64,000 bases of DNA from Geothrix terrae (GTDB lineage Bacteria; Acidobacteriota; Holophagae; Holophagales; Holophagaceae): NCBI RefSeq assembly GCF_022808775.1, contig NZ_JAKZLA010000005.1, positions 124,001-188,000 of the forward strand, in the 5' to 3' direction. The translations under genes were made by a program, and so were the position numbers. The notes under the pieces were generated by a model. That model saw only the letters and a program-made list of their open reading frames with translations, had not been told where the DNA came from and made no database searches. Below are positions 1 to 64,000 of this stretch, piece by piece; position 1 is the first letter of the stretch, and every line of letters starts with the position of its first letter.

Positions 1-344
1 ACGTCCCCTTCGGCGCTGAAGGCGTAGCCGGAGAAGTAGTCCTTGGCGACCTTCTCCACCGTGGCCTTCTGGTCCGCGCCCACGCCGTCGACCCGGAGGG
101 CGTCGCCGTCCACCTGCACCACAGCGCCGGGGAGGCCCTTCTCCTTGAGGCGGGCGGTGAGGCGATCCCGGCTGTCGCGCAGATCAGCCGCGAGGGCTTC
201 CTGGCCCTGGACCTCCAGCTCGAAGTGGACGCCGCCCCGGAGATCGAGGCCCAGCTTCACCTTCGAGAGGGGCGTGAAGAAGTAGCCGCAGCCGAACAGC
301 ACGGCGAGAACAATGGCGAGGCGCCAGAGGCTCCGCTTGGTCAC
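1..344 (-). CDS. secD: Protein translocase subunit SecD, N-terminal part (cut by window edge)
   Basis: SecD is the proton-motive-force-linked partner of SecYEG that helps pull exported proteins across the inner membrane. About 114 residues are visible, read to the window edge. They start with a basic residue cluster and one membrane helix (about residues 8-24), followed by the family motif LGLDLRGGVHF and the start of the first periplasmic domain. The start is GTG at 344-342, chosen because AGGAG lies 7 bases upstream. The gene follows yajC after a 57-base gap and so is the third gene of the classical tgt-yajC-secD(-secF) operon. The rest, and probably secF, lies outside the window. Identity is clear despite truncation. 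Confidence 0.9.
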   Translation of the reverse strand, partial: MTKRSLWRLAIVLAVLFGCGYFFTPLSKVKLGLDLRGGVHFELEVQGQEALAADLRDSRDRLTARLKEKGLPGAVVQVDGDALRVDGVGADQKATVEKVAKDYFSGYAFSAEGD

Positions 345-401
345 GGGGCGCTCCTATACAGAAGGCGGGCCGGCGGATGCCGGCCCGGCAGGTCAGGAAG
401 A

Positions 402-713
402 TCAGTTCTGGGATTCCGGTTCGTTGGCCAGGGCCGCCACGGCGGCGCGCCGGGCCTTGACCACGGAGCCGCCAAGCTTGATCCAGATGTGCTTGTCCTC
501 GACGCGGTCGATGGTCGCGTAGAGGCCGGAGGTCAGGACGACTTCGTCGCCGGCCTTCAGCTTGGACAGGCGGGCCTCCATCTCCTTGCGGGCCTTGCTC
601 TGGGGCCGGATGAGGAGGAAGTAGAACATCAGGGCCATGCCGCCGATGAACACGAACTGGATCCAGGCCGGGCCACCGCCGGCCGCGGGCTGCTGAAGAA
701 GGGCGTAGATCAT
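402..713 (-). CDS. yajC: Preprotein translocase accessory subunit YajC
   Basis: YajC is a small inner-membrane protein that associates with SecDF. The 103-residue product has one N-terminal membrane helix (about residues 17-36) followed by the family signature FLLIRPQSKARKE and a soluble domain with LKAGDEVVLTSGLYATI, which is diagnostic for YajC. Length is normal for the family. Its ATG abuts the TAG stop of tgt with no bases between them, so translation is probably coupled. Its position between tgt and secD is the arrangement known from many bacteria. Confidence 0.95.
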   Translation of the reverse strand: MIYALLQQPAAGGGPAWIQFVFIGGMALMFYFLLIRPQSKARKEMEARLSKLKAGDEVVLTSGLYATIDRVEDKHIWIKLGGSVVKARRAAVAALANEPESQN

Positions 714-1862
714 CTAGGGCTCCTCGGTCTGCCATCGGGCGCGCGCGATCTGGGCGAACGCCGGAAAGCGGTTTTCCAGCAAGGCCTGCCGCGCGTCGCG
801 GGTGAGCCCCACAGTGTAGCTCAGGTTGTGGATCGTGTTCAGCGTGAAGCCCAGCAGCTCGCCGCAGCGGAAGAGATGATGGAGGTAGGCCCGGCTGAAG
901 GTCCGGCAGGTGTAGCAGCCGCAGTCCGGGTCCAGCGGCAGGTCGGTCTCCCGGTGCCGGGCGTTCTTGAGGTTGAGCTTGCCCCGGCTGGTGAGGATGC
1001 GGCCGTGGCGGGCCTCCCGGCTGGGCAGCACGCAATCGAAGAGGTCCACCCCCTGCTCGATGCCGAATAGCAGGTCCTCCGGCGTGCCCACGCCCATGAG
1101 GTACCGCGGCCGGTCTGCCGGGAGCTCCTTCACGAACTCCGCCAGAACGGCGTTCATCTCGCCCTTGGGCTCCCCCACGCTGAGGCCGCCGACGGCGAAG
1201 CCCTGGAAGGGGGTCTTCGCATCGAGCTCCATCGCCTCCGCCAGGTGGCGCCGGCGCAGGTCCAGGTGGGTCCCGCCCTGGTTGATGGCGAAGAGCCCCT
1301 GGTGCGGCTGGAGCGGCACCGCCCGGCTGCGGGCCAGCCATCGCGTGGTGCGGGCCATGCTGATTTCAAGCTTGGCGCGCTCCATGCGGCCCGGCGGGCA
1401 CTCATCCAGGGCCATGCAGATATCCGAGCCCAGGTTCCGCTGGATCTCCATGCTCCGCTCGGGAGACAGGAACTGCGGACTGCCGTCGACGTGGCTCTGG
1501 AAGGTGACGCCTTCCTCGGTCATCTTCCGGAGCGAGGCCAGGGAGAAGACCTGGAACCCTCCTGAATCCGTGAGGATGGGCCCATCCCACCCCATGAACC
1601 GGTGGAGGCCCCCCAGGCGGGCCACCAGGCTGTCACCGGGGCGCAGTCCCAGATGATAGGTGTTGCCGAGAATCACCTGGGGGCCCACCTCCCGGAGCTG
1701 GACCGGCGTGATGCCCTTGACCGTCCCCTGGGTCCCGACGGGCATGAAAGCCGGGGTCAGAACCTCGCCATGCGAGGTATGGAACCCGCCCGCTCTCGCG
1801 GGCCCGGAGGGGGGGGTGGAGGCTGGGGCGAATGAAAAATATGGGGTTGTGACCTTCGACAT
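714..1862 (-). CDS. tgt: Queuine/preQ1 tRNA-guanine transglycosylase
   Basis: Tgt exchanges guanine-34 of GUN-anticodon tRNAs for preQ1, a step of queuosine synthesis. The 382-residue protein carries the motif ILTDSGGFQVF, whose Asp (about 99) is the general acid/base. It also has DLFDCVLPSREARHGR, whose Asp (about 276) is the nucleophile, and a CGCYTC zinc site with a following His near residues 314-330. Length matches bacterial Tgt. I chose ATG at 1862; an upstream in-frame TTG at 1886 is possible but has no better ribosome site. It is the first gene of the operon with yajC and secD, and shares a divergent 262-base upstream region with the TonB operon. Confidence 0.95.
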   Translation of the reverse strand: MSKVTTPYFSFAPASTPPSGPARAGGFHTSHGEVLTPAFMPVGTQGTVKGITPVQLREVGPQVILGNTYHLGLRPGDSLVARLGGLHRFMGWDGPILTDSGGFQVFSLASLRKMTEEGVTFQSHVDGSPQFLSPERSMEIQRNLGSDICMALDECPPGRMERAKLEISMARTTRWLARSRAVPLQPHQGLFAINQGGTHLDLRRRHLAEAMELDAKTPFQGFAVGGLSVGEPKGEMNAVLAEFVKELPADRPRYLMGVGTPEDLLFGIEQGVDLFDCVLPSREARHGRILTSRGKLNLKNARHRETDLPLDPDCGCYTCRTFSRAYLHHLFRCGELLGFTLNTIHNLSYTVGLTRDARQALLENRFPAFAQIARARWQTEEP

Positions 1863-1901
1863 GGGATGCCCGGACCTTCTTAACAAAAATTAACAATTTC
1901 A

Positions 1902-1941
1902 TTTGCTTGGGCCGCAGACGGGTGTTGCGAAACCAAGCAAA
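1902..1941. repeat. 9-bp perfect inverted repeat between tgt and tonB
   Basis: TTTGCTTGG (1902-1910) and CCAAGCAAA (1933-1941) are perfect inverted arms separated by 22 bases. They lie in the AT-richer divergent promoter region, near a TTAACAAAAATTAAC stretch. This could be a regulator-binding site or an RNA hairpin; the sequence alone does not decide. Confidence 0.45.
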
Positions 1942-2060
1942 AAACAGCGAAAGACAGATATGGCGGGGATCAGGCCCGTCTTTCGAGCTTGACCAGCCGT
2001 CCGCCCTTTGCCATCTTAGCCGTTGGGCCAGCCCCAGCTCTTTATCCTCACCTTTCGTTG

Positions 2061-2099
2061 CCGGACCGAAGTTCCCATAGGTCCGGCGCGCTGTTTTTT
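2061..2099 (+). promoter_or_regulatory. Terminator-like hairpin in the leader of the TonB operon
   Basis: CCGGACC (2061-2067) pairs with GGTCCGG (2080-2086) around a 12-base loop. A run of six T follows at 2094-2099, seven bases after the stem. It ends 25 bases before the tonB start codon, inside the presumed leader. The T run is further from the stem than in a textbook terminator, so the call is tentative: a weak attenuator, or the end of a short upstream transcript. Confidence 0.3.
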
Positions 2100-2124
2100 C
2101 CCCTGGATTTTTCAAGGGAGTCGC

Positions 2125-2925
2125 ATGAGCAAAGATCCCAAGAAATCACCCCCCGCCAAGCCGGTGGCTCCCGTGGAGACGCTTGAGGACGCTGTATACA
2201 AGTCCTCACTCGTCGCAGGGAATGAGGCGATCAAGCGGGGCAACCCCAAGGTCACCATTCCCACGACGATCGCCATGTACGCGCTCTTCGCGTTCATCGG
2301 GTTCCAGCTGGCGAAGCACACCGAGGCCGGGAAGAAGGTGATCAAGACGGTGGGCATCGACCTGGCAGAGCAGGTGGAAGCCGCTCCGCCGCCGCCCCCG
2401 CCTCCGCCGCCTCCGCCGCCGCCGCCGCCGCCGCCGCCGATGGCCGTGTCTGCCGGCAAGGTGGACACGACTCCCATCGATCCGCGCCAGGAAGTGGTGC
2501 CTGAGCAGGCGCCCAAGGAGCTTCCGAAGCAGGATCACTCCCTTGGTGGCGTCCCCGGCGGCGTCCCCGGTGGTGTTCCCGGCGGCGTCATCGGCGGCGT
2601 GGTCGGCGGTGTGGTCGGCGGAGTCGTCGGTGGCACCGGCAAGGTGGTGGACTTCGACTTCAGTCAGATCAAGGTGAAGTACCAGCCCCCCGCCCCTCCT
2701 TATCCTCCTCTCGCCAAGATCGCCAAGATCCAGGGCACGGTGGTCGTGGAGATCGTGGTCGGCCCCGATGGTGTGCCCACCTCGGCCGTCGCGAAGGAAG
2801 GACCTCCCCAGCTGCGGCCCACGGCTGAAGCCTACGCCATGCAGTGGAAGTTCGAGCCCGCCCTCCTGAACGGCGCACCCCAGTACGCGCGATTCAAGCT
2901 CACCATGCCGTTCCGGCTCCGGTAG
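2125..2925 (+). CDS. TonB-family energy transducer with polyproline and glycine repeats
   Basis: The protein would couple the ExbB/ExbD motor to outer-membrane receptors. The 266 residues comprise a cytoplasmic N-terminus, one membrane helix (about 44-62), an uninterrupted run of 18 prolines (88-105), a glycine-rich stretch built of GGV-plus-P/I/V tetrapeptides (about 143-174), and a C-terminal TonB fold. The C-terminal fold is recognised by KIQGTVVVEIVVGPDGVP and the WKFEPALLNG segment. ATG at 2125 is preceded by AAGGGAG four bases upstream; longer upstream readings lack this. It heads an operon with exbB and two exbD genes. The receptor partner is not in the window. Confidence 0.9.
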   Translation: MSKDPKKSPPAKPVAPVETLEDAVYKSSLVAGNEAIKRGNPKVTIPTTIAMYALFAFIGFQLAKHTEAGKKVIKTVGIDLAEQVEAAPPPPPPPPPPPPPPPPPPMAVSAGKVDTTPIDPRQEVVPEQAPKELPKQDHSLGGVPGGVPGGVPGGVIGGVVGGVVGGVVGGTGKVVDFDFSQIKVKYQPPAPPYPPLAKIAKIQGTVVVEIVVGPDGVPTSAVAKEGPPQLRPTAEAYAMQWKFEPALLNGAPQYARFKLTMPFRLR

Positions 2926-2976
2926 CCCGCGCCCCTTCCCACGTCCAATCCTCTCTCCATTCCATAAGGAAACCTC

Positions 2977-3705
2977 ATGAACCTGTTCACCACCCCCCTG
3001 ATGCTCGGTCTTGCCGAAGGCGGCCACGACAGCTTCTCCGCCGCCGAGATCTGGCGTGCGGCCTCCATCGCCAACAAGTTCATCATCTCCGTCCTCTTCA
3101 TCCTGATGGCCTATCAGATCTATGTGGCCATCGAGCGCTTCGTGACCTACGCGCAGAGCAAGCAGGCCTCCGACAAGTTCCTGAAGCTCTTCATGGACAC
3201 GCTCCGCCGCGGCGACTTCGAGGCCGCCAAGCGCGCCGCCACCACCCACAACAAGAGCCACATCGCCCTGGTGCTGAAGCACGGCCTGGACATCTTCCAG
3301 TACGAGAAGCAGCTCAAGACCATGAACCCGAACCACGACGCCATCCAGCCCGTGGAGCGCGCCATCCAGCGCGGCACCGCCGAAGTGGTGGAGCTCCTCA
3401 AGAAGGGCATGAGCGGCCTGGGCACCATCGGCGCCCTGGCCCCCTTCATCGGCCTGCTCGGCACCGTGATCGGCATCATCAAGGTCTTCTCCGACCTGAA
3501 GACGAAGGGCGCCGGCGACATCAACGCCCTGGCCGGCTCCATCGGTGAGGCCCTGGCCACCACCGCCCTCGGCCTGTTCGTCGCCATCCCGGCCGTGTGG
3601 ATCTACAACCTGCTGACCAACAAGCAGGACGTCGTCGTCACCAACATCAACAACGCGGCTTCCCAGATGATCGACGAGTTCATCCGCCGCGAGAGCCAGA
3701 GCTAA
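2977..3705 (+). CDS. exbB: ExbB/TolQ/MotA-family proton channel protein
   Basis: The 242-residue inner-membrane protein forms the proton channel scaffold with ExbD and energises TonB. It has the family's three membrane helices: about 33-53, about 145-170 (with APFIGLLGTVIGII) and about 192-215 (EALATTALGLFVAIPAVW). The large cytoplasmic loop typical of MotA/TolQ/ExbB lies between the first and second helices. AAGGAAA precedes the ATG. It sits 51 bases after tonB and 59 before exbD, in one transcription unit. TolQ is the alternative, but TonB next door and no TolA/TolB favour ExbB. Confidence 0.92.
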   Translation: MNLFTTPLMLGLAEGGHDSFSAAEIWRAASIANKFIISVLFILMAYQIYVAIERFVTYAQSKQASDKFLKLFMDTLRRGDFEAAKRAATTHNKSHIALVLKHGLDIFQYEKQLKTMNPNHDAIQPVERAIQRGTAEVVELLKKGMSGLGTIGALAPFIGLLGTVIGIIKVFSDLKTKGAGDINALAGSIGEALATTALGLFVAIPAVWIYNLLTNKQDVVVTNINNAASQMIDEFIRRESQS

Positions 3706-3764
3706 GGAACCGCCACCCAGCCCGGGGGCGCAAGCTCCCGGGCGATTTCTAAGGAGAACACACC

Positions 3765-4265
3765 ATGGATACAGGTGGTTCCAAGGGTGGGATGAAGTCC
3801 GACATCAACGTCACGCCGCTTGTGGACATCGTGCTGGTGCTGTTGATCATCTTCATCGTGATCACCCCCGCCGTGAACAACGCAGTGAAGCTGCCGTTGT
3901 CCAAGCATGCTCCGAAGGTGGACCAGCAGCAGGACGCGGGCCAGAAGTACCTGACCCTCATGCTCACCTCGAAGCGCAATGACAAGTACGAAGTGATCGG
4001 TCCCGGCGCCGTCCTCATCGACGACAAAGACGCCAAGGACATGCGGTTCTACATCAACGACGAAGGCCAGCGCCAGCAGCTGGAGGACTTCATCAACAAG
4101 AACGTCTCGATGCTGAACGACAAGCGCGTGTTCGTGAAGGCCGACGCCGACCTGCCCTTCAAGTACATCAACGAGCTGTTCCAGTCCTGCCGGAAGGGTG
4201 GCGCCGACGAGGCGTCCATCGTGACCAGCGAGGACAAGGACACCAAGAAGGAAGGGGGTAACTGA
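3765..4265 (+). CDS. exbD: ExbD/TolR-family biopolymer transport protein (first copy)
   Basis: ExbD proteins sit in the ExbB pore, and a conserved membrane aspartate carries the protons. This 166-residue protein has the signature DINVTPLVDIVLVLLIIF in a single N-terminal helix (about 11-33), with the conserved Asp inside it. A periplasmic domain with KADADLPFKYINELFQSCRKGG follows. TAAGGAG lies ten bases before the ATG. Its TGA overlaps the ATG of the next exbD by one base (TGATG), so the two are probably co-translated. Tandem unlike ExbD copies are common where a heterodimer is used. Confidence 0.93.
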   Translation: MDTGGSKGGMKSDINVTPLVDIVLVLLIIFIVITPAVNNAVKLPLSKHAPKVDQQQDAGQKYLTLMLTSKRNDKYEVIGPGAVLIDDKDAKDMRFYINDEGQRQQLEDFINKNVSMLNDKRVFVKADADLPFKYINELFQSCRKGGADEASIVTSEDKDTKKEGGN

Positions 4266-4759
4266 TGGATACCGGCGGCGCCAAGGGTAAAGCCAAAACC
4301 GATATCAACGTCACCCCGCTGATCGACATCGTGCTGGTGCTCCTCATCGTCTTCATCGTGATGGTGCCCGGTCTCAGCAAGGCCATGAAGGTGGTGGTGC
4401 CCCAGGTCGTCCAGACCGCCACCCCTCCCAAGCCCGATCCGAACAACATCCTGATCCAGGTGGATCAGGACGGCACGATGACCCTCCAGCAGGACAAGAT
4501 CGACGCTCAGGGCCTCAAGGACAAGCTGCCCGACGCCGTGATGTTGCAGCCCCTCAACTACCGGAAGGTCTTCCTGAAGGTGGACGAGGACGTGAAGTTC
4601 CAGGCCATGGTGGACGTGCTCGACGCTGTCCGCGTCGCCTCGGAAACCGCCAAGAAGAAGTCCCTCGAGAACCTCGACAAGTTCCAGGGCCAGGATGGCG
4701 GCGACGTGAAAGTGGCCGTCTCCCTCAAGAAGCGCATCGTGGCAGCACCCGTCAGCTAG
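4265..4759 (+). CDS. exbD: ExbD/TolR-family biopolymer transport protein (second copy)
   Basis: This second ExbD paralogue has 164 residues and shares the N-terminus DINVTPLIDIVLVLLIVF with the first copy, but the periplasmic half has diverged. The channel aspartate is present. It starts by one-base overlap with the preceding exbD stop and ends the operon 19 bases before a strong terminator. Together with ExbB and the TonB protein it completes one energising complex. Which copy pairs with which receptor system cannot be told from the sequence. Confidence 0.93.
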   Translation: MDTGGAKGKAKTDINVTPLIDIVLVLLIVFIVMVPGLSKAMKVVVPQVVQTATPPKPDPNNILIQVDQDGTMTLQQDKIDAQGLKDKLPDAVMLQPLNYRKVFLKVDEDVKFQAMVDVLDAVRVASETAKKKSLENLDKFQGQDGGDVKVAVSLKKRIVAAPVS

Positions 4760-4778
4760 GTGCCCCCGATCCACATGG

Positions 4779-4802
4779 AAAGGGCCCTCCGGGGCCCTTT
4801 TT
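4779..4802 (+). terminator. Rho-independent terminator of the TonB-ExbBD operon
   Basis: AAAGGGCCC (4779-4787) and GGGCCCTTT (4792-4800) form a perfect 9-bp stem with a TCCG loop, continued by two more T. It follows the second exbD stop by 19 bases. The mirrored strand also has some T character, so it may help end the convergent transporter gene as well. Confidence 0.85.
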
Positions 4803-5710
4803 CATGCCCGCGCCCGGTGGCCCAGCACGGTGCCGTAGGCCACTCCGGCCACGGTGATGAGGACGCCCGCCAGCCCGGCGGCCGTGGCACGCTCGCCCAG
4901 CAGCGGCATGGCCAGGAGGTACTGGACGATGGGCAGCAGCTGGAGCCACACCGCCGCCTCCGATACCGACAGGGCCCCGTAGGCCTCCGACATCAGCATC
5001 TGCCCGCCGAGCGCGAGCAGGCTCATGAGGATGGCCAGCCCCCAGGCGCCCAGCCCGCCGGGCCATGGGGAGAGGGCGAAGGGCGCCACCACGGGCAGGC
5101 CCGCCAGGCAGAAGTAGAAGAAGATGGTCGCGGCATTCTCCGTGTGGCGCGCCGCCCGGATGGCGTTGGCGCTGGTGGCCGCGAAGACCGCCGCTGCCAG
5201 GGCCGCCAGCTCCCCCCTGCCCATTCCCACTCCCAGCCCTAGGCCCAGGTGGCCCTGGCTGAGCACCAGGACCACGCCCAGGGAGGCTGCCAGGATCGCC
5301 AGCCAGAGATGGATGGTGGGACGTTCCTTGAAGATCGCCAGCGACATCGCCACTGCGATCACCGGGAAGACGTTGTAGAGGATGCCCGCCTCGCCCGCCG
5401 GAATGTGGGCCAATGCGTAGAAATAGAGCACCACCACCGCGCCGCCCGAGAGGCCGCGGCTCACCAGCAGCCGGTAGTTGCTCGGCCGGTACAGCCCCGG
5501 AATCAGGGCGAAGGCCATGAGGCTCGCCAGGGCGCCCACCACGAAGCGCAAGACGGCCAGGTGGCCCGCCGAGAACCCCATGCCCGGCATCGTGAGCTTC
5601 CGCGCCAGGATGGCCATGAGGCCGAAGCAGAGCGCGGAGCCTGCCAACTCGGCACGGGCCACCATGCGGCGGCGGGAGTGGATGGCGGCTGGCGGGAGCA
5701 TGCCCTCCAT
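4802..5710 (-). CDS. DMT-superfamily (EamA) transporter
   Basis: The 302-residue protein is almost wholly hydrophobic, with about ten predicted membrane helices in two EamA repeats (the second starts near residue 170, at GRGELAALAAAVFAATSAN). This is the usual plan for drug/metabolite exporters. The motif ALAHIPAGEAGILYNVFPVIA is typical of the end of the first repeat. Substrate cannot be inferred. ATG at 5710 gives the longest form; ATG at 5701 has GGAGG just upstream and may be the real start. It lies 23 bases after the DUF512 gene on the same strand and may be co-transcribed. Its stop codon borders the terminator of the convergent TonB operon. Confidence 0.85.
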   Translation of the reverse strand: MEGMLPPAAIHSRRRMVARAELAGSALCFGLMAILARKLTMPGMGFSAGHLAVLRFVVGALASLMAFALIPGLYRPSNYRLLVSRGLSGGAVVVLYFYALAHIPAGEAGILYNVFPVIAVAMSLAIFKERPTIHLWLAILAASLGVVLVLSQGHLGLGLGVGMGRGELAALAAAVFAATSANAIRAARHTENAATIFFYFCLAGLPVVAPFALSPWPGGLGAWGLAILMSLLALGGQMLMSEAYGALSVSEAAVWLQLLPIVQYLLAMPLLGERATAAGLAGVLITVAGVAYGTVLGHRARA

Positions 5711-5733
5711 CCTGCCGGGAAAACCGCCCCCCG

Positions 5734-7284
5734 TCAGGGGTTGTAGGCGCCCTGCGGCAGGTTCAGGCCCGCGGTGTGGAAGGCCGAGGTCAGGGCCCCG
5801 CCCCGGAAGGCGCCACGGTCCGCCGCCTCCAGATGATCCAACAGGTGGGACAGGTTCGCCCCGCTGGGTACCGCGGGCACGCCCAGGTCCAGGGCCAGCT
5901 CGGGCAGGGTCAGGTCGTCCAGGAAGGTTCCCTCCTCCCGCACCACCGCGCCGCGCAGCGTGTACTGGTCGGTGGGTCCCGTGTGGGTGCGGAGGCTGGC
6001 GGAAGGCACCACCACCGCGTCCACCCAGTCCGTCCGGCCGCCCCGGTCCTGCCGCGTGGCGTGGGCCTCCCGATCGGCGTGGGCAGCGTACTTCAGGTCC
6101 TCACCACAAAGCAGGCCCGCCACGGTGACACTGTCGCCGAAGCTGAAGTTCCGGGCCGGCACCACGCGCAAGTGGCTGCCCACCGCGCGGTTCAGCTCGG
6201 CGGCCACGCGCGAGAGCGTGGGCGCGAAGCTCGATCCCGTCAGCAGCAGCACCCGCCGCCCCGCGAAACCCTTCGCCCGGGGGCTCTTGATGAAGCGCCG
6301 GCTGTGCTCCAGGAACCGGCGCACCAGGCCCACGCCGTTCTCCAGCTGGGCCCAGGAGCGTGAATAGAAAGCCCGCCCCGGCACCTCGATGCCCGCCCGG
6401 GTGAACCACTCGTCCGCCAGCAGCAGCCAGGGCTCGCCGTCGTTGGCCTTGGTGTACTTCCGCACCTCGGGCATCCATCGGGCCACCCACTCCCGCGCGA
6501 ACTCCGCTTCCACATCCTGCACCACGGGCAGGTTCTCCCGGTGGGCCGTGAGCCCCACGGGGACGCAGGACAGGCTCAGGACGCTGCCCCTGCCCTCCTT
6601 CCGGCGCGCCCAGAGATCGTCCACGGTCTGCTGCCAGATGGCCCCATCGTTGAGCCCGGGCGCCACCACGGCCTGGGTGTGGACGTCGATGCCGCCCGCC
6701 AGCAGGCGATCGATCTTGCGGAGGATGTGGCCTTCTCTCGGATTGCCCACCACCTTCACCCGGGCCTCGGGATCCGTGGCGTGGACGGAGACGTGGATGG
6801 GGCTCAGGCGCTCGCGGATGATGCGATCCAGCTCGGCCTCGTCGCTGCTGGAGAGGGTCGTGAAGTGGCCGTAGAGGAAGGACAGGCGCACATCCTCGTC
6901 CTTGAGGTAGAGCGATTTCCGGAAGCCCTTCGGCATCTGGTGCACGAAGCAGAACACGCAGTTCTGCTTGCAGACCTTCACCTCGTCCTGGGCGAGGTCC
7001 ACGCCGAGCCCTTCCCCGCCGTTCTCCACGACGGCCTCGAAGGTGCTGCCATCCGGACGCTGGACAACCAGGTCCGTCTCGTCCCGCTGGGTCACCAGGA
7101 ACTGGTAGTTCAGCTGGTCCAGCACGGCCTCGCCGTTGATGGCCACCAGGGTATCCCCGGGCCGCAGACCAGCCTCCTCGGCCAGGCTGCCCGGCTCCAC
7201 CGCGATGATCTGGACGCCTTTCTGGGCCAAGGGGACTCCATGCTCCGGATTCCCTGGCGGGAATCCGGAGATAGATTGTCTCAT
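5734..7284 (-). CDS. DUF512-family protein with PDZ-like and radical-SAM-like regions
   Basis: The 516-residue protein has an N-terminal PDZ-like segment (about 22-60, with VEPGSLAEEAGLRPGDTLVAINGE). A cysteine triplet CKQNCVFC (C105, C109, C112) follows, then SVHATDPEARVKVVGNPREG, both hallmarks of the DUF512/Fe-S family. The C-X3-C-X2-C spacing is that of radical SAM enzymes that bind [4Fe-4S] and cleave S-adenosylmethionine. The family is widespread in anaerobes and has no settled substrate that I know of. The ATG at 7284 lacks a ribosome site; a TTG at 7230 with GGAG five bases upstream matches the usual family N-terminus and may be the true start. Confidence 0.82.
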   Translation of the reverse strand: MRQSISGFPPGNPEHGVPLAQKGVQIIAVEPGSLAEEAGLRPGDTLVAINGEAVLDQLNYQFLVTQRDETDLVVQRPDGSTFEAVVENGGEGLGVDLAQDEVKVCKQNCVFCFVHQMPKGFRKSLYLKDEDVRLSFLYGHFTTLSSSDEAELDRIIRERLSPIHVSVHATDPEARVKVVGNPREGHILRKIDRLLAGGIDVHTQAVVAPGLNDGAIWQQTVDDLWARRKEGRGSVLSLSCVPVGLTAHRENLPVVQDVEAEFAREWVARWMPEVRKYTKANDGEPWLLLADEWFTRAGIEVPGRAFYSRSWAQLENGVGLVRRFLEHSRRFIKSPRAKGFAGRRVLLLTGSSFAPTLSRVAAELNRAVGSHLRVVPARNFSFGDSVTVAGLLCGEDLKYAAHADREAHATRQDRGGRTDWVDAVVVPSASLRTHTGPTDQYTLRGAVVREEGTFLDDLTLPELALDLGVPAVPSGANLSHLLDHLEAADRGAFRGGALTSAFHTAGLNLPQGAYNP

Positions 7285-7360
7285 TGCGAAGGGATTATGG
7301 CTTTTCCTATTCTCCGGCCCGTCAGGCCAAGGCCCCGGTGGACCTGGCGTGAGCACCAAA

Positions 7361-7389
7361 GAACGAGCCCGGCTTGGCCGGGCTCGTTC
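7361..7389 (-). terminator. Terminator downstream of the EF-G-like gene
   Basis: GAACGAGCCCGGC (7361-7373) and GCCGGGCTCGTTC (7377-7389) form a perfect 13-bp stem with a 3-base loop. Read on the minus strand the stem is followed by TTTGG. It lies about 57 bases beyond the stop of the EF-G-like gene and before the DUF512 gene. Confidence 0.75.
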
Positions 7390-7445
7390 GCGGGGGGCCG
7401 GGGGTGTTCGCGCAGCGCTGCGAAGCGAGGACCCCGGAGAAACGA

Positions 7446-9485
7446 CTAGGCGGGAGTCTTGGCCTGCTTCCGCGCCTCCACCACCTTGTCGGCGTCCCGG
7501 CCCACCAGTTCCTGCAGGTGGTGGAAGGACCAGGTGAAGGAGCCGACACCCATGGTGAGACTGCGGAGCTCCACGATGACGTCGCTCATCTCGGCCTGCG
7601 GGATGTAGGCGGAGACCACGTCCCAGCCCTTCCATCCGGGCTTGGCGTCGAAGCCGAGGACTTGGCCTCCACGCCTTCCGGTCACCAGCCGCTGGGCCTT
7701 GGGCGTGTACTCGCTGGGGACGCTGATGTGGACCTCGGAGATGGGCTCCAGCAGCACGGGATGGCAGACGGGGGCGGCCTCGGTCATGCCGATGCGGGCG
7801 GCGGTCTTGAAGGCCATGTCGGAGCTGTCCACGGTGTGGTAGCTGCCGTCCACCAGGGCCACGTGGATGTCCACGACGGGGAAGCCCAAGGGGCCGCGCT
7901 TCATCCAGTCCACGACGCCGTGCTCGATGGCGCCGAAGAAGTTCTTGGGCACCACACCGCCGACGATGCGCTCCTCGAACTGGAAGCCGGTGCCACGCGG
8001 CAGGGGCTTGACCTCGAACCACACGTCGCCGAACTGGCCGTGGCCGCCGGTCTGGTGCTTGTGGCGCCCGTGGACCTTCGCGGCCTTCGTGAAGGTCTCG
8101 CGGTAGGGGACCATGGGCGGGTGGTGCTGCACATCCAGGCCGAAGCGGCTCTTGAGGCGGTCCAGGGCGCACTTGAGATGGACCTCGCCCTGACCCCAGA
8201 GGATGCGCTCCTGGGTCTCGGCGTTCTGCTCCACCTGGAGGGAGGCATCCTCTTCGCAGAGCTTCTGGAGGGCCAGCGACAGCTTCACGTCGTCGCCGCT
8301 CTTGGTGGTATGCAGGCTGAGGGCCAGCATGGGCTGGAGGGGCTCCGGCCAATCCAGGGCCACCTTCGCGGCAGGCGTCAAAGCTTCGCTCGTGCGGACC
8401 TCGTCCATGCGGCCCAGTGCCACCACCTCGCCGGCGGAGGCTTTCGTCTGCTTGATCTGCTGGGAGCCGAAGAGCTTGTTGATGCCGCTCACGCGGTTGC
8501 CCGCCAGGATGGCGCCGTCGGCCACTTCGCCGCGCCACACGCGGGAGATGCTCAGCTTGCCCACATGCTGGGCGTGAACGCTCTTGAACACCTGCACCAG
8601 CGTGTCCTTGCCTTCGGGAATGCCCAGTCGGGCCGCCGTGGCCTCCACCCGGGGAGCCTCCTCGCACAGGGCCTGGAAAAGGCGGCGCACACCCGCATCC
8701 TTGTCGGCGGAACCAAAATAAACCGGCACCAGCAGGTCGTCCCGCACATCCTTGGCCAGGTCCTCGGAGACTTCCTCCAGCGAAGGCACCACGTCGCCCA
8801 GCAGCTCCTCCATGAGGTGGTCGTCGAAGTCGGCGAGCTTCTCCAGCATGATCTGGCGGGTCTCGTGTTCCTCGGGCAGCACGGATTCGGGCATCTGCTT
8901 GAGGTCGGCATCCTTGCCCGCTTCGTACTTGTAGGCGTGCTCGCTGATGAGGTCCACATAGCCGGTGACCTGGTCGCCCTCCTTGATGGGGATCTCCACC
9001 AGCACCAGCGGGCGCTCGGAGATCTGCTGGAGCGCGTTGAGCACGTCCTTCAGCTTCCCGGCGCTGCCCGCCGCCTCCAGCTTGTTGATGAACATCACGT
9101 GGGGGATCTTGTGGTCATCGAGGAACTTCAAGGCGGGGGCGGCCATGAGGGCGCGGGCCGGATCGGGGTCGCACACCACCACGGCGATGTCCGCCGCCAT
9201 GAGGGCGTGCACCGCCTCCTGGCGGAACTCGACAGAGCCAGGGCAGTCGATGAGAGTCCAGGCCTCGCCCTGGTACTCGCAGGAGGCCAGGCTGGCCTCG
9301 ACGCTCATCTGGCGGGCCTTGGCTTCCATGGAGGCATCGCCGACGGTGGTCCCCTCCTTGACGGAGCCCTTGCGCGGCAGGGCGCCCGCCACGAAGAGGA
9401 GGCTCTCCATCAAGGAGGTCTTTCCGGAGAGGTAGGGGCCCACGATGGCCGCTACGCGTGGAGTTGACTGGGAATTGCCGCTCAC
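7446..9485 (-). CDS. EF-G-like translational GTPase (EF-G paralogue)
   Basis: The 679-residue protein has the whole elongation factor G layout: an N-terminal GTPase, domain II near 300-390, and C-terminal domains with VPYRETFTKAAKVHGRHKHQ and the domain V ending. The P-loop GPYLSGKT (16-23) is intact. The switch II motif reads DCPG (80-83), the guanine-specificity motif is NKLE (134-137) rather than NKxD, and the switch I region lacks the usual RGITI. This matches the EF-G2-like paralogues of Thermus, actinobacteria and acidobacteria, not housekeeping FusA. GTG at 9485 is chosen because AGGAGG stands four bases upstream. No rpsL/rpsG/tuf neighbours are present. Exact role in translation is unknown. 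Confidence 0.88.
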   Translation of the reverse strand: MSGNSQSTPRVAAIVGPYLSGKTSLMESLLFVAGALPRKGSVKEGTTVGDASMEAKARQMSVEASLASCEYQGEAWTLIDCPGSVEFRQEAVHALMAADIAVVVCDPDPARALMAAPALKFLDDHKIPHVMFINKLEAAGSAGKLKDVLNALQQISERPLVLVEIPIKEGDQVTGYVDLISEHAYKYEAGKDADLKQMPESVLPEEHETRQIMLEKLADFDDHLMEELLGDVVPSLEEVSEDLAKDVRDDLLVPVYFGSADKDAGVRRLFQALCEEAPRVEATAARLGIPEGKDTLVQVFKSVHAQHVGKLSISRVWRGEVADGAILAGNRVSGINKLFGSQQIKQTKASAGEVVALGRMDEVRTSEALTPAAKVALDWPEPLQPMLALSLHTTKSGDDVKLSLALQKLCEEDASLQVEQNAETQERILWGQGEVHLKCALDRLKSRFGLDVQHHPPMVPYRETFTKAAKVHGRHKHQTGGHGQFGDVWFEVKPLPRGTGFQFEERIVGGVVPKNFFGAIEHGVVDWMKRGPLGFPVVDIHVALVDGSYHTVDSSDMAFKTAARIGMTEAAPVCHPVLLEPISEVHISVPSEYTPKAQRLVTGRRGGQVLGFDAKPGWKGWDVVSAYIPQAEMSDVIVELRSLTMGVGSFTWSFHHLQELVGRDADKVVEARKQAKTPA

Positions 9486-9558
9486 AGTGCCTCCTGATTG
9501 TGGGTGTTGGATATCGACCGCCCCAAGTGTTCCGACCTGCCTATGCGCTGGCAACCCC

Positions 9559-9587
9559 AAAAAAAGCCGCCCGGGAAAAGGCGGCTT
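9559..9587 (-). terminator. Terminator of the fadN-fadA operon
   Basis: On the minus strand AAGCCGCC (9587-9580) pairs with GGCGGCTT (9571-9564) over an 8-base loop, and five further T follow, giving a run of seven. It lies 27 bases beyond the fadN stop, in the usual form of a rho-independent terminator. Confidence 0.85.
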
Positions 9588-9613
9588 AAGTCACAACATG
9601 GCGGGAGTTCCGT

Positions 9614-11977
9614 TCAGTTCCGGAGGGGCTTCCCCGTTTTGAGGATGGCGTCCATGCGGGCCTGGGTCTTCTCGTAGCTGCAGAGGCGGGCGAAGGCCTG
9701 CCGCTCCAGCTCGAGGATGCGCTCCTCGGTGATCTCCTGGACAAGGCTCACGTCCCCGCCGCACAGGATGTTCGCCAGCTCGCCCATGATGACGGCATCG
9801 TGCTCGCTGGCCAGTCCCTGGAGCTGGAAGTCCTGGACGGCCAGCTTGAGGGCCTCGCTGCCGCCCCGGCCCGGCAGGCGCAGGGTGCGCTCCTTCACGG
9901 GCTGGAAGCCCGCGGCCATCTTCAGGACCTCCTGCTTGGCCTCATGGAGCAGGAAGGCCTTGTTCATCACGCGGCGGTCCGTGCGGCGCAGGTAGCCGTT
10001 GCGCTGGGCCTCGTCGAAGCTGGTGTTCACGTTGGCGGTCCCGATGAACTGGAAGGCGGCCTTCACCTTGGGCATGGGGCCCAGCTGGTTCTTCGCGGCC
10101 AGCGCGTCTTCCATCCGCAGCAGCATCTGGAGGCAGCCGCCGCCTGCCGGGATGACGCCCACGCCCACTTCCACCAGGCCGATGTAGAGCTCGGCGTGGC
10201 CCACGGCCCGCTGGCAGGCCATGGTCATCTCGCAGCCGCCCCCCAGGGCCAGGTTGAAGGGGGCCGCCACGGTCGGGAACGGCGCGTAGGTGAGCATGCG
10301 GCCGGCGTACTGCAGGCGCCGGGCCACTTCCTCGATCTGGTCGAACTGCTTGTCCTTGGCGGCGTTCAGCACCATCACCAGGTTGGCGCCGGCGCTGAAG
10401 TGCTGGCCCTGGTTGCCCACCACCAGGCCCTTGAACCGGCCTGGCACGTGCTTCTGGATGGTGTCCTCCATCAGCATGATGATGCCGTCGTCCAGGGCGT
10501 TCATCTTGCTGTGGAAGCTCAGGCAGGCCACATCGTCGCCCAGGTCGAAGAGCTGGCAGCTCCCGTTCTCGGCGATCACCTTGCCGCGGCCCTCCTCGCG
10601 CTTGAGGATGATCACGCGCTTGTCCTCGAGGATCGCGTCGTAGGCCAGGGTCTTGGGGTTGAGCTGGGCGACGGGGACACCGTGCTCCCAGCGGTAGAAG
10701 CTGGTGATGCCCTTGGCCAGCATCTGCTCCACAAGGGGCGGCACGGGCAGTTCCTCGAACGCCATGCGGGCCACGACCCGCTCGACGCCCAGGGTGTCCC
10801 AGGTCTCGAAGGGCCCCAGCTCGAAGGCGAAGCCGTTCTTGATGGCGCGATCCACGTTCAGGGGGCCGTCCGTCACTTCGCCCAGGCGGTTCACGGCGTA
10901 GATGAGGTTGGGCGCGATGCAGCGCCAGGCCAGGCGCCCGGCCTCGGTGTCGCTGGTGAGCAGCGTCTTCACCTTCTCGGCGGGGTCGTCGATGCCCTTC
11001 AGCTCCTTCAGGATCGGCCAGTCCCGCTTCACCTGGGGCACGTACTCGCGAGTGGCGGGGTCGAGCGCCAGGAAGGTCTTCTTGCCCTTGGCGTCCTTCG
11101 GGCCTTTCTTGAAGAAGCCCTGCTTCGTCTTGTTGCCCAGGAGCTTGTTGTCCAGCATGTACTGCAGGAACTCCGGGAACTTGAAGACGTCGCGGACCTC
11201 ATCGTTGGGGCACAGGTCGTAGACGTTCTTGGCCGTGGCGGCCAGGATGTCCACCCCCGCCAGATCCGCCGTGCGGAAGGCGGCGCTCTTCGCCCGGGCG
11301 GCGGCATCGCCCAGCACCGAGTCCAGCACCTCGAAGGGGATCTCCTCCTTCAGGGCCAGCTGCAGGGTGGCCATGATGCTGTGGATGCCGATCCGGTTGC
11401 CGATGAAGGTGGGGCTGTCGAAGGCCGGTACCACTTCCTTGCCGAGAGCCTCCTCGAGCCAGGTGCGGAAGGCCAGGGCCTCCTTCTCGTCCACCTCGGG
11501 GCCCTTCACGAACTCCAGCAGGCGCAGGTACCGCACCGGGTTGAAGAAGTGGGTGATGACGAAGTGCTTGCGGAAGGCGTCGCTGCGGCCCTCCACCAGG
11601 AGCTTGAGGGGAATGCCCGAGGTGTTCGAGCTGACCCAGGCGCCGGTCTTGAGCTTGGGTTCCAGACGGCCGTACAGCTCCCGCTTGATGGCCAGGTCCT
11701 CCTTGACCACCTCCACCACCCAGTCGCAGTCCGACAGGCGGTCGAGGTGGTCGCGCAGGTTGCCCGGCCGGATCTTCTTGAGGAACGAGGCGTGCATGGC
11801 CAGGGCGGGCTTGGACTTCGCGAGGGCCGCCAGGGCCCCTTCCGCCAGCTTGTCCGGCGCCGCGTCGTCGATGACGATGTCCAGCAGCTCCACCTGGCAG
11901 CCCGCGGATGCGACGTGCGCCGCGATGCCCGAGCCCATCACGCCGGACCCGAGGACTCCGATCTTCTTGATGTTCAT
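9614..11977 (-). CDS. fadN: 3-hydroxyacyl-CoA dehydrogenase / enoyl-CoA hydratase (FadN type)
   Basis: This is a bifunctional fatty acid beta-oxidation enzyme of 787 residues. An NAD-binding domain with GVLGSGVMGSG opens the protein, followed by the dehydrogenase signature around ITHFFNPVRYLRLLEF. The crotonase domain comes last (about 500-690), with GNQGQHFSAGANL and LGGGCEMTMACQRAVGHAEL. That order is the reverse of E. coli FadB and equals Bacillus FadN, also about 790 residues. ATG at 11977 has AGGAGG six bases upstream. It follows the thiolase gene by 34 bases on the same strand and ends at a terminator. An acyl-CoA dehydrogenase gene is not nearby. Confidence 0.92.
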   Translation of the reverse strand: MNIKKIGVLGSGVMGSGIAAHVASAGCQVELLDIVIDDAAPDKLAEGALAALAKSKPALAMHASFLKKIRPGNLRDHLDRLSDCDWVVEVVKEDLAIKRELYGRLEPKLKTGAWVSSNTSGIPLKLLVEGRSDAFRKHFVITHFFNPVRYLRLLEFVKGPEVDEKEALAFRTWLEEALGKEVVPAFDSPTFIGNRIGIHSIMATLQLALKEEIPFEVLDSVLGDAAARAKSAAFRTADLAGVDILAATAKNVYDLCPNDEVRDVFKFPEFLQYMLDNKLLGNKTKQGFFKKGPKDAKGKKTFLALDPATREYVPQVKRDWPILKELKGIDDPAEKVKTLLTSDTEAGRLAWRCIAPNLIYAVNRLGEVTDGPLNVDRAIKNGFAFELGPFETWDTLGVERVVARMAFEELPVPPLVEQMLAKGITSFYRWEHGVPVAQLNPKTLAYDAILEDKRVIILKREEGRGKVIAENGSCQLFDLGDDVACLSFHSKMNALDDGIIMLMEDTIQKHVPGRFKGLVVGNQGQHFSAGANLVMVLNAAKDKQFDQIEEVARRLQYAGRMLTYAPFPTVAAPFNLALGGGCEMTMACQRAVGHAELYIGLVEVGVGVIPAGGGCLQMLLRMEDALAAKNQLGPMPKVKAAFQFIGTANVNTSFDEAQRNGYLRRTDRRVMNKAFLLHEAKQEVLKMAAGFQPVKERTLRLPGRGGSEALKLAVQDFQLQGLASEHDAVIMGELANILCGGDVSLVQEITEERILELERQAFARLCSYEKTQARMDAILKTGKPLRN

Positions 11978-12011
11978 GTCCAACCTCCTGATGTCGATTC
12001 GCGTGGTTGGA

Positions 12012-13160
12012 TCAGAGCTTCTCGATGATGGACGCGATGCCCTGGCCGCCGCCGATGCACATGGTGGCGATGCCGTACTTCCCGCCATCGGTCTCGAGGC
12101 GGTTCAGCAGGGTCGTCAGGATGCGCGCGCCGCTGGCGCCGAGGGGGTGGCCCACGGCGATGGCGCCGCCCCAGGCATTCACCTTCTTGGGGTCGTAGCC
12201 GCCCTCGCGGATCACCGCCAGGCTCTGGGCGGCGAAGGCCTCGTTCAACTCCATGGCGTCGATCTGATCGAGCTTGAGGCCGAAGCGGTCCAGCACCTTC
12301 TTCACGGCGGGCACCGGGCCGATGCCCATGCGGTCCGGCTCCACGCCGGCCACGGCCCCGCCGATGATGCGGGCGCGGGCCTTGAGGCCCAGGGACTTCG
12401 CCAGCCCCTCCTCCATCACCAGCAGGAAGGCCGCGCCGTCCGTGACGGGGGAGCTGTTGCCCGCGGTGACGTCGCCGCCCGCCAGGAAGGCGGGCTTCAG
12501 CTCGCCCAGCTTCTCCAGGCTGGTGTCGGCGCGCACGCACTCGTCCTGCTGGAGCGTGACGGGCTTGCCGTCCAGGCCCTTGGTCTCGAAGCGGACGACC
12601 TCCCGCTCGAACTTCCCGGCCTTCCAGGCGGCCGCGGCCTTCTGGTGACTCTGATAGGAGAACTCGTCCTGCTCCTTGCGGCTGATCTTGTATTCCTTGG
12701 CCAGGTTCTCGGCCGTGATGCCCATGGAGCAGTAGGCCTCGGGGTAGTGCTCGGTGAGGTAGGGATCCACGCTGGGGTTGAAGCCCATCATGGGCACCTT
12801 GGACATGCTCTCCACGCCGCCGGTGAGGAAGAGGTCGCCCTGGTTCGCCATGATGGCCCGGGCGGCCATGAGCATGGTCTCCTGGCTGCTGCCGCAGAAG
12901 CGATTGACCGTGGCGGCGCCGGCGGTGATGGGCAGCCCCGCCCGGAAGCAGATGAGACGGGCCAGGTTCATGCCCTGCTCGCCCTCGGGCATGGCACAGC
13001 CCACCAGCACGTCCTCCAGGCCCGACCAGTCCTTCAGCAGGGGCTTGATGGCTTCAATGACCACCGACCCGAGCTGCTCGGGTCGGGTGGCGGCGTAGGC
13101 GCCCTTGACGCCCCGGCCGATGGGCGTGCGCTTGGCTTCGACGATGACTGCGGATCGCAT
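12012..13160 (-). CDS. fadA: Acetyl-CoA acyltransferase (thiolase)
   Basis: Thiolase performs the last beta-oxidation step, splitting 3-ketoacyl-CoA with CoA. The 382-residue protein has the acyl-carrying cysteine in VNRFCGSSQET (C89), the catalytic His in AVGHPLGASGAR and the second active cysteine in MCIGGGQG near the C-terminus. Length is normal. ATG at 13160 has GGAGG four bases upstream. It is first in a two-gene operon with fadN and supplies the complementary step. A biosynthetic acetoacetyl-CoA thiolase is less likely given its partner gene. Confidence 0.93.
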   Translation of the reverse strand: MRSAVIVEAKRTPIGRGVKGAYAATRPEQLGSVVIEAIKPLLKDWSGLEDVLVGCAMPEGEQGMNLARLICFRAGLPITAGAATVNRFCGSSQETMLMAARAIMANQGDLFLTGGVESMSKVPMMGFNPSVDPYLTEHYPEAYCSMGITAENLAKEYKISRKEQDEFSYQSHQKAAAAWKAGKFEREVVRFETKGLDGKPVTLQQDECVRADTSLEKLGELKPAFLAGGDVTAGNSSPVTDGAAFLLVMEEGLAKSLGLKARARIIGGAVAGVEPDRMGIGPVPAVKKVLDRFGLKLDQIDAMELNEAFAAQSLAVIREGGYDPKKVNAWGGAIAVGHPLGASGARILTTLLNRLETDGGKYGIATMCIGGGQGIASIIEKL

Positions 13161-13234
13161 GGAACCTCCGGATGGGGACTCTCTGAAGAGCTGGGTTTGG
13201 GTGAGCCTAGCAGCCATGTGCGCCAGAGAAAGCA

Positions 13235-13272
13235 CCTACCGTAGGTCGGGAATGGTCCTACCGTGGGTCGGG
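13235..13272. promoter_or_regulatory. Tandem 16-bp repeat, candidate operator for fadA-fadN
   Basis: CCTACCGTAGGTCGGG (13235-13250) recurs as CCTACCGTGGGTCGGG (13257-13272), 15 of 16 bases identical and 22 bases start to start, about two helical turns. The first copy includes the near-palindrome CCTACCGTAGG. It lies 75 bases before the fadA start and 139 before glgC, so either gene could be the target. FadR/PsrA-like TetR control of fad genes is known elsewhere; the binding protein here is not identified. Confidence 0.5.
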
Positions 13273-13410
13273 TGATGAGGGGGTCGCCAATCTCATCCCG
13301 TCTCCTTGACGGGGTTTGACGATGGACCGACCTTTTCCTGCCGCCGATCACTCGCCATGAGGGGGTCTGCCCCGCGATGGCTTGTGCAGGTTCGCTCCCG
13401 GGGAGGTTTC

Positions 13411-14670
13411 ATGCCCCTGAAGGAGTCGTACCTCAGCCCCCGCCGCATCCTGACCGTGATTCTGGCCGGCGGGAGGGGGCGGCGCCTCCACGACCTCACG
13501 GACTGGCTCTCCAAGCCCGGTCTCGATTTCGGCGGCCGGTTCAAGATCATCGATTTCACCCTCTCGAACTGCGTCAACTCGGGCTTCCGGAAGATCGCCA
13601 TCCTCACGCAGTACAACTCCCACCGGCTGCTGGAGCACCTCCACTTCGCCTGGAGCTTCCTCCCGGGGTCCCTCCAGGAGTTCGTCCACATCTGGCCGGC
13701 CCAGCAGGACTTGTCCAAGGAGGCCTGGTACAACGGCACCGCGGACGCCGTCTTCCGGAACCTGGACAACATCCGCCGCTACGACCCCCTGCATGTCCTC
13801 ATCCTGGCGGGCGACCACGTCTACCGGATGGACTACAAGTACTTCCTGGCGGACCACCTGGACCACGACGCGGACCTGACCATCGCCTGCCTGCAGGTGC
13901 CACGCGTCTCGGCCAAGGGTTTCGGCATCGTCCAGGTGGACGATGCCGATCGGGTCCATGCCTTCGTCGAGAAGCCGGCGGAGCCGCCGTGCATCCCGCA
14001 CCACCCCTCCCATTGCCTCGCGAGCATGGGGATCTACCTGTTCAGGGCCCCCTTCCTCTTCGAGGAGCTGGAGCGTGATGCCCGGGAGGAGACCGGCCAC
14101 GACTTCGGCCACGATCTGATTCCGAGCCTCGTGAGCCGCGCAAAGGTGTTCGCCCACCGGTTCGAACGCAGCTGCGTGCCCAATGAGGCCAGCCCAGAGC
14201 CCTACTGGCGGGACGTGGGCACGGTGGATGCCTACTGGGAGGCCAACATGGATCTCGTCTCCGTCCGTCCCGCCTTGAACCTGTACGATGCCTGCTGGCC
14301 CATCTTCACCCGCCAGGAGCAGCTGCCCCCGGCCAAGTTCGTCCTCAGCGGCGCCACCCGGCAGGGCTATGCCATCGGAAGCATGGTCTCCACCGGCTGC
14401 ATCATCTCCGGCGCCCATGTCCGCAACTCCCTGATCTCCACCCAGGTCCGGGTCCACTCGAACAGCCGCGTCGACGAATCCGTGATCCTCCCCTTGGCCG
14501 ACATCGGCCGCCGCGCGCATCTCAGGCGGGTGGTCGTCGACCGCGGCTGCCACATCCCGGCGGGTCTGACCGTCGGATTCGATCCTGAAGAGGATGGCCG
14601 CCGGTTCTACCGAACCCCCAACGGGGTCACGTTGATCTCCCAGGCGATGATCCAGCGGCTGGGGACCTGA
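13411..14670 (+). CDS. glgC: Glucose-1-phosphate adenylyltransferase
   Basis: GlgC makes ADP-glucose from ATP and glucose-1-phosphate, the committed step of glycogen synthesis. The 419-residue protein carries the nucleotide-binding loop LAGGRGRRL, the activator-site segment KPGLDFGGRFKIIDF, NGTADAVFRN, LAGDHVYRMD, the sugar-binding FVEKP and YWRDVGTVDAYWEANMDL. A left-handed beta-helix C-terminus follows. ATG at 13411 is chosen because GGGAGG precedes it by four bases; longer readings have no such site. glgA follows after three bases. Allosteric control is expected from the family, but the effector cannot be read from sequence. Confidence 0.96.
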   Translation: MPLKESYLSPRRILTVILAGGRGRRLHDLTDWLSKPGLDFGGRFKIIDFTLSNCVNSGFRKIAILTQYNSHRLLEHLHFAWSFLPGSLQEFVHIWPAQQDLSKEAWYNGTADAVFRNLDNIRRYDPLHVLILAGDHVYRMDYKYFLADHLDHDADLTIACLQVPRVSAKGFGIVQVDDADRVHAFVEKPAEPPCIPHHPSHCLASMGIYLFRAPFLFEELERDAREETGHDFGHDLIPSLVSRAKVFAHRFERSCVPNEASPEPYWRDVGTVDAYWEANMDLVSVRPALNLYDACWPIFTRQEQLPPAKFVLSGATRQGYAIGSMVSTGCIISGAHVRNSLISTQVRVHSNSRVDESVILPLADIGRRAHLRRVVVDRGCHIPAGLTVGFDPEEDGRRFYRTPNGVTLISQAMIQRLGT

Positions 14671-14673
14671 CGC

Positions 14674-16107
14674 ATGCGGATCCTCTTCTCTGGCACGGAA
14701 CTCTATCCCCACGTGACGGTCGGCGGGCTGGCGGACGTGATGGCCGCCCTCCCCTTGGCCCTGAGGGCCCGGGGCGCCGATCTGCGCCTGCTGCTCCCGG
14801 GATTCCCGGCCCTCCTCCAGGCGGCGGCCCCGCTGGCGCCGATCCGCCAGCTGCCGGACCTCATGGGCGGTGGCGGCGCGCGGCTGCTCCTCGGCCGCAC
14901 CCCCGCGGGCGTTCCCGTCTACCTGCTGGACCAGCCTGCCTTCTTCGGGAGCGGGCCTCCCTACGAGGATCGGACGGACACGCCCCGGCGGTTCGCGGCA
15001 CTGTCCTGGGTCGCGGCCCGGCTCGCGAAGGAGGGCGACGACGGCTGGTGCCCGGACATCCTGCACGTCCATGACTGGCCGGTCGCCCTCGCTCCGGCCT
15101 ACCTGGCCTTTGAATCCGGCCCCCGCCCCTCCGCCCTGCTCACGATCCACAACCTGGCCTACCAGGGCATCTTCCCGAAAACCCTCCTCCCGGACCTGCG
15201 GCTTCCCCCGGAACATTTCACTCCGGACGACCTGGAGTACTACGACCAGATCTGCTTCCTGAAAGCAGGACTGGTCCACGCCGACCGCATCGGCACCGTG
15301 AGCCCCACCTATGCCCGGGAGATCCAGGATCCGTCGAAGGGCGGGCTCCACGGCCTCCTCGCCTCGCGGGGGCGGGACCTGGTCGGCATCCTGAACGGCG
15401 TGGATGGCGGCGTGTGGACGCCCTCCGGAAACCTCCACCTGGCCTTCCCCTACGACCTGGACCGCCTGGACCGGCGGGCGCTCAACAAGGCGGCCCTCCA
15501 GCGGGAGCTGGGACTGCGGGAGGATCCGGATGCGCTCCTCCTCGCCATCGTGAGCCGCTTCGCACCCCAGAAGGGGCTCGACCTCGTGCTGGAGGCTCTG
15601 CCTCGCCTGGCGCGCCTCGGCGCCCAGCTGGCGGTCCTGGGCCAGGGAGACGGGGCGCTGGAGGCCGCTTTCCGCGCGGCGCCGCGTCGCTACCCAGGAC
15701 GCGTCGCAGCGCGCATCGGCTACGACACCGGCCTCTCCCACCGCTGCTACGGCGGCGCCGATGCGATCCTCGTCCCCAGCAGAGAGGAGCCCTGCGGCCT
15801 CACCCAGCTCTATGCCCAGGCCTATGGGGCCCTGCCCCTGGTGCGGCGCACCGGCGGCCTGGCCGACACCGTCCTGGATCCGGACGACTCGCGACCCGGA
15901 GGCCCTCCTGCGACGGGCTTCGTGTTCGAGGAGGCCACGGCCGGGGACCTGGGTGACGCCTTGGACCGGGCCTGCGCCCTGTACCGGAGCGACCCCGCCG
16001 CCTGGCGGACCATGCAGCGAGCGGCCATGGGCCAGGACAGGAGCTGGGACCGTCCGGCCCAGGCCTACCTCGATCTCTACGGAGAGATGGCGGCGCGGAG
16101 AGGCTGA
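14674..16107 (+). CDS. glgA: Glycogen synthase (ADP-glucose), GT5
   Basis: GlgA extends alpha-1,4-glucan from ADP-glucose. The 477-residue protein has the two-Rossmann GT5 form: an N-terminal domain with TELYPHVTVGGLADV, ILHVHDWPVALAPAYL and TIHNLAYQGIFP, and a C-terminal domain with VSRFAPQKGLDLV and SREEPCGLTQLYA (catalytic Glu). The usual N-terminal KTGGLADV reads TVGGLADV, so the lysine that contacts the ADP-glucose phosphates in E. coli GlgA is absent. Length and all other motifs are normal. It starts three bases after glgC and ends four bases before the convergent glgP. Confidence 0.93.
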   Translation: MRILFSGTELYPHVTVGGLADVMAALPLALRARGADLRLLLPGFPALLQAAAPLAPIRQLPDLMGGGGARLLLGRTPAGVPVYLLDQPAFFGSGPPYEDRTDTPRRFAALSWVAARLAKEGDDGWCPDILHVHDWPVALAPAYLAFESGPRPSALLTIHNLAYQGIFPKTLLPDLRLPPEHFTPDDLEYYDQICFLKAGLVHADRIGTVSPTYAREIQDPSKGGLHGLLASRGRDLVGILNGVDGGVWTPSGNLHLAFPYDLDRLDRRALNKAALQRELGLREDPDALLLAIVSRFAPQKGLDLVLEALPRLARLGAQLAVLGQGDGALEAAFRAAPRRYPGRVAARIGYDTGLSHRCYGGADAILVPSREEPCGLTQLYAQAYGALPLVRRTGGLADTVLDPDDSRPGGPPATGFVFEEATAGDLGDALDRACALYRSDPAAWRTMQRAAMGQDRSWDRPAQAYLDLYGEMAARRG

Positions 16108-16111
16108 TCCC

Positions 16112-18235
16112 TCAGACCGGCGGCATCTGGCAGGAGGCGGCCACCGCGGCGGGAAGGTAGCAGTTCCGCACGTAGTCCATCACCATGCGGTCGGAGTTGA
16201 AGCGCCAGGCCAGCGTCCGGATGGAGCGCTTCACCCGCTTCACCCAGGCCCGGGGCACGCCGGCGGCATCGCGGTCGTAGTAGCAGGGGACCACCTCCTC
16301 CTCCAGCACCCGGAAGAGGGCCTCGGTGTCCCGACGGTTCTGGACTTCCCCGTCGGCATGGGACTCCCCGCTTCCGATGGCGAACCCGTTCTTTCCGTCG
16401 AACGCCTCCGCCCACCAGCCGTCGAGGACGGAGATGTGCAGGGCGCCGTTCATGGCCGCCTTCATGCCGCTGGTGCCGCAGGCCTCCAGGGGGCGCACGG
16501 GATTGTTGAGCCAGGCGTCCACGCCCTGGTAGAGGTTGCGGCCCACGTGGATGTTGTAGTTCTCCACGAACACGATCCGGTTCCGGAAGCGCGGATCCTC
16601 CAGCAGGTGGTTGACCTTCTGGATGAGGCCTTTCCCGCGCTGGTCCGCCGGATGCGCGCGTCCCGCGAAGATGAGGTTCACCGGCCGGGTGGGGTGGTTC
16701 ACCAGGGCGGCGAGGCGATCCGGGTCCGTGAAGAGGAGGTCCGGGCGCTTGTACGGGACGAACCGGCGGGCGAAGCCGATGGTGAGGGCGTCGGGATCCA
16801 GCGGCGGCGGATCGATGGGCGGGAGGCCCAGGCGTGCGCGCGTGGCCGCCACCCGCTCCCGGACGAACCGCAGCGTCCGGGCCTTCAGCACCTGCTTGAT
16901 CTCCCAGATCTCCGCCGAATCCACGGCCTCGATCTTCGTCCACAGGTCGTGGTGGACCATGCCCTCCAGCCAGTTGATGCCGATGCGCGACTCGAAGAGC
17001 TGTTCCATCTCCGTGGCCAGCCAGGTAGAGACGTGCACGCCGTTCGTGATGTGCCCGATGGGTACCTGGGCCTCGGGCCGGCCGGGCCAGAGGCCGGTCC
17101 ACATGGCCCGCGACACCACCCCGTGAAGGGCCGACACGCCGTTGGCCCGGCTGCACTGCCGGAGGGCCAGCACCGTGGGCATGAAGGGCGACCCGTGGTC
17201 CGCGGGGTCCACGCGACCCAGGTTCGCCACCTCCTGGACCGGGAGCTTCAGCCCGTCCGCCAGGGGGCGCAGGTGCTCTTCCGCCAGCTCCACCGGGAAC
17301 CGGTCGTGGCCCGCATCCACCGAGGTGTGGGTGGTGAACACCGTGGCCGCGGCCGATTCCTTCAGCGCCGTCCAGGGCTCCAGGCCATCGGCCTGCACCC
17401 GGTGCCGGGCCCGCTCCAGGATGGCGAAGGCGGTATGCCCCTCGTTGAGATGGAACACGCTGGCGGTGATGCCCAGCTCCCGCAGCGCCCGCGGCCCCCC
17501 CACGCCGAGCATCAGCTCCTGCTGGATGCGCATGCGCTGGTCGCCGCCATAGAGGCGCGCCGCGAGGGCCTGGTCCGCCTCGCTGTTCTGGGGATCCCGG
17601 GTGTCCAGCAGGATGAGGCGCACGCGGCCCACGCAGGCCTCCAGCACCTGGGCCCAAACGGTCCGCCCGGGCATCTCCACCCCCACCCGGGCGGGTTCGC
17701 CCCGGGGCGTGAGCGCCGGCCGCAGGGGCAGATCCTTCAGGTCGAAGGGCTCCAGCACGTCCTGCTGCCAGAAGGACGGATCCAGCACCTGGCTGGTGTA
17801 GCCCTGGTGGTACAGGAGGCCGACTCCCACCAGGGGGACGCCCAGGTCGGAGGCCCCCTTCAGATGATCCCCAGCCAGGATGCCGAGGCCGCCCGAGTAG
17901 ATGGGGATGCACTCGTGGATGCCGAACTCCATGCAGAAGTAGGCCACCGGCCGGGTGCTCAGCGGGCCCGCGTGGAAGAGGCCCCAGGTGGTCACGGGAT
18001 GCAGGAACTCGTCCAGCTGCCGGAGGGCCCGGTCGATCCGCGCCGGCACGTCCACCTCCATGGCCCGGTTCTCCATCTGCCGCGTGTCGATCTGGCGCAG
18101 CACGGAGATGGGGTTGCGGTGGGCGCGCTGGTACAGGTCGAGGTCCAGGTCCCGGAAGATGGACCGCACCTCGGGCCGCCAGGTCCACCAGAGGTTCTGG
18201 GTGAGCCGTTCGAGCTTCTGCCGCAGGATTTCCAT
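16112..18235 (-). CDS. glgP: Alpha-glucan (glycogen) phosphorylase
   Basis: The enzyme releases glucose-1-phosphate from glycogen ends. The 707-residue protein belongs to the shorter alpha-glucan phosphorylase subfamily that also has an N-terminal DUF3417 segment (QNLWWTWRPEVRSIFRDLD). Markers are YFCMEFGIHECIPIYSGGLG, HLNEGHTAFAILE, ITNGVHVSTW, FARRFVPYKRPDLL, and RPLEACGTSGMKAAMNG, whose lysine should hold pyridoxal phosphate. It begins 30 bases after glgB in the debranching-glgB-glgP operon and meets glgA tail to tail. Confidence 0.93.
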   Translation of the reverse strand: MEILRQKLERLTQNLWWTWRPEVRSIFRDLDLDLYQRAHRNPISVLRQIDTRQMENRAMEVDVPARIDRALRQLDEFLHPVTTWGLFHAGPLSTRPVAYFCMEFGIHECIPIYSGGLGILAGDHLKGASDLGVPLVGVGLLYHQGYTSQVLDPSFWQQDVLEPFDLKDLPLRPALTPRGEPARVGVEMPGRTVWAQVLEACVGRVRLILLDTRDPQNSEADQALAARLYGGDQRMRIQQELMLGVGGPRALRELGITASVFHLNEGHTAFAILERARHRVQADGLEPWTALKESAAATVFTTHTSVDAGHDRFPVELAEEHLRPLADGLKLPVQEVANLGRVDPADHGSPFMPTVLALRQCSRANGVSALHGVVSRAMWTGLWPGRPEAQVPIGHITNGVHVSTWLATEMEQLFESRIGINWLEGMVHHDLWTKIEAVDSAEIWEIKQVLKARTLRFVRERVAATRARLGLPPIDPPPLDPDALTIGFARRFVPYKRPDLLFTDPDRLAALVNHPTRPVNLIFAGRAHPADQRGKGLIQKVNHLLEDPRFRNRIVFVENYNIHVGRNLYQGVDAWLNNPVRPLEACGTSGMKAAMNGALHISVLDGWWAEAFDGKNGFAIGSGESHADGEVQNRRDTEALFRVLEEEVVPCYYDRDAAGVPRAWVKRVKRSIRTLAWRFNSDRMVMDYVRNCYLPAAVAASCQMPPV

Positions 18236-18265
18236 GGCGCAGGCCTCGATTCTCTGGCGGGTATT

Positions 18266-20182
18266 CTACGCCTCATCTCCAGGCTCGGCCGCCAGGAAGA
18301 CCGCGCCGAGGGGTGGGAGGGTCAAGGCCAGCGAGTGGCCGTGCCCGTGCCGTGGGATGGGTTCCGGACGCAGTCTCCCCGGGTTCACAAACCCCTGGCC
18401 ACCGTAGGTCTGGGCATCGGTGTTCAAGATCTCCCGGCAGTCCCCCTGGAAGGGGACGCCCACCCGGTACTCCCGGTGGACCATCGCCGTGAAATTGAGG
18501 ATCACGACGGTGGCGTCGCGGGAATCGGCGCCCCTCCGGAGCAGGGAGAGCACGCTGTTGGCGCGGTCGCCGCAATCGATCCAGGTGAAACCCCAGGGTT
18601 CGCAGTCGCCCTCGTGGAGGGACGGACGCGCCCGGTGCAGCGTGTTCAGGTCCCGGAGCAGATCGTGGATGCCCTTGGGTTCCGGCTGGTCGAGCCGCTC
18701 CCACTCCAGCGCTGTCGAGTGGTTCCACTCCCGCGTCTGGCCGAGCTCCGTGCCCATGAAGACCAGCTTCTTGCCCGGGTGGGCGAAGGCCCAGGCCAGC
18801 AGGAGCCGCAGGTTCGCCAGGCGCTCCCACTCGCTGCCCGGCATGCGGCCGAGCAGGCTCCGCTTGCCGTGGACCACCTCGTCGTGGGAGAGCGGCAGCA
18901 CGTGGTTCTCCGTGCCGTGGTAGAGCATGCTGAAGGTCAGCTCGTCCTGGTGGTACCGCCGGTGGAGCATGGTGCGCGCGAAATAGCCCAGCGTGTCGTG
19001 CATCCAGCCCATGTTCCACTTGAAACCGAAGCCCAGGCCGCCGACAGACGTGGGCCGGGAGACCATGGGCCAGGCCGTCGATTCCTCGGCGATGGTGAAG
19101 GCGTCCGGATGTTCCGCGTAGATCGTCTCGTTGAAGCGGCGGAGGAAGGACACCGCCTCCAGGTTCTCCCGACCTCCGTAGCGGTTGGGGATCCACTGGC
19201 CCGGCTTCCGGCTGTAGTCCAGGTAGAGCATGGAGGCCACCGCGTCCACGCGCAGGCCGTCGATGTGGAAGCGGTCCAGCCAATACAGGGCGTTGGAGAT
19301 GAGGAAGGTCTGCACCTCCCGCCGCCCGTAGTTGTAGATCAGGGTGCCCCAGTCCATCTGGCGGCCCTGGCGGGGATCGGCGTGCTCGTAGAGGTGCGTC
19401 CCATCGAAGAAGGCCAGGCCGTGCGCGTCCCCCGGGAAATGGGCGGGCACCCAGTCCAGCACCACCCCGAGGCCCGCCTGGTGGAAGGCGTCCACGAAGT
19501 TCTGGAAGTCCTCGGGCGTGCCGTAGCGCCCCGTGGGCGCGAAGAGGCCCAGCGGCTGATAGCCCCAGGAGCCGTAGAAGGGGTGCTCGCCGACCGGCAG
19601 CAGCTCTACGTGGGTGAAGCCCAGGTAGCGCACGTAGGGGATGAGCTGTTCGGCGATCTCGCGGTAGCTCATGTGGCGGCCGTCCGGGCGGCGGCGCCAG
19701 GAGCCCAGGTGCACTTCGTAGGCGCTGAACGGCGCCCGGTGGATGGGGACGCGGCCCCGGGCCGCCATCCACTCGGCATCGCCCCAGGCGTAGTCCCCCA
19801 GGCCGTGCACCACGGAGGCCGTGCCGGGTGGAACTTCGCAGCGGAACGCGTACGGGTCCGCCTTCAGGGGGAGCAGGTTCCCCCGCGGGCCGTGCAGCTC
19901 GAACTTGTAGAGCTCGCCCGGCCCCACGTCCGGGATGAAGCCCTCCCACACGCCGGCATCGCTGGGCCGCATGGGATGCCGGCGGCCGTCCCAGGCGTTG
20001 AAGGGCCCCACCACGCTCACCCGGCGGGCATTGGGCGCCCAGACCGCGAAAGCCGTCCCCGCCACGCCGTCCAGGACCATCGGATGGGCCCCCAGCTTCT
20101 CGTAGGCCCGGCGGTGCGTGCCTTCGGCGAGCAGGTGGTGGTCCAGCGGCCCCAGCCGCGACGGGAACGGGGTCCGGGGCAT
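18266..20182 (-). CDS. glgB: 1,4-alpha-glucan branching enzyme, GH13
   Basis: GlgB cuts alpha-1,4 chains and reattaches them as alpha-1,6 branches. The 638-residue protein has a CBM48 domain (about 40-115, [17 protein letters not shown]), the GH13 barrel with nucleophile Asp313 in [10 protein letters not shown], acid/base Glu366 in TIAEES and the third carboxylate Asp434 in [10 protein letters not shown], then an all-beta C-terminal domain. It lacks the extra N-terminal module of E. coli GlgB. ATG at 20182 has GGAGG six bases upstream and shares one base with the stop of the debranching gene (TGATG), which suggests coupled translation. Confidence 0.95.
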
Positions 20183-23100
20183 CAGCGTCCTCCGCTCCAG
20201 AGGCCCCCGGACAGCTGGATCCACACCCGCAGCGCTTCCGTGGCGCTCCAGGCCTGGGCGTCGCAGCCCCGCTGGACGTGCGGGGCGTCGCCTTCCAGCA
20301 ACTCGGGCAGGTGGCCCACGCAGCCCTCCGCGAGCGGCGTCTCCAGGCTTCCCAGGAGGGCCCGTGCCGCGGCCACGGCCTCGGGCGCCTGGTCCCAGGC
20401 GGCGGCGAGGGCCTCGCAGAAGGTGGGCAGCAGCCACACCCAGGCCGTGCCGTTGTGGTAGGCGGGCTTGCGCCGGGTGTCCTCGTCGCCTTCGTAGCGA
20501 CCCCAGTACGGGTGCCGCGGGTCGTTCAGCAGGTGGCCCGCGGCGTCGCGGATTTCCAGCGGAGCGGTCACGGGAAGCGGCGCCAGGCTCCGCAGCGCGC
20601 CGGGCACCAAGAGGTGGCGCTGGGCCGCCGCCACGACCTGGCGGGCGCGGGCCCCCTGCAGGAGCCCCAGGCTCACGAGGAAGAGCTGGTTCGGGCGGAG
20701 GTGGTCCTGGGGGATGCCCTGGGCCGCGGGCACCCCCGCCGGCGCGGCCAGCAGGTCCGCGTACCAGCCGGAGGCGGGCAGCCAGAAGCGGTCCAGCGAG
20801 GCCTCGGCCTGGAGGGCCAGCGTGTCCCAGGGCCCGGAGGCCGAACCGTCGAGCCGCGCCAGCTGGCGCAGCAGGCGGATCCAGAGGGCCTGCAGCTCCA
20901 CCGGGTAGCCCTCGCGCGGCGTGCCGGCGGGGTGGGCCGTGTCCATCCAGGTGAAGTGGGCGGGGCTCCAGACCAGGGCGGAGGCCGGATCCACACGGAT
21001 CCCGTTGGGCGTGCCCGCCAGGTAGCCCGCCGCCAGGCTATGCAGCACCGCCCTCAGGGGCCGCCCTCCCGCGTCGGCCGCATAGGCCTCGGGGCCCAGA
21101 ACGGCGGCGGCCTCCTCGAGGGCGAGGGCGAACCAGAGCGGCGCATCAGAGGTGTCGCGGTCCCCATCCTCCGAGGCGGCCAGGCGGTTGGGCAGCGTGC
21201 CGTGCCGCTCCAGGGCGCCGAAGGTCCGGAGGATCTCCAGGGACTCGCGGATCCAGCCCCCGGCCAGCAGGCCGCGTACGGCGATGAGCGTGTCTCGGCC
21301 CCAGTCGAGGAACCAGGGATAGCCCGCGATGACCGTGGTCCCCGTCCCCCGGCGGGCCAGGAACGCCGCGCAGGCGGTCTCCAGCTGCCGGCCGAAGCTG
21401 TCCGCCTCGGGCCTCTCGGAGAGGTGTGGTTCCAGGGTGGTCCTCGCGGGCCGCTCTTGCGGATCTGCATCCACGGTGATCGACAGGCTGCCGCCCGGAG
21501 GAAGGGGCAGCTCGAACCAGCCGGGGCTCCAGGCATCCCCCTGGGCCCGCATGCCCCGGCCGGCCTCCACGGGATGCGGGATGCCCTGGCACCACTCGGG
21601 CTCGGGGTGGTAGGTCCCCCCCTCGCTCCAGGCGCGCAGCTCGTGGTCCGGCGCCAGGCGGACCTGGAACCCCGGACGGCCGGCCAGCGGGGAGGTGGCC
21701 GCGGCGAAGCGGCGGTCCAGTCCGGGGTTCCGGACAGTCTCCTCGTGGAAGCTGCGGTCCTCCAGGTCCAGCCGCACCGTGAGGTCCACGCGGACCCCCC
21801 CCGCGGGCCCCCCCTTCCCTGCGCCGCGGCTGAACCGCAGCACCACCGCGTTCCGGCCGTCCGGCATCTCCGCGTCGAGGTGGACAGGCACCATGCGTCC
21901 GTCCCCGGCGTGGGCCCGGAAGCGCCAGCGGGCCGGCGGGCCGGGCTCGAAGCATTCGAGGTTGTCCGCCCCGAGGGCCGAGAGGAACCCATCGGCGATG
22001 ACCCAGGCCCGGAGCCGCTTCGCCAGCACCTGGCGATCGCAGGGCAGGTCCGGATGCAGGTTCGCACCCAGCAGGCAGTCGTACTTCGAGGCGATGGTCC
22101 CCAGATCCGCGTGCAACCGGGCCATGCCGCCGCGGCCATTGGTGAGCAGGACCAGCCCCTGTTCGCCGTGGCCGGAGAAGCGCGGGAGCGCCGGGCAGAA
22201 CCGGAGCTGGCCCTGAATCGGGGGTCCTTCCTCGCCGAAGCGGTCCAGGTGGAGGTCCGCCAGGCCGGCCGCGTCGCCCACGCGCGGGGACAGCGCGGCG
22301 AGGTACCGGCCTCCGGCCGGGATCGAGCGCAGATTCAGGTCCAGGGCCCCCGCCCTGCGGAGGGTCGCGGAGAACGGCAGGGCATCCTCGATGAGAACCC
22401 AGTGCCCCGGCGGCACGGGCTGGACGCGGGCAGCGTCCTCGGGCCCCCAGCGGACCACGGCGGGGTAGCGGTCCCCGCTCGCCGTCGCGTCCAGGGCGCC
22501 GAGCAGGTCCGCCGAGGATCGCACCGGGTCCAGGCGCGGGAGGGCCGCCAGGAAGGTCGCGGGATCCCGGTCCACCCGCTCCGCCAGCAGGCGCCAGTCA
22601 CAGGGCCCGATGGCCTCGACGGGGATGGCCTCGGCCAGCCGCTGGAAGCCCCAGGCGGCCTGGGCCCGCCGGGCGCGATAGGCCTCGCCGGAGAGCCCCG
22701 CCGGCGCAGGCCGGTCCACCAGGCAGTGGGCCGCGCCGGGGTGGAGGACGAACCCCACGCGGCCGCCGGAACGCCGGATCTCCGGCGGGGTGCCCAGCAG
22801 GTCCCGGCCGGACGCGCCCAGCAGGTCAACGGCGGGCGCGCCCAGGCCGGTCCAGACCGCCTCCGCCAGGACCAGCTCCCGGGGTTCGCGCACGTCCAGG
22901 TTCACGAGCACCAGGCAGCGATCCGGGCCCTCGGCGGAGCGGCGGGCCAGCGCCAGCACGGGCGAATCCTCCGGGCTCAGGCGCGCCACCGTCGCGCCGT
23001 CGAAGAAGCAGGGATGCTCCGCCAGCAGGCGGTGGAGGGCCGCCAGCTCCGGCACGAGGTTCGGCTCAGCGCCCCAGGCCAGGCCCCGGGCTTCGTGGAC

Positions 23101-24516
23101 ATCCAGCTTTTCCGCCGCCAGCCACTCGACCCCGGCGGTGAAGCCGTAAGCACCGCAGTGGCTCGCCAGGCCGCAGAGCCGGGTGCGCATCAAAGACCAG
23201 GCGGCCCCTTGAGCGGCCAGGCGGTCGTTGTCATGGGTCTCGCTGTAGTGCACCAGGGGGCCCATCCGCGGCGCCTGGTGGAGGCAGTGGTCCAGGTAGC
23301 CCGCCACGGCGCGCGGCTCGTGGTTCTGGAACAGCTCTGAGTAGGCCCACTGCAGGCCGCCCTCGCCCAGGAGGCGCTCGGTCTCCCCCCAGCTTCCGCC
23401 CAGGCCCTCGAGGAGAAACGCGCAGTCGGGGAATTCCCGCCGGACCCGGGCGCCGAGGTACTGCCAGACGGGCATGGGCACCAGGTATCCAGCATCGCAG
23501 CGGAAGCCGTCCACCCCGCGGCGGCACCAGGTGAGCAGGGACTCGGCGACGGTCTCCCAGAAGGCGGGCGGGCCGCCCTCCAGCTCCGCCAGGTCGCCCC
23601 AGGTGACGCCCCAGGCGCCGGGGCTGTGGAAGCTCCCGTCCGGCTCGCGGCGGAACCAGTCCGGATGGGCCTCCATCAGCCGGGAGCCCCAGCCCGTGTG
23701 GTTCACCACGATGTCCAGGAGGAGGCTCCCCCCCCGGAGATGCACGCCGTCCGCCAGCTCCCGGAACTGGTCCACGGCCGTCGTGCGCCGGTCGAAGACC
23801 ACCAGGGCGGGGTCGATGGCCGTGAGGTCCAGCTGGGCGTAGGGGCTGCCGAAGCGCCCCATGCGGGCGAAGGTGGTGGGCACCGGCCCCACCGGCAGCA
23901 AGTGCAGGATGCGGCAGCCCAACGTGTCGAAGATGTGGGGCAGGCAGGCCGTGAGGTCTCGCAAGGTGCCCGAAGGCGGGATCACCGTCATCCCCTGCCC
24001 GTCGAGTTCCGCCCAGGCGGCCTCCCGGGCGGGATCCCGCGTTTCCCGGAAGGCGCGGGCGGGCCCGAACATCCGGGGGAAGGCGCAGTAGACGAGGTTG
24101 GCCGTGCGCAGCCGGTCCGGCAGGACGCTCACGCCCAGGTCATCCCCCACCGGCCAGTGCTGGTAGCCGGCGGGATCCACCGCGTAGGCCTTGGCGCGGA
24201 AGGGGCCCGGCTCCGTGAGGACCAGGTCCAGAGACCAGCCGCCCTCTTCGGCCTGGAGCGGCAGGTCCCGCCAGGCGGCCCCGGCGAAGGTGTGGGCCTC
24301 GCCAGGGAGGGTGCCGGCCCGGGCCAGGATCTCCTCCCGCGCCCGGTCGCCCCGGGTGAGGTTCGTGCGGAGGAAGGCCCGCCAGCCGGCCTGCCCCGGC
24401 GCGGGGTGGGCCAGGTCCACGCGCAGGCGGTCGCCCACGTAGCGCACGACGTGGTCCCCAGGTGCTGGTGTCATGGCGGGTCGGAGCATCGCTCCCCCGG
24501 GGCGGACGTCCCCCAT
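20182..24516 (-). CDS. Two-domain glycogen debranching enzyme (GH13 plus amylo-alpha-1,6-glucosidase)
   Basis: The 1444-residue protein joins two enzymes. The N-terminal half is a GH13 barrel with DIVVNH (268-273), GFRCDAG (nucleophile D341), FLLEGLGG (acid E370) and SETHDND (D429), so its catalytic set is complete. The C-terminal third (about 1050-1430) is a GDE-type amylo-1,6-glucosidase with [30 protein letters not shown] and [10 protein letters not shown]. This layout parallels eukaryotic AGL (4-alpha-glucanotransferase then alpha-1,6-glucosidase) and differs from GlgX. The middle (about 500-1000) is less recognisable. Start is uncertain: ATG at 24516, 24489 or 24474 are all in frame. It is first in the operon with glgB and glgP. 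Confidence 0.85.
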
Positions 24517-24599
24517 GGTACGCCCGACCAGGCCCCTCTGCCGGATCCTCCGATTGCGGGTTCCCAGGCCTGGAGAGGGGCGGTCAGAATGGTCGCATC

Positions 24600-25550
24600 A
24601 TGTCCAACGCCTCCGCGACCCTCGAACCGCTCCTCGCCGAATGCCGCAAGGTGATCGTGGGCCAGCCCCAGCTGCTCAGCCGGCTGGTGGTGGCCCTGCT
24701 CTGCCGCGGCCACGTGCTGCTGGAGGGCCTGCCAGGCCTGGCGAAGACGCGCACCATCAAGACTCTGGCCTCCGCCAGCCACACCAGCTTCCACCGCATC
24801 CAGTTCACGCCGGACCTGCTGCCCAGCGACGTGGTGGGCACCCTGGTCTTCGATCCCAAGCAGCTCACCTTCACGCCCAAGCGGGGCCCCATCTTCGCCA
24901 ACCTGGTGCTGGCGGACGAGATCAACCGGGCCCCCTCCAAGGTGCAGGCCGCCCTGCTGGAGGCCATGGAGGAACGGCAGGTCACGCTGGGTGAGGAGAG
25001 CTTCCGCCTGCCGGATCCCTTCCTGGTGCTGGCCACCCAGAACCCGCTGGAGCAGGAGGGGACCTTCCCCCTGCCCGAGGCCCAGATGGACCGGTTCCTC
25101 TTCAAGCTCCGGGTGGACTACCCCAAGCATGAGGATGAGGTGGAGGTCCTCCGCCGCGCCCACCTGAACGGGGACGAGGTGAACCCGGTGGTGGACGGCC
25201 CGACCCTGCTGGCGGCGGGCCGCGAAGCCCAGAAGGTGCGCCTGGACGATGCCATCCGGACCTACATCGTGCGGCTGGTGCAGGCCACGCGGCCCGGCCA
25301 CGGCAAGGTATGGAAGGGCAAGGAGCTGCTGCGCTGCGGGGCCAGCCCCCGGGCCTCGCTCTCGCTGCAGGCCTCCACTCGCGCCCTGGCCTACCTCCAG
25401 GGCCGCGACCACGTACTGCCCCAGGACGTGGTGGACCTCGCGCCCGACGTGCTGCGCCACCGCCTGCTGCTCACCTTCGAGAGCGAGGCCGACGGCGCCA
25501 CCACGGACCAGGTCATCGCCCAGCTGCTCCAGGCCGTGCCCCGCCCTTGA
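24600..25550 (+). CDS. MoxR-family AAA ATPase (orphan)
   Basis: MoxR ATPases are chaperone-like AAA+ proteins that activate or assemble partner proteins, often with von Willebrand A or DUF58 proteins. This 316-residue copy has Walker A GLPGLAKTRT, the family block FTPDLLPSDVVGT, Walker B LVLADEINRAPSK, sensor region LATQNPLEQEGTFPLPEAQMDRF and a C-terminal lid domain. Unlike the second MoxR in the window it has no DUF58 or VWA gene beside it. It diverges from the debranching gene and is followed by a small unknown gene 43 bases on. No strong ribosome site precedes the ATG. Confidence 0.9.
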   Translation: MSNASATLEPLLAECRKVIVGQPQLLSRLVVALLCRGHVLLEGLPGLAKTRTIKTLASASHTSFHRIQFTPDLLPSDVVGTLVFDPKQLTFTPKRGPIFANLVLADEINRAPSKVQAALLEAMEERQVTLGEESFRLPDPFLVLATQNPLEQEGTFPLPEAQMDRFLFKLRVDYPKHEDEVEVLRRAHLNGDEVNPVVDGPTLLAAGREAQKVRLDDAIRTYIVRLVQATRPGHGKVWKGKELLRCGASPRASLSLQASTRALAYLQGRDHVLPQDVVDLAPDVLRHRLLLTFESEADGATTDQVIAQLLQAVPRP

Positions 25551-25593
25551 GCCGGACCGGGCCCGCCCTCCGGCTCATCCAACAGGAGGTTCC

Positions 25594-25947
25594 ATGCCCA
25601 CCGCATCCCGTCCCAAAATCACCGGCATCACCCTGAACCTGCTCATGCCTGACGGCACGACGCGGACCCACACCATCGATCCCGACACCTCCGATGCGCT
25701 CGTGTGGAGCGACCGGGCCGTGCAGGTCTTCCGCAAGTTCTACGACAGAGGCGGTCCCGCGGAAGGCAAGCGCATGGCCCGGGAGGATTTCCTCCGGCAC
25801 TTTCCCCAGGCGGCGAGCCTCATCGGCGACCAGCCCGACATCCTGATGAATCCCGCCGTGGTGGACCAGCTCTGGACCCTGCCCAAACCCGATGGAACCA
25901 CCCCGGCCTTCCTCTGCAAGAGCATCATGAACCCCACGAACGGCTAG
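25594..25947 (+). CDS. Small hypothetical protein
   Basis: I do not recognise this 117-residue protein. It is soluble-looking, without signal peptide or membrane helix, and contains a stretch ITGITLNLLMPDGTTRTHTI followed by acidic and aromatic residues. Real coding is supported by AGGAGG four bases before the ATG and by high third-position GC. It follows the orphan MoxR gene closely and may be its partner. Its TAG stop lies within a CTAG that also encodes the stop of the convergent kinase gene. Confidence 0.75.
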   Translation: MPTASRPKITGITLNLLMPDGTTRTHTIDPDTSDALVWSDRAVQVFRKFYDRGGPAEGKRMAREDFLRHFPQAASLIGDQPDILMNPAVVDQLWTLPKPDGTTPAFLCKSIMNPTNG

Positions 25948-28900
25948 AAGAACCGGCCCTTCGGATTCAGGGCCCTGCCCCGGGCCCGGGCCTGGGCCGC
26001 GGCATCGGCGTCGCCGCAGGCCTCGCGGAACTCGGCCAGGGTCATCCAGAAGGACGGATTCACAGGCCGGAGCCGGACCAGCGACCGGGCCACGGCCTCC
26101 CCCGAGGCGCGAAGGTCCGTCGAACCCGAGCGCAGCATGAGCACGGTGTAGTGGAGCCGGATGGTGCCCAGTTCCACCGGATCCTCCGAGGTGGATTCCA
26201 GGTGGGCGAGCAGCGGGCTTGCCTCATCCAGGTAGCTCCGCCCCTTCCGGCCCTGGGCTCTGGTGGCGGCCGAAAGCAGGGCGTCCATGAAATACGGCGC
26301 CAGGGTCGCCAGCGGGAGCTGGGCTTCCCTGGCCCGCTGGAACTCGGTCCGCGCCTGGGCCAGCACAGCCTCGGGATCCCGCCCGTCCCGGGCCATCGCC
26401 CGGGCCTGGGCGGCGCGGGCCATGAGGATGCCCCGATGGAACCCCACATGGCGGGACTGGGTCTTCAGGGCGGCCTCGTAGGCCAGGACTGCCTCTTCGG
26501 CATCCGCCGAGGGATCCCCGCCGGAATCCACCTCGGCCCTGGCGACGGCCAGGGCCACGCTCCCGAAGTTCGCCTGGAAGTACGCATCGTCCGGGTGTGC
26601 CTTCGCCTCCGTCCGGGCCTGCTGAAGGTACGGCAACACGGCGGCGCGCTGGTACATGCCGCTCAGACGGGCATGGTCGATCCAGGCCAGCAGGGCGGAA
26701 TTGCGGATGTTCATGAGGACGATGTGCGCCGGATCCAGGCGAAGGCCCTGATCGGCGGCGGCCATGGCCTCCTGCAGCCGCGGCGAGGGATCCGCCCCCC
26801 GGCTCATCAGACGGTAGCCCTCGGTCCGGAGCACGGAGGCCCGGGCCGTGGAAGCCTCGACTTCGCCGGGATCCCTCCGGAGCGCCTCCTCCGCGTCCGT
26901 CTTGGCCCGGGTCAGCCAGGCTCCGGGATCCTTGTCCCGGAAGGCCAGGAACCGCGCCATCTCGCCGCGAGCCCTGGCCCGCCAGGCCAAAGGCCCGGCG
27001 GCGGTGGGCTCGAGCCGGGCCCAGCGGTCGGCCACGGCCACCTGGGCCAGGACCGGGATCTCTGGATCCGCTCCGGTCTGCCAGCCCTGCGCCACCGCCT
27101 CCTGCCAGCGCCGCAGATCCAGCTCGAGGAGGTCCACGTCGCAGGGGGCCCGGAGCTCCGCCTCCGCGAGGGCCCTGCCCGCGGCCTCCAGGGCCGGCCT
27201 GGCGACCGCCGCTTCCTGGGCGAAGCGGGCCTGGACCAGCCAGGCCTCGGCTTCCAGGCGCAGGGCCTCGTAGAACCAGGGAGCCTGCGCCTGGGCCTCC
27301 CGCGCCAGCCGGATCGCTTCCTGGGGCTGGCCCTCCATCAGCATGAGCAGGCCCGCCCGGAAGGCCTGGGGCTCGAGGCTGGCGCTGGCGCCCCGGCGGA
27401 GCCAATCAGCGGCGGGCACCCTCAGCTTGTCCTTCAGCTCATCGAGCCGGCGGCGCCGCATCTCCGGATCCGGCAGGGCGGAGGCCTTACCCAGCTCTAT
27501 CTGGTAGGTCGCGGCCAGGGCCCGGCCTTCGGCATGGGCCGCCTCCGGCGTCCGGAACCCCAGGGCCCAGGCCCGCTCCAGCTGGGTCCGGGCCCCGGCG
27601 GGATCGTCCAGGGCCAGGCGCGCCCGCCCCAGGGCGTAGGCGCCCGGCGGCGCAGCCAGCGGCCCGGCGGCCTGGACCTCCTGGGACAGCGCCTCGACCC
27701 GGGCCCGGAGATCCGCCTGGTCCCGGGTCAGATCCCTCGCCGGCTGGATGCGCAGGTAGCGGGCCAGGGCCTCGATCCGTTCAGCGGCCTGGGCGAACCG
27801 CTGAGCGTAGGCGGCCTGGGCCTGGGCCCGCAGCCGCTCTCTCAGGGCGAATCCGCCGAAGACGGCGGCGGTGAGGAAGATCGCCGCCGAAGCCGTCACC
27901 AGGGCCTTGTGCTTCCGGATCCAGCGCCCCAGCTGCTCCATGGGCGTGGCCGCGCGGGCCTGGATGGGCTCGCCGTCCAGAATGCGCTGGAGGTCGTCCC
28001 CCAGCGCCCGGGCGGTGGGGTACCGGCGGCGCGGATCCTTCTGGAGGCAGGTGAGCACCACCGTGTCGAGGTCGGCCGGGATGGTGGGCACCAGCCGCCG
28101 GACCGGCACGGGATCGTCCTTCACGATGCGCGACATCCGCTCGAGCCCTTCCCCTTCGAAGGGCGGGTTCCCGGTCAGCAGCTCGTAGAGGGTGGCGCCC
28201 AGGGAGTAGACATCCGTCCGGCGGTCCAGCAGGGCCGTATGCCCGCGAGCCTGCTCGGGCGACATGTAGCTGACGGTGCCCATGACCCGGCCGGTCTCCG
28301 TGAGCCGCCCGTCACCGAGGCCCCGGGCCAGGCCGAAGTCGAGCACACTGGCCCGGGTGGATCCGTCCTCCAGCCGCTCCACCATCAGGTTGGCCGGGTT
28401 CAGGTCCCGGTGGATGAGCCCCACGCGATGGGCCGCGTGGACCCCTTCGCAGACCTCCTTCATCAGGCGGAGCAGCTCTTCCAGCGAGAGGGTACGTGCG
28501 GCCTGGAGAAAGGTCTCGCCGGAGATGAACTGCATGACGATGTAGGGCTGGCCGCGCCATTCGCCGATCTCATGCACCCGGCAGACGTTGGGATGATCGA
28601 CCCGGGCCTGGAGCTGGGCCTCGTGGACGAACCGGCGGATGAGTTCCGGATCGTCCCGCCGCAGGAGTTTGAGGGCCACCACCCGGCGGAGCCGCGAGTC
28701 CGTGGCGCGGAACACCCGGCCCATGCCCCCCTCGCCAAGCAGCTCGAGGGATTCGAAACGGCCCCAGCGCTCCAGGGTCCGGGCCCGGAAGATCCCGCTC
28801 TGCCGGTGGGCCGCCGGGGGAAGGACCGATTCGAGGGCGGGGTCCGACGGATCCGCCAGGAGGGCCACCTCCGGCAGGGCCGCGTCCAGCGTCCCCCGCG

Positions 28901-29144
28901 TCTGGGCCGTGACCTCCAGGGACCAGTGGGTGGCATCCGCGGCTTGCAGATCGGCCAGGTCCTGCTCCAGCATCCGCCGGTCCCCTTCGGCGAGGCGCCC
29001 TGCGGCGACCAGCTCGTCGAGCCCGCGGGAGGCGGCATCGGCGGGCTCAAGCAGGCCGCGGGCCACGGCCAAGGCCAGCACGCGCTCCTCAGCGGTCGCC
29101 ACGACTGCCTTCACGCACGATTCCGCTCCCGTTGGACCGTTCAT
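25944..29144 (-). CDS. Membrane Ser/Thr protein kinase with TPR-like sensor domain
   Basis: The 1066-residue protein has an N-terminal region of unknown fold (1-125) and a PknB-type kinase domain (about 130-390). A single membrane helix follows (about 414-434), then a long alpha-helical, TPR-like extracytoplasmic part. Kinase motifs are LGEGGMGRVF, the ATP lysine in VVALKLL (K159), HRDLNPAN (catalytic D247), DFG (269-271) and GTVSYMSPEQARG. The usual lysine two after the catalytic Asp (HRDLKP) is replaced by Asn249. ATG at 29144 has AGGGG four bases upstream. Such kinase-TPR proteins are abundant in Acidobacteriota. The target is unknown, and the gene stands alone, convergent with the small gene at 25594. 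Confidence 0.88.
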   Translation of the reverse strand: MNGPTGAESCVKAVVATAEERVLALAVARGLLEPADAASRGLDELVAAGRLAEGDRRMLEQDLADLQAADATHWSLEVTAQTRGTLDAALPEVALLADPSDPALESVLPPAAHRQSGIFRARTLERWGRFESLELLGEGGMGRVFRATDSRLRRVVALKLLRRDDPELIRRFVHEAQLQARVDHPNVCRVHEIGEWRGQPYIVMQFISGETFLQAARTLSLEELLRLMKEVCEGVHAAHRVGLIHRDLNPANLMVERLEDGSTRASVLDFGLARGLGDGRLTETGRVMGTVSYMSPEQARGHTALLDRRTDVYSLGATLYELLTGNPPFEGEGLERMSRIVKDDPVPVRRLVPTIPADLDTVVLTCLQKDPRRRYPTARALGDDLQRILDGEPIQARAATPMEQLGRWIRKHKALVTASAAIFLTAAVFGGFALRERLRAQAQAAYAQRFAQAAERIEALARYLRIQPARDLTRDQADLRARVEALSQEVQAAGPLAAPPGAYALGRARLALDDPAGARTQLERAWALGFRTPEAAHAEGRALAATYQIELGKASALPDPEMRRRRLDELKDKLRVPAADWLRRGASASLEPQAFRAGLLMLMEGQPQEAIRLAREAQAQAPWFYEALRLEAEAWLVQARFAQEAAVARPALEAAGRALAEAELRAPCDVDLLELDLRRWQEAVAQGWQTGADPEIPVLAQVAVADRWARLEPTAAGPLAWRARARGEMARFLAFRDKDPGAWLTRAKTDAEEALRRDPGEVEASTARASVLRTEGYRLMSRGADPSPRLQEAMAAADQGLRLDPAHIVLMNIRNSALLAWIDHARLSGMYQRAAVLPYLQQARTEAKAHPDDAYFQANFGSVALAVARAEVDSGGDPSADAEEAVLAYEAALKTQSRHVGFHRGILMARAAQARAMARDGRDPEAVLAQARTEFQRAREAQLPLATLAPYFMDALLSAATRAQGRKGRSYLDEASPLLAHLESTSEDPVELGTIRLHYTVLMLRSGSTDLRASGEAVARSLVRLRPVNPSFWMTLAEFREACGDADAAAQARARGRALNPKGRFF

Positions 29145-29231
29145 GGTGCCCCTTTTGGGGCTGCAGGTGAAGCACTTCCCGGGTTGACCCCCCCCATGCC
29201 GGGCGGTCAGACTGGCCATGGCCCAGGCGCC

Positions 29232-29299
29232 GGAAAGGAGGTTCGATGGGACGACAATCCGACCTTTCCGAACCTCCGTCGTGGTGCGCCGCCCGCTGA
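29232..29299 (+). promoter_or_regulatory. Possible leader ORF with alternative SD-hiding hairpins
   Basis: A 17-codon ORF (ATG at 29246, TGA at 29297-29299, product MGRQSDLSEPPSWCAAR) has an ideal AAAGGAGG four bases upstream, while the permease start 89 bases later has none. The ribosome site can pair in two exclusive ways: GGAAAGG (29232-29238) with CCTTTCC (29263-29269), or GGAGGTTCG (29237-29245) with CGAACCTCC (29269-29277). A candidate -35 box TTGACC lies at 29184. This looks like a translated, structured leader of the ABC operon; function is inferred only. Confidence 0.4.
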
Positions 29300-29387
29300 G
29301 GCGGCCATCCCCGGCTCCCCCGAATCCGCACCCTGAATGGGATGGCCGCGCGCTCGTCCGCGCCCCATCCGAGTCTCCGGACCGGCC

Positions 29388-31133
29388 ATGATGCACCGAA
29401 TCCTCGACACGATGTGGGGCCAGGCCAACGCCCTGTTCGCGCCCTTCCGCCGCCGGCGGTGGGTGGACCTCCTGCTCGTCGCGGCGGCTTTCGGCATGCT
29501 CTACGGCCTCATCCTGCTCGGGCACGAATGGACCGCCCTCCAGCGGCCCCAGATCCAGGTGGACCTCTCCCCCCTGGCCCTTCCGAAGTACACCTTCTTC
29601 TCGATGATGCGCGGCCTGGCGGCCTACGCCCTGTCCTTCGTGTTCACACTCATGTACGCCTACTGGGCCGCCAAGGACGCCCGGGCGGAGCGCCTCCTGA
29701 TCCCGCTCCTCGACATCCTCCAGAGCATCCCGGTGCTCACCTTCCTCATGCCCCTGCTGCTGGTGATGGTGGCGCTCTTCCCCCGGAGCAACGTGGGCCT
29801 GGAGATCACGGCCATCCTCACGATCTTCACGGGGCAGGTGTGGAACATGACCTTCAGCCTCTACCACAGCCTGAAGAGCGTGCCCTCGGAGTTCCACGAG
29901 GCGGGCACGGTCTACCGGTTCAACTGGTGGCAGCGGTTCAAGTGGATCGAACTGCCCTTCGCGACCACCGGCCTGGCCTGGAACTCCATGATGAGCATGG
30001 CCGGCGGCTGGTTCTTCCTCATGATCAACGAGTCCCTCACCGTGGGCGACAAGGACTTCCGCCTGCCGGGGCTCGGGTCCTACATGAGCGTGGCCGTCGA
30101 GCAGGGGAACGGCCGGGCCCAGATCTACGCCATCCTCGCCATGATCCTCATGATCGTGTTCCTCGATCAGGTCCTGTGGCGGCCCATCGTGGTCTGGGCC
30201 CAGCGCTTCAAGGTGGAGGACACGGTCCAGAACGAGGCCCCCTCGAGCTGGTTCCTCGATTTCGTGCGGGGGAGCCGCCTCATCCGGCGCTGGGACCTCT
30301 GGCTCGCCCGCCAGCGCCGGGCCCGGGCGCACCGCCTGCGCCACCGCGCCCGCGAGCGGACCGGAGCCCGCAGAGCCGAGCGGGTCGCCCCCTGGATGGC
30401 CCTGGGCGCCCTCGCGGTGGTCACGGTCCTCCTGCTGGTGGGGACGGTGGGCGTCTACCACCTCCTGGCCCACCTGCCCGGGAAAGCCTGGATCCGGCTC
30501 CTGAAGGCCGACGCGCTGAGCCTCTCGCGCGTGATGATCTCCATGGGCATCGGAGTGGCCTGGGCCCTGCCCGCGGGGCTGGCCATCGGGCTTTCCGACC
30601 GCCTGTCCCGGATCTTCCAGCCCGTGGTGCAGGTGGCTGCCTCGTTCCCGGCCCCCATGCTGTTCCCCACCGTCATCGCCCTGCTGGCGACCCTCAAGGT
30701 GGGCCTAGGCTGGGGGAGCATCGTGCTGATGCTGCTGGGCACCCAGTGGTACATCCTCTTCAACGTGATCGCCGGCGCCAGCGCGATCCCGAGCGACCTC
30801 CGCGAGGTGGCGACATCTTTCAATTTCGGCCGCTGGCAGCGCTTCAAAGAGCTCTATTTCCCCGCCATCTTCCCCTACCTGATCACAGGCTGCCTCACGG
30901 CCGCGGGGGGCGCCTGGAACGCCAGCATCGTCTCGGAGTACGTGTCCCTGAAGGGCTACACCTTGCAGACCTTCGGCCTGGGCGCCATCGTCAGCCAGGC
31001 CACGGCCGACAAGGACTTCGCCCTCCTGGCGGCCTCCACCCTGGTCCTCGCCGGAACGGTCGTACTCTTCAACCGCATGGTCTGGAAGCCCCTGTACCGG
31101 CTGGCCAGCACCCGCTATTCCCTGTCCAAGTGA
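29388..31133 (+). CDS. ABC transporter permease, two fused permease domains (NitT/TauT type)
   Basis: The 581-residue membrane protein holds two binding-protein-dependent permease domains in one chain. The first is about 30-280, with its EAA-like loop at SVPSEFHEAGTVYRFNWWQRF. A basic linker rich in Arg follows, then the second domain (about 350-580) with its loop at AIPSDLREVATSFNFGRWQRF. This duplicated layout is known for a branch of nitrate/sulfonate/bicarbonate-type importers. ATG at 29388 (with another at 29391) is chosen because longer readings start in a poorly coding region. The ATPase gene follows after seven bases. No substrate-binding protein gene is adjacent, so substrate is unknown. 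Confidence 0.88.
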   Translation: MMHRILDTMWGQANALFAPFRRRRWVDLLLVAAAFGMLYGLILLGHEWTALQRPQIQVDLSPLALPKYTFFSMMRGLAAYALSFVFTLMYAYWAAKDARAERLLIPLLDILQSIPVLTFLMPLLLVMVALFPRSNVGLEITAILTIFTGQVWNMTFSLYHSLKSVPSEFHEAGTVYRFNWWQRFKWIELPFATTGLAWNSMMSMAGGWFFLMINESLTVGDKDFRLPGLGSYMSVAVEQGNGRAQIYAILAMILMIVFLDQVLWRPIVVWAQRFKVEDTVQNEAPSSWFLDFVRGSRLIRRWDLWLARQRRARAHRLRHRARERTGARRAERVAPWMALGALAVVTVLLLVGTVGVYHLLAHLPGKAWIRLLKADALSLSRVMISMGIGVAWALPAGLAIGLSDRLSRIFQPVVQVAASFPAPMLFPTVIALLATLKVGLGWGSIVLMLLGTQWYILFNVIAGASAIPSDLREVATSFNFGRWQRFKELYFPAIFPYLITGCLTAAGGAWNASIVSEYVSLKGYTLQTFGLGAIVSQATADKDFALLAASTLVLAGTVVLFNRMVWKPLYRLASTRYSLSK

Positions 31134-31140
31134 GGGCGAC

Positions 31141-32442
31141 ATGATCCACGCCGTCAACGCCAGCCACGATGTCATCTGCGAGCTGAAGGGGATCCAGAAG
31201 TCCTTCGAGCGCGGGACGGGCAAGCCCCTGCGTGTGCTGGAGGACATCAACCTCGACATCCGCGCCAACGAGGTCGCCTGCCTCATCGGGCCGTCCGGCT
31301 GCGGGAAATCGACGATCCTCCGGATCTTCGCGGGCCTCATCGAGCCCACGAAGGGACGGACCTACTACCACGGCGAGGAGATGAAGGGCCTGAACCCGGG
31401 CGTCGCCATCGTGTTCCAGAATTTCGCGCTCTACCCATGGATGACCGTGGAATCGAACGTGAAGACCGTCCTCCAGGCCAAGGGGTTGGACGAGGAGACC
31501 ATCAAGGCCAAGGCCAACCGCGCCATCCGCCTTGTGGGCCTGGAGGGATTCGAGGAGGCCTACCCCAGGGAGCTCTCGGGCGGCATGAAGCAGCGGGTGG
31601 GCATGGCCCGCGCCCTGAGCGTGGATCCGGAGATCCTGTTCATGGACGAGCCCTTCAGCCACGTGGACGCCCTCACGGCCGAGGGCCTCCGGGCCGAGAT
31701 CCTGGACATCTGGGACGACGCGGAGCGCAATCCCTCCTCGATCCTCATGGTGAGCCACGACATCAAGGAAGTGGCCTACATGGCCGACCGCATCGTGGTG
31801 CTGTCCGCCAACCCTGGACGCGTGCGCACCATCGTCGAGAACCCCCTGCCCCGCCCCCGGGACATGCGGAGCCCCGAGTTCCTGCGCCTGGTCGACCAGC
31901 TTCACGACATCATCACCAGCGCGGAGCTGCCGGACGTCGAAGTGAGCGCGCCGGAACCCAGCCTGCTGCCGGACCTCGTCGAGCCCCTGCCCGCCACCTC
32001 CTCTTCGGACATCCTCGGCCTGCTGGAGTACCTGGAGACCCAGGGCGGGACTTCGGATCTGTTCCAGGTGGCCGCCGCCACCCACGTGCCCTTCGAGAAA
32101 GTGCTGGTCTCCGTGAAGGGAGCGGAGATGCTCGACTTCGTGGACACTCCCAAGCGGCAGGTCATCCTGAACGCCCTGGGCCAGCGTTTCGTGCGCGCCA
32201 ACATGGATGACCGCAAGGACATCTGGAAGGCCCAGCTCCTGGAGCTCCGGCTCTTCCGGATGGTGATGGAGCTCATCGAGCTGCATCACGGGGAGCTCAA
32301 GGAAGACGAGCTTCTTTCGGAACTCCAGCAGCGCCTTCCCATGGAGAATTCGGAACAGACCTTCGACACCCTGGTCACCTGGGGCCGCTTCGGCGAGATC
32401 TTCGCCTACCGCGAGGAACGCGGCATCCTCACGCCGGAGTAG
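31141..32442 (+). CDS. ABC transporter ATP-binding protein with AAA-associated C-terminal domain
   Basis: The 433-residue protein powers the permease encoded just before it. It has Walker A GPSGCGKST (50-58), Q-loop VFQNFALYPWMTV, signature LSGGMKQRVGMARAL, Walker B ILFMDEP and the switch His in VSHDIKEV. After the ATPase (about 1-255) comes an acidic linker and a C-terminal domain (about 285-425) like the AAA-associated domain found on NitT/TauT ATPases that pair with fused permeases. The porin gene starts three bases after its stop, so the three genes form one operon. Confidence 0.92.
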   Translation: MIHAVNASHDVICELKGIQKSFERGTGKPLRVLEDINLDIRANEVACLIGPSGCGKSTILRIFAGLIEPTKGRTYYHGEEMKGLNPGVAIVFQNFALYPWMTVESNVKTVLQAKGLDEETIKAKANRAIRLVGLEGFEEAYPRELSGGMKQRVGMARALSVDPEILFMDEPFSHVDALTAEGLRAEILDIWDDAERNPSSILMVSHDIKEVAYMADRIVVLSANPGRVRTIVENPLPRPRDMRSPEFLRLVDQLHDIITSAELPDVEVSAPEPSLLPDLVEPLPATSSSDILGLLEYLETQGGTSDLFQVAAATHVPFEKVLVSVKGAEMLDFVDTPKRQVILNALGQRFVRANMDDRKDIWKAQLLELRLFRMVMELIELHHGELKEDELLSELQQRLPMENSEQTFDTLVTWGRFGEIFAYREERGILTPE

Positions 32443-32445
32443 CCT

Positions 32446-33735
32446 GTGCGGATCCAGGCTCGCACCTTCCTGCTGGGCCTCGCCCTGCCCGCCGCGCTCG
32501 CCGCGCAGTCGGCCATGCCCCGGCTGCTGGGCCTCCAGGCCACGTTCATCGGCCAGGAGCTGCGGCCCTTCGCCAGCCCCTATGCCGGCCCCAACAGCCT
32601 CACGGGGGATGGGGACCGCGCCGTCACGCAGACCTACGGGGCCTACGTCGGATCCCAGCTCACAGAGCGGTTCCAGCTCTACCTGGACGTGGAGCTGTTC
32701 CGGGGCTCGGGCGTGGGGCGGACGGTCGGTCTCGCGGGCCTTCCGAATGGCGACGCCATCCGCGCGGGCTCTGCCGATCTCGGGCAGGCGCCCTACCTGG
32801 CCCGGCTGTTCGGCCGGTGGACCCTGCCCCTCGGCGGCGGGGGGGAGGCCGTCGAGCGCGGCATGGACCAGCTTCCAGGCCGGGTGCCTGTTCAGCGCCT
32901 GGTGGTCACCTTCGGGAAGCTGGCGGCCAACGACCTCTTCGACACCAGCGCCTTCGCCGGAGCCCCCCGGACGCAGTTCATGAACTGGAGTCTGTTCAAC
33001 GCGCCCGCATGGGACTTCCCGGCGGACACCCGGGGCTACACCCGGGGGGTGGCCGCCGAGCTGCGCCTGGCCGGCTGGGCCCTGGCCCTCGGCCGCTTCC
33101 AGATGCCCACCGAGGCCAACGGGAATGTGCTCGACGGCGACCTGGCCCGGGCCCACAGCGACAACCTCCAGCTCACGCTCATGCCCGAAGGCGGCCCCGT
33201 GATCCGCCTGCTGGGCTACGTGAACCACGCCCGAATGGGCGACTACGCGGCGGCCCTCGCCCAGGGCGGCACCCCGGACATCACCGCCACCCGCGCCCCG
33301 GACCGCGCGAAGCGGGGCTGGGTGCTCAACCTGGAGCAGCCCCTGGCTCCGGACGGCGCCTCGGGCCTCTTCCTGCGGGCTGGCTGGAACGACGGACACA
33401 CCGAATCCTTCGCCTTCACGGAGGCCGACCGTTCCCTGTCCTTCGGCGGCCAGGGGAGGGGCTGGGGGGCGGAGGACCGCTGGGGCCTGGCCCTGTCCAT
33501 CCAGGACCTGTCCCGGGAGCACCGGGCCTACCTGGCCGCCGGCGGATCCGGCTTCGTCCTCGGGGACGGCCGGCTGTCCCCGGCCCGGGAGCGGGTGGCC
33601 GAGGTCTACTACGCCTGGGCGCCCCGCCCCTGGCTGCGCCTCTCCCCGGACCTGCAGATGATCCACAACCCCGGCTACAACCGCGACCGGGGCCCGGCCT
33701 GGGTGTTCGGCCTCCGGCTCCGCCTCAGCGTCTGA
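32446..33735 (+). CDS. OprB-family carbohydrate-selective outer-membrane porin
   Basis: The 429-residue protein begins with a signal peptide (cleavage near AAQ, residue 21) and is rich in alternating beta-strand patterns. OprB-like marks are FVASPYAGPNSLTG-type opening sequence (here FASPYAGPNSLTGDG), GKLAANDLFDTSAFA, and the ending SPDLQMIHNPGYNRDRGP followed by strands closing at LRLRLSV. OprB porins pass sugars or other small solutes. GTG at 32446 is preceded by GGAG six bases upstream. Being last in the ABC importer operon, it probably supplies the outer-membrane path for the same substrate. Confidence 0.82.
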   Translation: MRIQARTFLLGLALPAALAAQSAMPRLLGLQATFIGQELRPFASPYAGPNSLTGDGDRAVTQTYGAYVGSQLTERFQLYLDVELFRGSGVGRTVGLAGLPNGDAIRAGSADLGQAPYLARLFGRWTLPLGGGGEAVERGMDQLPGRVPVQRLVVTFGKLAANDLFDTSAFAGAPRTQFMNWSLFNAPAWDFPADTRGYTRGVAAELRLAGWALALGRFQMPTEANGNVLDGDLARAHSDNLQLTLMPEGGPVIRLLGYVNHARMGDYAAALAQGGTPDITATRAPDRAKRGWVLNLEQPLAPDGASGLFLRAGWNDGHTESFAFTEADRSLSFGGQGRGWGAEDRWGLALSIQDLSREHRAYLAAGGSGFVLGDGRLSPARERVAEVYYAWAPRPWLRLSPDLQMIHNPGYNRDRGPAWVFGLRLRLSV

Positions 33736-33736
33736 C

Positions 33737-34642
33737 CTACGCCTCCGCGGGTCCGGAAGCCACCGGCGGAGCGAAGGCGCAGGCCGCGATGCCTGCCAGC
33801 ACGAGCAGAGTGCCCAGGCCCTGCAGGGGCTTCACGGATTCCCCGAGTAGCAGCCACCCCAGGATGACCGTGGCCACGGGCTGGGTCATGAGGCCCATGG
33901 CGCCCAGGTTCGTGGACACGTGGCCGATGCCCCAGGTGATGAGCCACCAGGCCACGACCTGCACGACGAGGCCCAGGCCGGCCAGGGCCCACCAGGCGCG
34001 GGCGGGATAGCCCGTGAAGGCCTCCCCCTGCGCGAGGCCCAGGACCCCGAATCCCGCCGTGCAGCAGAGCACCACCCAGAACAGGGCCTCCGGGGCGCTG
34101 AGCTCCTGGCGCGCGCGGCCCAGGGCCAGCGTGAAGGCCCCGTAGGCCAGAGAGGCGAGGGCCCCCAGCAGCTCGCCCAGGCCCGTGCCCCAGCGGGCGC
34201 CCTTGGCCAGGCCCAGGATGAGGGCGCCGCCCAGGGCGAACGCCACGCCCAGCCAGAACCGGCGCCGCAGCTTCGCCCCGAGCCAGACCACGGAGACGAC
34301 AGCCACCCAGATGGGCGCCAGGGTCACCAGCAGCGTGGCGTTGGCGGCGCTCGTGTGATGGAGCGACGAGTGCCACATCCAGAGGTCCCCCACGAAGCAG
34401 AGGCCCGCCACGCCGGCCCAGAGACGGGCCTTCCCGGCCTCGCGCCTCGCCGAGTTCCGGGCCCGCCAGGCGAGCCAGGCCACGGGCGGCAGGGCGATGG
34501 CCATGCGGTAGAAGCCCACCGCCAGCGGCCCCGCGGGCGCGGCCCAGCGCACGAGCATGGCCGCGAACCCCAGGAGCGAAGCCCCGAGGATCAGGGCCGC
34601 CAGGCCTCTCGGATCCGGCGTCCCCGCCCGTGTCCCATCCAT
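33737..34642 (-). CDS. DMT-superfamily (EamA) transporter
   Basis: This 301-residue protein has about ten membrane helices in two EamA repeats. The first repeat includes HHTSAANATLLVTLAPIWVAV, and the second ends with GAMGLMTQPVATVILGWLLLGE, both typical of the family. It is not closely similar to the transporter at 4802. ATG at 34642 is the likely start because the upstream extension reads like noncoding sequence. It ends one base from the convergent porin stop. Direction and substrate are unknown; amino acid or metabolite efflux is the common role. Confidence 0.85.
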   Translation of the reverse strand: MDGTRAGTPDPRGLAALILGASLLGFAAMLVRWAAPAGPLAVGFYRMAIALPPVAWLAWRARNSARREAGKARLWAGVAGLCFVGDLWMWHSSLHHTSAANATLLVTLAPIWVAVVSVVWLGAKLRRRFWLGVAFALGGALILGLAKGARWGTGLGELLGALASLAYGAFTLALGRARQELSAPEALFWVVLCCTAGFGVLGLAQGEAFTGYPARAWWALAGLGLVVQVVAWWLITWGIGHVSTNLGAMGLMTQPVATVILGWLLLGESVKPLQGLGTLLVLAGIAACAFAPPVASGPAEA

Positions 34643-34707
34643 GGATCCAGCATCGCCGCCGGATGGCCGGAGGCGCAAGGCTCGGGGTCGAAAGGGGATG
34701 GGGTCGC

Positions 34708-35844
34708 TCAGTTCGCCCAGCGGGAGACCTGTTCCCAGACGTCCTCGTCCCGGGTGGGTCCGTTCAGGAGGATCGCGAACACCCGCACCTTCCCGTCGAA
34801 GGTCTGCAGGTAGCCGCACAGGCTGGTGACGCGGTCGAGGTGGCCCGTCTTCACCCGGATCCGCCGCGTGAGGTTGGGATCCTTGATCTTCAGCTTCCAG
34901 GGCTCACCGCCGATGATCTTCAGTGAGGAGACGAACTCCGGCCCCACCTCGAAGTCGTGGTAGGCCCCGCGCAGGATGATGGCCAGGGTGCGGGCCGAGA
35001 GGCGGTTCTCCTTGCTGAGACCTGAGCCATCCGTGATCCGGATCGCCTCCGGCCCCAGGTTGAAGGCGGACTGGAAGAAGGCCTGGATGCGCTGGACCCC
35101 CCGGGGCCACGAGCCTGCGCCGAAGCGACGGGTCAGCATCTCGATCATGAAGTTGTTGGACCATTTGTTGATGTCCTGCACCAGGGCGCGCAAGGGCGGC
35201 GAGGTCCAGGTGGCCAGCTTGCGAGGCACATCCGGCGCGCCGGCACCGCCCTCCACCGTGATGCCGGTCTCCCGCAGGATCCTGAGGATGGTCTCCCGGG
35301 CCTGGCGGTCGGGATCCTCGAGGATGCGGCCCCGGTCGTCCCGGTTGAAATCCACGGACAGGGCCCGCACCACGGGCAGGGTATCGGCCGAGGTGTTCTC
35401 CCAGCCCTGGGGCTCCCGCTGGGCGTCGAAGGCGCTCTGGTCCAGGCGCACGGTGCCGAGGACCCGCCGGAGGCCCTCCTTCTTCAGGGATTGGGCCAGC
35501 ATCCAGATGCGCTCGCTGGTGAAGAGCGGATCGCCATCCCCCTTGAAGACGAGGTCTCCCTGCAGCACGCCATCCCTCAGGTCGCCCCAGACCTCGGTCT
35601 CGATGGTCGTGTCGGGCTTCAGCGTCTTCAGCAGGGCGTAGGTGGTGACCACCTTGGTGGTGCTGGCGGGCACGAGGGCCACGTCGTCATCATGGCGCTC
35701 CAGGGCCCTGCCCGTGTCCACGTCCCAGATCCCTGCGGACACCGCGACCCCACGGGCCTCCAGGCCCCTCACCCAGGTCCGGAAGCCCTGGGCGCGGGAG
35801 GGGAGCGCGCACAGCAGCAGGAGGAGGAGTAGCCGAACCAGCAC
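34708..35844 (-). CDS. dacB: D-alanyl-D-alanine carboxypeptidase/endopeptidase, PBP4 type
   Basis: PBP4-type enzymes trim or cleave peptidoglycan crosslinks in the periplasm. The 378-residue protein has a signal peptide (RLLLLLLLCALPSRAQG) and the three penicillin-binding motifs: SxxK as S61-TTK64 in VPASTTKVVTTY, SxN as SNN in KWSNNFMIEML, and KTG in RVKTGHLDRVTSL. It is shorter than E. coli PBP4, so the family's inserted domains are reduced. GTG at 35844 has GAGG eight bases upstream. It follows the pseudopilin-like gene by ten bases and is probably co-transcribed with it. Confidence 0.88.
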   Translation of the reverse strand: MLVRLLLLLLLCALPSRAQGFRTWVRGLEARGVAVSAGIWDVDTGRALERHDDDVALVPASTTKVVTTYALLKTLKPDTTIETEVWGDLRDGVLQGDLVFKGDGDPLFTSERIWMLAQSLKKEGLRRVLGTVRLDQSAFDAQREPQGWENTSADTLPVVRALSVDFNRDDRGRILEDPDRQARETILRILRETGITVEGGAGAPDVPRKLATWTSPPLRALVQDINKWSNNFMIEMLTRRFGAGSWPRGVQRIQAFFQSAFNLGPEAIRITDGSGLSKENRLSARTLAIILRGAYHDFEVGPEFVSSLKIIGGEPWKLKIKDPNLTRRIRVKTGHLDRVTSLCGYLQTFDGKVRVFAILLNGPTRDEDVWEQVSRWAN

Positions 35845-35854
35845 GCCCGGGACC

Positions 35855-36379
35855 TCAGGGCTTCGTGATGGTCGGCGTGGTTCCCCGGAGGCTGCGCCGG
35901 GTCCGCTCGTTCTCGGTGGTGTTGCCTCCGAGCAGGTTCTCATCGGCCCTGAACAGCCAGTCCCGCACCAGGGCCTTGCCCTGGTAGGTGTGGATGCTGT
36001 CCTTCTCGGAGCGGCTGCGCACCCCCACGATGGGCAGCCCCTGTGTGTCGCCCGAGGCCCCGGGCTGTACCTGCGTGAGGTATTCCCACTCGCCATCGCT
36101 GGTCATGGGGTCGCGGTATTTCTGACGCAGGATGTGGGGCCTGACCTTCATCACCTCGTCCAGGTCCGTGGGGTAGCGGTTGTTCTTCGCGAAATAGACC
36201 CGCAGGGCCGCGGCGATGGCTTCGCCCCGGAAGATCAGCTCGGCCTCGTTCTCCCGCTGGACCTCCGCGCTGATCACGGGACCGGCTTTCATGAGCATCA
36301 CGCCCATCACGACGGCCATGGCCAGGGCGAGGGCCATGGTGAAGCCGCGCTGGGTACGGAATGGGGTGGCGGTCCGCAT
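35855..36379 (-). CDS. Type II secretion/type IV pilin-like protein (pseudopilin)
   Basis: The 174-residue protein starts with a short basic leader ending RG, then FTMALALAMAVVMGVMLMKA, the shape of a class III pilin signal cut between G and F by prepilin peptidase. The fifth mature residue is Leu rather than the usual Glu. The globular part has AIAAALRVYFAKNNRYPTDLDEV, a pattern seen in GspG-like pseudopilins. It lies 21 bases after the HD-GYP gene and 10 before dacB on the same strand. No other secretion or pilus genes are in the window, so its machine is unknown. Confidence 0.7.
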   Translation of the reverse strand: MRTATPFRTQRGFTMALALAMAVVMGVMLMKAGPVISAEVQRENEAELIFRGEAIAAALRVYFAKNNRYPTDLDEVMKVRPHILRQKYRDPMTSDGEWEYLTQVQPGASGDTQGLPIVGVRSRSEKDSIHTYQGKALVRDWLFRADENLLGGNTTENERTRRSLRGTTPTITKP

Positions 36380-36400
36380 GTATGCTCCAGGCCTAAAATA

Positions 36401-38209
36401 TCAGGCCCGTTCCCCCTTACGTGCCATGAGCTCGCCAAAAGCTTCCACGACCGCGGGATCGAACTGGGAACCCGCCTCGTTCCGAAGCTCCGCCAGCGCC
36501 TGGCGGAAACCCTGGGGCCGGCGGTATCCCTTCCCGCTGGTCATGACCTCGTAGGCCTCGATGAGGCCGATGATCCGGCTGCCCATGGGAATGCCCGTCT
36601 CCCGCAGGCCGTCCGGGTAGCCCCGGCCGTCCCAGTGCTCGTGGTGATGGCGGATGATGCGGACCACATCGAAGGGGAACCGCAGGTCCTTGAGGAAGAC
36701 TGCCGCCAGCTCCGGATGGCTGCGGACCTTCTTCATCTCCTCGTCGCTCAGCTTCGGCTTGGCGAGCATCTGGGGGTCCAGCAGCAGCAGGCCCACATCA
36801 TGGAGCATGGCGGCGATGCTCACCGCCTCCACTTCCTCCGTGGGCAGGTCGAGCATCAGGGCCAGGTCCCTCGCCAGGCGCGCGGTGGCCAGGCTGTGGG
36901 GCCGGAGGTTGGGCACGCGGATCTCGCTGGACTGCAGGATGCGGTGGCTCACGGACAGGAAGGCCTGGTGGTAGCGCTCATGGAGCCGCGCCTCCTGGAG
37001 ATGGAGGGCCAGCACGCGGCTCAGCTGCCGGATGGCCTCGATCTCGGCAAGGGAGAAGGACTGGTCCTCCAGGCGGAACACCATCACCAGGTCGTGTCCC
37101 TGGGGCGTCTCGTTGAGCAGGAGGGGCATGTAGGTGGCGAAGGCGCCGGTCAGCGGTGGCACTTCCGGCATCTCGGTCCGGGTGATGAGGCGCAGGTCCG
37201 GCTCCCTCACCGTGGGAAGGTGGAAGGTGGCGTGGGCCAGGATCTGCTGCTGCAGGTCCGGCGACAGGGGCAGCGTGCTGAAGGCCAGGATGGGCCGGAT
37301 CTCCTCGGGGTCCTCGATCCAGAGCGCCACGGCGGTGGCCGGCAGGATCTGGCTGATGAGCCCGGCGATCTCCCAGAAGAAGGTCCGCTCCTCGGGCCGC
37401 ACCATGCCCTTCTGGCGATCGGGATTCGCGGGGGCGGGAGCCACCCAGCCGCTGAGGGAGCGGTCCGGCTCCCAGGGAAGCGAGCCGTAGCCGTCCTTGC
37501 CGCCGGGGAATCCGTAGAGGCGTTCCCTGGCCGAAGGACCGGCGGAATGGACCCCCGGTCCCGGGGTGCGCGGGTGCTCGGTGGGCCGGGCCGGCGCCAG
37601 GAGCGGCTCTGGCGCGGGCGCGAGTTCCTCGAGGAGGTCGGCGGCGGTGGGCAGGCCTTCCGGCACCACGCCCGGGCCGATGGGAGGCGCGGGGTTGACG
37701 GCGCGGGCTCCACCGAAGAAGTGGAATTCCTTCAGCGCCCCCACCAGGTCCCCGCAGATGGCCAGGGTGGGCGGCTCGTCCCGCTCCACCTCGAAGGTCC
37801 CGCCCTTGATGCGGTCCCGCTGGATCAGAAGGCCCACCCAGTCGCCCTGGAGGTACACCGGCGTGATGAGGTAGCGGGGCCATTCCCCGCCCTGGCCGAA
37901 GGCGGACAGCTCCGGCGATTCCGACGCATCGTTCACCACGTAGGTCCGGCGCGACCGCTGGGTCCTCACCAGGAGCGGGTGGCCCTCTGGGATCGATACG
38001 GGCGGACGGGTGCCCCGGGGCCATCCGTAGAAGCTCACCACCTCGAAGGCGCCCTGTCCGGGCACACGGAGGTAGAGGGCGCCCTTGGTACTGCCCACCT
38101 CCTCCATGCAGCGGTAGAGCACCTGGGAGCAGCGATTCGCCAGTGCTTCACCGAGGATGAGGGGGGACACCGGCATGGGACGCATCCAGACCGAAGGAAG
38201 GCCCATCAT
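36401..38209 (-). CDS. GAF and HD-GYP domain protein (cyclic-di-GMP phosphodiesterase type)
   Basis: HD-GYP proteins hydrolyse cyclic di-GMP. The 602-residue protein has a GAF-like N-terminal region (about 15-165), a proline-rich linker (about 175-270), a second GAF-like region (about 280-420) and a C-terminal HD-GYP domain (about 425-600). The last has SIAAMLHDVGLL, IRHHHEHWDGRGYPDGL and a final EAYEVMTSGKGYR. The HD pair and the GYP motif are intact, so catalysis is plausible. No receiver domain or membrane helix is seen, which suggests a cytosolic sensor. Two adjacent ATG codons at 38209 and 38206 are possible starts. Confidence 0.88.
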   Translation of the reverse strand: MMGLPSVWMRPMPVSPLILGEALANRCSQVLYRCMEEVGSTKGALYLRVPGQGAFEVVSFYGWPRGTRPPVSIPEGHPLLVRTQRSRRTYVVNDASESPELSAFGQGGEWPRYLITPVYLQGDWVGLLIQRDRIKGGTFEVERDEPPTLAICGDLVGALKEFHFFGGARAVNPAPPIGPGVVPEGLPTAADLLEELAPAPEPLLAPARPTEHPRTPGPGVHSAGPSARERLYGFPGGKDGYGSLPWEPDRSLSGWVAPAPANPDRQKGMVRPEERTFFWEIAGLISQILPATAVALWIEDPEEIRPILAFSTLPLSPDLQQQILAHATFHLPTVREPDLRLITRTEMPEVPPLTGAFATYMPLLLNETPQGHDLVMVFRLEDQSFSLAEIEAIRQLSRVLALHLQEARLHERYHQAFLSVSHRILQSSEIRVPNLRPHSLATARLARDLALMLDLPTEEVEAVSIAAMLHDVGLLLLDPQMLAKPKLSDEEMKKVRSHPELAAVFLKDLRFPFDVVRIIRHHHEHWDGRGYPDGLRETGIPMGSRIIGLIEAYEVMTSGKGYRRPQGFRQALAELRNEAGSQFDPAVVEAFGELMARKGERA

Positions 38210-38263
38210 GGCAGACCCCCGCCCTGCAGATCTAGATGCATGGATGATTGTCGAAACGTTTTT

Positions 38264-39163
38264 TTACGACCTCGGAATCACCTGGAGCGAGGTCACCGTC
38301 AGGTCCCGGGCCGCCCAGCGGGTCAGCCCCGCCAGCTGCCGGCCGTGGCCGCACTCGGCAAGGGGCGCGCCCAGCGCCTTCAGCCGGGCCACCACCGCCA
38401 GCCAGTCCACGGGCAGGGCCACGGAGGCGATGCCCTCGTCCCAGGCCGCCGTGCCCGTGCCCAGGATCCGTCCATCGAAGTGGGAGATCAGGGGGAACGC
38501 GGGTTCCGCCGGTGCCACCGCCGCCAGCCTCCGGGTGATGGCGGGCAGCAGGGCCGCCATGTGGGGACCATGCAGGGGATGGCGCACCGGCAGCAGCCCC
38601 GCCTTCAGGGCTGAGGGGCCGAGCGCCTCCACCAGCGCCTCCAGCGCGGGCACAGGCCCCGAGACCGTGAACTGGGCCTGGCCGTTGCGGTTGGAGAGCA
38701 CCAGCTCCGGGTAGCCGGCCAGGGCCCGCCGCAGCTCCAGCTCCGGCACGCCGATGAGGAAGGCCATGCCCATGGTCCCTGGGCCGAAGGTGGCCTCGCT
38801 CAGGTCCTCCACCGCCGAGATGAGGTCGAGGGCCGCCTCGAGGGGCACCACCTCCGCCGCCACGAGGGCGGAATAAAAGCCCATGCTGTGCCCCGTGGCG
38901 GCGGCGGGTAGGGGCAGACCCGCCGCGCGCCAGGCCCGGTAGACACCCACGGAATGGGCCAGCACGGCGCAAGGCGCCAACCGCTGGGACCGCAGCAGGT
39001 CCAGGGGGCCCTCCGCCATGGCCTGCCGCAGAGGCCTGCCCGTGCGGACCTCCGCGGCCGCCAGGGTCTCCATCCAGGCTTCGTGAACCTCCCATCCCCG
39101 GGACATGCCCACGGCCTCGGTGCCCTGGCCGGGAAACAGGAGGATCGAGGCGGGCGCGGACAT
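38264..39163 (-). CDS. Malonyl-CoA:ACP transacylase-like protein (FabD family)
   Basis: The 299-residue protein has the acyltransferase fold of FabD: LLFPGQGTEAVGM at the N-terminus, the nucleophile in TGHSMGFYSAL (S93) and a catalytic His candidate in VRHPLHGPHMAAL near residue 197. It would move malonyl or another acyl group from CoA to acyl carrier protein. The substrate arginine region (usually QLQVR-like) is not obvious, and it is not next to other fab genes. It may therefore be a paralogue with another acyl substrate rather than the housekeeping FabD. It lies 55 bases upstream of the HD-GYP gene on the same strand. Confidence 0.8.
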   Translation of the reverse strand: MSAPASILLFPGQGTEAVGMSRGWEVHEAWMETLAAAEVRTGRPLRQAMAEGPLDLLRSQRLAPCAVLAHSVGVYRAWRAAGLPLPAAATGHSMGFYSALVAAEVVPLEAALDLISAVEDLSEATFGPGTMGMAFLIGVPELELRRALAGYPELVLSNRNGQAQFTVSGPVPALEALVEALGPSALKAGLLPVRHPLHGPHMAALLPAITRRLAAVAPAEPAFPLISHFDGRILGTGTAAWDEGIASVALPVDWLAVVARLKALGAPLAECGHGRQLAGLTRWAARDLTVTSLQVIPRS

Positions 39164-39213
39164 GGTCTCGAGGATAGGGTGCCGGATCCCCCGTCATCCA
39201 GTAGGCTGGGGCC

Positions 39214-40248
39214 ATGTCCCCCCTTCCCTCTTCGGCCCCGCTGCCCTGGCAGCAGGTCCCCTGGCACGAGCGCCGCTCCTACTGGGAGCTGGACGATGGC
39301 CGGAGGAAGGAGCTGCGCGAAGCCCTGGAGACCGAGGCCGCGGACCTGGCCCGCCACGCCGGCCCGGCCCTCGACGACTACGCGGCGCGGCCCGGCACCC
39401 TCAAGGGCCAGCTGGTGAATGGCGACCTGCTCGCCACCCTGCTGCCCACCCTCCGCCAGAACCCCACCCAGGGTTACGAGGCCCTGGAAGATCCCGCCGG
39501 CCGGGCCGCCGTGCACCTGAACGCCCTCGGCAAGCGCCTCCGGGACCGGGCCCTCGCCCAGGCCCAGGGCGGGCCGGTGATCATCTTCATGGGCGGCCAG
39601 GCCACGGGGAAGACCACCAACGCCCTGGCGCTCGGCTCCGCCTTCGGCGCCGTGTTCGACGCGCCCCACACGGATCCCGATGGCGTGGCCTTCCTCCTGG
39701 ACCGCATCCGGAGCGCGGGCAGCCACGAAGTCCACCTCGCCTACACCGACCGCGATCCCGGCGGCGCCCTCAAGGCCATGCTCGCCCGCTCCGAGCGCGA
39801 AGGGCGCTACGTGCCCCTGGACCGCATGGCCCGGGCCCACGCCTGGGCCCCCTTCACCTTCCTGGGCTTCGCCCCGCGGGCGGGCCGCTCCCTGCGGCTC
39901 TACCACGTGCGCGTGGAGGACGAGGGCCCGGATCTCATGACCACGGGGCATGAAGCCATCGCCGCCGTGCGGGCCCGCCCCAAGCCCGTCGATTCCGTGG
40001 TTGCCTACCAGCTCCAGACCGCTTACCTTTCCCTACTGAGGATCCAAACCCATGACCCCCGAACCTGGTACCCGCGGGACGTACTCGCAGGACTCAACCG
40101 AACCCTCGACCCCTGGCGCCGAAGCGAAGCCGACCATCTCCTTCGCCGATTTATCGAAGCTGTGGCGGAACGAAGTGCCCAAGCTGATCCAGGCCCACGA
40201 GGCGGACCGGCTGGAGGTCCGGAGGAGTCTGGGGCTGGCCTAGGCTGA
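39214..40248 (+). CDS. P-loop protein resembling zeta-toxin-like kinases; 3' end uncertain
   Basis: The 344-residue reading has an N-terminal helical part and a Walker A GGQATGKTTNAL near residue 127. It is followed by DAPHTDPDGVAFLLDRIRSAG and AYTDRDPGGALKAMLARSEREGR, the pattern of zeta-toxin/AAA_33-type kinases, which phosphorylate UDP-GlcNAc or nucleic acid substrates. The last 65-70 codons lose GC at the third position and read unlike protein, while another frame there (40052-40243) has good codon character. The real protein may end near 40037 after a frameshift in the gene or an assembly error. Toxin function is only suggested; no classical epsilon antitoxin precedes it. Confidence 0.65.
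   Translation: MSPLPSSAPLPWQQVPWHERRSYWELDDGRRKELREALETEAADLARHAGPALDDYAARPGTLKGQLVNGDLLATLLPTLRQNPTQGYEALEDPAGRAAVHLNALGKRLRDRALAQAQGGPVIIFMGGQATGKTTNALALGSAFGAVFDAPHTDPDGVAFLLDRIRSAGSHEVHLAYTDRDPGGALKAMLARSEREGRYVPLDRMARAHAWAPFTFLGFAPRAGRSLRLYHVRVEDEGPDLMTTGHEAIAAVRARPKPVDSVVAYQLQTAYLSLLRIQTHDPRTWYPRDVLAGLNRTLDPWRRSEADHLLRRFIEAVAERSAQADPGPRGGPAGGPEESGAGLG
40052..40243 (+). CDS. Small ORF in another frame at the 3' end of the P-loop gene
   Basis: This 63-codon ORF overlaps the end of the zeta-like reading. Its second half, PTISFADLSKLWRNEVPKLI and what follows, looks like genuine amphipathic protein, and nearly all its codons there end in G or C, unlike the overlapping frame. GAGG lies ten bases before the ATG, and an in-frame TGA at 40037-40039 precedes it. 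It could be a separate small partner gene, in the position of a downstream antitoxin, or the shifted C-terminus of the P-loop protein. I do not recognise the family. Confidence 0.5.
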   Translation: MTPEPGTRGTYSQDSTEPSTPGAEAKPTISFADLSKLWRNEVPKLIQAHEADRLEVRRSLGLA

Positions 40249-40328
40249 ATCCGCTACGCGGATTCAGATAAGAACTCGCTTCGCGAATTCAAAAAGCCTT
40301 CCTCAGGTGAATTCGCGCAGCGAATTCA
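40246..40328. repeat. Cluster of three short palindromes of one type
   Basis: Three hairpins share the form GAATYCGC-NNN-GCGRATTC: TGAATCCGC/GCGGATTCA (40246-40266), GAACTCGC/GCGAATTC with one mismatch (40272-40290), and TGAATTCGC/GCGAATTCA (40308-40328). They fill the gap between two convergent genes; the outer two include the stop codons of those genes. No T runs follow, so they are not ordinary terminators. They resemble small REP-type repeats. Confidence 0.6.
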
Positions 40329-40727
40329 CTCGTGATAGCCCATCACCACCAGCAGGCAGGGCCCCCCGGCGATGACGTTCATGCCCAGGGATTCCGCCGC
40401 GCGGACGGCCTCGTCGCTCTCGGCGCCGGGCTGCATCCAGATGTGCTTCACGCCCGCGGCCGCGGCCTCGCGCACCACCTGCTCCGTGGCCGCCGGCGGC
40501 GTGATGACCGAGATGGCCGCCACCTTCACCGGCAGCGCCGCCAGCGAGGGGTAGGCCTTCAGGCCTTCCACTTCGGGCGCCTTGGGGTTGATGGGATAGA
40601 CCTCGTGCCCGTGCTGCTGGTAGCAGCGCAGCACCTTGTTGCCGTACTTCGACCGGTCCGTGCTGGCCCCCACCACCGCGAAGGGCCCGGATGCGAGGAA
40701 CGACTGGATGCGGTCTTGGACGGACAT
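40326..40727 (-). CDS. CoA-binding domain protein (YccU family)
   Basis: The 133-residue protein is a single Rossmann-like CoA-binding domain. GPFAVVGASTDRSKYGNKVL opens it, HGHEVYPINPKAPEVEGLKAYPSL follows and GVKHIWMQPGAES comes later, all typical of the CoA_binding_2 family. These proteins bind CoA in structures of homologues, but their cell role is undefined. ATG at 40727 has GGAGG four bases upstream. It stands alone, convergent with the P-loop gene across the palindrome cluster. Confidence 0.88.
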   Translation of the reverse strand: MSVQDRIQSFLASGPFAVVGASTDRSKYGNKVLRCYQQHGHEVYPINPKAPEVEGLKAYPSLAALPVKVAAISVITPPAATEQVVREAAAAGVKHIWMQPGAESDEAVRAAESLGMNVIAGGPCLLVVMGYHE

Positions 40728-40891
40728 GGCACCTCCGGAATCAGAAGAAGGGACATGATGCCCGGGCCCTCGCGCGGAAAAGCCACGAAATCGTCGCCGC
40801 GCCTTCCACGGCGCTGGCCGCTCAGGCCGCACTGGCGGGACTTGACCCCATTCAGCTGGGCCGGAATCCTTGAGCATTCCCAGGATTCTCC

Positions 40892-42073
40892 ATGGCCCTT
40901 CCCCTCCTCGTCCCGGCGATCCTCGCCTTGGCTCCGCCCTCGCCCCCTGCCCTGGTCCCGGTCCTGCCCACCCAGAAGGCCCTCGACCTCCTGAAGGAGG
41001 GCAAGGTCGACGCCGCGCTGGCCCAGCTGGACGAGGCCATCGCTCGGGATCCCAAGGACATCCAGCCCTTCTGGATCAAGGCCCAGGTCCACCGGGAACT
41101 GGCGAAGCAGACCAAGGGCTGGGCCTCGGCCTGGCACAAGGAATGCGCCGAGGAAAGCGCGGAGTCCCTGCTGGACCTCGGTCCGGATCGGAACGCCATC
41201 AGCCAGGCGATGTCATTCCTCCAGCACCTCCGGGACGACGAACGGCCCGTCCCCCCCGAGCCCACGGCGGCTGCCCTCAAGGCCTTCGACGAGGGCGAAG
41301 CGGCCTTCGGCAAGGAGGACTGGACAAGCGCCCGGACCGGATACGCAAAGGCCCTGAAGGAGAGCCCGGCTTTCGCCAAGGCAGCCCTCTACCTCGGCGA
41401 TACCTGGTTCGCGGAAAAGCGCATGGAGGAAGCCATCCCCTGGTTCCGCAGGGCCGCGGAGCTGGATCCCTCGGACCCACGAGCTTGGAGGTTCCTGGCA
41501 GACGCCGAGACGGCCCTGGGCCGGAAGAAGGAGGCCGAGGCCACGATGATCGCGGCCATTCGGGTCTTCCCCGCCAACCGAGCGAGCTGGCAACCCCTCT
41601 CCTGGCGCCGGACCTCGGAGGGCCGGCCCATGGCTCGCCTGGCCTTCAAGCCCGGCGTCGTGGTCGGATGGGACCGGAACGGCAAGCAAACCATCAGCCT
41701 GGCCTCTTCCGAGGACCCTCAGGCCACCGCCATCTGGCTGGTCCTGGCCAGCGCCGTACTGGACACGATCACCGTCTCCGGCGACACGGCCGGATCCGGC
41801 GACCTCCCAGAGCTGAAGACCCGATTCCAGCAGGAGCGGTTCTACTGGAACCTGGCCCTCAAGGCCTACCGCGAGGCCTGTGCGCAGGCGAAGACCGAGC
41901 CCAGGGACCGCATCCTCAAACAGTTCCTCGCGTTCCAGCAGGAGGGTCAGCTCGACGCCGCGCTCTTCCTGCTCCGCTACCGGGAGGCCTTCCGCCCCGA
42001 CTACGAAGCCTGGGTGAAGGCGAACCCTGGAGCCATCGAGAGGTTCATCAACCGCTATAACCTGCGGCCCTGA
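40892..42073 (+). CDS. TPR-repeat protein with probable signal peptide
   Basis: The 393-residue protein has a hydrophobic N-terminus (LLVPAILALAPPSPPALVPVL) and two TPR blocks, about 28-70 and 130-215. The second block includes KAALYLGDTWFAEKRMEEAIPWFRRAAELDPSDPRAWRFL. A C-terminal half of unknown fold with FQQERFYWNLALKAYREAC follows. It probably acts in the periplasm as a protein-binding scaffold; the partner is unknown. AGGA stands six bases before the ATG. It converges on carB with a gap of 24 bases and no terminator that I can see. Confidence 0.75.
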   Translation: MALPLLVPAILALAPPSPPALVPVLPTQKALDLLKEGKVDAALAQLDEAIARDPKDIQPFWIKAQVHRELAKQTKGWASAWHKECAEESAESLLDLGPDRNAISQAMSFLQHLRDDERPVPPEPTAAALKAFDEGEAAFGKEDWTSARTGYAKALKESPAFAKAALYLGDTWFAEKRMEEAIPWFRRAAELDPSDPRAWRFLADAETALGRKKEAEATMIAAIRVFPANRASWQPLSWRRTSEGRPMARLAFKPGVVVGWDRNGKQTISLASSEDPQATAIWLVLASAVLDTITVSGDTAGSGDLPELKTRFQQERFYWNLALKAYREACAQAKTEPRDRILKQFLAFQQEGQLDAALFLLRYREAFRPDYEAWVKANPGAIERFINRYNLRP

Positions 42074-42097
42074 ACACCCGGAGGAGACGAGCCTGGA

Positions 42098-45000
42098 TCA
42101 AGTCAATGCCTGGATCGCCCGCACCTTCATCTCCCCGCGCAGGGTCTCGACGGCTTCGCAGGCGGCGAGGGCGGCGCTGAGGTTGGTGAGGCAGGGGATC
42201 TTCAGGCGCAGGGCCTCGCGGCGGATGGCGCTCTCGTCGAAGAAGGCATCGCGGCCCAGGGGCGTGTTGATCACCCACTGCACCTCGCCGTTCTTCAGGA
42301 GGTCCACCGCGTTGGGCCGGCCCTCGTTCACCTTGAAGATCTTCCGCACCTTGAGGCCCACGGACTCCAGCGTGCGGGCGGTGCCTTCCGTGGCGCACAG
42401 GCCGAAGCCCAGGGCCACCAGCTTGTGGGCCAGCTCCGGCAGGCGGGCCTTGTCCCGGTCGTTGACCGTGAGGAACACCGTGCCCGACAGCGGGAGGGGG
42501 ATGCCCGCCGCCAGCAGGGCCTTGGCGTAGGCCTCACCGAAGCCCTCCCCGATGCCCATGACCTCGCCGGTGCTCTTCATCTCGGGGCCCAGCACCGGAT
42601 CCACGCCCGGGAACTTGGCGAAGGGGAAGACCACGCCCTTGACCGACACGGCGCGGGGCACACCGTCGGTGACGCCCTGCTGCCTGAGGCTCTGGCCCAG
42701 GCCGATGCGGGCGGCCACGCCGGCCCAGTCCACGCCCGTGGCCTTGCTCACGAACGGCACCGTGCGACTGGCCCGGGGGTTGGCCTCCAGGCAGTAGGCG
42801 ACACCATCCTTCACGGCGAACTGCAGGTTCATGAGGCCCTTCACGCCCAGGTCCAGGGCCAGCTTGCGGGCGTAGCCCTTCACGGTCTCCAGGATGTCCT
42901 CGGGCACGCCCAGGGCCGGGATCACGGCGTAGCTGTCGCCGCTGTGGATGCCGGCCTCCTCGATGTGGGCCAGCAGGCCCGCGATGGCCACCTCCTCACC
43001 GTCGCAGACCACGTCGATGTCCAGCTCCTGGGCGCCGTCCAGGAAGCGGTCCAGCAGCACGGGCTGGTCGTTGCTCACCGCCACGGCCTCCCGCATGTAC
43101 TTCTCCAGGCCCTTGTCGTCGAAGACCACGGCCATGGCCCGGCCGCCCAGCACGAAGCTGGGGCGCACCATCACCGGGTAGGCCAGGCGCTGGGCGATGT
43201 CCTTGGCCTGCTCGAAGCTGGTGGCCATGCCCCAGGCGGGCGCGGGGATGCCCAGGCGCTTGAGGGCGCGCCCGAAGCGCTCGCGGTCCTCGGCATCGAG
43301 GATGGTGTTGAGGGGCGTGCCCAGCAGCTTCACGCCCGCGGCGTCCAGGGGCGAGGCCAGCTTCAGGGGCGTCTGGCCGCCGAACTGGGCGAAGACGCCG
43401 AGGAGCTTCCCGCCGGCGGCCTCGCGGTCCACCACGGCCTTCACGTGCTCGAAGGTGAGGGGCTCGAAGTAGAGCCGATCGCTGGTGTCGAAGTCCGTGC
43501 TGACGGTCTCGGGGTTGCAGTTGATGAGGATGGCCTCCACCCCGCTGGCGCGGATGGCCTCCACCGCCTGCACGCAGCAGCAGTCAAACTCCACGCCCTG
43601 GCCGATGCGGTTGGGGCCGCTGCCCAGCACGATGGCCTTGGGGCGGTCCGTGGGTTCCGCTTCGCTGTGATCCTCCCAGGTGCCATAGAGGTAGGGTGTC
43701 TCGGCCTGGAACTCGCCCGCGCAGGTATCCACCCGCTTGTAGGCGGGGCGCAGGCCCAGGGCCTCGCGGCGGGCGGCGACCTCCGCTTCAGTGCCAGAGC
43801 AGAATACGGAGATCTGGTCGTCGGCGAACCCGGCGCGCTTGGCCTTCTCCAGCAGCTCGGCGGGCAGCCGGTCCACGGGGAAGCTGCGCAGGCGGCCCTC
43901 CAGGACGACGATCTCCTCGATCTCCCGCAGGAACCAGGGGGTGATCTTCGTGAGGCGATGCAGTTCTTCGACGCTGTGGCCGGCCTTCAGCGCGTGGTAG
44001 ACCCAGAAGATGCGCTGGGGCCCCGGAATGAGAAGGTGCTCCTTGAGGCGGCCCAGGTCCAGCTTCCCTTCCAGGGCGCCGGAGATGCCTCTGTGGCCTT
44101 CCTCCAGCGAGCGCACGGCCTTCTGCAGGGCCTCCTGGAAGCTGCGGCCGAGGCTCATGACCTCGCCCACGCTCTTCATCTGAGTTCCGAGCACTTTCTC
44201 GGCCTGCGGGAATTTCTCGAAGGTGAAGCGGGGAATCTTCACCACCACGTAGTCCAGCACCGGCTCGAAGGCCGCCTTGGTCATGTGGGTGATGGCATTG
44301 GGCAGCTCCCAGAGCCGGTAGCCCAGAGCCAACTTCGTCGCCACCCAGGCGATGGGGAAGCCGGTGGCTTTGGACGCCAGCGCGGAGCTGCGGCTCACGC
44401 GGGGGTTCATCTCGATGACGATGATGCGGCTGGTCTCGGGCTCCAGCGCGAACTGGATATTGGAGCCGCCCGTCTCCACGCCCACGGCGCGGATGACTGC
44501 AAGGGCCGCGTCACGCATGCGCTGGTACTCGGGGTCCGTGAGGGTGAGCGCGGGCGCGACCGTGATGCTGTCGCCGGTGTGGATGCCCATGGGATCCAGG
44601 TTCTCGATGGAGCAGATCACCTCGACGTTGTCGTCGAGGTCGCGCACCACCTCCAACTCGAACTCCTTCCAGCCCAGGATGCTCTCCTCGATGAGCACCT
44701 GCTTGGTGGGGCTCAGGTCCAGGCCCCGGGCCACGATGGTCTCGAACTCGTCCACGTTGTAGGCGATGCCGCCACCGCTGCCGCCCAGGGTGAAGCTGGG
44801 GCGGATGATGGCGGGGAAGCCAGTGAGCTTGAGCAGGTCGCGGGCCTCGCCCATGTTGTGCGCGAACCCGCCGCGGCAGGTCTCCAGGCCCAGGTCGTCC
44901 ATGAGGGCCTTGAAGAGCTGGCGATCCTCGCCGCGGTTGATGGCCTCAGGCTGGGCGCCGATGAGCATGACGCCCGTGCGCTCCAGCAGCCCGCTTTCGT

Positions 45001-45299
45001 GGGCCTCCATGGCGAGGTTGAGGGCCGTCTGGCCGCCTACCGTGGGCAGGATGGCATCGGGCTGCTCCGCCTCGAGGACCTTCTCCAGCACCGCCAGCGT
45101 GAGCGGCTCGATGTAGGTGGCGTCCGCGCGGCCGGGATCCGTCATGATCGACGCCGGGTTGGAGTTGAGGAGGATCGTTCGAATGCCCTCCTCCCGCAGG
45201 GCCTTCAGCGCCTGCGTCCCCGAGTAGTCGAACTCGCAGGCCTGCCCGATCTGGATGGGCCCCGAGCCCAGCACCAGCACACTCTTCAGATCCGTCCGC

Positions 45300-45307
<8 letters not shown>
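42098..45307 (-). CDS. carB: Carbamoyl-phosphate synthase large subunit
   Basis: CarB makes carbamoyl phosphate from bicarbonate, ATP and ammonia delivered by CarA, for pyrimidine and arginine synthesis. The 1069-residue protein has the two ATP-grasp halves expected. The first starts at [21 protein letters not shown] with [13 protein letters not shown] and [18 protein letters not shown]. The second starts at [20 protein letters not shown] with [13 protein letters not shown] and [20 protein letters not shown]-terminal MGS-like regulatory domain follows (about 930-1069, [13 protein letters not shown]). Full length. ATG at 45307 has AGGAGG six bases upstream and overlaps the carA end by eight bases. 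Confidence 0.97.
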
Positions 45308-46382
<1,075 letters not shown>

Positions 46383-46412
46383 GTGCGTCCCCCGCTCGGC
46401 GGCTCTGCAAAA

Positions 46413-46441
46413 ACCCCGCGGGGGCCGGGCCGCCGCGGGGT
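46413..46441 (-). terminator. Leader terminator (candidate attenuator) of carAB
   Basis: On the minus strand ACCCCGCG (46441-46434) pairs with CGCGGGGT (46420-46413) around a GC-rich centre and runs into a stretch of five T, a textbook intrinsic terminator. It ends 31 bases before the carA start, and no gene ends upstream on this strand. A second small hairpin, GGTCC/GGACC (46457-46469), precedes it. An ORF with GGAG four bases before its ATG (46533) reads through both. PyrR- or translation-linked attenuation is known for pyrimidine operons; the mechanism here is not established. Confidence 0.65.
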
Positions 46442-46586
46442 CGTGAGAATGACATCGGTCCGAAGGACCAAAGTGAGTGTAACGACCTGGGAAACCGAGG
46501 ATCAGCCTTTTTGTTCAAGGGATTTTCGGCCATACTGCTCCTTTGTTCCCCAGATAAATCACGCCGTTTGAGCCACACTGAAACGC

Positions 46587-47042
46587 ATGTGGACGGGTGA
46601 CGACATCTACTTCATGAAGCTCGCCCTCGAGGAGGCCGAGAAGGCGGACCGCCTGGACGAGGTGCCCGTGGGGGCGGTCCTGGTGTCCGAGGGCGCGTTG
46701 CTGGGCCGGGGACACAACCATCCGGTGAAGCTGAACGACCCCACCGCCCACGCGGAGATCCAGGCTCTGCGGGCGGCCGGGGCCTGGGCCAGGAACTACC
46801 GGCTCACGGGCGCCACGCTCTACGTGACGCTGGAGCCCTGCCTCATGTGCTTCGGCGCCCTGATCCATGCGCGGGTGGGGCGCGTGGTGTTCGGCGCCTC
46901 GGATCCCAAGGTGGGCGTCAGCCGCTGGCTGGACACGCTCGATGGCGCGGCCCTGAACCACCGGTTCACGTTCGAGGGCGGCCTGCTGGAGCCCGAATGC
47001 CGGGAGCAGCTCCAGGCCTTCTTCCGGCGGCGGCGGGGCTAG
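46587..47042 (+). CDS. tadA: tRNA-specific adenosine deaminase
   Basis: TadA converts adenosine-34 to inosine in tRNA-Arg(ACG). The 151-residue protein has the zinc deaminase motifs HAE (55-57, with proton-shuttling Glu57) in NDPTAHAEIQALR and PCLMC (84-88), plus the substrate-loop region GASDPKVG. Length is typical. Guanine or cytosine deaminases share the fold, but the DEVPVGAVLV opening and NYRLTGATLYVTLEPC favour TadA. No clear ribosome site precedes the ATG. It diverges from carA and its TAG shares a CTAG with the stop of the convergent gene. Confidence 0.9.
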   Translation: MWTGDDIYFMKLALEEAEKADRLDEVPVGAVLVSEGALLGRGHNHPVKLNDPTAHAEIQALRAAGAWARNYRLTGATLYVTLEPCLMCFGALIHARVGRVVFGASDPKVGVSRWLDTLDGAALNHRFTFEGGLLEPECREQLQAFFRRRRG

Positions 47043-48157
47043 CGCTGCATCGCCGCCTGGAAGAGGCCGGGCCTCGCCTCCAGCGGATCCTCCTCGCCCG
47101 GAGGAAGGAAGGCGGCGGTCAGCGCCCGGAGGAGGCTGGGCCGCGCCACACCCTCTCCCTCGGACCAGAGGAAGGCCACCAGGGGCGAGGGCTGTGCTGG
47201 CGCCGGTCCCGCGGCGGCGGCCTGCCTCGGCCGGGGCAGCACCTCCAGACGGGCGGGTCCCCGGCTCCGTCCCGCCTTGCTGAAGGCCTGGACCTCGCGG
47301 AACCCGGGCCTGGCGGTGGGTGAGACGAAGACCCGGGCGATGGCCCAGCCGGGCTCCGGGAAGCGGAGGGGCGCCACCAGGGCGACGTCCTTCCCGAAGG
47401 AGAGGGCCATGCCCGGAGCCAGGCGACGGCCCCGGATGCGGAGTTCGGTCTCCTCGCCGGAGCGTGCGGCGGCGGGGACCACGTCGTCGACCTGGGGGGC
47501 CTCCTCGCCACCCAGCCTCACGAAGTACCGGATCTGCGGCGACTCGAAGGGCATGGCCGGCGAGAGGATCCGCAGGGTGACGCGGTGTTCGCCGTAGTCC
47601 GTGGTGGGAAGCGGAATGGCGCTGCGGGAATCGAGGGTGACCGCGCCCGCGAAGGCCAGGGGGGCCGTGAAGGTGCTCAGGGGAATCCCGTCCACCACCC
47701 ACTGGGCCTGGAGGTGGCCCGTGCCCTCGAACTTCAGGTCCGCATAGGCGGCCAGAGGGCTGAAGCCCTGCTCCACCGTGGTGTCCACGCGGCCATCCTC
47801 CCAGCGGAGGCGCAGCATGGAGATGGTGAAGGGCGCGGCGGGGCCGAGCCGGTCCGCGACCCGGATGGGCAGCTGGACCGTGGCCGGAATTCCCGTGAGG
47901 GAGCCGAAGGGGTACGTTGCGCGGACCACATAGGAACCCGTGCGGGCGTAGATGTGGCTGGCGACGGTCCCGCCGCTGAGGGGAACGGACTGGTCCCCGA
48001 AGTCCCAGGACACGGGCCCGATCGGAGGATAGGTCGGCGAGAGCACGAAGGTCGTGGGCGCACCGGAGACCGGTACGCCCGGACTCACCGTGATGGCGCC
48101 CTGGGCCGTGAGAGCCAGGGAACTGAGCAGCAGGAGGAGGGTGAGGAGGGTTCGCAT
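47039..48157 (-). CDS. Secreted protein with PKD-like domain, function unknown
   Basis: The 372-residue protein has a signal peptide (TLLLLLSSLALTAQG) and a PKD-like beta domain (about 22-98, with PIGPVSWDFGDQSVPLSGG and ARTGSYVVRATYPFG). A second beta-rich region and an IPT-like segment with VVPAAARSGEETELRIRGR near 235 follow. The C-terminus is proline/alanine rich. PKD domains usually mediate extracellular contacts. It is third in a minus-strand set with an outer-membrane barrel protein and an exported helical protein; ten bases separate it from the barrel gene. Family and partner are not recognised. Confidence 0.78.
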   Translation of the reverse strand: MRTLLTLLLLLSSLALTAQGAITVSPGVPVSGAPTTFVLSPTYPPIGPVSWDFGDQSVPLSGGTVASHIYARTGSYVVRATYPFGSLTGIPATVQLPIRVADRLGPAAPFTISMLRLRWEDGRVDTTVEQGFSPLAAYADLKFEGTGHLQAQWVVDGIPLSTFTAPLAFAGAVTLDSRSAIPLPTTDYGEHRVTLRILSPAMPFESPQIRYFVRLGGEEAPQVDDVVPAAARSGEETELRIRGRRLAPGMALSFGKDVALVAPLRFPEPGWAIARVFVSPTARPGFREVQAFSKAGRSRGPARLEVLPRPRQAAAAGPAPAQPSPLVAFLWSEGEGVARPSLLRALTAAFLPPGEEDPLEARPGLFQAAMQR

Positions 48158-48167
48158 GGGCAGCTCC

Positions 48168-50225
48168 TCAGTACGAGACGTTCAGGAGGATCGACACCTG
48201 CGTGTCGTTGGCCATGGGGGCCGTGGCGGTGCCGGTGGCCGGGACGCCGGTGGCCGCGGTGCTCCGGGCCAGGGCTGCCAGGTCGGGCGCGTGGGTGTAG
48301 CGGCCCTTGAGGCCCAGGCTGGCCCGGCCGCGACCCTTGAGGAAGGTGTCCAGGAAGAGGCGCAGGGTGCCCTCCGCCACGGAGTTCTCCACCACGTCGC
48401 CGGTGACCAGGATGGTGCGGGAGACGCCCCCGTTCAGGAGGAAGCCCAGGAGCCCGGGGATGAGGGCGACATCGGCGTTGAGGAAGGCGTTCTCCATGGT
48501 GGTCTTCTGGTCGCCGGGATCGCTGAGGGTGCGGGACCAGCTCAGGTTCGGGGAGACCCGCACCCGCGCGCCCAGGCCCAGGCTCCCGCCCAGGGAGAAC
48601 GTGGTGCTGGTGCCCCGGGTATCGCTGGCGCCCTCGGCGCGCAGCCGGTCGAACTGGGCGTTGAAGGTCAGGCTCGACGCGGGCGGCAGCATCAGGTCGA
48701 AGCCGGTGGTGAGGCCGGACCGGTTGCTGTTGCTGAAGGGGATGAGGGGATTGGAGACCAGCTCGGCCTCCTGGCGGGCGTGTCGCACCCCCACGCGCCA
48801 GAACAGGGCCTGCGTCAGGCCCACCCGCGCGTCCAGGCTCTGGGACTGGTTCCAGGCCTGGTCCAGGCCCGGCTGCCCGGTGGGATTGGTGCGCTCGTCC
48901 ACGGCGGTGGCGCTCAGGCTCCAGGTCGAGCGGTTGAAGCCCACACTGCCGTTCAGGGTGCGGCGGTCCCCCACGAAGAAGGCCACGCCCACGGTGCCGA
49001 AGTCCCGCCCCACGTCCCGGTAGCCCAACTGGGCGCTGAAGGGGCCATCCATCCACATGCCCCCCAGGCGCCAGGCCTGATCGGTGAGGTGGGTCCCCTG
49101 GTTCACGAGGTCCTTCGTGAAGAGGCTGCGGGCGTACTCTCCCGACAGGGCCAGCCGGCTGTCGAAGAACCGGCCGTCGAGGAGGAAGGAACCCGTGGAC
49201 CCATCCCGCACCATGGGCGCGTACAGGGACAGCATGTTCACGGCCGTGGTCGGGTCATCCTTTCCCGACAGGAAGACGATCTTGGCCCGGAGGTTCCCGG
49301 CCAGCCAGCCGTAGCCGAGGGACCCGCCATAGACCTCGCTGCCCTTCTCGGGCCAGGCCAGGCCGTCCGTGCCGGAATGAGCCTGGGTGTTCAAGGCGAA
49401 GAGGTGGGCGCCCAGCGGCTGCCCGGAATAGGCATAGTCGAGCCCCCGGCGGCCCGCCCCAGCCAGCGTGAACTCGGATTCCTGGACCACCATGTCGCCC
49501 AGCTGAAGCTTGTGGTTCCCCGAGGCGTAGACCGCCTGGAGGTCGCCGAGGCTCCAGCGCGTCTGGGTGCCGAGGGGCTGATTCGTGTAGACGACCCGGG
49601 CGTTCAGCAGCACCTGGTGGCCGTCCTCCTCCTTCTGGTAGGCGAACCGGATCTGGCCTGAGGCGAGGTTCCGCTGCTCGCCGGGCACCGGCTCCTGATG
49701 ATGGGCCACGCGCTCGAAGGCGCCGTCGAAGTAGATGGGACCGTGGGCGGGAGGCTGCCCGCCGAGAGCTCCGCCCGGAGGCGGAACGGACGCGGCCCCG
49801 GTCTGAGCCTGGGCCTGGGTCTGAGCCTGTGCTGTGGCCGCCCCGCCGGCGGGGGCCGAGGGCGTGCCGGGCATCTGCAGGCTGGCGAAAGAGGCGGGAG
49901 CCTCTTGGGGCAGGTACTTGATGCCGGAAGGCGTGCGCAGCGCCGCGTAGTACTCCAGCTTCGCCCCGGCGGGGATGGCCGCCTCCAGCTGTCCCGCGTA
50001 CGAGGTCCCGTCCGGACCGACATCCAGGTTGAAGCTGGAGAACTCCTCCTCGCCCGCCACACGGTAGAAGACCACCACCCACTCGGTCCCTGCGGGCGCC
50101 GTGGCGGTGCCCTGGACGGGCCCACCCGGCGTCGCGGGCAGCTTCAGCTCGAAGGCCTCTCCGGCCGCCACCGCCACAGAGGCGGCGGCGGCCAGGATGA
50201 GGGTCCGCAGAGACCGGTCGATCAC
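48168..50225 (-). CDS. Large outer-membrane beta-barrel protein, function unknown
   Basis: The 685-residue protein has a signal peptide (ILAAAASVAVAAGEA), a small beta domain (about 22-115) and an Ala/Gln/Pro-rich linker with QAQTQAQAQ (about 118-160). About 500 residues of alternating beta-strand sequence follow and end in ILLNVSY, an aromatic terminal residue as in outer-membrane barrels. Repeated aromatic girdle patterns such as RFAYQKEEDGHQVLLNARVVY support a barrel. GTG at 50225 is preceded by GGGAGG. It lies between an exported helical protein and a PKD protein on the same strand. No known porin or receptor family is apparent. Confidence 0.75.
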   Translation of the reverse strand: MIDRSLRTLILAAAASVAVAAGEAFELKLPATPGGPVQGTATAPAGTEWVVVFYRVAGEEEFSSFNLDVGPDGTSYAGQLEAAIPAGAKLEYYAALRTPSGIKYLPQEAPASFASLQMPGTPSAPAGGAATAQAQTQAQAQTGAASVPPPGGALGGQPPAHGPIYFDGAFERVAHHQEPVPGEQRNLASGQIRFAYQKEEDGHQVLLNARVVYTNQPLGTQTRWSLGDLQAVYASGNHKLQLGDMVVQESEFTLAGAGRRGLDYAYSGQPLGAHLFALNTQAHSGTDGLAWPEKGSEVYGGSLGYGWLAGNLRAKIVFLSGKDDPTTAVNMLSLYAPMVRDGSTGSFLLDGRFFDSRLALSGEYARSLFTKDLVNQGTHLTDQAWRLGGMWMDGPFSAQLGYRDVGRDFGTVGVAFFVGDRRTLNGSVGFNRSTWSLSATAVDERTNPTGQPGLDQAWNQSQSLDARVGLTQALFWRVGVRHARQEAELVSNPLIPFSNSNRSGLTTGFDLMLPPASSLTFNAQFDRLRAEGASDTRGTSTTFSLGGSLGLGARVRVSPNLSWSRTLSDPGDQKTTMENAFLNADVALIPGLLGFLLNGGVSRTILVTGDVVENSVAEGTLRLFLDTFLKGRGRASLGLKGRYTHAPDLAALARSTAATGVPATGTATAPMANDTQVSILLNVSY

Positions 50226-50259
50226 ACATGCCTCCCTGGCAAGAGGGGAACTCGAGGGT

Positions 50260-51732
50260 CTACTGCTCCCGCACCGCGGGGCCGTGCGGTCCGCCCAGGT
50301 GGCCCCGGATGACCGGATCGTTGTCGAGCATGGCCTCGACCTTCCGCAGCAGCGCGGGATCCTTGGCGAAGCGCGCGCGGGCCTCGTTCAGCATGGCTCG
50401 CTTCTCGGCGTCCGCCGCCGGCCCGGACTTGCCGGCGAAGCGGCGGGAGATCTCGGCATCCACCCGGGGTTTCGCCGCGGGGTCCACCTTGGGCGCCGTG
50501 GCCTGGATGCGCTTGAACTCCTGCCAGGGGCCCTTGAGCTTGGCGCCCATCTGGGTGCCGGCGGTCCGGGCGGTGAGACGCGAGGCCGCGGTCCGGTTGA
50601 AGGGCGCCAAGGCCATGGTCCGGTGCTGGCTCAGGTTCAGGACCTGGATCCCGGGGGCGGGCGCGGCCCCGGCCACATGGGTGACGAAGGCGCGGACATC
50701 CAGCCGCTGGCGGGGGATCAGGCCGTTGAGGGCGTCGCAGGAGGCCTTGGTCCTCGAGTGCTGGACCTTCTGCATGGCGTCGGCGATCTTCTTCGCCACC
50801 GAGGCCCGGTCGAGGGCGTCCTGGATGGGCCGCTGGGCCTGATCGAGGGTGCCCTTGGCCTGCTGCATCACGGCGTCATGCACCTGGGTCATGGTGGTGA
50901 TGGCCTGGCTCGTGATCTGGGTGATGGCGTCATCCACGATCTTGCTGGGATCGAAGAGGTGCTCCGGATGGTTGACCAGGTCCGTGAGCATGTTGCCAAG
51001 CGTCTGGAGCGGGGCCAGCAGGGCGGTCTGGGCGATGTTCGCGGCCGAGGAGGCCGCGGAGGCCGCCTGCTGCTCCGCCTGGGTGGCGAACTGGCGGACC
51101 TGGTTGATGGGCTGCGTCACGTCGGGGCGGAGGGCGTCGATGGCGTCCTTGGCTCTCCGCAGGGCATCCGTCACCTCCTGGGGGTCGGCCGGCAGCTGGT
51201 CCATCCGGACTCCCGTGCCCGCGCCGACCGCGCCCACCGTGCCCACTGTGGCGGGTTTCGCCGTGGCGGTGGTGGCGCCCGGGCGGACGCCGGGGGGTTG
51301 CACGCCGGCGATGGCCGCCCGCGTTCCCGCGGAGCCAGCGGCCGCCGCGACACCGGGCGCCACGTGGGGGACCATCACCTGCGGACGGCTGGCCTCGTTC
51401 AGGACGGACTGGGCCAGCTGGGCGGCGGCATTGAAGTCCCCTTCAGCCTGGCCGGCCAGGTTTCGCAGGTCGTTGGCGGCGCCGCTCAGTTCCGTCTTGG
51501 CGAGGTTCACGACGTCGGCCGCCTGTTGCCCCAGGGTCGACGCCAGGCGCCCGACGTTCTGGATGAGGGTGTTGATGCTGTTGATCAGGCTTTCCACCGC
51601 GCAGGTGAGCCCACCGGAGGCCACGGCGCCCACGCAGCTCCAGAAGTCGTCGCAGCAGGCCTGGAGCGGGGCGGCGAGCGGGAACACGCTCACCAGCGCC
51701 ACGGTGGCGATGGAATAGGTTCGCAGTCTCAC
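50260..51732 (-). CDS. Exported alanine-rich helical protein, function unknown
   Basis: The 490-residue protein begins with a signal peptide (TYSIATVALVSVFPLAAPLQA) followed by a cysteine cluster CCDDFWSC. A long helical, Ala/Gln/Asp-rich region with heptad-like spacing (about 45-110 and 190-320, for example ATQAEQQAASAASSAANIAQ) brackets a Gly/Ala/Thr-rich low-complexity stretch. GTG at 51732 is chosen over an upstream ATG because AGGGAGG stands five bases before it and a signal peptide follows at once. It is the first gene of the set with the barrel and PKD proteins, and its leader can fold into a strong hairpin. No family recognised. Confidence 0.72.
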   Translation of the reverse strand: MRLRTYSIATVALVSVFPLAAPLQACCDDFWSCVGAVASGGLTCAVESLINSINTLIQNVGRLASTLGQQAADVVNLAKTELSGAANDLRNLAGQAEGDFNAAAQLAQSVLNEASRPQVMVPHVAPGVAAAAGSAGTRAAIAGVQPPGVRPGATTATAKPATVGTVGAVGAGTGVRMDQLPADPQEVTDALRRAKDAIDALRPDVTQPINQVRQFATQAEQQAASAASSAANIAQTALLAPLQTLGNMLTDLVNHPEHLFDPSKIVDDAITQITSQAITTMTQVHDAVMQQAKGTLDQAQRPIQDALDRASVAKKIADAMQKVQHSRTKASCDALNGLIPRQRLDVRAFVTHVAGAAPAPGIQVLNLSQHRTMALAPFNRTAASRLTARTAGTQMGAKLKGPWQEFKRIQATAPKVDPAAKPRVDAEISRRFAGKSGPAADAEKRAMLNEARARFAKDPALLRKVEAMLDNDPVIRGHLGGPHGPAVREQ

Positions 51733-51751
51733 GAAATCCTCCCTCGGCAGG

Positions 51752-51803
51752 GCCCGGAAGGCTCTCGAATGGATCGGCGAAGCCGATCCAGAACCCTCCG
51801 GGC
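51752..51803 (-). promoter_or_regulatory. Long bulged hairpin in the leader of the exported-protein gene
   Basis: The outer arms 51752-51765 and 51790-51803 pair over 14 bp with two G-U wobbles. Inside them GGATCGGC (51771-51778) and GCCGATCC (51782-51789) form a perfect 8-bp stem with a GAA loop, leaving a 5-base bulge. It ends 19 bases before the GTG start, just ahead of the ribosome site. No T run follows, so it is not a terminator; it does not match a riboswitch class that I know. Confidence 0.5.
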
Positions 51804-51943
51804 GGGTGGTCAACCTTGCACATGGATGTCAGGCAATGCCTGCCGATGGTCGTGCGATGGCGTCCGCGAGTCAAGAGTCGAGATGGTATTTTTCAGCCAG
51901 GCAAATCATAGATAACCGAAAAGTTACCTTTTATCTTCCCTCG

Positions 51944-53026
51944 TTATCTGTTGATACCCGTGCCCCTGGCCTCGAGCATGCGCACGGCGAAGGTGGCCAG
52001 CCAGTGCTCGCCTTCGTAGCTTCCGGAGGCCAGGTGGGGCAGCGAGGCCCGGGCATGACGGTCGGCAGCCCGGATCAGGGCGGACCGCCGGGGATCCCTG
52101 GGCCCGAAGGTCCGGGCCAAGTCGTACAGGGCGCGCGCCCGGCTCAGGTTCAGGCCATCCAGGTGGACGATTTTGGGATCCGTCCGGTCCGAGACCACCG
52201 CGGGCGCCAGCGTTCCGGGCAGACCTGGCAGGAAGGCGCCCAGCCAGGGGCCGAAGCGATCCCGGGGCAGCACACGCGCCATCAGGGCCGCCTCCTCCAG
52301 GCAGGGCGAGAGGAAATCCTCTCCGCCCGGCTCCCAGGCCAGGGGGCCGCGCCGGTCCTTGCCGAACCAGGCCTGCGCCCGCTCGAGGATGGCCGCCTCC
52401 AGCCGCGGGTCCGGCGCGGCCTTCGCGTAATCCAGCGCCAGGTCCAGGCCGAAGGCGGAGTTGGGGTGGACACCGGTGCGGATGGGGTAGGTCTGCTTGG
52501 GCAGGAAGTCTCGGTAGGCGGCGGCAATGCGATCCGCCAGGGGCTGCAGGGCCGCGGACCAGCGGCGGGCCTCGGGGCTGTCCCAGGTCTTCAGCTCCGC
52601 CGCCAGCTTGAGCAGCCACGCCCAGCCATAGGTGCGCTCGAAGCTCCGCCGGTTGGGCTGGTCCAGGTAGGCCACCTCGACCGCCATGCGCTCCGGCGCC
52701 AGATTCTCGTCCAGCACCGCGCGGATCTCCGCCGCCTTCGCCATGCCCGGGTGGGTGCGCAGGAGGCGGACCAGCATCCAGTGCCCGTGCACCGACGAGT
52801 GCCAGTCGAAGCAGCCGTAGAAGGCCGGATGCAGGGCCTTCGGCGACTGCACCTCCCCCGCCCCGTTCATCACGTGATCCAGCTTGTTGGGGTACTCCTG
52901 CCGCGCGCACTTGAGCGCCAGCGCCGCGAAGCGATCCGCCGTCGCGTCCGTCAGGGCGAGGTCCGCCTCCTGCGCGGACAGCGAGGCCGCCACGGCCAAT
53001 CCCAGCATCCATGCCCCAGCGCCCAT
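51944..53026 (-). CDS. DUF2891 family protein, exported
   Basis: The 360-residue protein has an N-terminal signal-like segment (AWMLGLAVAASLSAQ) and the DUF2891 family core, recognised by HPAFYGCFDWHSSVHGHWML. TYGWAWLLKLAAEL, TYPIRTGVHPNSAFGL and the late SGSYEGEHWLATFAV follow. The alternating helical pattern suggests an alpha/alpha toroid as in some glycan-active enzymes, but the function of the family is not known to me. GGGAGG precedes the ATG by five bases. It stands alone between the secreted cluster and the regulator gene. Confidence 0.85.
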   Translation of the reverse strand: MGAGAWMLGLAVAASLSAQEADLALTDATADRFAALALKCARQEYPNKLDHVMNGAGEVQSPKALHPAFYGCFDWHSSVHGHWMLVRLLRTHPGMAKAAEIRAVLDENLAPERMAVEVAYLDQPNRRSFERTYGWAWLLKLAAELKTWDSPEARRWSAALQPLADRIAAAYRDFLPKQTYPIRTGVHPNSAFGLDLALDYAKAAPDPRLEAAILERAQAWFGKDRRGPLAWEPGGEDFLSPCLEEAALMARVLPRDRFGPWLGAFLPGLPGTLAPAVVSDRTDPKIVHLDGLNLSRARALYDLARTFGPRDPRRSALIRAADRHARASLPHLASGSYEGEHWLATFAVRMLEARGTGINR

Positions 53027-53086
53027 GCCCGCCTCCCGGATGCTGGATTCTATCGGACGGCGGCGGACCGAGGGCGCTCGCGGTCC

Positions 53087-53728
53087 TCAGCGCCGGGGCG
53101 CCTTCGCCACGCAGAAGCGGCAGACGGCGCCCCCTTTGGCGATGCAGGTCTCCAGGTGGACGCTCATCCCGGAGGCCTGCTCGATGAGGCTCACATCGAA
53201 CTGGCAGAGCTCCGGATGCGCCTTGGCCACGGAGTGGTAGACGCAGTTGACCGCCTCGATGGCGGCTTCCCCGGCGGTTCCCCCGGGTTTCAGGACGGCC
53301 CGGTACCCCAGCTCGTTCATGAGCGCCGTGACCTTCCTCAGCCGCTGGGCCGGGGGATCGGCGGGATTCACCTGGCTCTCCAGCGAGGCCGCCACGGCCC
53401 CGGCCAGGTTCCTCATGAAGGACCTGGCGCCGCCGGGGCCCAGATCCTGGGCGAGCTGGGCCAGGATGGCATTGGCCAGCCAGGAGTATTTCTTGGGGAA
53501 GACATCGATCCCCTCGTCCGAGATCAGGTAGCGCCGCCGGGGCCGGCCCACGGATCCCTTCGTGTCCGAGTAGGTCAGGTAGCCGAGATCCAGCAGCTTC
53601 AGGACGTGCTGCTGCACCGCCGTCCGCGTGAGCCCCAGGTGGGCGGCCAGCTCGTCCAGCGAGGCGCCCTCGTGGTGGCTGAGCAGGTGCTCCAGGATTT
53701 TCCGCTGATTCTCGTGCAGGTTCTTCAT
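53087..53728 (-). CDS. HTH regulator with SufR-like cysteine pattern (Fe-S sensing)
   Basis: The 213-residue protein has an N-terminal winged helix (about 1-75; helix-turn-helix at LDELAAHLGLTRTAVQQHVL, wing near GSVGRPRRRYLIS). The C-terminal domain has cysteines 162, 175, 195, 203 and 206. Four of them (162, 175, 203, 206) are spaced C-X12-C-X27-C-X2-C, which from memory equals that of cyanobacterial SufR, a [4Fe-4S] repressor of Fe-S assembly genes. ATG at 53728 has GGAGG five bases upstream; a longer reading enters the AT-rich operator region. It diverges from a cytochrome c operon, its likely target along with itself. No suf genes are nearby. Confidence 0.85.
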   Translation of the reverse strand: MKNLHENQRKILEHLLSHHEGASLDELAAHLGLTRTAVQQHVLKLLDLGYLTYSDTKGSVGRPRRRYLISDEGIDVFPKKYSWLANAILAQLAQDLGPGGARSFMRNLAGAVAASLESQVNPADPPAQRLRKVTALMNELGYRAVLKPGGTAGEAAIEAVNCVYHSVAKAHPELCQFDVSLIEQASGMSVHLETCIAKGGAVCRFCVAKAPRR

Positions 53729-53760
53729 GGCCGCCTCCACAGGCGAATCAGGTGCTGAGA

Positions 53761-53777
53761 GTTTAAACAATTTAAAC
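53761..53777. promoter_or_regulatory. AT-rich palindrome, candidate operator of the SufR-like regulator
   Basis: GTTTAAACAATTTAAAC holds two TTTAAA arms (each self-complementary) three bases apart, with CTTGTTTGTTTTT just beyond. Such AT-rich sequence stands out in this GC-rich window. It lies 33 bases before the regulator start and 76 before the cytochrome start, between the divergent genes, where a repressor controlling both would bind. Binding is inferred from position. Confidence 0.5.
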
Positions 53778-53853
53778 ATTCTTGTTTGTTTTTATCGAAT
53801 CCCTAGATTCAGGAGGTGAACCACGGGAGCCCCGTCCGGGCAAGGAGTCCGCC

Positions 53854-55080
53854 ATGAAATTGCCCCAGAGATACGCCCTGGCCCTCCCGGTCGCGGCCCT
53901 GCTCGCCGCCGCCGGCTGCTATGCCAGCCATCGCGCGGGGGCCGTCCCGGGTGAGCCGCCCCTGGACCCGGTCCTGGTCGCCCAGGGCAAGGACATCTTC
54001 CGGAACGACACCTTCGGGGATGAGGCCTTCTGGACGGACACCCTGGGCATGCACCAGGTGATCGCCTCCGCCGTGGATCCCACCACCGCCCTGTCCGTGG
54101 GCCTGAAGGTGGATGCCGAGGCGCTGCCGTCGGCCGTGGTCCAGGGGATCCAGAGCGGGGCCATCAGCCTGACGGACCCGGCCACCACGGTGGCTCTCCT
54201 GAAGCTCAACGCCGTCGTGGGGGTGAAGGGCACGGTGGAGAGCATCAACGGAAAGGACACCCTCACGCGGGTCGGCATCACCTGCGCGCTGTGCCACTCC
54301 ACCGTGGACGATTCCTTCGCGCCGGGCATCGGCAGGCGCCTGGACGGCTGGGCCAACCGCGACCTGAACCCGGGCGCCATCATCGCCCTCTCCCCCGCGG
54401 TGCCCGTGGGCGCCAAGGCCGTCTACGCCTCCTGGGGCAAGGGGAAGTACGACCCCCGCTTCAACCTGGACGGCCAGAACGGGCCCCAGGTGATCCCGCC
54501 GGCCTACGGGCTGCTGGGCGTGCACAGCGTCACCGCCACCGGGGACGGCAGTGACCTCGCCTACTGGAACCGCTACGTGGCCGTGACCCAGATGGGCGGC
54601 CAGGGCAGCTTCTCCGAGCCCCGCACCGGCGTGAACGTCACGAACGGGACGACGGACCTAGTGTCCGCCAAGCTGCCGGCCCTCCAGGCCTACCAGCTGA
54701 GCCTCGCCGCGCCGCAGCCCCCGGCCGGGAGCTTCGATGCCGTGGCCGCCGCCCGGGGGAAAGCCGTCTTCGAAGGTTCGGGAAAGTGCGCCGCCTGCCA
54801 CTCCGGCCCGGCGCTGACCGACGCCAACCTCCGGCTTCACCTGCCCAGCGAGGTGGTCAGCGAACCCGAACCGGCGGGCGTTCCAAGCTACGCGTCGCGA
54901 AGCGCCACCAGGATGTACCGGACCGCGCCCCTGGCCGGGCTTTGGCAGCACGCGCCCTACTTCCACAACGGCACCGCCCCCACGCTGGGCGCGGTGGTCG
55001 AGACCTACGACACCCGGAAGGGCCTCGGGCTGACAAGCGCCCAGAAGGCAGACCTCGTCGAGTACCTGAAGAGCCTGTGA
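53854..55080 (+). CDS. Diheme cytochrome c lipoprotein
   Basis: The 408-residue protein has a lipoprotein signal with lipobox LAAAGC (C22) and two heme c sites, CALCH (144-148) and CAACH (312-316). Its C-terminal third resembles diheme cytochrome c peroxidase/MauG-like domains: RTAPLAGLWQHAPYFHNGTAPTLGAVVETY contains a likely axial His and the conserved end of such domains. It would carry electrons or act on peroxide at the cell envelope. AAGGAG lies six bases before the ATG. It diverges from the SufR-like regulator and is followed by a DoxX-like membrane gene 30 bases on. Confidence 0.85.
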   Translation: MKLPQRYALALPVAALLAAAGCYASHRAGAVPGEPPLDPVLVAQGKDIFRNDTFGDEAFWTDTLGMHQVIASAVDPTTALSVGLKVDAEALPSAVVQGIQSGAISLTDPATTVALLKLNAVVGVKGTVESINGKDTLTRVGITCALCHSTVDDSFAPGIGRRLDGWANRDLNPGAIIALSPAVPVGAKAVYASWGKGKYDPRFNLDGQNGPQVIPPAYGLLGVHSVTATGDGSDLAYWNRYVAVTQMGGQGSFSEPRTGVNVTNGTTDLVSAKLPALQAYQLSLAAPQPPAGSFDAVAAARGKAVFEGSGKCAACHSGPALTDANLRLHLPSEVVSEPEPAGVPSYASRSATRMYRTAPLAGLWQHAPYFHNGTAPTLGAVVETYDTRKGLGLTSAQKADLVEYLKSL

Positions 55081-55110
55081 GGCTCCCCTTTTGAAGAAAG
55101 GAACCAGACC

Positions 55111-55527
55111 ATGAACGACAAGCTGAACACGAGCTGGTGGGCCCTGCGCATCGGCCTCGGCGCCGCCCCCTTCCTGGCCGGACTGGATAAGTACTTCAAC
55201 CTCCTCGCCAAGTGGGAGCTCTACCTGAATCCCCTGGCGCTGCGCGTGATCCCCGTCTCCCCGGCCACCTTCATGCGCGCCATCGGACTGGTGGAGATGG
55301 CCGTCGGCCTCGCCATCCTCACCCGCTGGACCCGCCTGGGCGCCTACGTCGCCGGCATCTGGCTCGTGGGCATCGCCCTGAACCTGCTCACCATGGGCGC
55401 CTACCTCGATGTGGCGGTCCGCGACCTCCTCCTCGCCCTCGCGGCCTACACGCTGGCCCAGCTCACGGAAGTGCGGGAAGCGGCGGCGGTCAGCCGGATC
55501 CCCGGGTACAACCCCGACCTGGCCTGA
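55111..55527 (+). CDS. DoxX-like small membrane protein
   Basis: The 138-residue protein has four predicted membrane helices (about 8-30, 52-70, 75-97, 101-118). It has the opening LRIGLGAAPFLAGLDKYFNLL, typical of the DoxX-like family, whose members serve as quinone-linked or redox membrane partners. AAAGGA precedes the ATG by about eight bases. It follows the cytochrome gene by 30 bases on the same strand and may take part in the same electron path. Biochemical role is unknown. Confidence 0.8.
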   Translation: MNDKLNTSWWALRIGLGAAPFLAGLDKYFNLLAKWELYLNPLALRVIPVSPATFMRAIGLVEMAVGLAILTRWTRLGAYVAGIWLVGIALNLLTMGAYLDVAVRDLLLALAAYTLAQLTEVREAAAVSRIPGYNPDLA

Positions 55528-55630
55528 CCCTTCCGCACCGGGATCACGAACCCCGACGCCACGCACCAGTAGCCGCTCCAGGCATCCCGAGACTGGAATC
55601 TCACCCCCGGTTTGCTAGACTGGACGATCC

Positions 55631-55720
55631 GGAGAGATGGCCGAGCGGTTGAAGGCGCCTGACTCGAAATCAGGTTTGGGGGTGACCTCAACGGGGGTTC
55701 GAATCCCTCTCTCTCCGCCA
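55631..55720 (+). tRNA. tRNA-Ser (anticodon CGA)
   Basis: The 90-base gene has acceptor arms GGAGAGA and TCTCTCC, the D-arm start TGGCCGAGCGGTTGAAGGCG, and an anticodon stem CCTGA/TCAGG with loop CTCGAAA (anticodon CGA at 55665-55667). It also has a long class II variable arm, a T-loop GTTCGAATCC and an encoded CCA. It reads the serine codon UCG. A strong hairpin follows at once. Confidence 0.97.
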
Positions 55721-55752
55721 GATAAAGCCCACTCAAGCGAGTGGGCTTTATC
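55721..55752 (+). terminator. Terminator of tRNA-Ser
   Basis: GATAAAGCCCACTC (55721-55734) and GAGTGGGCTTTATC (55739-55752) form a perfect 14-bp stem with an AAGC loop directly after the tRNA CCA end. The T-rich 3' arm supports termination or 3'-end definition, though no extra T run follows. Confidence 0.75.
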
Positions 55753-56007
55753 GTGTCGTCTACCACCGCGCTACCACCGGTACAAGATGCAAGCCCCCAA
55801 GTGGGGGTTAGGATGCTTCGGGGAGGTCATAGACCGTTCTATCTGACAGCCACTCTCCCAGGACAGCAGGTCGTATCGGACGCTCATTTGAGACACAGGG
55901 ATCCAGAAGAACCCCTCCCTCTCCAAGTGTCCGCTGTGATACCGGGGTTCGGTATGGAATCCACAAGAGACGTGGGGCCAGTTTTGAGCACTCTTGTCAA
56001 CGACGGG

Positions 56008-59000
56008 TCACTTCATGGAAGCCAAGCGTTTCCGGACCAGAACCTTGGTACTCTCTGGGGTGGGCTCTTCCGGGTTCTCGGGGACATCCACGCGAGCGTA
56101 GTAGACCCTCGCTGAATCCAGATCACCCAGGGATTGCGCAATGAGGCCCATCGCCAGCCAAGTCGGATGGGTGATCGGGCCTTCGGCCGGAACGGACTCG
56201 AGAAGCGCCGCCCGAGCTTCGGAATAGCGGCCCAATTCCGCATAGACACAGGCCAGCGTGTGATTGTTGTAGGCGTTCTTGGCTAGCTGCACCGCCCGCT
56301 CGGCCCACTCTGCGCTCTGCCTGGTGACTCGCCCCCGGCAGACGTCATTCCACGCCAGGGTGTTCAGGACCGAAGCCGATTCCCCTCCTGCCTTGATGGC
56401 CTGCTCCAGTACCTGATTGGCCTCGTCCCAATGCCCGCTCCAACTCAGGAGGCGACTCTCCTCCTGCGCGAGCGTGAGGTCGTTCGGGCGCTCCTTCCGG
56501 GAGGCACGGACGATCGCCAGGGCCTCTTCGAATCGGCCTGCCCTCCTCAGAATGTAGGAACGCAAATTGACGGCCCTCGGGTTGCCGGGGCACAGGGCCA
56601 GGAGCTTGGCGGTCAGTGGATCCGCCACACTGGAACCGGGAGGTGGATTCAAAGCGAGTGCCCTCAGGAGCGCACTTCGGAGGTTCGGTTCCGTGGCCTT
56701 GTCCGCGGCCGACTCGACGATCTTCCAGGCCGCCTCGTGGGACTCCCCGAGGATGATGAGAACCGAAGCCGCGAGCCGGATCTCCTCCAGCCCACCCTTT
56801 CGACCCTGGGCCCAGACGAACCCCACCGGATGCCCGATCAAGGGATCCTGGACAGTGGGCTGCACCACTTGGTCCATGGCGCGGTCCAGCCATGCGCGCG
56901 CCGCTTCAAGATGGCCGTGGTCGGCTTCCCAGAGGGCCTCCTTCCCGAGCCTGGAGGGCTGGGTACCCCACGAAACGACTCGGAAACCCCCATCTTTTCG
57001 GCTCACAAACACCGGTGAGGGAATGATGTTGGGCCTGGGCGCTTTGATGCAGTACCCGGTCTCGTCCGTCCCCTCGATGGCGAATTTCGGATCAGAGAAG
57101 AACTGGTCGAGCTTCTGGCGGCGCCAGTCCATGCCTCCTGTACGCAGATAGTGGAACCCGTCGAGCGCAGTGAGGAGGGTGGCCCTGTCCTTTCCCATCG
57201 GTCGCTGGGGCGGGCTCAGAAGCAACAGGGTCTTGTCCGGATCGAAATCCGGTCGAGAGGTGGCTCTGGCCAGTGCCTGCACCGCACCGAACGGGGTCCT
57301 GGTCTCCTCGGGGAAGCGCTCGTTGAACTGCAACTTCGCGGCGAGTTCGGCCCTGGATCGGTACTTCGCCCCATCACTCCCGGTGCCGCACTCCTGCGCG
57401 ATGAGGCCCGCTTCGGAGTAACGCCTCAGGTCCATGAGCAAGTCCGAGGCATCCTGGAAAGCCTTCCTGCGCACCTCGGGATCCTGGATGGACCGCCTGG
57501 CTTCCTGGATGGCAGCGGAGACCTCTCCCAGGCATGCATCCAGAGCCACGGTCCACGAAAGTCGTTCCTTCGCCTCCTCCAAGCGCTGTGTCGAGGCTCG
57601 AGCCTCAGCGAACTTCCCGGTGCGGGCCAAAGCGGTGGTGAGCTGCTCCTGGGCCCGGGCATCTGCCCCGCGCGCCAATTGATCTCGGTACAGCTGGATC
57701 GCGGCGTCGATGTCCTGGGAGGCCCACCAGTCTCCTGCTTGGTCGTGCCCGAGAAGGATCGCGAGATCCAGGCGAGCCATGCGAAGGTCCGGGGCCAATT
57801 CCATCGATTTCCGTAGCTCCGCGACCGCGCCCCCGCGGTCCCAATTGCCCTTGAATCGCCGTCCCAGGTCGTCGTGCTCGAGGTTCCAGCCCAGCTGGCG
57901 ATGGGGATTCTCCGCTGTCGGATCCAGGGTGATGGCCTTGATCAAGGTGTTCCGCGAAGCCTCCATGAGGCCCGCGGCGTACTGGGCCTGCGCCAACCGA
58001 ACCAGTGGCGCGGGCAACTCCGGATGCCGCGCCGAGAGGCGGCGGAATTCAGCCATGGCCTCCCGGAGGCGGCCAGCCTCCAGGTGGGCTTCTCCACGAT
58101 TCTGGAACACAACCACTGGGATGGGCTCCTCGCCGAAGGCCTTCAGCGCCGCTCGGGCCTCATCCACCTCCTTCGGGGTCCACCGGAGCTGATCGCAGTC
58201 GAATCTGAACACCGCCTCCACATCGCCATCCCGCCCCCACCGCCAAGCCATCTGGAGCTTCGCCGGCCCGAATGGGCAGATCCGGTTCGCGGGCAGCGCC
58301 TCGAGGGTGTAGCCATCGGGGGGATGGATGGTCCAGGTGAACTCCCCGGACCAAGGCCGCGCCAGCTGGAGATGGGTCCGACGTGGCCTGGAGTCCGCCG
58401 TCTTCTCCCCCGTGGCCATCTTCTCCCTGGGGTCCAGTTCCCCGGGCTTGAGGTACTCGTTCAGGGCGGAGACGAGCGGCCAAGGATTGAGCACGGCGCG
58501 AGCGTCCTTGGTGGAGGTGAAGGCGTAGCCCACCTTCAGGGCCTCCAGGCGCATGCGGAAGGGCTGTTCCAGATCCAGCGGGGGAGTGAAGCTGAAATCT
58601 CCGACCACTTCCGCGCGGTAGTTGTTCTTCACATAGTCCTTCAGCCCTGCCTTCACCCTCTCGGGTTCCGCCCCGGTGAATTGGATACGCTGGCTCACTT
58701 CGGCGACTCCCCGCGTCGTGGTGGTCTCCACGACACGACCCGGCCCATCGCTGGCCAGGAAGATCTCGCGCGTCTGGGCCTCGCAGTTCTCCTGGGCCGC
58801 GAATGCCGGGACCCGAGTGATCCCCTTGGTATCCGGCGCAATGATCAAGACGTTTCGTCCCGCATCCGGAGGTGGAATCTGACCCACCCGGGCCTGGGGA
58901 ACCGTCGGGTCGATCCAGAGGGGGAATCTGCCCGGAACGTGGACGATGGCGTGGTTGAATGCCGAGAGCCCCGGGAATTCGGGCGTGAAATCCCTGGATT

Positions 59001-60111
59001 CGCCGGCACGCAGGAGGGCGACATGGGCTTCGATCCCCGCTTCGCGGAGAAGGCTTGCCAGCAGGACCGACTGGTCCTTGCAGTCTCCGTAGCCCCGGCG
59101 CAAAGTCTCCTCCGGCCTGCGCGGCATGATCGCCGCCTCTCCGAACTCCAATCCGACGTACCGGACTTGTTGTTGCAGGCGGGAGAGGAGGCGCTGGATC
59201 TTCTGGTCCCTCGACTCTGCCCCGCCCACGGCCTCCTGGACCCAGGTGTGGAGCCCGGGGGCACTGAGGCAGGGCTCGAGCATGGCCCGGTATTCCGTCA
59301 CGACCTTCGCCCAGGACGGTGCCGTGGACAACAGGAGGGAGGGCCACTCCTCCTCATCGAAAGCCTGGAAAGGCTCACGGGCGCGCGGAGGTTCGGACAG
59401 GTCATGCTCGACCCTGATGAGCTTCCGGTCCCCCCGGGACTCCACCTTCACTGCCGACTCGGGAAGCCCGTAAATGCGATGCTTCAGGTATGTCCCAGCA
59501 GGAGCATCGATCACGAGCCTCGAACGGTGCACCGGCACATTCCAGGTCAACGGGAAGCTGCGCCGGATTCCTGAGGAGGCGAAGGGCCGGTTCTCCCTGA
59601 CACAGATCTCAACTTCTGCCACAGCACCTGTCTTCAGCATGGGGAGCGGGCCGCGAACCTGTTTGCGATCGCCATAAACCTCCTGCGACTCGTCCTGGAC
59701 CTGGGCATCTCCGAGTGTCGAGGGATCGAGGAGGTGTTCCTTGCCGTCTGGCGTGATGACCCTCGCACGGATGGTGGGTCTCTCTTCGAACCACGGAGAC
59801 CAGGAAACCTGGACCCGTCCCCAACCCGGCAGCGCTCCCTCGCGATCGACCCGGAAGGCATACCGGTAGACGGAGACCAGCTTGCCGGACGCATCGGTTG
59901 TGAATCGATCGTCTTCGATCAACTGGATCACGTCGAAGGAGGGGTCCGCAGGAAGATCCTGTGCAAGCCTCAGCAGCTGTTCCGCCGGCATGGCGAAGGC
60001 TTCGCCTTCGACAAGGTTCCGGAGCGCCGTTGGCTGGGATGACGGGGTACCGGCGACGAGGCTGAGGGCGGTGAGGAAAGGAACGGGGCGAAACAAGATC
60101 ACTCCCTTCAT
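56008..60111 (-). CDS. Large DUF3857/transglutaminase-like/TPR protein
   Basis: The 1367-residue protein has a probable signal peptide (LFRPVPFLTALSLVAGTPSSQ), a DUF3857 beta domain (about 60-240), and a transglutaminase-like domain with an intact triad: Cys344 in RGYGDCKDQSVLLASLL, His387 in FNHAIVHV and Asp401 in WIDPTVP. A further beta region follows to about 640, and a long TPR array runs from about 660 to the end. DUF3857-transglutaminase proteins are common in Bacteroidetes and Acidobacteria and presumably act on the envelope, but no substrate is known. Codon use looks less GC-biased than its neighbours. It stands alone between tRNA-Ser and the DUF58 operon; no good ribosome site precedes the ATG. 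Confidence 0.85.
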   Translation of the reverse strand: MKGVILFRPVPFLTALSLVAGTPSSQPTALRNLVEGEAFAMPAEQLLRLAQDLPADPSFDVIQLIEDDRFTTDASGKLVSVYRYAFRVDREGALPGWGRVQVSWSPWFEERPTIRARVITPDGKEHLLDPSTLGDAQVQDESQEVYGDRKQVRGPLPMLKTGAVAEVEICVRENRPFASSGIRRSFPLTWNVPVHRSRLVIDAPAGTYLKHRIYGLPESAVKVESRGDRKLIRVEHDLSEPPRAREPFQAFDEEEWPSLLLSTAPSWAKVVTEYRAMLEPCLSAPGLHTWVQEAVGGAESRDQKIQRLLSRLQQQVRYVGLEFGEAAIMPRRPEETLRRGYGDCKDQSVLLASLLREAGIEAHVALLRAGESRDFTPEFPGLSAFNHAIVHVPGRFPLWIDPTVPQARVGQIPPPDAGRNVLIIAPDTKGITRVPAFAAQENCEAQTREIFLASDGPGRVVETTTTRGVAEVSQRIQFTGAEPERVKAGLKDYVKNNYRAEVVGDFSFTPPLDLEQPFRMRLEALKVGYAFTSTKDARAVLNPWPLVSALNEYLKPGELDPREKMATGEKTADSRPRRTHLQLARPWSGEFTWTIHPPDGYTLEALPANRICPFGPAKLQMAWRWGRDGDVEAVFRFDCDQLRWTPKEVDEARAALKAFGEEPIPVVVFQNRGEAHLEAGRLREAMAEFRRLSARHPELPAPLVRLAQAQYAAGLMEASRNTLIKAITLDPTAENPHRQLGWNLEHDDLGRRFKGNWDRGGAVAELRKSMELAPDLRMARLDLAILLGHDQAGDWWASQDIDAAIQLYRDQLARGADARAQEQLTTALARTGKFAEARASTQRLEEAKERLSWTVALDACLGEVSAAIQEARRSIQDPEVRRKAFQDASDLLMDLRRYSEAGLIAQECGTGSDGAKYRSRAELAAKLQFNERFPEETRTPFGAVQALARATSRPDFDPDKTLLLLSPPQRPMGKDRATLLTALDGFHYLRTGGMDWRRQKLDQFFSDPKFAIEGTDETGYCIKAPRPNIIPSPVFVSRKDGGFRVVSWGTQPSRLGKEALWEADHGHLEAARAWLDRAMDQVVQPTVQDPLIGHPVGFVWAQGRKGGLEEIRLAASVLIILGESHEAAWKIVESAADKATEPNLRSALLRALALNPPPGSSVADPLTAKLLALCPGNPRAVNLRSYILRRAGRFEEALAIVRASRKERPNDLTLAQEESRLLSWSGHWDEANQVLEQAIKAGGESASVLNTLAWNDVCRGRVTRQSAEWAERAVQLAKNAYNNHTLACVYAELGRYSEARAALLESVPAEGPITHPTWLAMGLIAQSLGDLDSARVYYARVDVPENPEEPTPESTKVLVRKRLASMK

Positions 60112-60224
60112 GAAAGTTCGAGGGGACTCCAGGAGAAGCCGAGGGGGATGAAGCTAGAGTATAGAACCCATCGGTCACTTGAGCCGAGGGGGTTGGTTCA
60201 GCTGGCTGGACGCAACGCATCCCC

Positions 60225-61544
60225 TCAAAACGCCCCGCTCGCCTTCAGCTCCAGGTAGCGGTTGACGAGCGCGGTGGGAAGCTTGGCGGGGGTCACATCC
60301 AGGACACGGGTGCCGCTGTGCAGGACGTGCTGGAAGAGGGTTCCGCGCCGGGCCATGTAGTCGTGGGCCACCGCATGGTCGAGGGCGGCCTCGAAGCCGG
60401 TCACGGGCCGGGCGAGGAACTCGTCGACGACGCCTTCCCTGAGGTTCGCGAGCAGCACCAGGTGGCGGCTGCGGAGGAGGTCCAGGGCCGGCAGCAGGGT
60501 GGCGTCCTCCTCGTCCCGGAGGTTGGTCAGCAGGATGACGAGGCTCCGTTTCCGGAACTGGCGCAGGAAGGTCTCGGCCGCCGCGAGGTAGTCCGGGGCA
60601 TGGGTGGTGGGCTGCACGTCGAAGAGCTCCTGGAAGAGCCGCTCGAGGGTGGCGAGGCTCTTGTGGGGTGCCACGGTGCGCGGCCGGTCCTCCGCAAAGG
60701 TCGCCACGCCCACCGCGTCCCCCTGCTTGAGCGCCACGTAGCCCAGCAGGAACAGGGCGTTGAGGGCCTGGTCGAAGTGCCCCAGTTCCCGGCCGTCCAG
60801 CCGGTCCAGGGGGCTCATGCGGCGCCCGCAGTCCAGCAGGAAGACCACCTGCTGGTCCCGCTCGTCCTGGTACTCGCGGCAGATGAGCTTCCGGCTGCGG
60901 GCGCTGGCCTTCCAGTCCACCTGCCGGATGGTGTCGCCCTGGCGGTACTCCCGCAACTGGTGGAAATCCAGGCCCTCGCCGCGCCGGGGGCGCTTGAGGA
61001 TCCCGAGCATGGACAGCCGCTGATCCGTAGCCAGGAGCGCGTAGCGGGCCACGGCGGCGAAGTTCGGGAACACCTTCACGGGGAAGGCGGCCGGCAGCTT
61101 CAGCGTTCGCGCCCAGAGGCCCAGGCCGGCGGTGACGCGCACCTGGATGGGACCGAAGGCGCGGCGTCCGCGGGCCGCGGGGCGGACCTGGTAGGCCTGG
61201 TCGAGGAACCCGCGCGCCGGGAGCCCATGGCGCGAAGGCAGCCCCCGGCTTTCGAAATCCGGCGGATGATGATCGAACCATTCGACCTGGAGCCTGAAGG
61301 GGGAGGGGTTCCGCAGCCGCAGGCGCACCTCCCGCCACTCGCCGAGGGCGAGGCTGCCGGGCACCTCCCGCTCGCCGGTCAGGCCCTTGGGCCATAGGGC
61401 CAGGATGAGGTCGATGGCCACGGCGGCGAGCAGCATCCAGCCGGCGACCCGCCACGCCGGCATCACCCGCGCCCACACCGAGGCGGCCAGCCCCAGCAGG
61501 GTCCAGGCGCCCAGCAGGCGCAGCAGGCGGAGGGTCGGGATCAT
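60225..61544 (-). CDS. DUF58 domain protein
   Basis: The 439-residue protein has two N-terminal membrane helices (about 5-25 and 33-51), an immunoglobulin-like region, and the DUF58 core with RPRRGEGLDFHQLREYRQGD and QVDWKASARSRKLICREYQ. A VWA-like end with VVFLLDCGRRM follows. These proteins pair with MoxR ATPases in envelope or protease-linked complexes. Its ATG overlaps the stop of the MoxR gene (ATGA), so translation is coupled. It is the last gene of the DUF4129-DUF4350-MoxR-DUF58 operon. Confidence 0.92.
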   Translation of the reverse strand: MIPTLRLLRLLGAWTLLGLAASVWARVMPAWRVAGWMLLAAVAIDLILALWPKGLTGEREVPGSLALGEWREVRLRLRNPSPFRLQVEWFDHHPPDFESRGLPSRHGLPARGFLDQAYQVRPAARGRRAFGPIQVRVTAGLGLWARTLKLPAAFPVKVFPNFAAVARYALLATDQRLSMLGILKRPRRGEGLDFHQLREYRQGDTIRQVDWKASARSRKLICREYQDERDQQVVFLLDCGRRMSPLDRLDGRELGHFDQALNALFLLGYVALKQGDAVGVATFAEDRPRTVAPHKSLATLERLFQELFDVQPTTHAPDYLAAAETFLRQFRKRSLVILLTNLRDEEDATLLPALDLLRSRHLVLLANLREGVVDEFLARPVTGFEAALDHAVAHDYMARRGTLFQHVLHSGTRVLDVTPAKLPTALVNRYLELKASGAF

Positions 61545-62530
61545 GCGCGGGGGGCCGGGACCTTGGCCAGGAGGGCCAGGAGGAGGTCGTCGGAGCCGAG
61601 ACCCTCGATCTCCGTCTCGGGGCTGCGCTGGATGCGGTGACGGAGTGCGGGGAGGGCCATGGCCTTCACGTCATCCGGCGTGGCGAAGTCGCGGCCTTCG
61701 AGCAGGGCCTGGGCGCGGGCCGTGCGCACCAGGGCGATGGCGCCCCGGGGCCCGGCCCCCAGGGCGATGCCGGGCCACTGGCGGGTGGTCCGGACGATGC
61801 GGACCGCGTAATCCAGCACTGCGTCATCCACGCGGACCGTGGCCACCAGGCGCTGCAATTCCAGCACCTCGGCGGCGCCCATGAGCGGACGCACACCATC
61901 GACGCGGAGGGCGTCGCCAACCGTATCGGTGGTGACCTGGCGGACCAGGGCGGCCTCCTCGGCGGCCTCCGGATAGTCCATCCGTACCTTCAGCAGGAAG
62001 CGGTCCAGCTGGGCCTCGGGCAGCGGGTAGGTCCCCTCCTGCTCGATGGGGTTCTGCGTGGCCAGCACCATGAAGGGCGCCTCCACGGGCAGGGTGCGGC
62101 CCTCCAGGCTCACCTGCTGCTCCTGCATGACCTCCAGCAGCGCCGCCTGGGTCTTGGCCGGAGCGCGGTTCACTTCGTCCGCCAGGAGGAGGTTTGTGAA
62201 GACCGGGCCGCGGCGGAGGTGGAACTGCTCGCTCTTCATGTCCCACATGGCGTGGCCGGTCACATCGCTCGGCATGAGGTCCGGCGTGAACTGGATGCGG
62301 GCGAAGGCGCCCTGGAAGGTGGTGGCCAGGGCCCGCACGAGAAGGGTCTTCCCCAGGCCGGGCACGCCCTCCAGCAGCACGTGACCGCCGGCGAGGAAGG
62401 CGGCCAGCACCTGGCCCACCACCGGTCCCTGGCCGACCAGGGCGCGGTGGATCTCGGTCCGGAGGGCTTCGGCCTGCTCGGCGGCCCAAGGGATGCGGGC
62501 GGGATCGGGGGAGGCGGAGGGCGTCGTCAT
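61541..62530 (-). CDS. MoxR-family AAA ATPase (operon copy)
   Basis: The 329-residue AAA+ protein has Walker A GVPGLGKTLLVRAL, the block FTPDLMPSDVTGHAM, Walker B LLLADEVNRAPAKTQAALLEVM, and LATQNPIEQEGTYPLPEAQLDRF. A C-terminal lid with RAQALLEGRDFATPDDV follows. It should act with the DUF58 protein encoded next, by analogy with MoxR-DUF58 pairs. ATG at 62530 has AGGA upstream; the longer reading lacks protein character. It follows the DUF4350 gene by 31 bases. It is a paralogue of the orphan MoxR at 24600, which shares motifs but not neighbours. Confidence 0.93.
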   Translation of the reverse strand: MTTPSASPDPARIPWAAEQAEALRTEIHRALVGQGPVVGQVLAAFLAGGHVLLEGVPGLGKTLLVRALATTFQGAFARIQFTPDLMPSDVTGHAMWDMKSEQFHLRRGPVFTNLLLADEVNRAPAKTQAALLEVMQEQQVSLEGRTLPVEAPFMVLATQNPIEQEGTYPLPEAQLDRFLLKVRMDYPEAAEEAALVRQVTTDTVGDALRVDGVRPLMGAAEVLELQRLVATVRVDDAVLDYAVRIVRTTRQWPGIALGAGPRGAIALVRTARAQALLEGRDFATPDDVKAMALPALRHRIQRSPETEIEGLGSDDLLLALLAKVPAPRA

Positions 62531-62561
62531 GGGGAGTCCTGGGATGGAAGGGGAAGACGGT

Positions 62562-63722
62562 TCAGAGGCGCTGGCGGAGCCGCTCGAGGGTGACCAGATC
62601 CTGGGCGAGCTGATGGGCGGAGGCGCCGGGGCGGTCATCGAGGGCGGCGCCGATGGCGTCGGGGCTGGCGCCCGTGGCCTGGGCCAGCCACTCGGCCTTC
62701 GCCCCGAGGTCCAGGGAGCCGAAGGCGGGATTCCGGCGCTGCGCCTGCTTCACGAGGGCCTCCCGGGTCCGCGCCACCAGGACCTCCCCCGCCCCTCCCC
62801 GCCATACCAGCCGCGCACTGGCGGCCAGGTGTTCGAGCAGGGAGCGACGCTGGGGCAGAGGCTCCGGCAGCAGTGGCCCGAAGCGCGGCCAGCCCCGCCA
62901 GACCCAGGCTCCCACCAGGAGGAGCAGAGCCAGCATGGGTTCCTTGGCGTGGGACCACAGCCAGGTGAAGAGGGAGAGCTCGACGGGACGGGACCAGACC
63001 ACCACCGTCCCCCGGCCCGGCTGGAGTGCGAGGAGCCGCTGCAGGTAGGCGGCGTGGTCGAGGTCCGCCAAGGAGCGCCGGTAGAGGAAGTTCAGGTCCG
63101 GAGTGAGGGAGAGACGCCCCTGGCCCTCCTCACGCGTGAGCAGCACGTACTGACCCTCATGGCCCAGGGTGTAGCTCCACGCCTCCGGGTGATCCGGCAC
63201 CAGGCGCCAGCGTGCGGTCCGCCGCAGCCGGTAGGGCACTTCGCCCTTGTGGAACGTGTCGGTGCCGATCTGCTGGCCCGGGGCCAGGATATCGAGGCCA
63301 TCCGGGCTCGCGTCCCGGAGGGTGACCCCGATGGCCTTGTGGAAGGCCGCCAGGCCGCGGGCGTCGTTGAAGGGCCCGGCCGTGCCATCGGTCAGCAGGT
63401 GGCCGCCGCGCCGGACCCAGGCCAGCACCGTCTCGACTTCCGCGGCCGTCATGGGCTGGCTGAGCTGCAGGAGGATGAGCACGCCGTGTTCCGGCAGCTC
63501 GGTCGCCATCAGCTCCCCGCCCTTGCGGACCACCGGCCCGCCCCCGGCCTCCAGCCACTTCTGGAGCAGCAGGGTGGGATTCTCCAGGGCCTCTCCGCGG
63601 AGCCCCACTTCGATCTCCTTCGGGACGCGCCGGAAGGAATGGCGGCTCATCCAGGCGATGACCAGCCCACCGGCCACAACGAGCGCCAGAAGCCCGAGCA
63701 GGACGCGGCCAGCCGCCTTCAT
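62562..63722 (-). CDS. DUF4350 domain protein
   Basis: The 386-residue protein has an N-terminal membrane helix (about 5-25), a DUF4350 domain (about 40-215, with the ThuA/GATase-like segment LAWVRRGGHLLTDGTAG) and a second membrane helix near 255-275 (EPMLALLLLVGAWVW). A cytoplasmic helical tail follows. This is the usual companion of MoxR-DUF58 operons. ATG at 63722 has GGGGGAAGG just upstream; a GTG at 63749 is possible. The start overlaps the end of the DUF4129 gene by four bases. Molecular role is unknown. Confidence 0.85.
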   Translation of the reverse strand: MKAAGRVLLGLLALVVAGGLVIAWMSRHSFRRVPKEIEVGLRGEALENPTLLLQKWLEAGGGPVVRKGGELMATELPEHGVLILLQLSQPMTAAEVETVLAWVRRGGHLLTDGTAGPFNDARGLAAFHKAIGVTLRDASPDGLDILAPGQQIGTDTFHKGEVPYRLRRTARWRLVPDHPEAWSYTLGHEGQYVLLTREEGQGRLSLTPDLNFLYRRSLADLDHAAYLQRLLALQPGRGTVVVWSRPVELSLFTWLWSHAKEPMLALLLLVGAWVWRGWPRFGPLLPEPLPQRRSLLEHLAASARLVWRGGAGEVLVARTREALVKQAQRRNPAFGSLDLGAKAEWLAQATGASPDAIGAALDDRPGASAHQLAQDLVTLERLRQRL

Positions 63723-64000
63723 GGCCTTCCCCCAAAGGCGGCGGGCCACGCGTCGCAGAGGGCTTCGAAGGCATCGCGGGTGGGGGCTTCGTTTTTGTAG
63801 GCCAGCCGCTGCCAGGTGCCGGTCAGGAGGTGGAACGCGCCCGCAGGGCCCTCCTCGAGGTGGCCCTCGGCGGCCCTCAGACAGTCCCCCTCGGTGGCGC
63901 TGGCGGGGATCTCCATGGCCCGGCGGTGCACGAGCTCGGCCAGGGCTCCCCGGTAGAGAAGGGCCAGGGCCGCCCGGGCTTCACCCCGGAGGAACAGGTT
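63719..64000 (-). CDS. DUF4129-like protein, C-terminal part (cut by window edge)
   Basis: About 93 residues are readable from the edge, starting NLFLRGEARAALALLYRGAL and ending near ALCDAWPAAFGGRP. The motif GEARAALALLYRGALAELV with a following FHLLTGTWQRLAYKNEAP region fits the C-terminal DUF4129 domain that normally opens MoxR-DUF58-DUF4350 operons. The membrane part expected upstream lies outside the window. The stop overlaps the DUF4350 start, so they are co-translated. Confidence 0.72.
   Translation of the reverse strand, partial: NLFLRGEARAALALLYRGALAELVHRRAMEIPASATEGDCLRAAEGHLEEGPAGAFHLLTGTWQRLAYKNEAPTRDAFEALCDAWPAAFGGRP

Follow-up and report, generated by a model that had tools for sequence, protein, structure and literature searches.

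pyrBI-type attenuators combine a leader peptide with a terminator that lies between the promoter and the pyrimidine gene. Attenuation of pyrG relies on G slippage and needs a run of three or more G residues at the start, and pyrC and pyrD are systems in which nucleotides are sensed at initiation, through slippage or start-site choice. The carAB operon supplies both pyrimidine and arginine synthesis through carbamoyl phosphate, and its control is little known beyond a few model bacteria. In E. coli, carAB P1 and P2 are controlled by transcription factors, UTP-dependent slippage and ArgR, and the review passages on this operon mention attenuation only as not involved at P2 (PMC6245113). The Polynucleobacter carA (SRC-12-1) motif is described as one extended imperfect hairpin by the ribosome site, a riboswitch candidate for which translational action has been proposed (PMC8632094). 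We found no report of a Holophagaceae carAB leader in the open-licence literature.

Here we analysed a 64,000-nt stretch of Geothrix terrae DNA (contig NZ_JAKZLA010000005.1), hereafter the window, in which carA lies on the (-) strand (Table 1). No gene ends inside the gap between carA and tadA. The preliminary description had reported a terminator in this gap with no gene to end, and ahead of it a GGTCC/GGACC hairpin; both are present, the former conserved and the latter covarying in relatives. Conserved architecture and covariation also support the attenuator-like terminator that had been claimed for the carAB leader. Judging from its sequence, this leader is probably a promoter-proximal transcription attenuator.

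Table 1. Features of the carA-tadA region, in window coordinates
Feature	Position	Strand	Remark
carA	45300-46382	(-)	carB next, as open frame 42098-45508
tadA	46587-47042	(+)	divergent from carA
Predicted -35 of carA, CTGATC	46500-46505	(-)	18 nt from -10
Predicted -10 of carA, TACACT	46476-46481	(-)	identity 0.938, 37 Geothrix rows
Predicted carA transcription start, first hairpin G	46469	(-)	from spacing
5'-terminal hairpin GGTCC-TTC-GGACC	46457-46469	(-)	6 nt after -10; helix 1 covaries
Unpaired 16-nt linker GATGTCATTCTCACGA	46441-46456	(-)	identity above neutral sites
Intrinsic terminator, 8+3 bp stem and TTTTT	46409-46440	(-)	helix 2 covaries
26-nt spacer including carA ribosome site	46383-46408	(-)	longer in 12 Geothrix species (insert)
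Predicted tadA promoter, TTTTTG (46508-46513) and CATACT (46531-46536)	46508-46536	(+)	counterparts in other genera
Upstream ORF, 136 codons from ATG 46533	46123-46533	(-)	judged not a leader peptide

The terminator reads CCCCGCGG C GGC CCG GCC C CCGCGGGG TTTTT on the (-) strand. This G+C-rich hairpin and its immediate U-run stand between the predicted promoter and carA, as an intrinsic terminator in a leader does. When the 64 kb were scanned for terminators with relaxed settings, three sites were returned and the carA site ranked first (28.1 vs 17.7 and 16.8). The default promoter/terminator scan of the window reported neither a promoter nor a terminator at the carA leader, the terminator probably being missed because of that scan's loop limit. 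Compared with shuffles, the leader folds with z = -2.79, and 1 of 200 shuffles folds as well.

We examined covariation in 43 distinct leader sequences from relatives. Both sides had changed in 4 of 6 pairs of helix 1 (the 5' hairpin) and in 5 of 11 pairs of helix 2 (the terminator), with 91.1% and 94.7% of cells paired, respectively. Taken jointly, the two helices had 93.4% of cells paired, and both-side changes involved 9 pairs and 28 cells, compared with shuffled means of 3.2 and 6.0; none of 500 shuffles reached either value. When partner columns were slid as a control for both helices, pairing fell to 36-53%. RNAalifold alone predicted the terminator helix only.

Pairwise identity across 37 Geothrix rows was compared with a neutral reference, the 4-fold sites of carA (0.667). 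Identity was 0.90-0.92 in the terminator arms, 0.81-0.83 in the hairpin arms and 0.45 in the hairpin loop. Because this loop ranges from 3 to 6 nt in length, a fixed DNA dyad is disfavoured, and we rejected a reading of the repeat as a DNA operator rather than an RNA hairpin.

A promoter-like arrangement (NTG, 17-19 nt, -10, 5-8 nt, hairpin) was found in 45 of 65 loci vs 23 of 1300 shuffled stretches; locus L017, with its short upstream DNA, was excluded from this count and lacks the region needed for the ORF count below. The predicted carA promoter is weak, with 7 of 12 matches when scored against the E. coli consensus, a point against the attenuator reading. Across genera, the hairpin begins 5-8 nt past the -10, and the predicted start is therefore the first base of the hairpin, a G; the bases there are GGT, GGC or GAT in the leaders compared. 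No sign of a start between the terminator and carA, the result that the preliminary description named as counter-evidence, was seen in the sequence.

Next to its distance from tadA, the leader is constant in length. Of 77 family genomes, 76 gave a carA match at E <= 0.001, several of the matches being short or distantly related proteins. Upstream DNA was taken for 67 loci and 66 were kept, L068 being excluded as a different locus (CarA 41-42% identical). In most loci tadA is divergent from carA, at a distance of 164 to 849 nt. A terminator leader precedes carA in 57 of the 66 Holophagaceae loci, 48 located by pattern search and nine placed by hand via hairpin words read by eye (L048, L050, L051, L052, L060, L061, L062, L064 and L065). 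Leader length, counted from the 5' base of the hairpin through the last U of the terminator run, is 59-65 nt in 55 of the 57 and 48 nt in the other two (g2). In 12 Geothrix loci the interval between terminator and carA is lengthened by an insert of some 40-100 nt (e.g. L010:1380-1500). That leader length stays constant despite the varying tadA-carA distance and these 12 inserts supports the attenuator reading. The architecture, both helices and the constant leader length are conserved.

Automated searches recovered part of this set. The relaxed terminator scan found sites in 46 of the 66 loci, fewer than the 57 identified by locus-by-locus patterns because of its stem, loop and U-run limits. 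A strict composite of -10, hairpin and terminator, applied without the -35, matched 41 of 66 loci and misses several leaders evident by eye. It matched none of 1320 shuffles, 66 reverse complements or 30 stretches beside pyrR (not all of them upstream, the loci being unturned), and within the window it matched 1 of 982 tiles, the carA leader itself. Full-length matches of covariance model R1 fell on carA only, in the genome itself as in the family, where 48 of 77 genomes had them; in one genome (G028) they lay on two carA contigs.

Two further features were seen between terminator and carA. The L010 insert belongs to a dispersed repeat with 7 matches in G000, 6 in G021, 7 in G011 and 2 in G038; the search used this insert alone, and the other 11 are alike by eye. 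Locus L047 (g5) has a second terminator-like hairpin in this interval.

The terminator is absent from 9 of the 66 loci, where it is dispensable: L022, five g9 loci (all read), L059 (g4), and L063 and L067 (g11). These loci still show a predicted carA promoter, which favours the attenuator reading. L022, a Geothrix locus, has lost both hairpin and terminator, yet TACACT remains, 28 nt from the start codon of carA, and L059, L063 and L067 retain a hairpin near the start (L067 by eye). A CarA tree with weak support, built from 35 of the 66 rows and with g11 chosen as the root, calls for a minimum of 4 changes in the terminator and 2 in the start hairpin. The absence of the terminator from these loci and its repeated change count against the attenuator reading. 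In the g9 loci L049, L053 and L056, which lack the terminator, a different common hairpin, GGGGTCATGAGATCCC, lies ~45 nt upstream of carA, after the promoter.

Terminator-like sites ahead of carA occur outside Holophagaceae too. In other phyla, 11 of 76 carA upstream regions hold a terminator-like site, and two of these 11 hold 6S RNA there; thus, terminator-like sites before carA need not be attenuators. The two are Rfam 6S RNA matches directly upstream of carA (L162:1166-1350 and L127:1198-1378, labelled Spartobacteria and Chthoniobacter), and L116 and L126 resemble them by eye. In the sister-family carA leaders (L104-L111), no clear equivalent of the leader was seen by eye. The carA leaders of three loci of sister family f2 (L106, L107 and L109) all contain TTTTCAGCCAGACAA and, ahead of the ribosome site, a GGCGG...CCGCC(TTTCG) pairing, perhaps another carA leader element.

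We infer the start site, termination in vivo and read-through from sequence, and propose the following course of events. Polymerase would start at position 46469, the G that opens the small hairpin, or beside it, and make a leader of ~61 nt comprising the 5'-terminal hairpin, the linker and the terminator. Most polymerase would halt in the U-run at 46409, giving a terminated product of ~61 nt, and carAB would be transcribed by the fraction that reads through. Neither a leader peptide nor a competing antiterminator helix would be involved. Read-through may be fixed, as a throttle, or may be altered by a factor acting on the polymerase or on the hairpin and linker.

The main rival to an attenuator is a small-RNA gene, whose ~61-nt RNA would act in trans while carA is expressed by read-through. 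A 5' stem-loop, an unpaired linker and a terminator are typical small-RNA anatomy, and the leader has all three. Identity in the linker is 0.786 (core 0.828) vs 0.667 at neutral sites in the 37 Geothrix rows, and the 6S RNA upstream of carA in the two Verrucomicrobia records makes a small RNA with a terminator possible at such a place. However, the linker sequence is not maintained in several other genera, the sole copy is at carA, and the promoter kept in loci without the terminator serves carA. We regard a small-RNA gene as unlikely. An attenuator of a minimal kind, with no peptide, no competing helix, the hairpin at +1 and the terminator ending near +61, might also release a stable trans-acting small RNA with a conserved linker as its product; this appears rather improbable. 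If the trans-acting 61-nt RNA were real, it would represent an attenuator type so far undescribed, linking pyrimidine and arginine supply to other genes.

Nucleotides could instead be sensed at initiation, by slippage or start choice that reshapes the 5' hairpin, in analogy to E. coli carAB P1 or pyrC/pyrD. In most genera a hairpin sits right at the predicted start, and this is true of g4 and g11 too, where there is no terminator. However, the stretch between the -10 and the hairpin is near neutral (0.624 vs 0.667, 37 Geothrix rows), no conserved homopolymer run was found at the start, and some starts are GA rather than GG. Neutral bases before the hairpin together with GG or GA starts disfavour slippage, and sensing at initiation is very unlikely. 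We also rejected G or U slippage by eye, as the starts are GG or GA and hold no G run.

Control of the terminator by PyrR, whose sites the preliminary description proposed to look for in relatives, found no support in the sequences. The genome does encode PyrR (G000:C7, 195.7 bits vs a cut-off of 138), in a gene adjoining pyrB. No Rfam hit to the PyrR attenuator element, which we take to be RF00515, reached the gathering score anywhere in the window, and the leader gave none even at E = 10; matches of the leader to other Rfam families were at chance level only (best E 0.14). PyrR was not detected in the g2 and g11 genomes searched, and two of these, from g2, have the hairpin and terminator. 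The antiterminator pairing envisaged earlier did not emerge either: in truncated folds of 10 leaders, no common upstream partner was found for the terminator 5' arm, although these are minimum-energy folds that weak partners could escape. The alternative helix that marks a riboswitch or antiterminator, taking up the terminator 5' arm, was not seen as a common feature of these folds. A PyrR-controlled attenuator is highly improbable.

We rejected the pyrR leader as another instance of the element: it is different and has no terminator. In this leader (L074:1710-1770, G000:C7, pyrR-pyrB), and in several Geothrix, a TAGACT -10 is followed by a short G+C-rich hairpin right before the ribosome site, possibly a translational operator. 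One genome (G047:C28) has two PyrR-like genes above the family cut-off.

An ORF with a good ribosome site had also been noted upstream of carA, and translation-linked control proposed, in which ribosomes on the ORF from ATG 46533 would control the terminator. The frame is indeed open across the terminator and on into carA in another frame, and AAAGGAG..AGTATG or a close variant occurs in 40 of 43 Geothrix loci. The apparent ribosome site, however, is the complement of the bases just past the tadA -10. This -10 is CATACT in Geothrix; the corresponding position in other genera has GATACT, GATAAT or TACAAT, and the tadA -35 is TTGAAT or TTGAAA in most g9 loci and L063. Since an opposite-strand promoter can mimic a ribosome site and start codon, the tadA promoter would be the simpler explanation for the kept block.

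The ORF itself is poorly maintained. Of 39 Geothrix loci, 17 have a frame that runs across the terminator (the terminator ends of L013, L024 and L034 were misplaced by the pattern in this count, with the same verdicts by hand); in 5 of 40 a stop comes as early as codons 4-6, and its length and frame are kept for no more than about 12 codons. In g5 and g7, the frame either closes within 8 codons or has ATC in place of the ATG, and the block itself is kept. The ATG also lies upstream of the predicted carA start, and the conserved carA promoter lies inside the ORF. Over the first 11 codons pN/pS is 0.65, a borderline value that 5% of column shuffles match or undercut (half sample), compared with 0.11 for the first ten codons of carA; this weak coding-like pattern is present but, as the sequences read, is undone by early stops. 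No conserved translated ORF reaches the terminator, as one would in a leader-peptide attenuator. We rejected the ORF as a leader peptide on account of its short stops, the unspanned terminator in most loci and the promoter inside it, and translation-linked attenuation is scarcely credible.

The attenuator reading of the carAB leader thus comes with no leader peptide, no antiterminator partner, no PyrR element and no signs of slippage, and a fixed or factor-tuned throttle is therefore favoured. A fixed or weakly modulated throttle seems slightly more likely than strong control by a factor. Constant in length, with two hairpins that covary and persist across several genera amid sequence turnover, the leader is well suited to testing attenuation that needs no ribosome, riboswitch or known protein.

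As in pyrBI, the Holophagaceae terminator lies between the promoter and a pyrimidine gene; unlike pyrBI, there is no conserved translated leader. As in pyrG, the terminator comes soon after the start and there is no leader peptide, whereas the predicted start has GG or GA and then T or C in place of the G run of pyrG. Like the SRC-12-1 motif, whose function is putative, the Holophagaceae leader is a conserved RNA structure before carA with the predicted promoter upstream and no second promoter (PMC8632094). As described, the beta-proteobacterial motif is set apart from the Holophagaceae leader, in which a terminator hairpin follows a first, separate one (PMC8632094). The operon is the same as E. 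coli carAB, which is controlled at its leader and promoters; unlike E. coli carAB as presented in the review passages, the Holophagaceae leader holds an intrinsic terminator (PMC6245113).
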